From: a virus
Direction: 5' to 3' (one strand)
IMG/VR virus record: IMGVR_UViG_3300032224_000353
Coordinates: 1-37,385 of that record
DNA length: 37,385 nucleotides
Made by a program: the position numbers and the translations under genes. Positions 1 through 37,385 of the stretch are shown piece by piece (positions within the stretch are counted from its first letter, which is position 1; every line of letters begins with the position of its first letter). A model generated the notes under the pieces. That model did not search any database. It saw nothing but the letters and a program-made list of their open reading frames with translations, and was not told the DNA's origin.

Positions 1-151
1 CAGCTTCTTTCGGATTAGACCCAAGGTAATAAGCCATATCGGGGCCAACATCTGAAGATTGAATCGTTTGAGCCATCACGTCAGTAATTGGTAGCTTGGG
101 ATTATATGCGACTTGTTCAAAGTCATCATACTTACTCCGCGCTTCTTCTTC
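1..151. repeat. Terminal direct repeat, left copy (circular overlap)
   Basis: Bases 1-151 match 37235-37385 in the same orientation with 147 of 151 identical. The mismatches are at 101, 134, 135 and 140. The repeat lies inside the scaffold gene, and joining the two ends restores one uninterrupted reading frame. This is what an assembler leaves at the ends of a circular or circularly permuted genome. The non-identity suggests two strain variants in the read pool. Confidence 0.9.
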
Positions 152-529
152 TCTGTCGTGGTAAGACTCTAAAAGTTCAGACTGCGCTCTAGCTTGTTCA
201 CGTCTAGCGAGTAGTTCTTCTGCCTTACGTTCTGCTAATACTTCAGCATATTCTTCAGGTGAGTTAAACGAATCGACTGACGGGATTTCGGCTGGAATCG
301 CCCTAGTTTGCATTTCTGCGCGCTTGGCGTTCTGTTCTCTTTCCCACTTACGTTGTTCTCTTGCAAGTCGTTTTCCAATCGCTGCGTCTAATTCTTCTTG
401 TGTGAAGGTTTTAGATGCTTCAACTGGCTTTTCTTCCAGCGATGTTACTTCAGGTTCAGGAGCTGCTGTTGCTTCCTGTACTGGCGCGGCATTGGTGTCC
501 GCTAAGACTACTTCTATTTCTTCAGACAT
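1..529 (-). CDS. Capsid scaffolding protein, N-terminal part (gene split by the window ends)
   Basis: This is the N-terminal 176 codons of a capsid scaffolding protein, which directs coat assembly into a procapsid and is then lost. The start is ATG at 527-529, with AGGAG about 8 bases upstream on the minus strand. The protein opens with a Glu/Ala/Pro-rich segment, then FTQEELDAAIGKRLAREQRK (about residues 42-61), and continues as a highly charged, probably helical and coiled region, typical of phage scaffolds. The frame runs off base 1 and continues in the gene ending at 36978. The joined protein would be 261 aa, somewhat shorter than P22 scaffold. It lies just upstream of the coat gene across the join, as in P22. 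The role is inferred from composition, length and position. Confidence 0.85.
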   Translation of the reverse strand, partial: MSEEIEVVLADTNAAPVQEATAAPEPEVTSLEEKPVEASKTFTQEELDAAIGKRLAREQRKWEREQNAKRAEMQTRAIPAEIPSVDSFNSPEEYAEVLAERKAEELLARREQARAQSELLESYHDREEEARSKYDDFEQVAYNPKLPITDVMAQTIQSSDVGPDMAYYLGSNPKEA

Positions 530-608
530 CTATGACTCCTAAGAATCCCTAGCTAACGGCTAGTGCGTTTACAGTAATTCTATACTAAATAATTCTTTAA
601 TGATATAC

Positions 609-1496
609 CTACGTCTTGATAATAAAATTAATTCCAAGATACGGTGGCAAATTCGCATTTGTACCACTTGCACCTGTTGATGCGTTTGTTGTTGATGTAG
701 CAACTGCAACAGTAATCCCTGTTGTATTTGTATTGGTTGAAACATTACTTGGTGGGCTGACATTACCAATCAACGGTGTTGAACCGCCAGTCCCACCTGT
801 ATTTCCATAAAGATGCGAGTGACCAGGATCAGTTACTGTTGCTGTTGATGTAGAAGTTGCCGTATGTGTATGGCTTACAACAATTGAATCAGCACTACCA
901 CCTGTTGCACCAACCACTACAGCATCTGCGCCGTATGGCATTTTGTTTCTGTAGTCAGGTAAGTTAAAAGTTGTTGATCCATCGCCTGCACCGAATGTGG
1001 TACCAAGCAATGAAAAAAGTGTGCCGTAAGTTACGCGGGATATAGCCGCACCATTACATAACTTCCAATCAGTAGGAATAGTGTTTGACGGCCACATAAT
1101 TACACTACCTGTTGGCACAAGGAATGTACCTAAACCTAAATTAATACGGGCGCCGTCAGCCGTTGTGGCACCTGTACCGCCGTTAGCAATACTGACAGGT
1201 AAAGACGCAATTGGGAATAAGTTATCAAACGAACCAATCAATACATTAGTAGATGACTTAAGTATAAATTTATAACTAGTGCCTTCAGCAATCCAAATTT
1301 CATTGATACGTCCTGCTGAATCCAACACAATTGGATTAGGATGTGCAATTAAACCTGAACTAGATGTGTAAGTCACTAATGGCGTTGTGCCACCAGCTGC
1401 GTAGGTGTAAATTAAACCGCCCGCTAATGGTACGCCACTATCGTCAAAAAATTGAGTTCCTGATCCTGCGAGCGATGATAAATTTACGGTTGGCAT
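609..1496 (-). CDS. Tail fibre protein with phage tail collar domain
   Basis: A 295-aa protein likely to be a receptor-binding or tail-tip protein. Residues about 128-190 carry a Tail_Collar domain (seen in microcystin-dependent proteins and T4-type short fibres): GSVIMWPSNTIPTDWKLCNG, then a TFGAGDGSTTFNLPDYRNKMP signature. The Thr/Ser/Asn-rich C-terminal part contains HTHTATSTSTA and DPGHSHLYGN, the His-rich metal-binding style of trimeric fibre tips, and ends in NLPPYLGINFIIKT, the usual last strand of this family. The N-terminal part (SGTQFFDDSGVPLAGGLIYT) is a common phage fibre attachment module, and ANGGTGATT near 105-113 is a frequent linker. It follows the 107-aa gene by one base, so it belongs to the fibre module. 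Confidence 0.88.
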   Translation of the reverse strand: MPTVNLSSLAGSGTQFFDDSGVPLAGGLIYTYAAGGTTPLVTYTSSSGLIAHPNPIVLDSAGRINEIWIAEGTSYKFILKSSTNVLIGSFDNLFPIASLPVSIANGGTGATTADGARINLGLGTFLVPTGSVIMWPSNTIPTDWKLCNGAAISRVTYGTLFSLLGTTFGAGDGSTTFNLPDYRNKMPYGADAVVVGATGGSADSIVVSHTHTATSTSTATVTDPGHSHLYGNTGGTGGSTPLIGNVSPPSNVSTNTNTTGITVAVATSTTNASTGASGTNANLPPYLGINFIIKT

Positions 1497-1497
1497 A

Positions 1498-1821
1498 TTA
1501 GGCTGTCCAAGGCAAAGGCTGCGCCTCTGGGCTTACTGGTGGGTTAACAATAGATGCAATTTGACCATCAATATTTGCATAGTAATTTGCTTGATTGTCA
1601 GTTGCATCGTTAATCCATCCAATGACTTGTGCTTCTGTCAATTGGTCGTACGGAATATAGTCTGATTCCACTTGGTCTGTAAACTGAATGTTGCCGTCAA
1701 TAGACGCTGTGTTTGTGCCGTCTGTACCTGATACAGTAAACAGTACATTAACAACAAAGCCTTGCTCAGGTGTGTTAAGTGTGTACATCGAGTTGATTGT
1801 GGTTGTGTATTGTGTGGTCAT
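1498..1821 (-). CDS. Small fibre-module protein (DUF7936-like)
   Basis: A 107-aa protein, starting at the ATG at 1821 because GGAG lies at the correct distance just upstream; an earlier in-frame start at 1845 lacks such a site. The sequence has a beta-rich front (INSMYTLNTPEQGFVVNVLF, then TVSGTDGTNTASIDG). It is followed by YDQLTEAQVIGWINDA and a Pro-rich tail ending in PLPWTA. From memory this resembles a small family next to phage fibre genes (DUF7936), whose function is not known. It lies between the S74 fibre and the collar fibre, so a fibre-assembly or structural role is possible. Function is not assigned. Confidence 0.7.
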   Translation of the reverse strand: MTTQYTTTINSMYTLNTPEQGFVVNVLFTVSGTDGTNTASIDGNIQFTDQVESDYIPYDQLTEAQVIGWINDATDNQANYYANIDGQIASIVNPPVSPEAQPLPWTA

Positions 1822-1831
1822 ATTATGCTCC

Positions 1832-3808
1832 TTATTTGGATTCAAGTTGTGCTACTCGTTTACGAAGTGATTGTATTTCTGCAATTAAATCAGCAATAAC
1901 TTCTGCTGTGCTTGCTTGCATAGCTTGATAAATTGGTTTTCCTTCAGCATCTACAGCATCTTTTTCGCCAGTAACGCTGTTTGGGTAAACTGTTTGAAAT
2001 TCGTGAGCCAAGAAACCACGAACAGATGTGTTGCCATCTTTCCATTGGTAATCAATTGGTTTAAGAGCATCGATTCGTTCGCCTTGACCTGTTACAGAAC
2101 CAACAACAGTTTTTAACCTGTAATCAGAGGTAGTGTTATAAACAGTTAAACCACCAGCACGATTGTAAGTAATTGAACCACGAAGAGTTGCAGAAGTTTC
2201 TGTATAAAACTGTAAAAATGTATTATCGCCAGTTGTATTTTTATGCCAAGCATTTACGCATTGAGCAGGTGCATTTCCACTTGCATTAATAAATAAAGAA
2301 GCAGCAGCATTATTTGATTGAGAAACAATAAATTTATCTGAACCACTTGTAGCGCCTACCAAGAAATTACCACTATTATCAAATATACCTCTAGGATTAC
2401 CAGCACCATCAGATAAAACAATGTAGCTACTTGCTGTACGGATGTCTAAGCCACCTTGATTGCCGTTATAAGCACCAATAATAGTATTACTAGCACCAGT
2501 TGTTACTAAATAGCCAGCACCAGAACCAACAAAAGTATTGCTTGTTCCTGTTGTTGCGGCAAGACCAGATTGATAACCTACAAAAGTATTTCCGTTGGCG
2601 GTACATACGTTGCCAGCAAAACCTCCAATAAAAGTAGAATAAGAACCTGTGGAGTTTGAATATCCTGATTGATAACCTAAAGCAGTTATTCCTGTACCTG
2701 TAGTATTTGTATACCCAGCTTGGTAACCGACTGCTGTATTATTAGATGCGGTGGTGTTTGAAACAAGTGCTGAATCACCAATGGCTACGTTGTATGAACC
2801 AGTATTGTTATATGCGGCTGAACGACCAATTGCTATGTTGCTTGCACCAGTACTATTTAAATATAATGCTCTCCAACCCATTGCTGTATTTGCACTTGCA
2901 GTTGTATTGTTATTTAATGCACCTTGACCAAATGCTACGTTATATGTTCCTGTGGTGTTTGCATACAAAGCGCTTTGACCAAATGCATCAATTCCACCAG
3001 TAGTATTAGCGTAACCAGCCTGATAACCTACTGCTGTGTTATTAGATGCTGTGGTGTTTTGATTTAATGCTTGGCGACCTACTGCTGTATTAGATGAACC
3101 ACTTGTATTAAGTTGAAGCGTAGCAGAACCAAATGCCGAATTAGTATTTCCTGTGGTTGCATTTAAAGCATAATAACCTACTGCTGTATTTTCTGAAGAT
3201 GTAGAATTTGAATATAATGCTCCACCGCCAACCGCCACATTGTATTGTGCAGTAGTATTACTATACCCAGCCTGATATCCAACTGCTGTGTTATTAGAGG
3301 CTGTGGTGCTGCTAAGTAAAGCATTATGCCCAATACCCACATTATTTGCACCTGAAGTATTACTACCTAATGCTTGTTGTCCAGCGGCAATATTGTAACT
3401 ACCAGTATTCACACCTAAAGAAGAGTTACCAATTGCAATGTTTTGACCACCTGTTAAATTTGTTGCATTTGCCCCATAACCAACTGCCACGTTATTTGCG
3501 CCACTTGTAGTTGATGTATTAGCGTTATAACCAATAGAAGTGTTATATCCAACACTTTGAGTTGCCGCACCAGCACCTAATCCTAATGTTGTACTTGTTG
3601 ATTGACTACCACCACCTTTACCTACAGTAAGACCTGATATAGTTGCGTCATTAGTTGACGTAATTGACAATGCGCTTACGGCTCGACCAGCAGTCAAATT
3701 AGCGACCGATACTTGTCTAGTCGTTGAACTTTGAACAATAGGTAAGACTTCGGTACCCGCAAGTGGGGTGGTTGAGGCGGGTAAAGCTGAAATTTTTAGA
3801 TCTGCCAT
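1832..3808 (-). CDS. Tail fibre with YadA-like repeats and C-terminal S74 chaperone
   Basis: A 658-aa fibre. Residues 1-40 (MADLKISALPASTTPLAGTE...) are a virion attachment module that recurs in the gene at 33202. Residues about 75-470 are tandem units of roughly 20-30 aa built on SNNTAVGYQAGYSNTT-type motifs, like the beta-helical heads of trimeric adhesins. The C-terminal 100 residues form an intramolecular chaperone of the endosialidase type (Peptidase_S74). SDYRLK begins near residue 561, and the Ser of that motif is the expected self-cleavage site. The protein ends in a coiled coil (IADLIAEIQSLRKRVAQLES). Known members of this family trimerise and then release the chaperone. It is probably the main host-recognition fibre. 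The start has GGAG just upstream, inside the end of the preceding gene. Confidence 0.92.
   Translation of the reverse strand: MADLKISALPASTTPLAGTEVLPIVQSSTTRQVSVANLTAGRAVSALSITSTNDATISGLTVGKGGGSQSTSTTLGLGAGAATQSVGYNTSIGYNANTSTTSGANNVAVGYGANATNLTGGQNIAIGNSSLGVNTGSYNIAAGQQALGSNTSGANNVGIGHNALLSSTTASNNTAVGYQAGYSNTTAQYNVAVGGGALYSNSTSSENTAVGYYALNATTGNTNSAFGSATLQLNTSGSSNTAVGRQALNQNTTASNNTAVGYQAGYANTTGGIDAFGQSALYANTTGTYNVAFGQGALNNNTTASANTAMGWRALYLNSTGASNIAIGRSAAYNNTGSYNVAIGDSALVSNTTASNNTAVGYQAGYTNTTGTGITALGYQSGYSNSTGSYSTFIGGFAGNVCTANGNTFVGYQSGLAATTGTSNTFVGSGAGYLVTTGASNTIIGAYNGNQGGLDIRTASSYIVLSDGAGNPRGIFDNSGNFLVGATSGSDKFIVSQSNNAAASLFINASGNAPAQCVNAWHKNTTGDNTFLQFYTETSATLRGSITYNRAGGLTVYNTTSDYRLKTVVGSVTGQGERIDALKPIDYQWKDGNTSVRGFLAHEFQTVYPNSVTGEKDAVDAEGKPIYQAMQASTAEVIADLIAEIQSLRKRVAQLESK
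2715..3311. repeat. Three near-identical 45-bp repeats inside the tail fibre gene
   Basis: Copies lie at 2715-2759, 3015-3059 and 3267-3311. Adjacent copies match at about 40 of 45 bases. Each encodes the TTASNNTAVGYQAGY unit. The spacings are 300 and 252 bases, both multiples of three, so recombination between copies would keep the frame. They are units of a longer, more diverged coding repeat, not a CRISPR array. Confidence 0.85.
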
Positions 3809-3811
3809 TTT

Positions 3812-3976
3812 TTACTCCAACAAAATAAGCCCGCCATCTTCTTGTACAAGATTATCGCTAGCTTCGGTTAAAAGATTTGATACGGATGCTCCACTATCTC
3901 GAGTGCCTGAAAACAAAGTAGCGATACCACCTAAACCAATGGCTACGCTACTACGAAGGGCAACTCCCCAACTCAT
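3812..3976 (-). CDS. Small hypothetical protein, fibre module
   Basis: A 54-aa protein with ATG at 3974-3976 overlapping the TGA of the upstream gene (ATGA), so translation is coupled. The N-terminal half (MSWGVALRSSVAIGLGG) is hydrophobic and glycine-rich, possibly membrane-interacting or a buried structural segment. The C-terminal half is acidic (LTEASDNLVQEDGG). The end of this gene supplies the GGAG ribosome-binding site of the large fibre gene. Similar short proteins occur beside fibre genes in related phages. No function is known to me. Confidence 0.65.
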   Translation of the reverse strand: MSWGVALRSSVAIGLGGIATLFSGTRDSGASVSNLLTEASDNLVQEDGGLILLE

Positions 3977-4275
3977 CGAATATTAATCGGTTTGCAATAC
4001 ACATCCCCGCCCGTACTAACTTGAATTGCACTTACACGCCATGGCGCGCCTGTGCCTGGTGGTACAGTAAAAGGAATTGGTGTATAGGCAGGTATTGGTG
4101 TGCTAGATGTAGTAGCAGTAACACCTTCACCTACTAAAATATATGCTGGTGTAGTTGACCATACAACCACACCTTGTGGGCCTGCTGCCCAAGTAGTTGT
4201 AGAACCTGCGGTGCCTGTGTATGAAACAGTAGCTCCAGGATAATTGGCATCGGCTAAAGGTCTAAGTAACTCCAT
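3973..4275 (-). CDS. Hypothetical structural protein, fibre module
   Basis: A 100-aa protein starting at ATG 4273-4275, chosen because AAGGAG sits about 8 bases upstream, directly after the stop of the HNH gene. An in-frame start 27 bases earlier lies inside the HNH gene and has no such site. The sequence is rich in Thr, Gly and Pro with no strongly charged stretch (TVSYTGTAGSTTTWAAGPQG; IPAYTPIPFTVPPGTGAPWR), consistent with a small beta-sandwich virion protein. It overlaps the next gene by four bases. A minor head or tail decoration role is an inference. Confidence 0.65.
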   Translation of the reverse strand: MELLRPLADANYPGATVSYTGTAGSTTTWAAGPQGVVVWSTTPAYILVGEGVTATTSSTPIPAYTPIPFTVPPGTGAPWRVSAIQVSTGGDVYCKPINIR

Positions 4276-4286
4276 TGTGTTTCTCC

Positions 4287-4760
4287 TTAAATTGCATGGC
4301 AAGCAAAACTGCCGTGGTATTTATTTCTAGCTTCAATAGCTACTAAATCTGCTAATTCTATATCGTCATAATAACCGAAAAAATTGTTTTTGCCTTTAAT
4401 ATTTAAAGTTACTCGCCATTTATTTTTGTTTTTGTTCCAATTTACATTTTTATACCCTGATGTATTGGTATTTTTAGCTCTAGCGTTTTGATTATTTGTT
4501 TTATATGTCGCAGCGCGTAAATTTTCAATATTATTGTTAATAGTATCTCTATCTATATGATCTACGATAGTAGGTAAAAAACCATAATGGTATAGATAAA
4601 TTAACCTGTGAATTAAATAAGTGTGTTTTTGATAGGTAATTTGTCTATATGTTTTGTTTTTTATAACCCTTGATGACCCCGCTTCTTTCATAGTTTTGTG
4701 ACGCCAAAATAATTTGCCGTCCTTATACTCAAAAAGTGTTTTTAATTCATTTTGTGTCAC
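4287..4760 (-). CDS. HNH homing endonuclease with AP2-like DNA-binding domain
   Basis: A 157-aa free-standing HNH endonuclease with the common phage N-terminus (LKTLFEYKDGKLFWRHK). The HNH core spans about residues 50-85: HRLIYLYHYG, IVDHIDRDTINNNIENLRAA. An AP2-type DNA-binding segment follows (NTSGYKNVNWNKNKNKWRV). Such genes spread by cutting alleles that lack them. The start is GTG at 4758-4760, overlapping the TGA of the upstream gene (GTGA). The region looks more AT-rich and Asn/Lys-rich than its neighbours, consistent with recent arrival. It interrupts the late operon without breaking a gene, and the downstream gene has its own ribosome-binding site. Confidence 0.9.
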   Translation of the reverse strand: MTQNELKTLFEYKDGKLFWRHKTMKEAGSSRVIKNKTYRQITYQKHTYLIHRLIYLYHYGFLPTIVDHIDRDTINNNIENLRAATYKTNNQNARAKNTNTSGYKNVNWNKNKNKWRVTLNIKGKNNFFGYYDDIELADLVAIEARNKYHGSFACHAI

Positions 4761-5119
4761 GATAAAAATCTAAGTTTATATAATGTTGATAAGTATAAAT
4801 CAACTATGTTATCAATCAAGTTTTGCATTGGCGAATCGTCTTTATCACATACATCATATCTTGACGCTTCAATTTCTGCAAGTTGTGATTCTAAAAATTC
4901 AATAATATTTGATGTTTTTTTGGCTGACATTAAACTAATTGGGCCTATTAGACCGTGCCGACCCTGATATGCCTCAGCAAAATCATCCGCAACATCAATA
5001 ACATTTTCATAAAATTTTTGTAAAGCCTTATGTTTAGCATAACTGCGGGTATTTAAATGCACCGAATGGGCGACATCCCTAGCTAAAAATAACATTCCGA
5101 CAAAATCACAAGCATTCAT
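4757..5119 (-). CDS. DUF5856-like conserved phage protein
   Basis: A 120-aa, mostly helical protein resembling, from memory, the phage family DUF5856. Recognisable stretches are MLFLARDVAHSVHLNTRSYA near the start and FAEAYQGRHGLIGPI near the middle. Family members sit near portal and terminase genes, and no biochemical function is known to me. The conserved His and acidic residues on predicted helices could suggest a ferritin-like metal-binding bundle, but this is speculation. The ATG overlaps the portal stop (TAATG), so it is translationally coupled to the portal gene. Confidence 0.75.
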   Translation of the reverse strand: MNACDFVGMLFLARDVAHSVHLNTRSYAKHKALQKFYENVIDVADDFAEAYQGRHGLIGPISLMSAKKTSNIIEFLESQLAEIEASRYDVCDKDDSPMQNLIDNIVDLYLSTLYKLRFLS

Positions 5120-7359
5120 TATTGCATCCCTTCAGGTGGTGCCATTGGCATTTGTTCTTGGCCTTGCATTGGTGGTTCTTGCATAGGCATCTGCGGTGGT
5201 TGCTCATCTTCTTGCATATTCATTCTTTGGTCGTTTTGTGACCCAGAAATAAGGTCGCCCGTATCAATTGCAGCGTGGATTGTTCCCATCACAATGTCAT
5301 GGATTTGATCAGGTGACATAGACGCTTGAATTGCACTAATTCGCTTGGTTTCAGCATCAAACATTTTAATTTGTGCCTCAAAATCCTTGCGCTCAATGTC
5401 TTGCATCTCCATTGATTTGCTAACATTTTGCAACATCGTGTGCATTTGTTCCATTTCTTGACTCATTGCCTGAATTTGTTGCTCGGCAGCCTGTAATTCA
5501 GGTGATTTATCGTCGTTAGACAACAATTTTGGGTCAATTGTCTTAGCAAACCGTTGTGACATCTCTTGGGCGCCAGGCCAGTCCATATTTTTGATGAATA
5601 AATCGCCTGCAACTGACCAAAGTTGTGGGTTTCCTTGCAATAATTGGCTCATGGCGTCCAAAGCTTCTTGACGTTTAGTCATATAACTTGGGCCTGTCGT
5701 TACACAAACGTCGTAAGTACCGACGCTTGGGTTATACACTTTTTCCATCACAATTCCTTGCTGATCCATAATTTTTTTAACAGGTTCAGGTTGTGTTGGA
5801 TTGATTTTTACCATGCCGATTTCGCCGTCTAAGCCCACAATACGAGCAATCCGCTCTGTATCGTAAATTTTAGGAATCATATCGACTAATTGACGGGTAA
5901 TATGGCGAATTGCGCGGGATAAGTTATCAATATAATGATATGTACCTGTATCGCCTTGCTTTTCGCGTGCAAGAATAGCTTTCCCCGAGCGTTCGTTGCT
6001 TGTGGCACCTAAGCTCGAGTCATACTGTCCAGTTGTGGACTTGATATCATCACTTGCGCCTGCCTTAGCTTGTAATAAACCACTTGAAGCCATCGGCGGT
6101 TGAGCGCGTTGCGGTAATGGTAATGACCCACCCATACCGTCGGTTACGTCAGGATTAACTTCTAAATACGGCCAATTGGTTGTATTGGCTGTTTTCCATT
6201 GTTGTTCATAGCCTTCAAACTGACCGCCGTATCCAATAAACGGTGCTTTGGGCGCCAAAGCAAGCATTTCAGCTTCTTGCGATACCCAATAGTTATACAT
6301 CCGTTGCGCGTCTTTGGCATTTCTAACCAAGCCTGACACATAAATACGGCCATCAACTTCAAATTCGTTACCAATCACACGAACGACAGGAATCCATTTG
6401 CCTGCCCATTCTCTTTCTTCCAATACTTCAAAGCCGTTGGTTTTCATCCACATAACTTTTTTAACATCAACCATTCGACTCTTGATTGGCTTTAAACCCA
6501 TCATTTTCATCTGTCTATCTTCAGGCGAGTTATTAAAATGACTCATATTGCCTGGGTAAAGATTAAGTTTTGTCGGTATATGCTTGTAGTAAAAATACTC
6601 AGCAATACGAATGGTATTTTCATTAATCCATTGGCTAAGTGACGAATCACCTACGCCTTGCGCAATCATTGAACTGATTGGTGCAGCATCAGGAAACTGT
6701 CTTTCGTATTCTTCTTTGGTTAAATCTTCAGTAATAAAACAATACTCAGCGTCAGACCCGCATGGGTCTTGAATCATTGGATCCATGTACACGCTAAATG
6801 CGTTACGAATACGACCAATGCGTAAGTCTTGATCAAATGAATTATCGTTACAGTATTCTGTCAGGATGCGGATATAACCTTCACCATAGGTGACTTGGTT
6901 TTCACACGCTGTATCGTACGCTACATCAGCGTCCGATATGTACTCGATATGGCGTACCATACCATCAAATATCTCTGCTACTTCCACATCAGCTTTATCG
7001 TCCGCAGGAATAACTTTTCCAGAGGGTCGATTTTGACGTTGTTCGTTAGTTACTTGCCTGACGTGTTGTGGCAGTTTGTTAATCGTCAAACATGGTCTAG
7101 CATTAATGGTTTGCCCTTGAACAGATCCGCGAGTTGCTAACACATCCGCAGGCCATTGCCAGCCATTGTCAGGAGATCCCGCCATAAATCTTAAATCGTC
7201 TAATTCATCTTCGCGCGACTCAGAGTATGCAGACATCGCCGTAGTAAACCGTGATCGCATAGCAGAAAGAACATCTTTAGGGTCTTCTGCTGTTGTGGGG
7301 TTACTACCAACGTCAGCTACTTTAGCGACAATATTCATTGATGATTGATCATACGCCAT
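5119..7359 (-). CDS. Portal protein, P22 type
   Basis: A 746-aa portal protein of the P22 gp1 class, forming the dodecameric ring at one head vertex through which DNA is packaged and ejected. The length fits P22 (about 725 aa). Family-like stretches are LPQHVRQVTNEQRQNRPSGK near residues 94-113, NQVTYGEGYIRI, and GKAILAREKQGD in the middle. A long helical, Gln/Met/Glu-rich region (about 620-690) is followed by a low-complexity Met/Pro/Gln tail, resembling the P22 portal barrel. The start at 7357-7359 overlaps the end of the upstream HNH gene by 11 bases in another frame. Its first ten codons are duplicated at the start of that HNH gene. Confidence 0.95.
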   Translation of the reverse strand: MAYDQSSMNIVAKVADVGSNPTTAEDPKDVLSAMRSRFTTAMSAYSESREDELDDLRFMAGSPDNGWQWPADVLATRGSVQGQTINARPCLTINKLPQHVRQVTNEQRQNRPSGKVIPADDKADVEVAEIFDGMVRHIEYISDADVAYDTACENQVTYGEGYIRILTEYCNDNSFDQDLRIGRIRNAFSVYMDPMIQDPCGSDAEYCFITEDLTKEEYERQFPDAAPISSMIAQGVGDSSLSQWINENTIRIAEYFYYKHIPTKLNLYPGNMSHFNNSPEDRQMKMMGLKPIKSRMVDVKKVMWMKTNGFEVLEEREWAGKWIPVVRVIGNEFEVDGRIYVSGLVRNAKDAQRMYNYWVSQEAEMLALAPKAPFIGYGGQFEGYEQQWKTANTTNWPYLEVNPDVTDGMGGSLPLPQRAQPPMASSGLLQAKAGASDDIKSTTGQYDSSLGATSNERSGKAILAREKQGDTGTYHYIDNLSRAIRHITRQLVDMIPKIYDTERIARIVGLDGEIGMVKINPTQPEPVKKIMDQQGIVMEKVYNPSVGTYDVCVTTGPSYMTKRQEALDAMSQLLQGNPQLWSVAGDLFIKNMDWPGAQEMSQRFAKTIDPKLLSNDDKSPELQAAEQQIQAMSQEMEQMHTMLQNVSKSMEMQDIERKDFEAQIKMFDAETKRISAIQASMSPDQIHDIVMGTIHAAIDTGDLISGSQNDQRMNMQEDEQPPQMPMQEPPMQGQEQMPMAPPEGMQ
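7330..7359 (-). repeat. 30-bp portal-start repeat, copy in the portal gene
   Basis: These bases encode MAYDQSSMNI at the start of the portal. They match 7856-7885 at 27 of 30 positions. The three differences (7339, 7351 and 7354) are all third-position synonymous changes. Confidence 0.95.
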
Positions 7360-7885
7360 ATTGGTTACACTTTCTTACGTTATCTGCACCAAGTATAACT
7401 TGTAAATTTAATGGTACGTGTAACCCCGATACTTTTTTACCACGCAAAGGAATAATATGATCAACGTGCCAAGGTTCTTTGTTTTCACGGGTTAGCATCG
7501 CCGCAATAGAATATATACTTTCTATTTTTAATTTATCAAAATCAGTTAGCCATGATGGTGTACGGTTATCTTTAGCGCTTCGATAATTTGCAGTCCATAA
7601 ATTGCGTTTGTCTTTATTTTTTTGAATATATTTTTGCGTGTAATTTAATGACTTTTTAGCATTACCTTGACGCCAATCACGGTTGTACGCGTAAACTTTA
7701 TTGGAGTTTTTGGCTTTATTAGCGCTAGCATTTCCACAAACACAACACGTTTTATTACCAGTATAGCGTTCAGATATATGCCCTTGTTTGCAGGGTATAT
7801 TTGTAAAATATCGAGTTAATCCTTGAAGAATAGCATCTTGTCTATTAATTAACTTAATATTCATCGATGATTGATCGTAGGCCAT
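7349..7885 (-). CDS. HNH endonuclease carrying a copy of the portal N-terminus
   Basis: A 178-aa HNH endonuclease. Residues 1-10 (MAYDQSSMNI) are identical to the first ten residues of the downstream portal. A zinc-ribbon-like part follows (CKQGH near 32-36, CCVCG near 47-51), then a basic middle segment, then the HNH core HVDHIIPLRG near 140-149 with LNLQVI near 159-164. The HNH gene thus appears inserted after codon 10 of an ancestral portal gene, with the portal start regenerated behind it. It overlaps the portal start by 11 bases. Its ATG overlaps the upstream stop (TAATG), and neither it nor the portal shows a strong ribosome-binding site. Mobility is inferred; family membership is clear. 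Confidence 0.9.
   Translation of the reverse strand: MAYDQSSMNIKLINRQDAILQGLTRYFTNIPCKQGHISERYTGNKTCCVCGNASANKAKNSNKVYAYNRDWRQGNAKKSLNYTQKYIQKNKDKRNLWTANYRSAKDNRTPSWLTDFDKLKIESIYSIAAMLTRENKEPWHVDHIIPLRGKKVSGLHVPLNLQVILGADNVRKCNQYGV
7856..7885 (-). repeat. 30-bp portal-start repeat, copy in the HNH gene
   Basis: These bases encode MAYDQSSMNI at the start of the HNH gene, and are a direct repeat of 7330-7359 separated by 496 bases. Only synonymous positions differ (Ala GCC/GCG, Tyr TAC/TAT, Ser TCG/TCA). Confidence 0.95.
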
Positions 7886-8094
7886 TATTTTTTCTTTGCT
7901 AAAATTTTGTTTGCTTTAGCATCAATTTTTGATTTGCTTGATGGGCTTAATTTACCCGCTTTTACTTCTTGTGTAGCTCTTGCTTTAGCATTAGCGGCGT
8001 GCGCTCTATCAGGCATCGGATATTTGCGTGAGCTTGGCATACCAAATTCAGATTTAGCCAATGCGTTGCGTGACTTAGTTGTTATCTTGCTCAT
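7885..8094 (-). CDS. Small basic protein between terminase and portal
   Basis: A 69-aa, strongly basic, Lys/Ala/Ser-rich protein. It contains FGMPSSRKYPMPDRAHAANA near residues 17-36 and ends in KANKILAKKK. ATGA overlap with the gene upstream and TAATG overlap with the HNH gene downstream indicate coupled translation. Similar short proteins recur between terminase and portal in related phages. The composition suggests DNA or nucleoid binding, or a minor internal head protein; this is inference. Confidence 0.7.
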   Translation of the reverse strand: MSKITTKSRNALAKSEFGMPSSRKYPMPDRAHAANAKARATQEVKAGKLSPSSKSKIDAKANKILAKKK

Positions 8095-8261
8095 CTACCT
8101 CTCCCACTCATTTTGCGCGGTGCGCTAGATTTACCCTTAGCTGCTTGACGTTTCTCGCTATACGCGATTGCCACAGCTTGTTTGACAGGACGCCCCGCAG
8201 CCACCTCAGCGCGGATGTTTGACTTAAAAGCTTCTTTAGAAGTTGACTTTTTAAGAGGCAT
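8091..8261 (-). CDS. Small basic protein between terminase and portal
   Basis: A 56-aa, highly basic protein (MPLKKSTSKEAFKSNIRAEV at the start; KGKSSAPRKMSGRGR at the end). A central segment GRPVKQAVAIAYSEKRQ looks helical. The start at 8259-8261 follows the previous stop by two bases, and the TGA overlaps the next ATG. From memory, short proteins with an AxAIAxSxxR-type helix recur in phages, function unknown. A nucleic-acid-binding role is suggested only by charge. Confidence 0.65.
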   Translation of the reverse strand: MPLKKSTSKEAFKSNIRAEVAAGRPVKQAVAIAYSEKRQAAKGKSSAPRKMSGRGR

Positions 8262-8263
8262 AT

Positions 8264-8419
8264 TTATTTACCTTTCTTAGCTGTTTTAGCTGAATCTTTA
8301 AAATCTTTAGCAGTTGGTGCGCCTTTAGCGCCAGGCTTTCTCATACGCTCGCCTGAGCCTGCGGCTATCCTAGCCTGTTTAGCATGAATGTTGGCATAAA
8401 GTCCAGGTTTAGTAGCCAT
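8264..8419 (-). CDS. Small basic protein between terminase and portal
   Basis: A 51-aa basic protein (MATKPGLYANIHAKQARIAA; GERMRKPGAKGAPTAKDFKD). The ATG at 8417-8419 shares bases with the previous stop (TAATG). The PGLYANIHAKQ and GERMRKPGAKGAPT blocks are, from memory, a recurrent small phage protein of unknown function in terminase-portal intervals. It is too short for domain assignment. Confidence 0.65.
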   Translation of the reverse strand: MATKPGLYANIHAKQARIAAGSGERMRKPGAKGAPTAKDFKDSAKTAKKGK

Positions 8420-8694
8420 TAGCAGTTCCAATTCTTGAGTGATGCTTTGGCGCGTGGTGCGTCGCCTTTAGCGTGTTTAACAACTCCAGTCATCCTAGCA
8501 CAAAAGGATGCTTTTCTACCAGCATCTGCTTTTGTCTTTGGGTTTGGTGCTGGAGCTTTTAAATTGCTACCATTCTTTGCATTGTACTCAGCGCGTCCTT
8601 TGGCAGTCATGCCTGCGCCTTTATCTGTTGCGTTATAAGTCTTACCTTTACCCGTTGTTTTGTGTGGTATTGGTTTGTCGTGTTTAGTCGCCAT
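8419..8694 (-). CDS. Small basic conserved phage protein (DUF6321-like)
   Basis: A 91-aa protein, taking the ATG at 8692-8694 that overlaps the terminase stop (TAATG) rather than an in-frame ATG 15 bases earlier inside terL. It begins MATKHDKPIPHK and contains YNATDKGAGMTAKGRAEYNA and KASFCARMTG, ending LKNWNC. From memory this matches the phage family DUF6321, function unknown. Two Cys residues (in SFCAR and the C-terminal Cys) and the high Lys content are the notable features. It is the first of four short basic genes between terL and the portal. Confidence 0.72.
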   Translation of the reverse strand: MATKHDKPIPHKTTGKGKTYNATDKGAGMTAKGRAEYNAKNGSNLKAPAPNPKTKADAGRKASFCARMTGVVKHAKGDAPRAKASLKNWNC

Positions 8695-10220
8695 TATGAT
8701 CCCATCCAAGAGTTAAAAACTGCGCCTTGATTTTGGTACGTATTCTTTCGAATTATACCTGTATATTCCCGATGTGCAACAGGAAAAGCAAAAGTTAATG
8801 CAATTGCGTCTGCGGCGTCAGGTGAAGCAAGCCCTCTTGACCGCATATCCTTCTTAGATTCTAAGAAAATACTACCCTTACTATCAGGCTTCATCATCGG
8901 CGAGATCAAGTCACTTTTCAAATACCTATCATTCGGTATGGCCGCTGATTTAAGCCACTCCCTCATGTCGCCCCACATCTCGGCGCGCTTGTTGCCGTAC
9001 ATCATGCCGTTCTTCGCCTTATTGCCAAAGTTAACACCCTTGATTTTGTACCGTTGTTCTTTGAGTCGATCCACCACACCTGCACCCAAACCGCCTTCGT
9101 CGATGTTCACCAGCGCTGGCTGATACTCCTCGATTGCTTCAATCACGCGCCCAACCGTTTCCATGGTGTCGTCGCCCTTATGCCGTTTGATAGCAATCAC
9201 ATCACGGCCTTGCCGTACGGCAATTACCGTCGAGTCCGAGCCAAACCGTGCAGGGTCAACCCCAATGATGATAGGCGCTGTGTTGTCTTTGTACTTCTCG
9301 CGTCGCATGGCTTCTTCGACAATGTTGACGCTAATGAACTGATCATCCGACGCGTTGGGGAACATACCGTAGACTTCAACGTGCGCTTGTACCGAATCAG
9401 CACCGTATTCGTCAATAATCTGCTCGTACACATTTTTGTCGGTGCCTTCCACTTGCCTGGCGTCAATGTTGCGATTTTTCCAAAACTCACGCTTGGAATG
9501 AAACGCCTCATAGAAGTAGCCTGAATTACGGCGTGGGTTACTAAACGCTAGCCAAAACCTGTTCGGTGTGTTCTCTGTAAAGAACCCGCTTGTCACCGAC
9601 CATATCGAATCATCAATACCTGACGCTTCGTCAAAGATGACCATCACCCCGTCGTAGTTGTGAACCCCCGCGTATGCGTCAGGATTCTCAGCCGACCATA
9701 GCCGCCCTTCAACTCCCCAATACCGCGTGCCTTTCTTAAGATCACGCTCAACCAATTCAGTCAACCACTTGGCAGGCATGACGCGTGTTGCGCTAACTTC
9801 GAACCAATGACTGTTGATGGACATGGATAACCACTTTGTTATTTCCGCCCATGTGACCGAGCGCAGCTGACTCTCGGAGTTAGCCGACACAATGATGGTT
9901 GCACCTATTCGTGTGGACAACATCCAATGCTCAAGCCAACTGACGAGCGCCGACTTGCCAATACCACGACCAGACGCCACCGCTTCGCGCATAACATCAA
10001 AGTCCACCTTGCCGTTGTTTTGCTTAATATGCTCGGCAATATCCAATAAGATTTCACGTTGCCATTTGCGTGGGCCGCTAAAGTTTTCTAAGGGCGTACC
10101 CTTTTGCCCCCAAGGGTAGCAAAACATCACAAACGCCAATGGGTTGTCTTTAACTGCTGGACTCCACAACCGTGACATTAACTCTTGTTCGTCGTTTGCG
10201 GAGTAGATGGTTGTTTGCAT
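8694..10220 (-). CDS. Terminase large subunit
   Basis: A 508-aa packaging motor. The N-terminal ATPase has Walker A SGRGIGKS at 83-90 and Walker B VMVIFDEAS near 192-200, followed by a coupling-type segment (FWLAFSNPRR near 222-231). The C-terminal RNase H-like nuclease has GVDPARFGSD at 320-329 (first acidic residue), NIDEGG at 372-377 (second) and SPDAADAIALTF near the end (third). It cuts concatemeric DNA and pumps it through the portal. It starts one base after the TerS stop and couples to the next gene by TAATG. All expected motifs are intact. Confidence 0.96.
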   Translation of the reverse strand: MQTTIYSANDEQELMSRLWSPAVKDNPLAFVMFCYPWGQKGTPLENFSGPRKWQREILLDIAEHIKQNNGKVDFDVMREAVASGRGIGKSALVSWLEHWMLSTRIGATIIVSANSESQLRSVTWAEITKWLSMSINSHWFEVSATRVMPAKWLTELVERDLKKGTRYWGVEGRLWSAENPDAYAGVHNYDGVMVIFDEASGIDDSIWSVTSGFFTENTPNRFWLAFSNPRRNSGYFYEAFHSKREFWKNRNIDARQVEGTDKNVYEQIIDEYGADSVQAHVEVYGMFPNASDDQFISVNIVEEAMRREKYKDNTAPIIIGVDPARFGSDSTVIAVRQGRDVIAIKRHKGDDTMETVGRVIEAIEEYQPALVNIDEGGLGAGVVDRLKEQRYKIKGVNFGNKAKNGMMYGNKRAEMWGDMREWLKSAAIPNDRYLKSDLISPMMKPDSKGSIFLESKKDMRSRGLASPDAADAIALTFAFPVAHREYTGIIRKNTYQNQGAVFNSWMGS

Positions 10221-10694
10221 TTAAGCCGTTTGTTTGAGTTGAGGTTCCACGTGGAACACTTCTATTGCGTCTGTTGCATCTTTGACTTGTTTGAACACAC
10301 CTTCAATGACGCGCGATTGTGCTTGCTCTAGTGCTTGCGTGATAGAGATACGTTGCTCGACATCAATTGACAATTGCTGTTTAGCAACCCAACCGTGCTG
10401 ATGCTTAAGAACTTCTAACGCGGACTTAGCGTCGCCAGCAAGTGCTGCGTCACGCAACACGTTTGCCATCTCCGCTTCGCCATCCGCTTTGCCTTTAAGT
10501 TCTGCCATTTCAGCAATCGGATCAAGTTGCGTGAGTTGTCTGTATTCGGTGGGTAACATTCCAGCAGCGAGCGCAAGCGAGTCACCTTTTAGTCCTAACT
10601 TTGATGCATTGTATATCCTCTCTAACCTCGCCTCTGTTGCTTCGAGCTTGCGTACCTCGTAAGGGAAGGATTGAAAATTATCGAACATTTGCAT
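10221..10694 (-). CDS. Terminase small subunit
   Basis: A 157-aa protein immediately upstream of terL, proposed to recognise the packaging site and recruit the large subunit. The N-terminal part has a helix-turn-helix-like stretch (RIYNASKLGLKGDSLALAAG and MLPTEYRQLTQLDP, about 27-60). The central part (AEMANVLRDAALAGDAKSAL) is a helical segment typical of TerS oligomerisation regions. Either ATG 10692-10694 or the ATG two codons later could be the start; no strong ribosome-binding site is visible. It is the first gene of the late block, just downstream of a GC-rich island in the control region. Assignment rests on position plus layout. Confidence 0.85.
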   Translation of the reverse strand: MQMFDNFQSFPYEVRKLEATEARLERIYNASKLGLKGDSLALAAGMLPTEYRQLTQLDPIAEMAELKGKADGEAEMANVLRDAALAGDAKSALEVLKHQHGWVAKQQLSIDVEQRISITQALEQAQSRVIEGVFKQVKDATDAIEVFHVEPQLKQTA

Positions 10695-10760
10695 AGTGTA
10701 TCAAATATTTTGCCGAGGGGCGTGTAATTTTTTTCAAAAAAATAAAAAGTTTTTGCAAAC

Positions 10761-10813
10761 GCTCCGCTACAGCAAGGCCCTGTCCGTTTGGCCCTACCCC
10801 CCCCTGCTCGAAG
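10761..10813. other. GC-rich island with eight-C run upstream of TerS; possible packaging site
   Basis: This GC-rich stretch stands out in an AT-rich intergenic region. It holds two copies of GGCCCT (10776-10781 and 10790-10795) and a run of eight C at 10797-10804 (G on the minus, TerS-coding strand). Packaging sites often lie in or next to the terminase small gene, so this is a candidate TerS recognition site. The assignment is inference from position and composition only. Confidence 0.25.
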
Positions 10814-10855
10814 TTTTTTGTTTTTTGGTCTGCGTGCCTGGAACGTGGAAATTTA

Positions 10856-11211
10856 TATGTCAAATTGTCAGATTGTCATTAAATTTAAATTGATAGCATG
10901 AGGGCTTCAATCCATCATCTATATGTCATATTGCCTTTTGACAATTTGACACATGGTGATGACATGGGAGAGGGGAAAGGGCTTTTTGAATCCACACAAG
11001 GGGAGGGAAATCATGGGTCAAATACGTCATATTTCCATCGATTTTTAATCGCCCTATGGTCATGTCTATATATACCATTTTTAACTCTCAAAGAATAAGT
11101 AATAAAATATAACAATTTGACGTATAAATCCCCTCAATCCTTTTGCTGCAAGCCTCCATTCATACGTCATTTACCCTTTTAAACTGACCCATAAAAAACC
11201 TATATGACACA
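10856..11211. repeat. Array of TAYGTCA / TGACRYA motifs (candidate operators or origin iterons)
   Basis: Copies of a TRYGTCA-type heptamer occur in both orientations: TATGTCA at 10856-10862 and 10922-10928, TACGTCA at 11023-11029 and 11163-11169, and reverse forms at 10947-10953 (TGACACA), 11118-11124 (TGACGTA) and 11205-11211 (TGACACA). A longer form, CAATTTGACRYAT, is shared by three of them (10855-10868 reversed, 10941-10954, 11112-11125). A second form, AYGTCATWTNCC, is shared by 10923-10935, 11024-11036 and 11164-11176. This looks like binding sites for one regulatory or replication protein. Confidence 0.6.
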
Positions 11212-11310
11212 TAAATTTGCATAAATGCCACAAATATTGTTGCAATTTATTTTTATCTATGTTCAAATAGAGGTGTAGTAATTAATTAACTAAATTAAAG
11301 GAATCTAAAA

Positions 11311-11532
11311 ATGAAACTAATAATTACCGATTACAAAGACAAAACTGAAGTATTAAACATTGCGTTAAACCTAGTCAATGGTGTGTATGTTTGCGATAAA
11401 ACACCTCAGTATAAAACCTATGATTTTATGGTTAAACCTGCAGTTAAACAAATCAATAAAAACATTTTTGAGGGTGTATTCAGAGATAACGACCAAAGCC
11501 CTATTTATGCAACTTGGAATTTTTACAACTAA
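11311..11532 (+). CDS. Early-block hypothetical protein
   Basis: A 73-aa protein, the first gene of the plus-strand block, with AAAGGA 10-15 bases upstream of the ATG. The sequence (MKLIITDYKDKTEVLNIALN; FEGVFRDNDQSPIYATWNFY) suggests a small mixed alpha/beta protein with no motif I recognise. The leader TAAAGGAATCTAA recurs almost unchanged before the next gene, indicating shared translation signals. As the promoter-proximal gene of a block of tiny proteins it is a candidate host-takeover or anti-defence factor; that is inference from position only. Confidence 0.75.
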   Translation: MKLIITDYKDKTEVLNIALNLVNGVYVCDKTPQYKTYDFMVKPAVKQINKNIFEGVFRDNDQSPIYATWNFYN

Positions 11533-11549
11533 TCTAAAGGAATCTAATC

Positions 11550-11783
11550 ATGGAACTTCATTACAAAGGTAAAACATACGAATTATGCTTATTTGATAGT
11601 TACTATATGTCTACTAAATGCGAAACAAGCGACGATGACATCGAGTCAATTCTTAATTCAATGCAAGAAGGCGATACTAATAATTGGATGAAAGAATTTA
11701 ATATTCATTTTACAGTTACCCAAAACGGTAAAAATATCGATGTAAACGAAGTTCATAACCTTTTATTAAACGAGGAACAGTAA
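11550..11783 (+). CDS. Early-block hypothetical protein, acidic
   Basis: A 77-aa acidic protein with TCTAAAGGAATCTAA just upstream. The centre (CETSDDDIESILNSMQEGDT) is strongly acidic, and the C-terminus (FTVTQNGKNIDVNEVHNLLL) looks like a strand plus helix. No family is recognised. It is followed by a TAATCATG junction to the next gene, a spacer form repeated through this block. Confidence 0.72.
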   Translation: MELHYKGKTYELCLFDSYYMSTKCETSDDDIESILNSMQEGDTNNWMKEFNIHFTVTQNGKNIDVNEVHNLLLNEEQ

Positions 11784-11785
11784 TC

Positions 11786-11983
11786 ATGTTTAAAGATAAA
11801 GATTTAGTAATTATTAAACCTGAGTTTTTATCTGCCCAAGAAACTGGCGAAGAGGTTTATATAGTTTTGGGCGATGAATCGGACTTTGGTAGCGTAAAAA
11901 TCGCCCCTACTTGGGATACAGGTTTAAGGTATCCACCTATTAACACAATTAGAAGCGAATGTATAACTCTTAAAGGAAATTAA
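11786..11983 (+). CDS. Early-block hypothetical protein
   Basis: A 65-aa protein preceded by GAGGAACAGTAATC. The sequence (MFKDKDLVIIKPEFLSAQET; EEVYIVLGDESDFGSVKIAP) resembles small single-barrel phage proteins that begin with a 'DLVxIKPE' strand and end with a short strand pair. I know no function for these. It lies tight between neighbours with two-base gaps, so it is part of one transcript. Confidence 0.72.
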   Translation: MFKDKDLVIIKPEFLSAQETGEEVYIVLGDESDFGSVKIAPTWDTGLRYPPINTIRSECITLKGN

Positions 11984-11985
11984 TC

Positions 11986-12201
11986 ATGGAATTTATAGTC
12001 AAATGTAGTGGAAGATGGTACGAAACTAAACACGAATATCGTCAAATGTCGTTTAAAGAAATACTAGACACATTTGAAAACGATGGCGACGATGGCGATT
12101 TGGATGAGTTGATAGATGTTATTGCCAATATGAATATTAACGATGTATTTACGCATGAGTTTTTTATGAACGATGCTTACACATTTAAAAGGATTAAATA
12201 A
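11986..12201 (+). CDS. Early-block hypothetical protein, strongly acidic
   Basis: A 71-aa protein with AAAGGAAATTAATC before the ATG. Its middle (FENDGDDGDLDELIDVIANM) is dense in Asp/Glu. Strongly acidic small early proteins of phages sometimes mimic DNA to block restriction or other host enzymes; that possibility is inference from composition alone. No family is recognised. Confidence 0.72.
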   Translation: MEFIVKCSGRWYETKHEYRQMSFKEILDTFENDGDDGDLDELIDVIANMNINDVFTHEFFMNDAYTFKRIK

Positions 12202-12203
12202 TC

Positions 12204-12527
12204 ATGTACCAAACTATAAACTTACACGATTTTAGAAAAGCATTTCAAGAAATCCGACCCAATAATTTTTCATATGAGGGCTTAGAAACTTTATTTAATC
12301 ATTTTGAACAATTAGAACATGATTTAAGCGAAAAAATAGAATTGGACGTTATTGCCATTTGTTGCGATTACAACGAAGAAACTTTGGACGAAATTATCAA
12401 TAGTTACGATATTGAAATTGACGAAAACGAAAATAAACTCGAACAAGTCAAATATTTTTTAGACCAAAATACAATAACTTTAGGTATTTTGGACGATAAC
12501 GAAACAATTATATATCAGAACTTTTAA
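12204..12527 (+). CDS. Conserved acidic hypothetical protein of phages and plasmids
   Basis: A 107-aa acidic protein. The pattern FSYEGLETLFNHFEQLEHD (about 23-41) followed by IELDVIAICCDYNEETLDE (about 46-64) is, from memory, the signature of a small widespread phage/plasmid protein family of unknown function with a similar 'FSYxGLxxLFxYLE...ELDVIAxCC' core. The C-terminal part is variable (LDQNTITLGILDDNETIIY). A DNA-mimic or anti-defence role is conceivable given the charge, but nothing in the sequence proves it. Confidence 0.75.
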   Translation: MYQTINLHDFRKAFQEIRPNNFSYEGLETLFNHFEQLEHDLSEKIELDVIAICCDYNEETLDEIINSYDIEIDENENKLEQVKYFLDQNTITLGILDDNETIIYQNF

Positions 12528-12539
12528 GGAGTATTAAAA

Positions 12540-12884
12540 ATGACTATTAAATTAACCATAGAAATAAGTGAAAAAGAGTTACAAGGGTATCTTACCGACA
12601 ATCCAGGAAAATCAATAAAAGATCTTCAAGGCGAAATTAACAACGTCATATATTTAGGTGGTGATTGTATCAATGCCATGATGGATCGATTACTTGGTTT
12701 TGGTTGTGATACTTACATTGAGAAAAATAAAGTATCAAGCAAATATACAATTGACGATTTATTTTTGTCAATTAACGATGTTTACGCTCAATTTGATGAT
12801 GGAAAGATTGACCATGCTCAAACGGTAGAAATATTCTTAAATTGTTGCAATGAATTTATAAGATTAAACGGAGGTACAAAATGA
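12540..12884 (+). CDS. Early-block hypothetical protein
   Basis: A 114-aa protein with TTAAGGAGTATTAAAA before the ATG, one of the better ribosome-binding sites in this block. It starts MTIKLTIEISEKELQGYLTD, and its second half (KYTIDDLFLSINDVYAQFDD) looks helical. No family is recognised. Its TGA overlaps the ATG of the next gene. Confidence 0.72.
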   Translation: MTIKLTIEISEKELQGYLTDNPGKSIKDLQGEINNVIYLGGDCINAMMDRLLGFGCDTYIEKNKVSSKYTIDDLFLSINDVYAQFDDGKIDHAQTVEIFLNCCNEFIRLNGGTK

Positions 12885-13105
12885 AACTATTCATCGCACA
12901 TGGCGAGAGCCGTAACTTTGATTTTACGGCATATGGGGAATCTGAAGTAATGGCAGAGGTTAACATTCATAAAGCATTTATCATCCACGCCAAGCAATAC
13001 AATTTGCCCCTAGATTGGCATAAAGATAATGCTGACTTTTGGATAACTGAAGTCGATACAAACAAGGTCTATCGTGATAACACAGAATTGAGGGTCGCAG
13101 CATGA
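12881..13105 (+). CDS. Small conserved phage protein
   Basis: A 74-aa protein beginning MKLFIAHGESRNFDFTAYGE, with ACGGAGGT ahead of the ATG inside the previous gene and an ATGA coupling to it. From memory, short phage proteins starting with this HGxSRNFxF-type strand and followed by a helix and a 'DWHKDNADFWITEVD'-like end are common in phages of proteobacteria, function unknown. This copy looks complete. Confidence 0.72.
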   Translation: MKLFIAHGESRNFDFTAYGESEVMAEVNIHKAFIIHAKQYNLPLDWHKDNADFWITEVDTNKVYRDNTELRVAA

Positions 13106-13212
13106 AAACTAAATTAGATATATTTTTTGAATATTTATGGGGGACTGTTTTTATGGTTCTTTTAGGTTCTTTATTGGCATTTGTTTACGTTATGAAAACA
13201 GGAGGTTTTTAA
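13102..13212 (+). CDS. Single-span membrane mini-protein
   Basis: A 36-aa ORF with an ATGA overlap to the gene before it. The hydrophobic run TVFMVLLGSLLAFVYVM (about residues 15-31) would span a membrane, with a basic/acidic N-terminal lead (MKTKLDIFFEYLWG). Its final codons contain GGAGG, which serves as the ribosome-binding site of the following gene. It could be an inner-membrane effector such as an exclusion or host-modifying peptide; this is not shown. Confidence 0.6.
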   Translation: MKTKLDIFFEYLWGTVFMVLLGSLLAFVYVMKTGGF

Positions 13213-13213
13213 T

Positions 13214-13435
13214 ATGCTTACAGGAATTTCAACTAAAGAAGATGTATTAAGTTTCTTTTCTAAGTGGTTTGAAAAAGAATATCCAATCATTGATAAAGAT
13301 GATGAATTGTATTCACGTCTTATTATGGCGAGCGTTGACGATTTAATAAATGAAGATGGGGCAGACTATTGGGGTAATGAATCAGTTAAAACCTTGTTTC
13401 AACGTGCCAAATATAAACTATCAGGAGGGTTTTAA
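13214..13435 (+). CDS. Early-block hypothetical protein
   Basis: A 73-aa, probably helical, acidic protein (MLTGISTKEDVLSFFSKWFE; YPIIDKDDELYSRLIMASVD). A strong GGAGG lies 9 bases upstream, inside the previous ORF. No family is recognised. The end of the gene carries AGGAGGG, the ribosome-binding site of the next gene. Confidence 0.72.
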   Translation: MLTGISTKEDVLSFFSKWFEKEYPIIDKDDELYSRLIMASVDDLINEDGADYWGNESVKTLFQRAKYKLSGGF

Positions 13436-13437
13436 TC

Positions 13438-13731
13438 ATGTCTTTACTTCAAGAAGTTGCAAAAATAGGGCAGACCTATTGTGAATATAATCAAGCCCTA
13501 TTAAGTATTCAAAACTTAGACAATGGGCAGAAAATGCGTTTAGTAAAACAAATCCTGGAAGACGTTTATACCAATGTAGAAGAGAAACAAAAAAAAATCG
13601 TAACGACTTATATTGTTCACTATAAAATGCAAGGGGAAGAGTATTCTAAACGCTTTTATAGTAATGTACCTGCCAATTCTTTTGCTAGAAAATATAACGG
13701 AACAATAGTAAAAGGAGAAATGACGTTATGA
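13438..13731 (+). CDS. Early-block hypothetical protein
   Basis: A 97-aa protein with a strong AGGAGGG ahead of its ATG. The N-terminal two thirds look helical and possibly coiled (LLQEVAKIGQTYCEYNQALL; QILEDVYTNVEEKQKKIVTT). The rest is basic and strand-rich (SKRFYSNVPANSFARKYNGT). No family is recognised. The TGA overlaps the ATG of the last ORF of the block. Confidence 0.72.
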   Translation: MSLLQEVAKIGQTYCEYNQALLSIQNLDNGQKMRLVKQILEDVYTNVEEKQKKIVTTYIVHYKMQGEEYSKRFYSNVPANSFARKYNGTIVKGEMTL

Positions 13732-13790
13732 TTCACGCTCTCATAGTGTTTGTTATCGTTTGCCTATTGATTGCCGTATTTGATCTTTAA
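13728..13790 (+). CDS. 20-residue membrane micropeptide
   Basis: A 20-aa ORF (MIHALIVFVIVCLLIAVFDL) that is almost entirely hydrophobic and could form one membrane span. AAAGGAG lies about 11 bases upstream, and the ATG overlaps the stop of the previous gene. It is the last coding unit before the terminator at 13810. Coding status rests on the ribosome-binding site and coupling; the size makes it uncertain. Confidence 0.45.
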   Translation: MIHALIVFVIVCLLIAVFDL

Positions 13791-13809
13791 ACCCTCAACC
13801 CTCAATAAA

Positions 13810-13836
13810 AAAGCCCCTTAATTGGGGCTTTATTTT
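13810..13836. terminator. Bidirectional intrinsic terminator between convergent blocks
   Basis: A perfect 8-bp stem AAAGCCCC/GGGGCTTT (13810-13817 and 13824-13831) with a TTAATT loop is followed by TATTTTTA on plus and by AAAAAA before it (T-run on minus). It sits between the end of the plus early block (13790) and the end of the minus primase gene (13836), so it can stop both transcripts. Confidence 0.85.
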
Positions 13837-16145
13837 TACCTGAGTTTTACCGTTTGAGGTGGGTTAACATCTTCAACAGCTCGCCTTAATTCTGATTTAG
13901 TTAATACGCTCGCAAGTTCAGGAGAGGCGTAGATATGTTTCTTACTCTTAAAATCAGCACTAGCCAAACGACCACAATCGACCCATTGGGCTTCCTTAAG
14001 TGCATGGAGTAGTGCGGCTTGGGGTACTTTCACGCCACTTGGGGCAGTACCTGCTAGACGGTCACATAATGCGTGAAATGGCGAACCAATCACGCCCTTT
14101 GTGAACTCGCCCACGCGATTTTTTAACATCTCAACCAAATAACTTTCTGCCATAGACATTCCATGCTCGACCAAGTTTGCTTTAAACTCAGTCATCATTG
14201 GTGTAGCAGATGGGTTGAATTGACTCACGTCACGCTGATGCAACCACGCTGAAATTGACTCGAAACCACCCTTGCGATACCACGCCCAAAGCGTCTGGGC
14301 GGCCTTTGGACTCATACGAGGCGATGCACTCCACACGCAAAACCAACGTCTATCCTGCGACGCTAAACTGATTGGAACAGGGTCGTTACTAAACGCTAAA
14401 ACGAACACACGGTTAGCCATTTGGTACGGATGTAAACCCTTACGATTAATAGGTAACATTTCAGGAGGTGCTGCGATGATAGGCTTGAGTTGGTTGGCTA
14501 ACTGCCTACGTGCTGACGCATCAGGTTCTTTGAGTTCGTTGATTAAGAGTATTTCGGATTCGAGTTGATAACCCCATTGTGAATTAATCGAGTTGTTATC
14601 CATGATGCCACGATTCTTAAGATGACTACCACACACCGCCCATATAAACGGCGCCCACATCGTATCTTTACCGCTACCCTCGTCACCGCCATGCAACACG
14701 GCATGATTAATTTTTAGTTTAGGATGTTGTACCTTAAACGCCATAATGTTCAGTAAATGGTCAAGCTCGCTAGCATCTGGCACCAACTCACGGCAATGGT
14801 CTAGCCACGCTGAAATTGACCTGTCATCAGCGACTACGGACGACACATCAGGGCGTGCATCACGCCATCTGTTACCGTACAAATCACCGTCACGGGACAC
14901 AATCACGGACTCGCCTGCTGCGTACGTGATGCCAACTAACGCCTTAGCGCCCATTGCTTGACGGTTCTCATCAAAGCAAACAGACGGTAAAATGCGCGTG
15001 TTAGAGTGAATGGACTTGCAATCGATGTGACGAAACAAGGCGTTAAACGTCTGCCTTGATATCTCACGACGATCTTGCATATCGAAGTAGGACTCGTCAT
15101 CTTGCACGTACGCGAAACGCTCATACCATTGCGCCTTCTCGACACGACCAAGCTCTTTACGCTCGACCTCTGCGATGATGGCGTCCGCGCTATCGGTGAA
15201 CATTTCCGATGGGCTAATCTTGGATAGCGCAATGTTCATGGCTTCAGCAATCAAGTCATCACGCAGACCGTGATTGACAGTTGGGCCACCATTGGCACCC
15301 ACCCACGCTAAAAACGACTTGGAATCGAAGTCTACACAATGCGAATGTAAACAACAATACGAACGATCAAGAGGCTTGTAACGCCCTTCAGGGTTACCGT
15401 CGGTATGCTCATTTGAATTAGGGCAGATAACGCCTAACCACCCTTCGCCATTAATTTTGGACAAAATGAGGCCTTGATTGTTTAGCCATGCTAGCACATC
15501 ATCTCCGCCATTGTCTACCAGTTGCACAGGCGTGTAATGGTTGGTATCGGCAGGTGCAGGCGTCACATCTAACGCCACGCAAATATCTTCTAACGTGTAC
15601 TCACACTCAGAGTGAAACTCAACCAAACGCGCTTCAAAATTATCACGCCCAGGCTTCAGGTTCACGGAACCAGGCAAACGCACATTACGTACGGCATTGG
15701 TCGCCCCTGCGTCTGTATAGCCTGCCTGTGCAATCGCTTTCACGGCTGCGGTAAACTCGCCTTTGGTTGGTTGCTCAGAGAACGCGTAACCGTACTGAAA
15801 ATTATTAGGACTTGTCTCGAGTATCCATGTGGGCGCGAGCGGTGGGGTCTTAGACTTCGTGCCAATGTCGTCAAGCATCATAAATAAGACGTATTCGCAG
15901 TTAGCTGCACTTGCGGATATACGACCATCTTGAAAGCGATCAATAATAAATGATGCGGTGTTGATATACCATGCCTCACCTGCACGCATCTTCTGACTAG
16001 GTAAATAGGCAGGCCACGTACATTTGATAGCACCGTCTGCGTGAAACTGCATTTGACCGTCTTTCAATTGTGGCTTTTGACGCACAATCAACGCTGTTTC
16101 GCCCTCAGGCGCTAGTTTTGTTATATACTCTAATAGATTTTGCAT
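13836..16145 (-). CDS. Primase/helicase: RepB-type primase fused to a DUF5906-like ATPase
   Basis: A 769-aa replication protein. The N-terminal part (about 55-190) resembles an archaeo-eukaryotic-type primase of the RepB class: LFMMLDDIGTKSKTPPLAPT with acidic LDD at 91-93, then SPNNFQYGYAF and RNVRLPGSVNLK. A Cys/His cluster (C241, H247, C264, H267) could bind zinc. The C-terminal part is a superfamily 3-like/DUF5906 ATPase with Walker A GGDEGSGKD at 486-494, a Walker B-like ILLINELKE, and a conserved FVLAFSNDPVPIS. It would prime and unwind phage DNA. The start has GGAAGGA about 10 bases upstream. It is the last gene of the replication operon, separated from the PP-loop gene by a hairpin. 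Confidence 0.88.
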   Translation of the reverse strand: MQNLLEYITKLAPEGETALIVRQKPQLKDGQMQFHADGAIKCTWPAYLPSQKMRAGEAWYINTASFIIDRFQDGRISASAANCEYVLFMMLDDIGTKSKTPPLAPTWILETSPNNFQYGYAFSEQPTKGEFTAAVKAIAQAGYTDAGATNAVRNVRLPGSVNLKPGRDNFEARLVEFHSECEYTLEDICVALDVTPAPADTNHYTPVQLVDNGGDDVLAWLNNQGLILSKINGEGWLGVICPNSNEHTDGNPEGRYKPLDRSYCCLHSHCVDFDSKSFLAWVGANGGPTVNHGLRDDLIAEAMNIALSKISPSEMFTDSADAIIAEVERKELGRVEKAQWYERFAYVQDDESYFDMQDRREISRQTFNALFRHIDCKSIHSNTRILPSVCFDENRQAMGAKALVGITYAAGESVIVSRDGDLYGNRWRDARPDVSSVVADDRSISAWLDHCRELVPDASELDHLLNIMAFKVQHPKLKINHAVLHGGDEGSGKDTMWAPFIWAVCGSHLKNRGIMDNNSINSQWGYQLESEILLINELKEPDASARRQLANQLKPIIAAPPEMLPINRKGLHPYQMANRVFVLAFSNDPVPISLASQDRRWFCVWSASPRMSPKAAQTLWAWYRKGGFESISAWLHQRDVSQFNPSATPMMTEFKANLVEHGMSMAESYLVEMLKNRVGEFTKGVIGSPFHALCDRLAGTAPSGVKVPQAALLHALKEAQWVDCGRLASADFKSKKHIYASPELASVLTKSELRRAVEDVNPPQTVKLR

Positions 16146-16176
16146 TTATTGTTTTTCCTTCCGTGAGATGAATTGC

Positions 16177-16208
16177 CCCCCTAGCTCAACACTAGGGGGA
16201 TTTTTTTT
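16177..16208 (+). terminator. Intrinsic terminator facing plus strand, inside the minus replication operon
   Basis: The stem CCCCCTAG/CTAGGGGG (16177-16184 and 16192-16199) with a 7-base loop is followed by A and eight T on the plus strand. This is a textbook terminator for plus-strand transcripts, yet both flanking genes are on minus. On the minus strand the hairpin is preceded, not followed, by the homopolymer, so it should not terminate the operon. Confidence 0.75.
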
Positions 16209-16210
16209 GT

Positions 16211-16912
16211 TTAAAGCGAACAAACCCTACAAGTATCTTTACGCTTGTACTGGCGTAACTTACGGCCTGAATCAAAATCTTTAGATAACGATTCTAAATC
16301 AGCAGGCCATGTATCTCTGCCTGGGCTTCTAAAAGTGTGACCAATTTTCTTTTCTAAAGCTACGCCTTCAGCGTATAAATCAGGGTAATTATTATAAAGA
16401 TCACGCCACTCGCCGAGACGTTGATACGGGCATAGCGCGCAATCAGTACGTTTAGGTATACAAATACCTTTTGAATCTAAATAATCCCAAACATCTTTTT
16501 CTGCCCAATTCCATTCACGCATAGGAAAACGAACGGTAATATCTTCACCGTACAAACCCTTACGTTCCATTTCGTCAGCACGTAAGCCAACGTAAAGAGT
16601 AGAACCAGGAGATAATGATTCAAAAAAATTAATTGTTGGTTCAATTTTTAGTCGGATTGTACACCACCGCGCAAACACGTTTGGTAGCATATTAATCTTT
16701 TCAATTTCTTCAATCAAACTACGCGTATGGCGCACACGTTGAATAGGTTTGCCTAAAATCTTTTCAAGATTATCCCAATGCGCTTTCATTTCAGGTAATT
16801 CATTGCCTGTTTCGTTGCAAATATATTCATAGTCTCTTGGCTCAAGTTCAGCCAATCGTAATGCTAACGCAGTCGAATCTTTACCGCCGCTTAAACCAAC
16901 AATATGTCTCAT
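16211..16912 (-). CDS. PP-loop ATP-pyrophosphatase, PAPS-reductase-like
   Basis: A 233-aa enzyme of the adenine nucleotide alpha-hydrolase fold. The PP-loop SGGKDST is at 8-14. VFARWCTIRLK near 79-89 has Cys84 where PAPS-reductase-like enzymes carry a conserved 'RWCTxxLK' motif. Two CxxC pairs (C158/C161 in TDCALCPYQR; C228/C231 in DTCRVCSL) suggest a zinc or iron-sulfur site. Family members activate a substrate by adenylation, often in sulfur transfer; DndC of DNA phosphorothioation is a relative. The substrate here is unknown. It overlaps the polymerase gene by four bases (ATGA), tying it to replication. A DNA- or nucleotide-modifying role is plausible but unproven. Confidence 0.88.
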   Translation of the reverse strand: MRHIVGLSGGKDSTALALRLAELEPRDYEYICNETGNELPEMKAHWDNLEKILGKPIQRVRHTRSLIEEIEKINMLPNVFARWCTIRLKIEPTINFFESLSPGSTLYVGLRADEMERKGLYGEDITVRFPMREWNWAEKDVWDYLDSKGICIPKRTDCALCPYQRLGEWRDLYNNYPDLYAEGVALEKKIGHTFRSPGRDTWPADLESLSKDFDSGRKLRQYKRKDTCRVCSL

Positions 16913-18873
16913 TTTCCATACCTCGTCATTATATTTAATTCAATATCTAAAGGTAAACCCTCTCCCCATGCAGGTGGCGTACACATCACTTGCTTCATTT
17001 TTTCTACTACGATTTCGGGTTCTGATGTTTCGACCACAATTTCATCATGGACATGAAGAACGACATCATCCAGTCCACGCAAAGAATGTCGAAGTAAATC
17101 ATTGGCGACAGCTTGGGTGATGTTTTCACAGGCAAGGCCACGCCAAAGTCTTGCTCTAGGCCATTCTGTTGCGTCGGCGGCGGGTTTCCATGATGCTTTG
17201 GCATAACTGACTCCATCTTGTTCTAATCGTGCGAATGGATAGCATAACACACGACCGCTGGGTAACGCATACCAAAGATGCTGACCATCAAAAAGATAAG
17301 TCACACGCCCTGCGCTGAACTCATGCCCTTGGTTTCGCATAGCACGCGTGTACGCATTTTCAAGGTCTTGCCAATACGGTACTGCCCACGCATTAGCCAC
17401 GCGCCAACCATTGACCATGCGCTTGGCTTCGGCTTCAGGCAGTAAAATACCATAAGCACGACCCATCGCAGCAAACGCGCCCACACCGCCTGCGAAGCCA
17501 CACGCTAACTCTTGCACTTTACCGATTTGACGTTGCTCGCTCGTTATTTGAGCTACTGGCACATGAAAAGTCGCACTTGCATTGACCTTGTAAACATCCT
17601 CGCCTGTACGAAACAGGTCTAACTTTCTGACACCTGCGGGGCAGTTAGACAACCACGGATTAACGCGCGCTTCAACTGCTGACCAGTCGGCGACGACTAA
17701 TGATTTTCCCCTATGGGGTATGAGGGCAGGTCTGAGCATTGACTTAAGTACGTCGGTGATACGCTTTCCAAAGGCAGGGACAATTGCGTGGCCTCTAACC
17801 ATAGCTTGTCTAACGGCATCAGGATCCTTAGCGGACTTGCGGGTAAAGTTGTGTACTTGGGCGCCGTAACTGCTAGCACGCCCTGTCGCTGATCCTCCTG
17901 CAAACACAAATGCTCCACGAACTCGGTAATCTTCTGCATCGGCTAATTCCTTTAATCGGTTAAATTTCGCAACACTAGACGCCCATAAGTCGTCCGCACA
18001 TTGGATAACATCAGCAACTTGCGGCGGTACTTCGTTGGGGTTTTCTTCAGCAAGAATAAGAAGGTTAGCTCGAACTGACTTGTCGATTGAATATTTCTTC
18101 TCTCCATCTTTGTAATTTTCCATTAATTTTTTTGCTTCATCACCCACACGCGCTAACACCCACTCACGCATCCGTGGGCTACGCACACTTGTAATCTCGC
18201 CTTCTGTTACTTCGGCGACAATCTTTTCTATTTCTTCTAACTCGACACTTGCATACTTAATCGCTGACTCAGCCAATGGCTTATCAAGCAACACGCCACG
18301 GTCATTAATCTGCTCATTGATATGATAATCTATCAGCTCATCGTCAGACAACTGACGCATAGCCTGACTAATCGCACGCATAGCACGCACGTCTTGTTCG
18401 CAGTAAGCGACCATCTCCGCCATCAGCGTTGGGTCGTCATTGAACGTACCGTCTGACTTAGGAATAGATAGCAAACGTATTAACTGATTGCCACGGTGAT
18501 CCTTACGCATATTAGCGCCTGAGAACCGTCCAACATCTTCAAGTGAGCCTGGCGCGCAGTTGGCACGCGCTTGTGTTGCGGTGCAGTAAAACTGTTCTAA
18601 CTTTGGCTCAGGTATGCTTTGGTCAGGACATAAAACGTACCACATGATTAGACGCTCAAAGGCCGCATTGTGCGCCCTGATTTGACCGCCTTGCTTAATA
18701 AAGTCAATCATGCGTTGGGGAAAAGGTTGGTGAGGAAGCCAAGTCTGCACTTCCTCATCATCGAACGCATAGGAAAGGCATAGCACTTGCGTGCTAGCAT
18801 CCCTAGCATAATTGTAGACACCGCGACTAAACAAGTCGCAGCGACTACGCGTTTCGAAATCAATCCAAAGCAT
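16909..18873 (-). CDS. DNA polymerase, family A, with 3'-5' exonuclease
   Basis: A 654-aa replicative polymerase. The N-terminal DEDD exonuclease has WIDFET (D5, E7), AHNAAFE near 67-73 and YCEQDVRAM near 157-165, so proofreading residues are present. In the polymerase domain, TGRASSYGAQVHN lies near 330-342, motif A VVADWSAVEAR has D396, motif B runs RQIGKVQELACGFAGG at 448-463, and motif C VLHVHDEIVVE has D610. No 5'-3' exonuclease domain is present, as is usual for phage polymerases. It starts where the 54-aa gene ends and is the core of the replication operon. Confidence 0.96.
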   Translation of the reverse strand: MLWIDFETRSRCDLFSRGVYNYARDASTQVLCLSYAFDDEEVQTWLPHQPFPQRMIDFIKQGGQIRAHNAAFERLIMWYVLCPDQSIPEPKLEQFYCTATQARANCAPGSLEDVGRFSGANMRKDHRGNQLIRLLSIPKSDGTFNDDPTLMAEMVAYCEQDVRAMRAISQAMRQLSDDELIDYHINEQINDRGVLLDKPLAESAIKYASVELEEIEKIVAEVTEGEITSVRSPRMREWVLARVGDEAKKLMENYKDGEKKYSIDKSVRANLLILAEENPNEVPPQVADVIQCADDLWASSVAKFNRLKELADAEDYRVRGAFVFAGGSATGRASSYGAQVHNFTRKSAKDPDAVRQAMVRGHAIVPAFGKRITDVLKSMLRPALIPHRGKSLVVADWSAVEARVNPWLSNCPAGVRKLDLFRTGEDVYKVNASATFHVPVAQITSEQRQIGKVQELACGFAGGVGAFAAMGRAYGILLPEAEAKRMVNGWRVANAWAVPYWQDLENAYTRAMRNQGHEFSAGRVTYLFDGQHLWYALPSGRVLCYPFARLEQDGVSYAKASWKPAADATEWPRARLWRGLACENITQAVANDLLRHSLRGLDDVVLHVHDEIVVETSEPEIVVEKMKQVMCTPPAWGEGLPLDIELNIMTRYGK

Positions 18874-19037
18874 TACGTTGGATTGACCACTTCAGCTACA
18901 GGCACAACAGGTTGTACTTGCGGTACTGCCTGCTGTTTAATTTTGTCAACAATCGGTTGAGCCATCTCGTAAGGGGCTTTACCAAGTGCCATCAAAATGC
19001 CGTTTACTTCTTCAATACTAAGTTCTAATTTAATCAT
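18873..19037 (-). CDS. Small conserved phage protein in the replication operon
   Basis: A 54-aa protein starting at ATG 19035-19037, with GGAG 8 bases upstream inside the end of the previous gene. The motif LELSIEEVNGILMALGKAPY followed by MAQPIVDKIKQQA is, from memory, a common short phage protein of unknown function. It is predicted to be two helices. The Pro/Val-rich tail (VPQVQPVVPVAEVVNPT) looks disordered. Its position between the 218-aa protein and the polymerase suggests a replication accessory. Confidence 0.75.
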   Translation of the reverse strand: MIKLELSIEEVNGILMALGKAPYEMAQPIVDKIKQQAVPQVQPVVPVAEVVNPT

Positions 19038-19038
19038 G

Positions 19039-19695
19039 TTATGCTCCACGACGACGACGAGTTGCAGGTGCTGGCGCTTCAATAGCAGGCGCAGCTTCTT
19101 TTTGGGGTGCTTCTTCCTTAGTTTCGACATCCATACTGACCCATGATTGAATATCAAATATAGGTGTGTAGATGCGACCATAAGACTTGTGACTGTAATG
19201 CTCTTTACCAAGCATTACAATCGGTACAGGCTTGGACTGATTAGCGTCTACTTGTGTAGCGATGGCAACGGCTAAGGCTTGAACAGAACGCTTCCCACCA
19301 ACGGATGTTGTTGTGTAGCGTACTTCCATGCCTTTGTCTTCACCAGAGATGCACTTCATTGACATACCGACTTGCGTTTCCCAACCTTTTTTAGCGTTAG
19401 GTGGCGCAGGCTCCAACTCAGGTAATGGCTGAGATACTGATACCATCTTCTCGCCAAGCACTTCACCGTCGCCCCATGCAATATAACCATGTACGAATGA
19501 GAAAGGATTGACTGCCCAAGTAGAGTCATCTTCAACTTCGGTCTGATCTGCACCGAATACCCAATGACCTGTTTTGTCCATCTTGATAATAACAACACCT
19601 GCGTTACCAACATCGGTTTCTAAAGCGCGTAACGCTGTAGATAATGCGGTTACGGAAGGTAAATTTGCTGCTGAAAATGTAGTTAAATTTGACAT
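19039..19695 (-). CDS. Conserved replication-operon protein, possible single-strand DNA-binding protein
   Basis: A 218-aa protein. The body (about 1-190) is strand-rich and contains HWVFGADQTEVEDDSTWAVN, SFVHGYIAWGDGEVLG, VGMSMKCISGEDKGMEVRYT and YTPIFDIQSW. The C-terminal 25 residues are Glu/Ala/Pro-rich, ending in RRRRGA. Genes with this layout next to a DUF2800 nuclease and a family A polymerase occur in many phages, where a DNA-binding or annealing role (as for DUF2815) is usually supposed. I cannot point to a defining motif, so function is inferred from context. The high-expression style, own leader and position fit an SSB-like protein. Confidence 0.6.
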   Translation of the reverse strand: MSNLTTFSAANLPSVTALSTALRALETDVGNAGVVIIKMDKTGHWVFGADQTEVEDDSTWAVNPFSFVHGYIAWGDGEVLGEKMVSVSQPLPELEPAPPNAKKGWETQVGMSMKCISGEDKGMEVRYTTTSVGGKRSVQALAVAIATQVDANQSKPVPIVMLGKEHYSHKSYGRIYTPIFDIQSWVSMDVETKEEAPQKEAAPAIEAPAPATRRRRGA

Positions 19696-19711
19696 TTGTT
19701 TAGTGCTTTCT

Positions 19712-20839
19712 TTATTGAATTTTAGAAAGGGCTGCGGTGAGTTGCTTCCCGATGTTTACTACCGCTGGACGAGAATCATCTTCACGAGCCAACGTACTGC
19801 CACTACTTACTGCTACTACTAAGTCGTCAGGTAATTGCTGACCTAACTTCTTGAGTACTTTTTCTGCTTGCGCAGGTGAAATCATTTTAGCCACATACAA
19901 TTCATCTTTAGGAATGACTTTAGATAATACATCATCAGCTACATCTTCACTCGCCCATTGACGTGTCGCACGCTTGTTGACCAACTTCCAACCAGGCACA
20001 GGCACATCGGCTTCTAACATCTGATGCGCTAATGCTCTGAGGTCTGTAATCCATTGTTCTAACAAATCACAGTTGGCTAAGAATTTACCAATTTCGTCAG
20101 CGTCTAACGATTTAAGCTGTAAGTTTAACGCTCTATCAACCGCGCCTGTCATCTTTGGACACACAGGCTTGGCGCTACACCATCTGCAATGCTCACCAAC
20201 TGCAATCGGCGCGTCTTTCTTTTGCGATGCTTTGACGGCTTGTAAAAGTTGCAATTCAAATTGCTTAACACGCTCAATTGTTGTCACCCAACGTCTAATC
20301 ATAGGCGGTTGAATAATGACACATTCAATTTCAGTTGCGCCATCAAACACCCATGACACAGACGGTGTACGCATGGCTGCCGCTGCGTAAAATAATAACT
20401 GTTCGTTTTCTTCAACGCTAACTGTTACGCCGTCGCCAAACTTCCAATCCAAGACAATAGCACGATTGCCAATACGGCCAAGTAAATCACATGAACCAAA
20501 CACATCAGGTAAAAAATCACCGAATCCGACTTCAGTTTCAATTGCGTACTCCATTTCTAAATTAGGGTCAACTTGACCAAGTAAATCTAATGCAACGTGT
20601 AATTTGTTATCAATCAATTCTTGTGTCAGTATCTGATCTTGATACGTCATACCAATTAATGATTCAGGTTTAACATCTTTATCGAGGACTTGTGCAATTG
20701 CATCATGCAGTAACGTACCTTCGTCTGCATACTTGCTACTTGGCTTAGGTGGCATCGTAGCGCATAACGCTACAGAGCCTGGGCATCCGATAACCCGTTT
20801 GGCAGTTGAACCGCCGACAACTTTTGAATGATTCGCCAT
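19712..20839 (-). CDS. Cas4/RecB-like PD-(D/E)XK nuclease (DUF2800)
   Basis: A 375-aa nuclease of the Cas4/AddB-like class. Active-site elements are the helix EGTLLHDA with H45, D118 in FGSCDLLG, IVLDWKFGDG with D131 and K133, and QLLFYAAA near 147-154 as the Q-x-x-x-Y element. An iron-sulfur cluster is suggested by one N-terminal Cys (IGCPGS, C19) plus three late Cys (CRWCSAKPVC: C218, C221, C227). Such phage nucleases probably process DNA ends for recombination-linked replication. It is the first gene of the minus replication operon, directly downstream of the promoter at 20876-20905. Confidence 0.9.
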   Translation of the reverse strand: MANHSKVVGGSTAKRVIGCPGSVALCATMPPKPSSKYADEGTLLHDAIAQVLDKDVKPESLIGMTYQDQILTQELIDNKLHVALDLLGQVDPNLEMEYAIETEVGFGDFLPDVFGSCDLLGRIGNRAIVLDWKFGDGVTVSVEENEQLLFYAAAAMRTPSVSWVFDGATEIECVIIQPPMIRRWVTTIERVKQFELQLLQAVKASQKKDAPIAVGEHCRWCSAKPVCPKMTGAVDRALNLQLKSLDADEIGKFLANCDLLEQWITDLRALAHQMLEADVPVPGWKLVNKRATRQWASEDVADDVLSKVIPKDELYVAKMISPAQAEKVLKKLGQQLPDDLVVAVSSGSTLAREDDSRPAVVNIGKQLTAALSKIQ

Positions 20840-20875
20840 TTACTTTTTCCTTTACTTTAGTTGATTTGAAATTTT

Positions 20876-20905
20876 ATTATACATACTTTTAAAAAGATGT
20901 GTTAA
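20876..20905 (-). promoter_or_regulatory. Sigma70-type promoter for the minus replication operon
   Basis: Reading the minus strand, TTAACA (20905-20900) is one base from the consensus -35. It is followed by an 18-base gap and a perfect TATAAT -10 box (20881-20876) preceded by TATG. Transcription would begin near 20869 and lead into the nuclease gene at 20839. The same 76-base interval must also serve the divergent plus genes; TTGAAA at 20866-20871 with TTTAAA at 20888-20893 is only a weak candidate. Confidence 0.65.
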
Positions 20906-20915
20906 ACTTTTTTAC

Positions 20916-21188
20916 ATGAATGAAAAAGAAATTGAATTTTACTTTAAATGGGCGGTTGCATCACTTGGCGGCAAGACTTATAAGTTTAGGTCTATCAATC
21001 AACGTGGTGTTGCTGACCGTATAGTGTGCTTACCCAATGGTGATACGTGGTTCGTAGAATTAAAAGCACCAAACGGTAAGTTGTCAGAGTTGCAAAAGTT
21101 TTTTGCAAATGAAGTTACAGGCTTGTCTCAAAAGTATGCCTGTTTATGGGAAAAAGAACAAATAGATGAATGGAAAAATAATATATGA
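20916..21188 (+). CDS. VRR-NUC domain nuclease
   Basis: A 90-aa stand-alone VRR-NUC protein, a PD-(D/E)XK-fold nuclease found in phages and in FAN1-type repair enzymes. Visible elements are E-x-x-x-Q-like helix residues at the start (MNEKEIEFYFKWAV), RGVADRIVC near 30-38 with the active Asp, and WFVELKAPNGKLSELQ near 46-61 with the E-x-K pair. The family often acts on branched DNA, such as Holliday junction resolution. No clear ribosome-binding site precedes the ATG, so translation may start on a short or leaderless mRNA. ATGA overlap couples it to the methyltransferase. Confidence 0.88.
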   Translation: MNEKEIEFYFKWAVASLGGKTYKFRSINQRGVADRIVCLPNGDTWFVELKAPNGKLSELQKFFANEVTGLSQKYACLWEKEQIDEWKNNI

Positions 21189-22507
21189 AATACTTATCAG
21201 TTTGTAGTGGTATTGAAGCAGCAACTGTAGCGTGGCATCACATGGGTTGGACTCCTGTTGCATTTAGCGAGATAGAGCCGTTTCCATCAGCAGTATTAGC
21301 ACATCATTATCCCCATGTGCCTAATCTAGGGGATATGACTAAATATAAAGAATGGAATTTAAATGGATCAATTGACGTTCTCGTTGGAGGAACCCCCTGC
21401 CAATCATTCAGCGTGGCAGGTCTTAGAAAAGGACTTGAAGACCCGCGTGGAAACCTTATGCTCACCTATTGTGGAATACTTGATAAGTTTAGACCCAAGT
21501 GGTTCATTTGGGAAAACGTGCCAGGTGTCCTCAGTAGCAATAGAGGAAGGGATTTTGGTTCCTTCCTTGGGGCGGTGGCAGAACTCGGGTATGGGTTCGC
21601 ATATAGGGTGCTTGACGCTCAGTACTTTGGAGTCGCACAAAGACGTAGAAGAGTGTTTGTTGTCGGATGTCTTGGAGATTGGCGAAGTGCCGCAGAAGTT
21701 CTTTTTGAGTCCGACTGCTTGCGAAGGGATACTACGAAGGGCAGAAAGGCGAGGGAAAGAACTGCCTACCCTATTGCGGATAGCGCTGGAGCATTGCAAG
21801 CAAGAGACTATAAAGGAATCAACTCAGACGACGCCCACGCAGGAGGAAAATTAATTGTTTACGAAACACACCCTGCTGACAGTCGGATTAATGAAATGGG
21901 TGAGACGTGTCAAACCGTAACTAGTCGTTGGGGTACAGGTGGCGGTAACGTGCCGTTGGTTCAAGCGTTTAGAAAATCACGCAGAGCGCAATCAACTGAA
22001 GATTATGAAACATGGGTTGACGATGGTAAAGCCAACACACTTAATACGTTTGATTTAGGTGATGTAAGAACTACTCATGCAGTTGCGTATAGTCTTCGTG
22101 AAGATGCAAAAGCAAATACGTTTAGTGCAACTGAACTTGACGTATCTAACGCTATTGGTGCGTTACGCCCAAGTCCACAATCACACCATGCACAAGTATT
22201 TGTAGCACATACTTTTAAAGTGCGTGGAGGATGTGAAGGGGGTGGCAAAGGTTATTTAGGGCAAGATGAAAAAGCGTTTACGATTTCAACAACGCAAGAC
22301 CAACAACTTTATGCAAACATGGCAGTCAGACGTTTGACACCTATTGAATGTGAACGATTACAAGGTTTTCCTGACAATTACACCGACATTAAACCTAAAA
22401 GTAAAGCTACGCCTGACGGCCCACGCTACAAAGCATTAGGCAATTCAATGGCTGTGCCTTGCATGGCATGGATTGGTGAAGGTATTGATATGATAGAGAA
22501 CCCATGA
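21185..22507 (+). CDS. DNA (cytosine-5) methyltransferase
   Basis: A 440-aa C5-cytosine methyltransferase with all core motifs. Motif I is SVCSGIEAAT (5-14). Motif IV is GGTPCQSFS with catalytic C72. Motif VI is ENVPG (110-114). Motif VIII is AQRRRRVFVVG (151-161). Motifs IX-X are RRLTPIECERLQGFPDNY and ALGNSMAVP near the end. The target-recognition region between VIII and IX is long (about 225 aa). It probably methylates phage DNA to resist host restriction; no matching restriction enzyme is seen. The coding region 21363-21854 is also open in the +1 frame for 163 codons (see that entry). The gene couples by ATGA to both neighbours. Confidence 0.95.
   Translation: MKYLSVCSGIEAATVAWHHMGWTPVAFSEIEPFPSAVLAHHYPHVPNLGDMTKYKEWNLNGSIDVLVGGTPCQSFSVAGLRKGLEDPRGNLMLTYCGILDKFRPKWFIWENVPGVLSSNRGRDFGSFLGAVAELGYGFAYRVLDAQYFGVAQRRRRVFVVGCLGDWRSAAEVLFESDCLRRDTTKGRKARERTAYPIADSAGALQARDYKGINSDDAHAGGKLIVYETHPADSRINEMGETCQTVTSRWGTGGGNVPLVQAFRKSRRAQSTEDYETWVDDGKANTLNTFDLGDVRTTHAVAYSLREDAKANTFSATELDVSNAIGALRPSPQSHHAQVFVAHTFKVRGGCEGGGKGYLGQDEKAFTISTTQDQQLYANMAVRRLTPIECERLQGFPDNYTDIKPKSKATPDGPRYKALGNSMAVPCMAWIGEGIDMIENP
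21363..21854 (+). CDS. Overprinted ORF inside the methyltransferase gene (+1 frame)
   Basis: A 163-codon ORF lies wholly inside the methyltransferase gene in the +1 frame, over motifs IV to VIII (methyltransferase residues 60-223). ATG follows GGA by 6 bases, a modest ribosome-binding site. The predicted protein has the stretches EEGILVPSLGRWQNSGMGSH and KFFLSPTACEGILRRAERRG. From memory, very similar proteins are annotated as hypothetical in the same alternative frame of methyltransferase genes in many phages, which argues for a conserved second product. The alternative is a frame kept open by the codon use of the conserved methyltransferase motifs. No function is known. Confidence 0.5.
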   Translation: MDQLTFSLEEPPANHSAWQVLEKDLKTRVETLCSPIVEYLISLDPSGSFGKTCQVSSVAIEEGILVPSLGRWQNSGMGSHIGCLTLSTLESHKDVEECLLSDVLEIGEVPQKFFLSPTACEGILRRAERRGKELPTLLRIALEHCKQETIKESTQTTPTQEEN

Positions 22508-23832
22508 AACTCAGAGATTATCAAGAAAAAGCAGCTGACTTTTTGTATGAAAATGACAGAGCAATGATTCTTGCGCCAGTTGGCGCAGGTAAGACAGCGA
22601 TTACGTTGACTGCAATGGATGACGCGCTATACAACGGCGTTGTCAATCGTTGGTTGGTCGTAGCGCCCAAGCGCGTCTGTACGGATGTATGGCCTGTTGA
22701 GCAACCCAAGTGGGCGCCTGACATGAAGTTAGCTGTAGCCGTTGGTACACCAAAACAACGTCGTGAAGCGTTTGAGTCTAACGCGCAAGTGGTTGTGACC
22801 AATTACGATAACTTGCAATCGTTGCCTGATGTGATGGACTTTGATGGCATTGTGTTTGATGAACTGACTAGACTTAAAAACCCATCAGGCGCACGTTTTA
22901 AAGCACTTAGTAAAGTGATTGACCCTATCAAAATACGTTGGGGTTTGACAGGATCGTTTACAAGTAATGGGCTTGAAGATGTTTTTGGACAATGTAAGAT
23001 TATCGACCAACAGTTGTTAGGGCGGTCTAAAGGAGCGTTTATGCAAAAGTATTTTGTCCTTATGAATAAAGATTTTGGTGAATGGGCGCCGCGCGTTGGT
23101 TCTTTACCACAAGTTATGGAAGTGATTAAACCTGCGACGTTTGTATTAGAAGCTGGCGAGTACGCTGACAAGTTACCACCTTGCCATGTGGTTGAGATGC
23201 GGTGCAATATGGAGATGATTCACTACGCTAAGATGAAGAAGGATTTTGTTGTGCAGTTTGAGAAAGAACAGATTACGGCACTTAGCGCAGCTGTTGTGAC
23301 GCAGAAGTTGCAACAAATGTCATCAGGATTTATTTACAACACCGAAACAACGGCGTCTGATACACCAGGGCGTATGAATGTCAGCCAAGTGCCAATATGG
23401 TTTAGCACGCATAAGTTTGATTTGTTAGACGAGTTGATTGAAGAAAACCAACACGCTAACACCATCATTGTGTACAACTACATTGAGGAATTGGCTGAAC
23501 TTAAGCGTAGATATCCTACCGCACAGACAATCAACGACACCAAAGCGATTGAGCGTTGGAACGAGGGCAAGATTGAACTGCTACTGATTCACCCTAAGTC
23601 AGCAGGGCATGGGTTAAACCTTCAGCATGGCGGGTGCAAGATGGTGTTTGTATCCTTGCCGTGGAGTCTTGAGTTGTACGAGCAAACGATTGGTAGACTG
23701 CACCGATCAGGTCAAAAGCATGATGTGTGGGTGTACATATTGCTGACCAATAAAACAATTGAAGAACGTATTTTAGGCGCCCTAAAAGATAAAAGAGCAT
23801 TGTCCGATATAGCTATGGAGGAATTGAAATGA
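22504..23832 (+). CDS. SNF2-like superfamily 2 helicase/ATPase
   Basis: A 442-aa DNA-dependent ATPase. It begins with the Q-motif-like KLRDYQEKAADFL. Walker A is APVGAGKT (24-31), the Walker B/DExx box is IVFDELTRLKNP (116-127), motif III-like WGLTGSF follows, and the C-terminal RecA lobe has SAGHGLNLQHG and motif VI QTIGRLHRSGQ (about 394-404). Phage proteins of this compact type are thought to remodel or unwind DNA in replication or recombination. ATGA overlaps at both ends place it in one translational unit with the methyltransferase and the following small gene. Confidence 0.92.
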   Translation: MKLRDYQEKAADFLYENDRAMILAPVGAGKTAITLTAMDDALYNGVVNRWLVVAPKRVCTDVWPVEQPKWAPDMKLAVAVGTPKQRREAFESNAQVVVTNYDNLQSLPDVMDFDGIVFDELTRLKNPSGARFKALSKVIDPIKIRWGLTGSFTSNGLEDVFGQCKIIDQQLLGRSKGAFMQKYFVLMNKDFGEWAPRVGSLPQVMEVIKPATFVLEAGEYADKLPPCHVVEMRCNMEMIHYAKMKKDFVVQFEKEQITALSAAVVTQKLQQMSSGFIYNTETTASDTPGRMNVSQVPIWFSTHKFDLLDELIEENQHANTIIVYNYIEELAELKRRYPTAQTINDTKAIERWNEGKIELLLIHPKSAGHGLNLQHGGCKMVFVSLPWSLELYEQTIGRLHRSGQKHDVWVYILLTNKTIEERILGALKDKRALSDIAMEELK

Positions 23833-23990
23833 AAGAAAAAGTAATTAACTTACTAGAAGATGCTGAAAGAACCATTGGCATTTTGATGTTGGAAATTAAT
23901 CGATTAAATAATGAAATTGAATTGTTAAAGGAACGTAAGAATGAAACGACTAGCGAATTACAAAGCAAAGTTAAAAGCAGCGCAAGCTGA
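23829..23990 (+). CDS. Small coiled-coil hypothetical protein
   Basis: A 53-aa protein, ATGA-coupled to the helicase. The central segment (TIGILMLEINRLNNEIELLK) has a heptad-like pattern suggesting a short coiled coil. The last 50 bases overlap the start of the next gene in another frame. No family is recognised. Confidence 0.6.
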   Translation: MKEKVINLLEDAERTIGILMLEINRLNNEIELLKERKNETTSELQSKVKSSAS

Positions 23991-24135
23991 AGAAACGATA
24001 CGAGCGCGGGAATACAACACCGCTATGCGGGCGCTTAAAAAGATTACAAACGAAATAGTAACTTTACATGAAAGGATAGAACGTGAAACCGTTAAGTTGG
24101 CGCAAGTTGCAAGCCGTACTGAATCAAATGACTGA
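23941..24135 (+). CDS. Small coiled-coil hypothetical protein
   Basis: A 64-aa basic helical protein (MKRLANYKAKLKAAQAEETI; ALKKITNEIVTLHERIERET). AAAGGAACGTAAGA just ahead of the ATG is a good ribosome-binding site and lies inside the upstream gene. It overlaps that gene by 50 bases and the next gene by 53 bases. A short coiled coil or DNA-binding helix pair is likely. No family is recognised. Confidence 0.65.
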   Translation: MKRLANYKAKLKAAQAEETIRAREYNTAMRALKKITNEIVTLHERIERETVKLAQVASRTESND

Positions 24136-24277
24136 GGACGAAGTATTGGCGATGCTTGAAGATGAGCGTCAAGGCGCACGTCGAGCATCAATTCTTGAGA
24201 GATTACACATGAGGTACAACACCTTGCGTGTTAGTCGTGAGCGTATAGAAATTATGAAGGAAGCGATTGCACCATGA
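24083..24277 (+). CDS. Small helical hypothetical protein (GTG start)
   Basis: A 64-aa protein beginning with GTG at 24083, preceded by GAAAGGAT. The sequence (LSWRKLQAVLNQMTEDEVLA; MLEDERQGARRASILERLHM) is all-helical and charged. From memory it resembles short phage proteins of the type 'LTEDEVLxMLxxE...RRxxxLxRLHxRYxxLR' found beside helicase and polymerase genes, function unknown. Its TGA overlaps the ATG of the next ORF. Confidence 0.65.
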   Translation: MKPLSWRKLQAVLNQMTEDEVLAMLEDERQGARRASILERLHMRYNTLRVSRERIEIMKEAIAP

Positions 24278-24441
24278 CGCACCCTGATTTTGCCTGTTGG
24301 TCACACGCCAACTTAGTTAAATTTGCCAACGAAACGTATGAACGGATTGTTGACGATGTATACGAGATAGAATGTTTAAAACAAGATTTAAAGGCCGCTA
24401 TCAAAGCCTATCGTGAAGTTAACACAAGGAGCCAACCATGA
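24274..24441 (+). CDS. Small hypothetical protein
   Basis: A 55-aa ORF with ATGA overlaps at both ends. The sequence begins MTHPDFACWSHANLVKFANE and continues with a charged helix (YEIECLKQDLKAAIKAYREV), so it looks like a small helical bundle or coiled coil. Support comes from coupling on both sides and the consistent run of tiny genes; no family is recognised. Confidence 0.58.
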   Translation: MTHPDFACWSHANLVKFANETYERIVDDVYEIECLKQDLKAAIKAYREVNTRSQP

Positions 24442-24578
24442 AAGCAAAGAAACCTGTTGCATCTCAAAAATCTTATTGGCAGTTAAAAGATTGGAAATAT
24501 GTTCCTGCGTGTAGCACAAACGTACTTGCACGTTTTAAATCAATTGGCTGGCGCGCGCCAAGTGAGGTAAAAAAATGA
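24438..24578 (+). CDS. Small basic hypothetical protein
   Basis: A 46-aa basic protein with AAGGAG about 11 bases before the ATG. It contains SYWQLKDWKYVPACSTNVLA near 12-31 and ARFKSIGWRAPSE. The Trp-rich, basic character could suit nucleic-acid contact. ATGA overlaps join it to both neighbours. No family is recognised. Confidence 0.58.
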   Translation: MKAKKPVASQKSYWQLKDWKYVPACSTNVLARFKSIGWRAPSEVKK

Positions 24579-24751
24579 AAATATTTACTATAGTTACTAC
24601 TACTTTTATTTGTGGATGGATTATATTTTTTACTGAAATAGCACGTAAAGAAATTGTTTACGATTGCCGTATGCTAATGGGTAATTGGCACCCTGATATT
24701 CCCCAAAAAGTTATCGAACAATGTCGTGAACGTATATGGGTACCAAAATAA
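24575..24751 (+). CDS. Small membrane-anchored or exported protein
   Basis: A 58-aa protein with an N-terminal hydrophobic segment (MKIFTIVTTTFICGWIIFFT, 1-20) forming a signal anchor. A short charged domain follows with three Cys-containing bends (YDCRMLMGNWHPDIPQKV; IEQCRERIWVPK). It is the last gene of the plus block and ends five bases before the convergent endolysin stop. It could be an inner-membrane effector; a spanin role is possible but no lipobox or partner is seen. Confidence 0.62.
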   Translation: MKIFTIVTTTFICGWIIFFTEIARKEIVYDCRMLMGNWHPDIPQKVIEQCRERIWVPK

Positions 24752-24755
24752 GGGG

Positions 24756-25289
24756 TTACCCTAACATTGTAGTTGCAATTTTTTTAACGTCTTCTACGCG
24801 GGTTAGCCATCCTTTTTCATACTTTGGATTATGCAAACTAATGTAAAAGTCACGTTTGGCTTGGCTGAATTTATCTAAAAAAGTTTTGCCGTCCATAGCG
24901 TTGATTGCCGCCATAGTTGCTGGCCCAATAGCACCATCAGGGTTTACCCCTAACGCACGTTGAATCATTTTTTTTGACGCTGCGGGGCCTGCATTGATTG
25001 CGAAGTCAAACGCGGCGTAGTCCACACCCCCTGGGAGGGCGTCGCCCTTCACCGCGTCCCAATAGTCACGTTTGTATAAGGGTTTAACATCATCGGGCTT
25101 AAGTGCTTTCATGTCATCCCACGTCACTTGATGACCGACATACGCTTCCCAATTGGTTTGTGTACATCCAAGCATGGTGCAACCAGCTCTGCCATCAGGT
25201 AAGTGATTACCACTATCATGGGGATCAGATTGAAAACCAGCTTCTGATTTAATGACGTGTTCAAATGCTTTATTCCAATTACTTATCAT
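24756..25289 (-). CDS. Endolysin: GH108 N-acetylmuramidase with peptidoglycan-binding domain
   Basis: A 177-aa lysozyme of glycoside hydrolase family 108. The N-terminal catalytic part contains HVIKSEAGFQSDPHDSGN near 11-28; E16 sits where the family has its catalytic Glu (usual E-G-G-Y/F, here E-A-G-F). A PG_binding_3-type region follows (FDFAINAGPAASKKMIQRAL near 94-113; DGAIGPATMAAINAM). It cleaves the glycan of the host wall. No signal peptide is seen, so release needs the holin. It is the final gene of the late block and overlaps the gene before it by 11 bases. Confidence 0.92.
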   Translation of the reverse strand: MISNWNKAFEHVIKSEAGFQSDPHDSGNHLPDGRAGCTMLGCTQTNWEAYVGHQVTWDDMKALKPDDVKPLYKRDYWDAVKGDALPGGVDYAAFDFAINAGPAASKKMIQRALGVNPDGAIGPATMAAINAMDGKTFLDKFSQAKRDFYISLHNPKYEKGWLTRVEDVKKIATTMLG

Positions 25290-25491
25290 CGTCGCTTCCT
25301 ATCTTAATTCCTGTTATTAGTCCTATGAATCCACCGATGACCGTTTGAAATGCTGGCCCAATAATCTGAAATACTTTATCTGTATCAAAGTTAGGGTCAA
25401 TAACGGCGTACGCAAACATGAGTAACATACCAATAACTACTGCAACTAATGACCAAGCAGCAATAATCATAACGTGATCTTTCGTATTCAT
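25279..25491 (-). CDS. Two-TM small membrane protein, lysis cassette
   Basis: A 70-aa protein with two hydrophobic spans (IIAAWSLVAVVIGMLLMFAY near 9-28; GPAFQTVIGGFIGLITGIKI near 45-64) and an acidic C-terminus (GSDDDK). Its position directly between the 3TM holin and the endolysin suggests a second holin, antiholin or pinholin. It overlaps both neighbours. No family is named. Confidence 0.7.
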   Translation of the reverse strand: MNTKDHVMIIAAWSLVAVVIGMLLMFAYAVIDPNFDTDKVFQIIGPAFQTVIGGFIGLITGIKIGSDDDK

Positions 25492-25895
25492 TTAGAGGCT
25501 ACTCCTTGTAATTTTTCAAATGTTCTAAGGCCGCCCATACCAAGCATACCCATCATTAATTGCCAAAGATTATCATCAAGCCCTGGCAATGGCGGTATGG
25601 TTACGCCAGCAATACTGGCTATTGTTCCTCCAAGCGGTCTTAAAAGATACTGATACGCAAGCGCTAAAGCACATACCCAACCGATTGCTGGCCGCCATCC
25701 TGACACAAACAAAGACGAACTTTTAGCTTCTTCTTTGTTAATGTCGGTCTGAGCAGTCATTGTTGCTAAGTCGCCAGATTGTTGTAATTTTAACAATTCT
25801 AACTTGGCGTTGGCTGCTTGTGCAGGATCAGGAAAAATGCGAGTAATTAGGGTGTTCCCTAAGTCTAAGGCTGCTGAAATTGGATCAAGTGCCAT
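25488..25895 (-). CDS. Holin of 3TM superfamily
   Basis: A 135-aa protein starting at ATG 25893-25895, chosen because GGAG lies 5 bases upstream; the ATG directly before it is too close. The body has the familiar pattern of phage 3TM holins (PF11351): LDPISAALDLGNTLITRIFP, ANAKLELLKLQQSGD, SGWRPAIGWVCALALAYQYL, then a short span and MLGMGGLRTFEKLQG at the end. It would form membrane lesions that release the muramidase. Its stop overlaps the next gene. Confidence 0.85.
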   Translation of the reverse strand: MALDPISAALDLGNTLITRIFPDPAQAANAKLELLKLQQSGDLATMTAQTDINKEEAKSSSLFVSGWRPAIGWVCALALAYQYLLRPLGGTIASIAGVTIPPLPGLDDNLWQLMMGMLGMGGLRTFEKLQGVASK

Positions 25896-25897
25896 CA

Positions 25898-25975
25898 TTA
25901 CTCCTTTAACAATATAATTGCCATCATACAAAGAAGTGCAAACATTGTCCACCATTTGAATAAGTCATCATCCAC
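25898..25975 (-). CDS. 25-residue membrane micropeptide upstream of the holin
   Basis: A GTG-started ORF of 25 codons (first residues Met-Asp-Asp-Asp) with the hydrophobic span WWTMFALLCMMAIILL. Its stop codon TAA shares bases with an ATG at the holin start, and its start overlaps the end of the 54-aa gene. Its last codons contain the GGAG used by the holin. It could be a lysis regulator. The case is suggestive, not firm. Confidence 0.35.
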   Translation of the reverse strand: MDDDLFKWWTMFALLCMMAIILLKE

Positions 25976-26132
25976 GAACTATATCTTTCTTTGATCTAAT
26001 AACAACATTCATTTTTCTAGGAAATTTCATTTTTTCTTGATTTATTTTAGCTTCAAAATGTAAATAAGCAACATAAGCCCATATCCCTAATTCTATTAGA
26101 TAAAGAATAAACCAGTATGTCAACCAAGTCAT
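25968..26132 (-). CDS. Single-span membrane protein, lysis region
   Basis: A 54-aa protein with ATG at 26130-26132 overlapping the stop of the previous gene. The first 23 residues (TYWFILYLIELGIWAYVAYL) form a membrane span. The rest is basic (KMKFPRKMNVVIRSKKDIVR) and probably cytoplasmic. No family is recognised. Coupling on both sides supports coding. Confidence 0.6.
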   Translation of the reverse strand: MTWLTYWFILYLIELGIWAYVAYLHFEAKINQEKMKFPRKMNVVIRSKKDIVRG

Positions 26133-26575
26133 ACAAGATTAAATCTCCATAAGAAATACGTGACGATGGCTGCCGCTAAAAAACAATACATCTGAACACG
26201 CTTAACATCACGCAGTTTATGCCCATAATAACTAGCGTTTTCTTTATGTTCTTTTTCTACAACTGTTTTTAATTCTAAAACTTTAGCCCATTCTTTTGCG
26301 CCGTACTTAGCCTTAAATTCAGCTTCAGCTTTGTTTTCAGCCTTAATAATAGAGCTTTGTTTTTCATACTCGTGGACTGCTTTAAACAACATGGAGTTTT
26401 GTATTGCTTCTTCATGTTGCCTATGTTTATCTCTTGATGCTAACTGCTCTTGCGCAACTTCTACACCATCGTGTTGTATGTTCTGAATGCTTTTGGTAAG
26501 ACTTTTCCCTGCCTCTCTAGCTTCATCTAAGCTATTTGCTAACTGTTTTGTACCTTCAGCAATTGCATTAGACAT
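26129..26575 (-). CDS. Coiled-coil protein with C-terminal membrane span
   Basis: A 148-aa protein, taking the ATG at 26573-26575 just after the upstream stop; a longer version would need TTG at 26602. The N-terminal part has SNAIAEGTKQLANSLDEARE (near 2-21), then a long charged helix (EYEKQSSIIKAENKAEAEFK). The end is hydrophobic (VQMYCFLAAAIVTYFLWRF). From memory, a similar small protein with a C-terminal anchor occurs in podovirus late operons, function unknown. It could be a virion-membrane contact protein or part of the lysis set. Confidence 0.65.
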   Translation of the reverse strand: MSNAIAEGTKQLANSLDEAREAGKSLTKSIQNIQHDGVEVAQEQLASRDKHRQHEEAIQNSMLFKAVHEYEKQSSIIKAENKAEAEFKAKYGAKEWAKVLELKTVVEKEHKENASYYGHKLRDVKRVQMYCFLAAAIVTYFLWRFNLV

Positions 26576-26576
26576 T

Positions 26577-26789
26577 TCATTTGGATACCAAGTGTTGAAC
26601 AATATTAAGAATCATGTCTTTACCAAAAAAGACCGATGCAATGACGGCATACAAAAGATATTCAATGCGTTGCATCCGCTTTGATCCGCTATCAAATGAT
26701 TCTAAGATGGCGGTGTAGCGTTGCTCACACACCGCTTCGTGTACTGACAAACGCTTATCGTTCTCAGCGACTATTGCATCCATATCCAT
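26577..26789 (-). CDS. Small membrane protein with N-terminal helix
   Basis: A 70-aa protein with an acidic/helical N-terminal part (VAENDKRLSVHEAVCEQRYT) and a hydrophobic span (IEYLLYAVIASVFFGKDMIL). The layout (helix then one span) recalls XhlA-like hemolysin/holin-associated proteins, but identity is not claimed. It sits between the large ejection-type protein and the coiled-coil membrane protein. Confidence 0.65.
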   Translation of the reverse strand: MDMDAIVAENDKRLSVHEAVCEQRYTAILESFDSGSKRMQRIEYLLYAVIASVFFGKDMILNIVQHLVSK

Positions 26790-26790
26790 A

Positions 26791-28593
26791 TCACCTCGAT
26801 AAAGCGTTTTGGTTTTGTTGATTTAATTGTGTAATGCCTAACGCCGTTGGAGAACGTAAAGCATTTTTACTAAATTCAGCTATTGGATTAACATTCAAAC
26901 CAATGTTATTTATATATTGTTGACGAAGCAATGCTTGTTCTAAAGACATTGCAGCGTTTTCAGGGTTTAGCATTTCTGTGGCTAATTCAATTGCTATTTT
27001 ACGATCAATACGGCCTTGAAGTTTATTAATAATGCTATTAGCTAAGCTAACAGTTTTACTGAAAAGTGCTGGCGCTTTAGGAAGACTTTCTGAAGGAATA
27101 GCTTTTTCTAATCTACCTCCAAATTTAGCTTGTTCTTCAAATTTAGCTTTGTTAGCTAAATCAGATTTAATACCTTCAAGAATTTTCATTTGAGCAGGCG
27201 TAACAATTTCAGATATGTTTTGATACGCGGGTAAACCTGTAGCGCGTTTAATTGTAGATGGCGCATTTGCAAGCGCATTAGCATAAGAAGCTGGCGTTAA
27301 TTTATTTTCGTTGCTTAAAGTAGATTCAAGTTTACTTTTTAAAAAATCAGCAACTTCCATTTGATTGATTGGTTTACTAACACTAGCAAATTTTTCTTGC
27401 GCTTGCGTATATCCAGGGATTGCGTTTGCAAGCATATCTTTAGTTTTAGTCAACTCGCTTTTAATAAACTTATTATCCTCGTTGGCGAGCGCGGCTTTAA
27501 TATTGTCAAGTGTAGATGAAATTTGTTTTGCATCTGTACGTAATGCGCCCGATTCATCTGTTAAACCTTTTTTAATAGCGTTAAATTCAGATACTAACGC
27601 AGTATTACCTGGGTTATCTTTAAGTATATTATCAACGTGTTTTGCTACATTAGTTATGTCAGCTATTTTGCCTGTACCAACCGCCGCTTCGTATAATGGT
27701 GCAGTTATATCAGTACGTTTAGCAACTGCGGTGGGAATAGATTCCGCTACATTTAAAGGATTAATAAGCGCTTGGCCTTGTTGAATTTGACGTTGATAAT
27801 ATTCAGTAGGTGCAAAACGAGATACTTCTTGTTGTAATGCAGGATATTTAGTTAAATTTAAATTAGTGACTGCTTCACCAGCAGTAGGGTTATAACCAAG
27901 CGTGGCAGAATTGGGGTTACGTAACGCGTTAACAATTTGTGGCCCTTGACCTTCAGTTGCTGCAACTAACGCCGCCGCTTTAGGATTTACTACATTAGCA
28001 AGGTAGTTACTCCCTGCGCTTAATACTTTTCCTGTTGTTTGAAGTGGAAGCGCATTTAATGGGTTAATAGCCGCGCCTGTTTTTTGTAATGTTTCTCCAG
28101 TTACTATTGCTGGTGATAACTGTGCCACTTTACCTGTTTTAGTAATTGCACCACCGCCTGCGCTAAGTATAGTTGCAAGATCGCCTGCCGCACCAACAGG
28201 GTCTGTATATAAGGTATTGCCTAACGCTTCTAAGCTACCGTAACGGTCTTTATAAACACCGCCAATAGCATTAGCTGCTTTAATTGCGCGTTCTTTATTA
28301 GTTGGGTCAGAATCAAACTTATCTAAAAAGCTAACAACATTTTTTGGTAATACGTTATAAACACCACCCGCAGCAATATCGCCAATATTTTTAACCGTTT
28401 CAATTGGATTTGTAACTGCGTGGTATAAACCACCTATCATTTCGCCACCGCTTTTTAATACATTACTTGCAAACCCGCCAAATGATTTAGGCTGTTCGGC
28501 ACTTACATTTTGACGTACAGGTTGCGCAGTAGATAAATCAAACCCACTAGACGCGGGTTGTATAGGTTGTGCAGTTGATAAATCAAAAGCCAT
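26791..28593 (-). CDS. Ejection-type virion protein (P22 gp16 position)
   Basis: A 600-aa protein, the last of three large proteins after the tail-factor genes, the place of P22 gp16. Its N-terminus contains an imperfect duplication (FDLSTAQPIQ and FDLSTAQPVR). It continues with Ala/Gly-rich helical stretches (GDLATILSAGGGAITKTGK) and a long helical C-terminal half (ILDNIKAAL-type repeats of Lys/Asn/Ala). No lysozyme or transglycosylase active site is visible. P22-type ejection proteins leave the capsid with the DNA and form a channel across the envelope. Role inferred from position, size and composition. Confidence 0.65.
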   Translation of the reverse strand: MAFDLSTAQPIQPASSGFDLSTAQPVRQNVSAEQPKSFGGFASNVLKSGGEMIGGLYHAVTNPIETVKNIGDIAAGGVYNVLPKNVVSFLDKFDSDPTNKERAIKAANAIGGVYKDRYGSLEALGNTLYTDPVGAAGDLATILSAGGGAITKTGKVAQLSPAIVTGETLQKTGAAINPLNALPLQTTGKVLSAGSNYLANVVNPKAAALVAATEGQGPQIVNALRNPNSATLGYNPTAGEAVTNLNLTKYPALQQEVSRFAPTEYYQRQIQQGQALINPLNVAESIPTAVAKRTDITAPLYEAAVGTGKIADITNVAKHVDNILKDNPGNTALVSEFNAIKKGLTDESGALRTDAKQISSTLDNIKAALANEDNKFIKSELTKTKDMLANAIPGYTQAQEKFASVSKPINQMEVADFLKSKLESTLSNENKLTPASYANALANAPSTIKRATGLPAYQNISEIVTPAQMKILEGIKSDLANKAKFEEQAKFGGRLEKAIPSESLPKAPALFSKTVSLANSIINKLQGRIDRKIAIELATEMLNPENAAMSLEQALLRQQYINNIGLNVNPIAEFSKNALRSPTALGITQLNQQNQNALSR

Positions 28594-30134
28594 TATTTGA
28601 CCTCTACAAATTTAGAATTATCAGGGCTTACGTAAGCTTTATTTCCTTTAGCATCTGTTTTTAATGTCCAATCGGTTCCTACGCCAGGCGGCAATCCTGT
28701 ATTAGATTCACTATGTTTACCACGAATTTTTTGAAATTCAGCTTTAGCGTCGCTTGTTAATTTTTTATCAAAATCGGTACGACCCGTCCCTTGTTCATAC
28801 TGTAAACCTAAACTATTAAGTTGACCGCCTAATAATTGTTTTTTGGTATTAATTACACCTTTAAGTTGTGCTGGGCTGCTTGTATTTAAAAAATCATCTG
28901 CGGCGGCTTTACGTTCTTCAACACCACCACCGCTAGCTACAATAGCTTTAACAATTTCAGCGGCAACAATTCTTCTAGCCGCATCAAAATTAGTTGGTGC
29001 AGGTTCACCTGTTTGTTTTGCAATTGTATTGCTAAGTAAGTTAATTGCTCTAGTGTCTTTATTTTGTAATGCATCCGCTAATTTTTCCATTGTTGATAAA
29101 TGATCAATAGCGGTATTAAACGCGGTGACTTGACGACCTTGTATACCCGTAGAAAAATCTTTGTTAACTTTAGTTTTAGTTGCAGTATCAATTTTATTGC
29201 CAACAATTGTTGATGCCATATCTGCTGCGTTAAATGGCGTTGACGATGTGGCTGTTGCATTTGGATTGTTAGAATTAGGCGTTGTTGCGTTTGGATTGCC
29301 GTACAATTCAGTTGCTCGGTTAAGAATAGCCGATTTAATTGCGCCTGCACTTTTGCCTATTCCTAGCGGTGGTAGTTGACCTGTTTGAATATAAATTTGT
29401 GCTGCAGTATCAACTGCAGCAGGAGTTAAAGTACCTGTAGCATTTAATTCAGCATTTAATCGTGCTTGCGCCACGCCTAATTGACCTGCAGAAATATCTG
29501 TTTGACGTCTTTGATTTCTTTCTCTCTCTAAATTAGCACGACTAGTTTCTTCTGTTACAAGTCGATCTTTAGCATCTAAAATATTAAGCAACGTATTTTT
29601 CTGCCAACTTTTAAAATCAGGCGCTTTTGCAATAGATTGTTTAAGCAAGTCTGCTTTTGCTTGATCAATATCACCAGCTGCTAAATGACGTTCAACGCCA
29701 GCAAGCGCGTCTTGTGGTGAATTTAACGCGGCTATATCAGATATAGCTTTATTAGCTTTTTCAATTCGTTGTTTAACATCCAACCCTGAAGCTTCAAGTG
29801 CTGTCTTTTTATTAAGATTAGCTTTTTGTTCTAGTTCAGTAAATTGCGCTTGCAACTTGGGAATTAATCCTGCCGCGTTAGGGTTTTGCGATAAATCAGC
29901 AAATAACCCTGCTTTATTTACTTCGCCTGTTTGTGGGTTGTAATGTTTAGCGTACAATTGATTTTGAACATTTTGTGCTTCATCAGCACGTTGAGCCGCC
30001 GACAATTGATATTGCGCCAAAGCGTTTTGATTTTGGTTTGCTTGCAGTTGCGACATCATCGCATACTGATTCATCGGATTTTCAATTTGTATAGGTTTAA
30101 CGCCTAATGCAATGTTTGGGTCAATAGCCGCCAT
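28593..30134 (-). CDS. Ejection-type virion protein (P22 gp20 position)
   Basis: A 513-aa, Gln/Asn/Ala-rich, largely helical protein (MNQYAMMSQLQANQNQNALA near 21-40; QKANLNKKTALEASGLDVKQ). A conserved-looking block lies near the C-terminus (ASGGGVEERKAAADDFLNTS). The composition and place between two other such genes match DNA-transfer proteins of P22-like phages (gp20). It follows the 259-aa gene by two bases and overlaps the next by one base. It would be inside the virion and ejected. Assignment is by context. Confidence 0.65.
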   Translation of the reverse strand: MAAIDPNIALGVKPIQIENPMNQYAMMSQLQANQNQNALAQYQLSAAQRADEAQNVQNQLYAKHYNPQTGEVNKAGLFADLSQNPNAAGLIPKLQAQFTELEQKANLNKKTALEASGLDVKQRIEKANKAISDIAALNSPQDALAGVERHLAAGDIDQAKADLLKQSIAKAPDFKSWQKNTLLNILDAKDRLVTEETSRANLERERNQRRQTDISAGQLGVAQARLNAELNATGTLTPAAVDTAAQIYIQTGQLPPLGIGKSAGAIKSAILNRATELYGNPNATTPNSNNPNATATSSTPFNAADMASTIVGNKIDTATKTKVNKDFSTGIQGRQVTAFNTAIDHLSTMEKLADALQNKDTRAINLLSNTIAKQTGEPAPTNFDAARRIVAAEIVKAIVASGGGVEERKAAADDFLNTSSPAQLKGVINTKKQLLGGQLNSLGLQYEQGTGRTDFDKKLTSDAKAEFQKIRGKHSESNTGLPPGVGTDWTLKTDAKGNKAYVSPDNSKFVEVK

Positions 30135-30136
30135 AA

Positions 30137-30916
30137 TTATACGCCTCCTTGAACATCAAACATACCAGGATTTAAATTATACGTACCTTGACCACCATAG
30201 CCATACACGTTACCTGCGCCGTATTGATTCATTGCTTGATTAGCATTTCCGTACGCGGATCTATTATTAAACGCGTTTAACATATTTTGGTTTTGGTTGT
30301 AATTCAAATAAGTACCGACACCGCTTGTTAACGCATTAGTAGTTCCTATAGTACCTGCTGCGCCTGCGTTAGCTGCGCCAATCATATTACCTGCAGCGGC
30401 GTTACCAAAATTACCAATTTGATTTGCTTGATTGTTTGCAGACGATTGCCCTAAGTTAGCCAAGTATTGTTGATTCGCCGTATTCGTATTGTATGCTTGC
30501 AAATTTTGAGCGTTGTTTGTTAAATAACGATTGTAAGCATTTTGATACTCTTGCGACCCTGATGCTTGCCCATAGTCAGTTGCAGCTCTAAGCGCGTTAC
30601 CTGATATCAAACCACCTCTTGCAGCTGCAGCCGCATTTAAACCTTTCATGCCTTCATTAAATCGAAATGCATAACCTGGGTCTGCTTCGTAATTAAACGC
30701 GGCAGGCGTATATTGTTGTTGATTTGCTAATCTATTTGTTGCGTTAACGCCAACATCATAGAATGGTTGATTAAGCGCAATTTGTTTATCTAGCGCTTCG
30801 CGTTGAGCGGCAGTAGCTGCTTCAGCTGCACCCGCTTGTGTATTTGCTGCGCTTTTACTGGCCATACTACCGATTACTGCGCTGCCTACGACAGCTCCTG
30901 CTACCCAAAAACTCAT
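30137..30916 (-). CDS. Ejection-type virion protein (P22 gp7 position)
   Basis: A 259-aa protein. The N-terminus is a hydrophobic Gly/Ala segment (VAGAVVGSAVIGSMASKSAA), followed by a helical part with ADPGYAFRFNEGMKGLNAAA and GGLISGNALRAATDYGQAS, a signature of small phage DNA-injection proteins (gp7-like). The C-terminal third is Asn/Gly/Tyr-rich low-complexity sequence. P22 gp7 is a minor ejected protein that helps DNA cross the envelope. Placement first in the trio agrees. Confidence 0.72.
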   Translation of the reverse strand: MSFWVAGAVVGSAVIGSMASKSAANTQAGAAEAATAAQREALDKQIALNQPFYDVGVNATNRLANQQQYTPAAFNYEADPGYAFRFNEGMKGLNAAAAARGGLISGNALRAATDYGQASGSQEYQNAYNRYLTNNAQNLQAYNTNTANQQYLANLGQSSANNQANQIGNFGNAAAGNMIGAANAGAAGTIGTTNALTSGVGTYLNYNQNQNMLNAFNNRSAYGNANQAMNQYGAGNVYGYGGQGTYNLNPGMFDVQGGV

Positions 30917-31389
30917 AATGTCACCTCTATTTGTTTATCTTTAACAATATTTCCGATAGCGTACATATCGTTTGGATCAGTTTCAACTAATTCGATTTCA
31001 GCATCTTCAACAGTTTTAGCATTTACAACATGAAAAGTCATACATAACGCATCCGTTTCGGCATAAACAGCTCTTTTTGTGCCTGGCTTACTACACAATA
31101 GATGTGGCCCTGTAATGGATTGTACTCCATCATCCGTTGTTATGGCTACGGTGCCTGACACAATTAAGTAAAAATGTTCTTTTTTATGAACTTTGCCAAT
31201 AACCAAAACACCTGCTGCGCGCCATACTTCACGGCAATACATCCCTGCATGAAACGTATGCGTTGTCTTAGGCTCATATTGTGGCAACTTAGACACTTCG
31301 GCTTGTAAATGTTCTACCTTGTCCCTTAAATTAAAAGGTACATTAGGCAAAAACTTTTTTCCGTAAGTGACGTTCATGTCAATGTTCAT
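30913..31389 (-). CDS. Cupin-like protein in the virion module
   Basis: A 158-aa protein with a single cupin-like beta-barrel: YCREVWRAAGVLVIGKVHKK near 52-71 with EHFYLIVSGTVAITTDDG just after, then GPHLLCSKPGTKRAVYAETD and LCMTFHVVN. Two His and a Glu are available for a metal site, but the strict cupin motif is degenerate. Similar proteins occur next to gp10/ejection genes in some P22-like phages, with unknown role (structural or carbohydrate-related). It overlaps both neighbours by four bases, so it is co-expressed with virion genes. Confidence 0.72.
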   Translation of the reverse strand: MNIDMNVTYGKKFLPNVPFNLRDKVEHLQAEVSKLPQYEPKTTHTFHAGMYCREVWRAAGVLVIGKVHKKEHFYLIVSGTVAITTDDGVQSITGPHLLCSKPGTKRAVYAETDALCMTFHVVNAKTVEDAEIELVETDPNDMYAIGNIVKDKQIEVTL

Positions 31390-31583
31390 ACAATCGCCGT
31401 AATGATGCCGTTAGTAACCGTAACTGTTTTACCGTCTGCTGTAGTAAAACTACCTGATACACCATTGTTTGTCAACGTATAGATGTTAAAAAAGAACCTA
31501 TACCATTGTGTTGACATCAATCCTGTATCCTGTTGCAACACAGGAACTTTAGATGAAGGAATTTGGGTTATGTTTTCTGTCAT
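31386..31583 (-). CDS. Small virion-module protein
   Basis: A 65-aa protein: a Pro-containing N-terminus, then TGLMSTQWYRFFFNIYTLT near 20-38 and FTTADGKTVTVTNGIITAIV at the end. From memory this pattern (GLMTxxWYRFF ... TADGKTVTVTNGIIT) is common among small phage structural proteins beside tail genes. A tail-knob or adaptor part is likely. It overlaps both neighbours. Confidence 0.72.
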   Translation of the reverse strand: MTENITQIPSSKVPVLQQDTGLMSTQWYRFFFNIYTLTNNGVSGSFTTADGKTVTVTNGIITAIV

Positions 31584-33199
31584 ACTCTTGTCGGTGATAA
31601 ATGTAATTCCGCTGCCATAATTGAAATCTTAACAGGATCAGTACCTGATATTTCATACACGCGGTCACGCAACTTAACTGTCATACCCAAGCGACGCCAA
31701 AACGTACGTGTAGCATAAGCACCAAGCCTACCCATAGATGTCCAATGCTCACTAGACCATGTATGACCGCCATCGTCAGACCAACGCAACATAACTTGTG
31801 GAATGTAGCCAGGCGCAGCAGGATGGACATTGGTGACAAGTAAATCATGGCTTGAGCCATAATCTAAAGCAATAGCGTTGCCATTTTCCGTAATTAAAGT
31901 ATCGCCTGCTTCAGTCAATAAATACCCTGTAAGTGGTATAGCAAGGCGCAAACCTGATTGCGTAGTAATATGCTCTTCAAATAAATTTTCAGGGTATAAG
32001 TTAAGCCCCACGCCCGTCTCAGCATCAAGTTGCATCGAATGTTGCACCGTACGGGTAAGATTATTAGCATCCGTTGGCAACGCGCGCCATGAACGTAACC
32101 ATTTTTGTACGCCAACACCGTCATCATAGACATCTAAATCTAAAGCGTAGATATTACCGTTTTGATAATCGCCAACAATAATTGTGTTGTTAAAACTCAT
32201 TTGGCAGTTGGAACGATGACGTGTAAATTCGCCGTTATAGAATCCTGCACGTTCATGCCACATTTGCGTAGCAACGTCATACACCCATGTTTTACCCGCA
32301 GTTGGGAAAGTTAACACATAAAATGAATGACCTTCTTGTTGATACGTATATGCAATAGCGTCAGACAATACATCGTAGTTTTGTATGGCGTATTCGATAG
32401 CATGAGTAGAAACCCTAATAGCCGTATAACCTTGGTTACGATAAACCATACCATAACCACGCGAATCAGCGCCTAACCAAAACAAACTGTTATCTAACTT
32501 AGCAACCGAATTAGCAGCTAAACAACCAACTTCGTTAAATGTACCTTGTATAGGTGCTAAGGGAAAACCCGTAGTTGCAGCGTCATACCAAACTTCAGTT
32601 GAGTTTGTGCCAAATAGCCATACTTCGCGATTATTAACTGCCAAAGCTGCAAGCGTATCAGGCGCGGCTTCAGCACTAGCAAAATTTAATGGGCTAATCG
32701 ATAAGCCGTCTAATAAGTCGCAAACCCATACAATTTGTGAATCAGGCTGGTTAAACACAAAATAACCGTCAATGTAACCAACTGTAACCGCGCCTGCAAA
32801 ATCAGGGTCAGTAATTTGTTGAAATACGCCTGTAGATTTATTATAAATAAAACCATCGGGATTACACGCTAACATTAATTGCGTACCATTGTCAGCAATC
32901 GACACAGGCCCTGTGCCTGTTACATTACCTAAAAGTCTGACGTTGTAATTGGTATCTATTTTATAAAATTGATTGCCTGAGACAACAAACGCATCGGCGG
33001 TGCTAGATTGGTTAGCCCATTCAGCGCGAATAGGGCCTGTACCAATCGTAGTTAATTTTCTAAGTCCTGGCGCTCTGTTTAAAAAGCCTGTGTCTTTACT
33101 TCCAGGTGGCGTAGCTTCAGGAAACAGATTAACCATGCGGTTGTCTGCCGCATTGATTGACCTAGCTACATAAGCCTGTCCTAGAATAGGGCTTTTCAT
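31580..33199 (-). CDS. P22 gp10-like packaged-DNA stabilisation protein
   Basis: A 539-aa protein of the phage stabilisation family (P22 gp10). It opens with AYVARSINAADNRMVNLFPE, followed by GFLNRAPGLRKL, the usual start of this family. A beta-propeller-like middle contains repeated IYNKSTGVFQ, GYIDGYFVF, NREVWLFGTNSTEVWYDA and LFWLGADSRGYGMVYRNQGY elements. P22 gp10 binds the portal/gp4 stack to close the head and support the needle. The length matches (P22 gp10 is about 470 aa). It lies one gene downstream of gp4, with the mosaic virion protein between. Confidence 0.88.
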   Translation of the reverse strand: MKSPILGQAYVARSINAADNRMVNLFPEATPPGSKDTGFLNRAPGLRKLTTIGTGPIRAEWANQSSTADAFVVSGNQFYKIDTNYNVRLLGNVTGTGPVSIADNGTQLMLACNPDGFIYNKSTGVFQQITDPDFAGAVTVGYIDGYFVFNQPDSQIVWVCDLLDGLSISPLNFASAEAAPDTLAALAVNNREVWLFGTNSTEVWYDAATTGFPLAPIQGTFNEVGCLAANSVAKLDNSLFWLGADSRGYGMVYRNQGYTAIRVSTHAIEYAIQNYDVLSDAIAYTYQQEGHSFYVLTFPTAGKTWVYDVATQMWHERAGFYNGEFTRHRSNCQMSFNNTIIVGDYQNGNIYALDLDVYDDGVGVQKWLRSWRALPTDANNLTRTVQHSMQLDAETGVGLNLYPENLFEEHITTQSGLRLAIPLTGYLLTEAGDTLITENGNAIALDYGSSHDLLVTNVHPAAPGYIPQVMLRWSDDGGHTWSSEHWTSMGRLGAYATRTFWRRLGMTVKLRDRVYEISGTDPVKISIMAAELHLSPTRV

Positions 33200-33201
33200 G
33201 T

Positions 33202-33822
33202 TTACGCCGTAACAGCTTTAATAACCGCAAACGCAATCACAATCGCTTCGGACAATGACCCTGTAGTAATGTTACGTACATTAATGCTTGCTGATCCTGC
33301 TGCTGATTGTGCGTTTAATAAATAAGATCCTGCTGTACCACCACTAATGTGATTTAAAACTAACACATCGCCTGCCGCAATATAAATGCTTGAAAGCGTA
33401 AATGATACCGTTGTATCGCCAGCGAGCGCTGCGTTATTTAAAGTAATCTGACCATTGGTCTTGTTTAATGTCACGCCTGTAGATTTGCTAGTGGCTTGCG
33501 TAATAGTACCGCCTGAACCTGTAGCGTAACCTAACTTACCTGCGGCTGAAATTAAAATATTGCTTGTCGACGTAATTGAAGTCGCTGTTGCATTACCAAG
33601 CGCAGGCGCAGTTAAGACTGGGCTACCTGTACAGTTACTTAAATCACCGCTAGCTGGCAAACCTAACGCAGGTGTTATTAATGTTGCGTTAGTTAATGTA
33701 GGCGCCGTAAACATTAACGCGAGCGTTATTTGTCGCGTGACATCGCTTTGTACAACAGGAAATACATCCGTAGTTGCGGCGGTAGTTGCAATGGGTAGTT
33801 CGGTAATAGCAATATCGGCCAT
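33202..33822 (-). CDS. Mosaic virion protein: fibre-type anchor plus decoration-type domain
   Basis: A 206-aa protein. Residues 1-36 (MADIAITELPIATTAATTDV, then FPVVQSDVTRQIT) match the first residues of the tail fibre at 1832-3808 (MADLKISALP...LPIVQSSTTRQVS). Residues about 95-206 match the C-terminal part of the 146-aa protein at 34798-35238 (shared QATSKSTGVT, NNAALA, AGTYLL, SGSLSEA-type blocks). It is thus a two-module protein, probably attached to the tail or head like the fibre. It lies between the gp4- and gp10-like genes. Confidence 0.72.
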   Translation of the reverse strand: MADIAITELPIATTAATTDVFPVVQSDVTRQITLALMFTAPTLTNATLITPALGLPASGDLSNCTGSPVLTAPALGNATATSITSTSNILISAAGKLGYATGSGGTITQATSKSTGVTLNKTNGQITLNNAALAGDTTVSFTLSSIYIAAGDVLVLNHISGGTAGSYLLNAQSAAGSASINVRNITTGSLSEAIVIAFAVIKAVTA

Positions 33823-33831
33823 ACTTTATCC

Positions 33832-34548
33832 TTAATAATTACCAGCAAAGATGTTGAAACGCTGACGTGTAGCCACAATGCTGTACGGCAAGGACATGAT
33901 ATCGTCAGGATTATTAATGCGCTTAAGCGTACGTTTAGACGCCATGGCGATACGTAATACTTGTGGGCTTGGCTCTACACCAAATTCCGCTGCAATTTCA
34001 CAGGCTAAATTGTATCTAAACGCTCTTAAATACCCTGGAGGGAATGTTATGGGGGTAGCCAATGTAGCAGGCTGATCTAACTCAGTCACCGAAATAAAAT
34101 GCCATTCCAACACTTTGGTTGGAACAGGGTATACGTACATATCAATATTAGGGTAATCCATGTTAATCCACATGACTTGTGGGTAGGTAGACGTTACCGT
34201 TTTGACCGCAATACCATCGTATTGTTGCTGATTGATAATCTTAATACCAAAAGAAATACCGTTTGACGGATCTTTAAAGTATGTTGAATCATCTAAAAGA
34301 ATAGGTCGGTTACCAACAAAGTCACCTGATGGCCCTAATGTTCTATGGATAGCGCCAGGCGGCCATAAGAAAACTTGATCTTGTGTAGAAAACACAGACA
34401 AACGCTCAGTTGACCAAGAATCAATCATTTGATTCAACGCAAGCAAAGCGTCTTGAGATGTGGCGGCGGAAGGTGCTTCACCTTCGGCAAGCATACCGAT
34501 TAAGCGTAACGCTCCATTTATTTGATCATTGGCGGTATAAGTTGCCAT
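33832..34548 (-). CDS. P22 gp4-like tail accessory/head-completion protein
   Basis: A 238-aa protein that would bind under the portal to close the packaged head. It begins YTANDQINGALRLIGMLAEG and QDALLALNQMIDSWSTERLS, the usual opening helices of the gp4 family, followed by a strand-rich middle (YPQVMWINMDYPNIDMYVYP) and LACEIAAEFGVEPSPQVLRI near the end. P22 gp4 is about 166 aa; longer versions are common. Position between the decoration genes and the gp10-like gene agrees. Confidence 0.87.
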   Translation of the reverse strand: MATYTANDQINGALRLIGMLAEGEAPSAATSQDALLALNQMIDSWSTERLSVFSTQDQVFLWPPGAIHRTLGPSGDFVGNRPILLDDSTYFKDPSNGISFGIKIINQQQYDGIAVKTVTSTYPQVMWINMDYPNIDMYVYPVPTKVLEWHFISVTELDQPATLATPITFPPGYLRAFRYNLACEIAAEFGVEPSPQVLRIAMASKRTLKRINNPDDIMSLPYSIVATRQRFNIFAGNY

Positions 34549-34558
34549 AGCTCACCCT

Positions 34559-34747
34559 TTATTCGATAGTTTTACGACGTCTTTTTACTTCCAACGTATT
34601 GATTGGAGCCGCAACCAATTCTTCTTCTTCGGATGGCGTGTCATCAGTATAACGCACCCAGCCGTTTTGTTCATCAAATTCGGCTTCCATTTCCATCATG
34701 GCAATTTTAGTACCATGTTCAGGATGTTTTAAATAAATAATTGTCAT
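34559..34747 (-). CDS. Small acidic hypothetical virion-block protein
   Basis: A 62-aa protein with an acidic centre (MEMEAEFDEQNGWVRYTDDT; PSEEEELVAA) and a basic end (VKRRRKTIE). From memory, short 'MxxVYLKHPxHGxKVA...' proteins next to coat and head-completion genes are common in phages, function unknown. Separated by 10 bases from the gp4-like gene, it is the first gene after the hairpin at 34762. Confidence 0.68.
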   Translation of the reverse strand: MTIIYLKHPEHGTKIAMMEMEAEFDEQNGWVRYTDDTPSEEEELVAAPINTLEVKRRRKTIE

Positions 34748-34761
34748 ATTTTTCCATTAAG

Positions 34762-34783
34762 ATAGGGAGCCGAAGCCCCCTAT
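34762..34783 (-). terminator. UUCG-loop hairpin after decoration gene; weak terminator or mRNA stabiliser
   Basis: On the minus strand the RNA would form ATAGGGGGC-TTCG-GCTCCCTAT, nine pairs including one G-U, with a stable UUCG loop. It lies 15 bases after the stop of the 146-aa gene. The sequence that follows (CTTAATGG) has no T-run, so it may act as a 3'-end stabiliser or partial terminator rather than a full one. Confidence 0.5.
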
Positions 34784-34797
34784 ATTTCAGCTATAAA

Positions 34798-35238
34798 TTA
34801 AACTTGTGCAACGTGTATAGTTGCAAAATTTATAGTTAATGCTTCACTTAAACTACCTGCACTTGCATTTGAAATTACGATAGTAAATGTTCCTGCACCA
34901 ACAGCGGCAACAGAAAGTAAATATGTTCCCGCTGTAGTTGCGCCGCTTGCTAATGCAATAACTGGTACATCATACGCACTTATAACACTATTAGTAACAA
35001 TAAAAGCTACTTCAGCCCCAGCCGCTAATGCAGCGTTATTAGTTACAATTTGACCAACAGATGCGTTAATTGTTACGCCTGTTGATTTACTTGTAGCTTG
35101 TGTAACGGTTGACGGTGCTGTACTACTTGATCCAGTATTGTAACCAATTTGACCTGTACCAGCCAAAGCGTAGATATTACTTGAACTTTTTAAATCTTGA
35201 TCTTCAAAAGCTACGCCGATTGATTTGGTATTACCCAT
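34798..35238 (-). CDS. Decoration-type head protein
   Basis: A 146-aa protein of alternating Ala/Thr/Ser/Val strands, with STVTQATSKSTGVTINASVG near 42-61, NNAALAAGAEVAF, and SAGSLSEALTINFATIH at the end. The C-terminal 100 residues are related to the end of the 206-aa protein at 33202. The layout and place after the coat gene fit a capsid decoration or head-fibre protein. It is flanked by two hairpins (34762-34783, 35253-35274), so its level can differ from the neighbours. The exact role is inferred. Confidence 0.72.
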   Translation of the reverse strand: MGNTKSIGVAFEDQDLKSSSNIYALAGTGQIGYNTGSSSTAPSTVTQATSKSTGVTINASVGQIVTNNAALAAGAEVAFIVTNSVISAYDVPVIALASGATTAGTYLLSVAAVGAGTFTIVISNASAGSLSEALTINFATIHVAQV

Positions 35239-35252
35239 AATCTATTCCCCTA

Positions 35253-35274
35253 TAAAAACCCCACCGAAGTGGGG
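35253..35274 (-). terminator. Intrinsic terminator after the 131-aa decoration-type gene
   Basis: On minus: CCCCAC-TTCG-GTGGGG (35274 to 35259), a perfect six-pair stem with a UUCG loop, followed immediately by TTTTTATA. It lies 9 bases after the gene's stop codon. Because the late genes continue downstream, some read-through or a further promoter is implied. Confidence 0.85.
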
Positions 35275-35283
35275 ATATTAATA

Positions 35284-35679
35284 TTAACCAGCAACACGGT
35301 AGAAAACATACGTTGCATCAGCAGTTTTACGAACACGCCATTGACAAGATGTAGCTGCCGCGACTGCTGCTGTACCAACTAACGTACAACCTGTGTTAGC
35401 TGTTACAGTTGCAGCGTTAGTTGCGCCTGTATTGATAATAAAAAAGTCAAACGAGCTATTTACTTTCATGCTGGTAAACGCTGCATCTAAATCTGCACCA
35501 AGAGGTACAGTTAAAGCTACGGCGGCGCCAGTATAAGTAATAAGGCCTGTTGCTAATTCAGCTGCAGTTAAAGTTGCGGCTGCTGTTTTAGCTACGGGCG
35601 CTGTTTGAGTGTTTAAAATTACTTCGGTTAAATTACCATCACCTACTTGATAACCACCTGCTCCATTTGGAAGTGCCAT
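35284..35679 (-). CDS. Decoration/minor head protein
   Basis: A 131-aa protein beginning MALPNGAGGYQVGDGNLTEV, common among small phage head proteins placed after a coat gene. The body is Ala/Thr-rich with strand pattern (ATLTAAELATGLITYTGAAV; NSSFDFFIINTGATNAATVT) and ends CQWRVRKTADATYVFYRVAG. A decoration role is likely from position between the coat gene and the gp4 region and from composition. It stands between two terminators. Confidence 0.75.
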   Translation of the reverse strand: MALPNGAGGYQVGDGNLTEVILNTQTAPVAKTAAATLTAAELATGLITYTGAAVALTVPLGADLDAAFTSMKVNSSFDFFIINTGATNAATVTANTGCTLVGTAAVAAATSCQWRVRKTADATYVFYRVAG

Positions 35680-35706
35680 GATATTAATTCCTTAAAAAAT
35701 TGATTT

Positions 35707-35732
35707 AAAAAGCCCCCGCTTGCGCGGGAGCG
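35707..35732 (-). terminator. Intrinsic terminator after the coat gene
   Basis: On minus: CTCCCGC-GCAA-GCGGGGGC (a GC stem with one mismatch) followed by TTTTTAAATC, 7 bases after the coat stop. Partial termination here would give more coat mRNA than downstream mRNA. Confidence 0.75.
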
Positions 35733-35739
35733 TTTAGCT

Positions 35740-36951
35740 TTAAGCGCCCCACATACGGACGCCCATTGCTGGACGAATCGTGCTGTAACCGTATAGAACG
35801 TCAATACGGCAAGGTAAACGGTCGTTGTTAATGTCGTACTGACGTACAACACGCATTGAAATACCGTTATGAACTTGACGTGAAGCCATATCTACACCTT
35901 GTGGTAATAACAAGTCAGCAGTTGCAAAAGTAATCGCATCTTTATGATAGATTAAGTTTTGTGCGTACTGAGTGTTAGATCCACCTAAGAAGGTTAAAAC
36001 AGCACTAGAAGCAGGGAAAGAATCAATTGTTGCCAAAGCATTAGTTGATGTATACATCGCTGGAGATACTGTTAATGTGGCAGTTGTGCCAGAGGAAACA
36101 GTTACAGGCGCTGTAACAACAAACTGTTGCAATGAACCAGTTGATTGACGGGTTTGTGGGTTAACAGCATAAACACTAGCGATAGTAAATACGTCGCCGA
36201 CGTTAAATGTTGGTGAACCACTTGTAAAGCTAATTGCTAATGAAGTAGAACCTTGAGTAGTTACTGTTGTAGCTACGATTGGTGCAGTTGGAGTCACACC
36301 AGTTGTATGCTGAACAATAGATTGGCTCATGTTAATTTCTTCGAAGCCTAACACACCCATACCCATCATGCCATTCTTAAACTGACGGCTGATTGTATCT
36401 GTAGGATTAAACAGACCTTTCATACCTTCAACCAAACCAGCGTTAGCTGCTGGGTTAACAGTAGCGTAGCGTGGAGACATAACAGCAGCAGCTTCGTTCA
36501 ATTTCTGTTGAGCTTGTAACAAAACCAAAGAAGTAGAAGGAGTTGTGCCTGGTGTACCAACAGACTGATACATAGCTTTATAAGCATTAGCTACGTCAGC
36601 ATCAATAGAAGATGCTAATTGGCTAATACGAGGCTTCAATACACGTTCTGCAAAGTCATCTAACTGCATTGTTAATTCAGCAGAAGTGAAGTTGACGCCG
36701 ATGTGCTTTTGACTTGCAACAGTCAATGTTGTGTACTGTTCGTTGTCGTCTTGAACTTGCAAGGCGGCACCGTCGGTTACCAAAGCACGGTCTGGTAGAC
36801 GAATACGGAGTGTTGAACCAATTTTGGCACCTTCAACGGCGAAGCTATCGTCGTATTGGCGGTTTACGTTACGTGTGATTACAAGGTTGTTCTCGAGGAT
36901 TTCAAGAGCTTTTCTTGTAATCATATCAATCGTTAAGATCGAGTTTGACAT
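35740..36951 (-). CDS. Major capsid (coat) protein, P22 gp5 type
   Basis: A 403-aa coat protein. The N-terminus (ILTIDMITRKALEILENNLV) and KIGSTLRIRLPDRALVTDGA near 42-61 followed by LTVASQKHIGVNFTSAELTM are typical of the P22 coat family. A Thr/Val-rich segment (about 220-310) fits the inserted I-domain of this family. The end (DINNDRLPCRIDVLYGYSTI) closes the HK97-like fold. AAAAGGA lies about 8 bases before the ATG. It follows the scaffold gene by 26 bases and is followed by a terminator, both usual. Confidence 0.94.
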   Translation of the reverse strand: MSNSILTIDMITRKALEILENNLVITRNVNRQYDDSFAVEGAKIGSTLRIRLPDRALVTDGAALQVQDDNEQYTTLTVASQKHIGVNFTSAELTMQLDDFAERVLKPRISQLASSIDADVANAYKAMYQSVGTPGTTPSTSLVLLQAQQKLNEAAAVMSPRYATVNPAANAGLVEGMKGLFNPTDTISRQFKNGMMGMGVLGFEEINMSQSIVQHTTGVTPTAPIVATTVTTQGSTSLAISFTSGSPTFNVGDVFTIASVYAVNPQTRQSTGSLQQFVVTAPVTVSSGTTATLTVSPAMYTSTNALATIDSFPASSAVLTFLGGSNTQYAQNLIYHKDAITFATADLLLPQGVDMASRQVHNGISMRVVRQYDINNDRLPCRIDVLYGYSTIRPAMGVRMWGA

Positions 36952-36977
36952 AGTTAAGTCCTTTTAATAAAAAATAG

Positions 36978-37385
36978 TTAGCGGTTTCTCAATGCTTCTT
37001 GCTTCTTGATCTGTCTCAATCGTTCAGCTTCAATCCATTCTGACGTACTCATGTTCTTAATCGAACGAGGGTCAGTTGTATCGTATGCTGACGCGCTAGA
37101 ACCTCTAGCGGTGACAGGTGCAATCGGCGCAGGAGCGCTTGAAGTCTTTTTTACAGGAGGGTTGTCGCTTAATTTAGCTTCAATCTTCCCTATTTCTTTG
37201 GCTTGCATGAAAGGTGATAAGCGAGATATACGTTCAGCTTCTTTCGGATTAGACCCAAGGTAATAAGCCATATCGGGGCCAACATCTGAAGATTGAATCG
37301 TTTGAGCCATCACGTCAGTAATTGGTAGCTTGGGGTTATATGCGACTTGTTCAAAGTCATCATACTTTGTCCGAGCTTCTTCTTC
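36978..37385 (-). CDS. Capsid scaffolding protein, C-terminal part (gene split by the window ends)
   Basis: The C-terminal 135 codons of the scaffold; the frame is open to the last base and continues from the part at 1-529. The end (TSEWIEAERLRQIKKQEALR) is a basic helix as in scaffolds, where the C-terminal helix binds coat. A disordered Ala/Pro/Ser stretch (TSSAPAPIAPVTARGSSASA) precedes it. In the overlap with 1-151 this copy has Thr where the left copy has Ser (AGT versus ACA codon), plus silent changes. An ATG at 37313 is internal, not the true start. Confidence 0.85.
   Translation of the reverse strand, partial: EEEARTKYDDFEQVAYNPKLPITDVMAQTIQSSDVGPDMAYYLGSNPKEAERISRLSPFMQAKEIGKIEAKLSDNPPVKKTSSAPAPIAPVTARGSSASAYDTTDPRSIKNMSTSEWIEAERLRQIKKQEALRNR
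37235..37385. repeat. Terminal direct repeat, right copy (circular overlap)
   Basis: Matches 1-151 at 147 of 151 positions. The mismatches here are 37335, 37368, 37369 and 37374, all but one in the last 20 bases of the window. See the left copy. Confidence 0.9.

Follow-up and report, generated by a model that had tools for sequence, protein, structure and literature searches.

In fungal mitochondria, endonuclease genes known as mORFs (in atp6 of Allomyces and in atp6, atp9, cox2, and nad3 of Glomus) insert together with a foreign gene end and displace the native one, and silent-only differences between one such atp6 end and a relative have been reported (PMC3630166). In bacteriophages, the sections of a T4 review considered here (PMC2988022) describe the seg and mob endonuclease genes as promoterless, located between essential genes, and overlapping their neighbors (by 11 bp for segF and 20 bp for segC). 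According to the same sections, free-standing T4 endonucleases co-convert flanking markers, and one-sided homing in td crosses leaves joints at microhomology. Nuclease genes have also been described at the boundaries of phage exchange (PMC10448857), and a GVE2-like HNH gene lies between terL and the portal gene in the packaging module of lactococcal Skunavirus (PMC12724721).

Here, we analyzed a 37,385-nt stretch of DNA from a single virus record (IMGVR_UViG_3300032224_000353), the whole of which we refer to as the window, and in which an HNH endonuclease gene begins with a near copy of the start of the portal gene behind it. Like the mORFs, this HNH gene appears as a nuclease inside an essential gene, with a hybrid target and the native end displaced beside the nuclease; whereas mORFs replace the 3' end and leave the native end downstream, the 5' end is affected here, and the native piece lies upstream, where it forms the nuclease's start (PMC3630166). 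By analogy, the window HNH gene would work like an mORF, as its mirror image at the other end of a gene. With the T4 seg and mob genes it shares the overlap with a neighbor and the co-conversion of a flank; the T4 cases differ in overlapping the upstream gene or splitting host genes (mobE in nrdA, mobA in gene 60), and the sections considered yielded no endonuclease that bears its target's displaced start (PMC2988022). The Skunavirus HNH gene likewise sits near the portal gene, but it is fixed and probably related to packaging, whereas the window gene is sporadic, mobile, and accompanied by a swapped portal start (PMC12724721). In an open-access library (subscription papers lay outside this search), we found no description of a phage endonuclease that starts with its neighbor's start.

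The HNH and portal genes share their first ten codons

The following features of the window are central to the analysis:

7349..7885, minus strand: gene for a 178-aa HNH endonuclease; its beginning is the start of the resident portal gene, and it ends inside the new portal start
5119..7359, minus strand: P22-like portal protein gene, 746 aa; apparent hybrid of a donor 5' tract and the resident remainder
7856..7885, minus strand: upstream copy of portal codons 1 to 10, the displaced start of the resident portal gene, now the HNH N-terminus
7330..7359, minus strand: downstream copy, codons 1 to 10 of the portal gene as it now stands, putatively a donor allele
7856..7864, minus strand: ATGAATATT, portal codons 8 to 10 (MNI), the interval predicted to hold the left recombination joint
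7349..7359, minus strand: 11-base overlap ATGGCGTATGA, containing the portal start and the HNH stop codon
7048..7359, minus strand: putative donor (co-converted) 5' tract of the portal gene, with a diffuse right edge
7885..8094, minus strand: 69-aa lysine-rich ORF with a match to PHROG 16160; its TAA overlaps the captured ATG (TAATG)

A sequence-only reading of this DNA had claimed that the HNH and portal genes both begin MAYDQSSMNI, that 27 of the 30 bases match with all three differences synonymous, and that the end of the HNH gene and the portal start have 11 bases in common. The minus-strand ORFs and a direct comparison of the two starts confirmed these claims, with the overlap at positions 7349-7359. 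The 178-aa HNH ORF opens with ATGGCCTACGATCAATCATCGATGAATATT, and the 746-aa portal ORF, which strongly matches P22_portal (Pfam PF16510, E 1.5e-177), opens with ATGGCGTATGATCAATCATCAATGAATATT; the three silent differences (HNH/portal) are GCC/GCG, TAC/TAT, and TCG/TCA. The chance of a match of at least 27 of 30 bases between the two starts is 1e-13 per position pair, and shuffling of the two 200-bp regions in 300 trials gave a best 30-mer match of 22. The certain capture by the HNH gene evidently comprises portal codons 1 to 7, with codons 8 to 10 ambiguous because MNI resembles the native start of HNH relatives too. An assembly artifact was ruled out, given that two other loci (L082 and L083), on contigs from other metagenomes, carry the same joint.

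HNH-less relatives display the empty site

Our search found 80 portal relatives, including the HNH-less locus L002, whose portal gene is 97% identical to that of the window; HNH-less alleles are also present in L003 and L004. The empty site of L002 reads, in succession, AAGAAAAAATA, ATGGCCTACGACCAATCATCGATGAATATT, and GTCGGC, and the 69-aa ORF there runs straight into the portal gene via TAATG, the same bases that precede the window's HNH gene. Over 414 bp, the 5' flank of the window HNH gene is 97.6% identical to L002, and the match breaks off directly behind ATGAATATT; the left joint can be resolved to this interval and no finer. In addition, the HNH-side copy matches the L002 portal start at 29 of 30 bases in the window and at 30 of 30 in its sister L082. 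Because the left flank and the copy both match the empty locus, we identify the first ten HNH codons as the old start of the resident portal gene. By this alignment, the native copy is the HNH-side one and the foreign copy is the portal-side one.

The expectations of the sequence-only reading that an HNH-less relative would carry the portal start and that the repeat match would reach exactly to the insertion point thus both hold in L002. That reading had offered two alternatives, namely insertion after portal codon 10 with the portal start rebuilt, or arrival of the HNH gene with the 5' end of a donor portal; both appear correct, as halves of one event, with the joint placed within codons 8 to 10. 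It had also attributed the silent divergence to either donor origin or selection on the peptide. Donor origin stands, as the comparison is one of a resident with a donor allele, and selection is unneeded, the L082 copy being still identical to the empty-site portal start.

Compared with the window and L082, L002 has ~136 extra bases (~1308-1444) among small lysine/alanine-rich ORFs upstream of the portal gene. Short ORFs of this kind look duplicated in L003.

The 5' tract of the portal gene appears to be foreign

Portal identity between the window and L002 is 76.2% over nt 1-240, 87.9% over nt 241-480, and 94.2% over nt 481-1900 (Fisher p 6e-16), while pairs of empty loci show no comparable 5' drop (85 versus 90% for L002/L003, and 81 versus 81% for L002/L004). 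The best change-point falls at portal nt 312 for window/L002 and at nt 198 for L082/L002, and the right edge of the putative donor tract is diffuse because nt 241-480 are intermediate in identity. These comparisons indicate that the 5' tract of the window's portal gene (150-310 bases) is foreign and is followed by resident sequence again. The first 150 portal bases are also the more divergent part in the pairs L018/L020, L006/L020, L017/L020, and L007/L020, so part of the drop reflects a generally variable region; the fall from 94% or 96% is far steeper and lies where it would be expected. In the search for a donor for the window, the nearest GroES-type HNH gene was 63-64% identical, with none closer, and the best portal match to the foreign tract reached 77% identity.

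A target-site or simple tandem duplication of the portal start upon insertion, followed by silent drift, would account for the 30-bp direct repeat that flanks the HNH gene with only three differences. The two copies are not sisters, however, as the HNH-side copy matches L002 and the portal-side copy lies within the foreign tract, and relatives have the same HNH slot without the repeat, so that we regard a duplication as highly improbable.

Portal codon 6 encodes Ser in all 7 distinct HNH-carrying portals (L006, L008, L010, L018, L083, L118, and the window) and Thr in 8 of the 11 HNH-less ones (p 0.004). This Ser may have hitch-hiked with the HNH gene or may reflect a difference in resistance to cleavage.

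Related HNH genes follow GroES in donor-type loci

In L006, L008, L010, L018, and L118, a related HNH gene lies directly before the portal gene, behind GroES where the contig extends far enough (GroES in L118 was read only in part). The HNH genes of these donor-type loci lack a portal-like N-terminus and have starts of their own, such as ATGCTTAG or a TTGA that overlaps the stop of GroES; they show the same ATGNNNTATGA overlap with the portal gene. The GroES/HNH joint carries GGAATATTAG or ATGAACATAATT, and more distant HNH members begin M-N/D/E-I-x-x-R. The MNI of portal codons 8 to 10 evidently coincides with a natural HNH beginning. At the left joint, the GroES frame of the window retains ATA TTA AGT TAA (I-L-S-stop), to be compared with the GroES tail G-I-L-D-stop; based on 7-9 bases, this might be a GroES remnant, a suggestion and nothing firmer.

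In GroES-type loci without an HNH gene (L020, L021, L007, L015, and L017), GroES ends GILNGV/GILNAL-stop inside the portal start, using the frame that the HNH gene uses in HNH carriers.

The HNH stop codon lies inside the portal gene

The HNH gene stops at the TGA within TAT GA of portal codons 3-4. Across 18 loci, portal codon 3 is TAT in all 12 with an upstream HNH or GroES gene stopping there and TAC in all 6 without one. The empty L002, L003, and L004 have TAC GA at these codons, and their alleles are unable to stop the HNH gene here because codon 3 is TAC. Since the HNH stop codon sits inside it, the donor portal start had to come along.

This layout extends to the HNH family: in 42 of 72 cases, a member and the gene that follows share 5-20 bases (mostly 8 or 11), as against 14 of 146 other gene pairs on the same contigs; when related targets are merged, the overlap is present in 5 of 14 versus 3 of 46 clusters (p 0.013). 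Members of the HNH family seem, albeit at modest strength, habitually to bring along the 5' end of their target. The frequent placement of the stop inside the target would account for joint movement of the nuclease with that 5' end. Capture of the displaced start on the other side is, by sequence comparison, special to the clade of the window, L082, and L083. Family members whose stop is located inside the downstream gene have no stop of their own.

The HNH stop often falls 8 or 11 bases inside unrelated targets, including portal, terminase-like MAELSWSLLPWQ, MGNRFASGKN, and others, and HNH loci with the stop inside the next gene include L085, L108, L117, L132-L147, and L150. The conserved C-terminal K-G-N codons of the HNH genes (AAAGGN) resemble a ribosome site for the next ATG.

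The HNH protein and its start codon

The 178-aa protein matches an HNH/endonuclease-VII-like nuclease family (PHROG 1035, E 5e-16). Its Pfam HNH match scores 15.3 bits, below the 21.4 cut-off, and 8 of 13 HNH family members have such a match at E<=0.1. Residues D142, H143, N160, N169, and N174 are invariant across 13 HNH relatives, giving the D-H...N...N/H pattern of a beta-beta-alpha metal nuclease. The predicted structure places strands at 139-143 and 161-165 and a helix at 166-171, with modest confidence (mean pLDDT 72.7, pTM 0.40), and Foldseek with this model returned no match at E<=0.001. We classify the protein as an HNH-type nuclease by its PHROG match and invariant residues.

The phage endonuclease F-CphI (ORF177) is similar in size, is likewise a free-standing phage gene, and has its nuclease motif in the C-terminal half; it belongs to the DHHRN family, defined by a DHDH core between CX2-4C and CX2C, then N (PMC6083498). 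The window protein differs in its HVDHII core, in the HNH-type ...N...N pattern, and in having cysteines only before the core, with no pair after it. The F-CphI (DHHRN) type was rejected for the window protein, the DHDH core and the following CX2C being absent.

In the HNH frame, the two portal-derived ATGs are the only ATG, GTG, or TTG codons before residue 130, and the HNH gene depends on the captured start because it has no other start codon in that interval. This supports the proposal of the sequence-only reading that the endonuclease borrowed the portal's translation start. The dN/dS of the HNH gene is 0.12-0.18; therefore, the protein is maintained by purifying selection. One scan of bacterial and archaeal genome contigs found no relative.

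The HNH gene has moved between phage lineages

The L083 HNH protein is 90% identical to that of the window and starts MAYDQSNMNI. Its left flank is that of the empty L004 (TSRQNEKI MAYDQSNMN-), with identity to L004 ending within ATGAA, and the portal genes of L083 and L004 are 65% identical over nt 1-150 and 96% thereafter (p 9e-15). The window and L083 have a synonymous divergence of 0.31 for HNH versus 1.77 for terL. Because of this contrast, we conclude that the HNH gene has moved horizontally, more recently than the phage genomes diverged. Between the window and L082, the corresponding values are 0.07 for HNH, zero for portal nt 1-195, 0.23 for the later portal, and 0.37 for terL.

One variant of the homing explanation holds that the start was captured only once and that two-sided recombination between captured-type and empty phages, through the 30-base copies, then produced L083 secondarily; we lean slightly toward it. 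The joints of the window and L083 agree within a few bases, and it is unlikely that the same illegitimate joint would arise twice at the same bases. Moreover, the two HNH genes are 91% identical while both flanks are only ~75-80% identical, and L083 has its left break within the captured copy and its right break within or just after the portal-side copy. On the other hand, with 6 mismatches in 30 bases, the left copies of the window and L083 offer poor homology for recombination; ATGAATATT, being the best microhomology, could recur as a joint; and the L083 portal tract is closest to the GroES-type locus L010 (79%), which suits a separate donor. For the origin of L083, the identical joints thus favor transfer, and the different portal tracts favor separate donors.

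The L083 start also bears on whether MAYDQSSMNI is a leader peptide useful to the nuclease (in targeting or through a nascent-chain effect) and arose by convergence or selection. Every difference between the two copies is silent, as selection would predict, but related HNH proteins in the same slot do not have the peptide, and the N at position 7 of L083 follows its own resident portal. In addition, HNH residues 1-9 are modelled at pLDDT ~40, and the copy is too recent to reveal selection. We consider a selected leader very unlikely.

A pattern scan of 2.9 million viral contigs sought further HNH genes that start like their neighbor, as the sequence-only reading had envisaged, and uncovered captured starts only in L082 and L083, together with one unrelated chance match (L110). 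The same reading had allowed that a portal-like start might be a general HNH feature. Flanking-repeat scoring of 84 distinct HNH loci revealed no captured start outside the clade of the window, L082, and L083, to which capture is confined among these loci. Two other HNH loci, L167 and L168, have short repeats of 11-14 bases.

Other genes of the window

A second HNH gene (HNH_3 with a weak AP2 match) lies at 4287-4760 on the minus strand, two genes downstream of the portal gene. At its 5' end, the GTG start shares bases with the stop of a DUF5856 gene (GTGA). At its 3' end, the TAA overlaps AAGGAG, the ribosome site of the following gene, which probably starts at the ATG at 4275 and not at the listed TTG. 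A 658-aa tail-fiber-like ORF at 1832-3808, also on the minus strand, carries a repeated NTAVGYQAGYxNTT-type motif, and its end region resembles, by eye only, an intramolecular chaperone.

One-sided homing as the best explanation

We judge it very probable, given the alignments above, that one-sided homing brought a free-standing HNH homing endonuclease gene into the 5' end of the portal gene. The nuclease would nick or cut HNH-less portal alleles near the 5' end, and the break would be repaired by copying from a GroES-HNH-portal donor. On the right side, closure in portal homology would deliver a new portal start with the HNH stop codon. On the left side, the GroES flank of the donor would have no counterpart in the recipient, and because the recipient has no GroES there, the joint would form at short homology in ATGAATATT. 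The HNH gene would gain the resident portal start as its own, TAATG-coupled to the upstream gene, and the portal coding sequence would stay complete.

The locus shows the properties of a free-standing homing endonuclease: no intron or intein, HNH-less cognate alleles, and co-conversion with horizontal spread. A nuclease gene behind a short 5' coding piece of an essential gene would also be expected for an intron, an intein, or a ribosome-bypass element whose first exon is codons 1-10. Yet no Rfam match occurs anywhere in the window, the insert is HNH coding sequence throughout, and the neighboring ORFs are complete, including the portal ORF, which has a start of its own, all of which leaves such an element as the least credible of the explanations considered.

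Within the one-sided homing explanation, it is conceivable, though we hold it as a tentative idea, that each transfer must carry the target's 5' end and that the HNH cassette, lying between two portal-start repeats as homology arms, could home between phages that differ upstream. If true, this HNH family has built its target gene's start into itself.

The locus would provide natural, base-level evidence from phages for one-sided homing, with joint, insert, and co-converted tract following one another between stretches of resident sequence, and with empty relatives for two lineages. It would show how a selfish nuclease can enter an essential structural gene and leave it unbroken by carrying a replacement start, and how a nuclease can gain a new start codon during entry. 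A nuclease gene whose beginning resembles that of its downstream neighbor may serve as a practical sign of recent homing in metagenomes.
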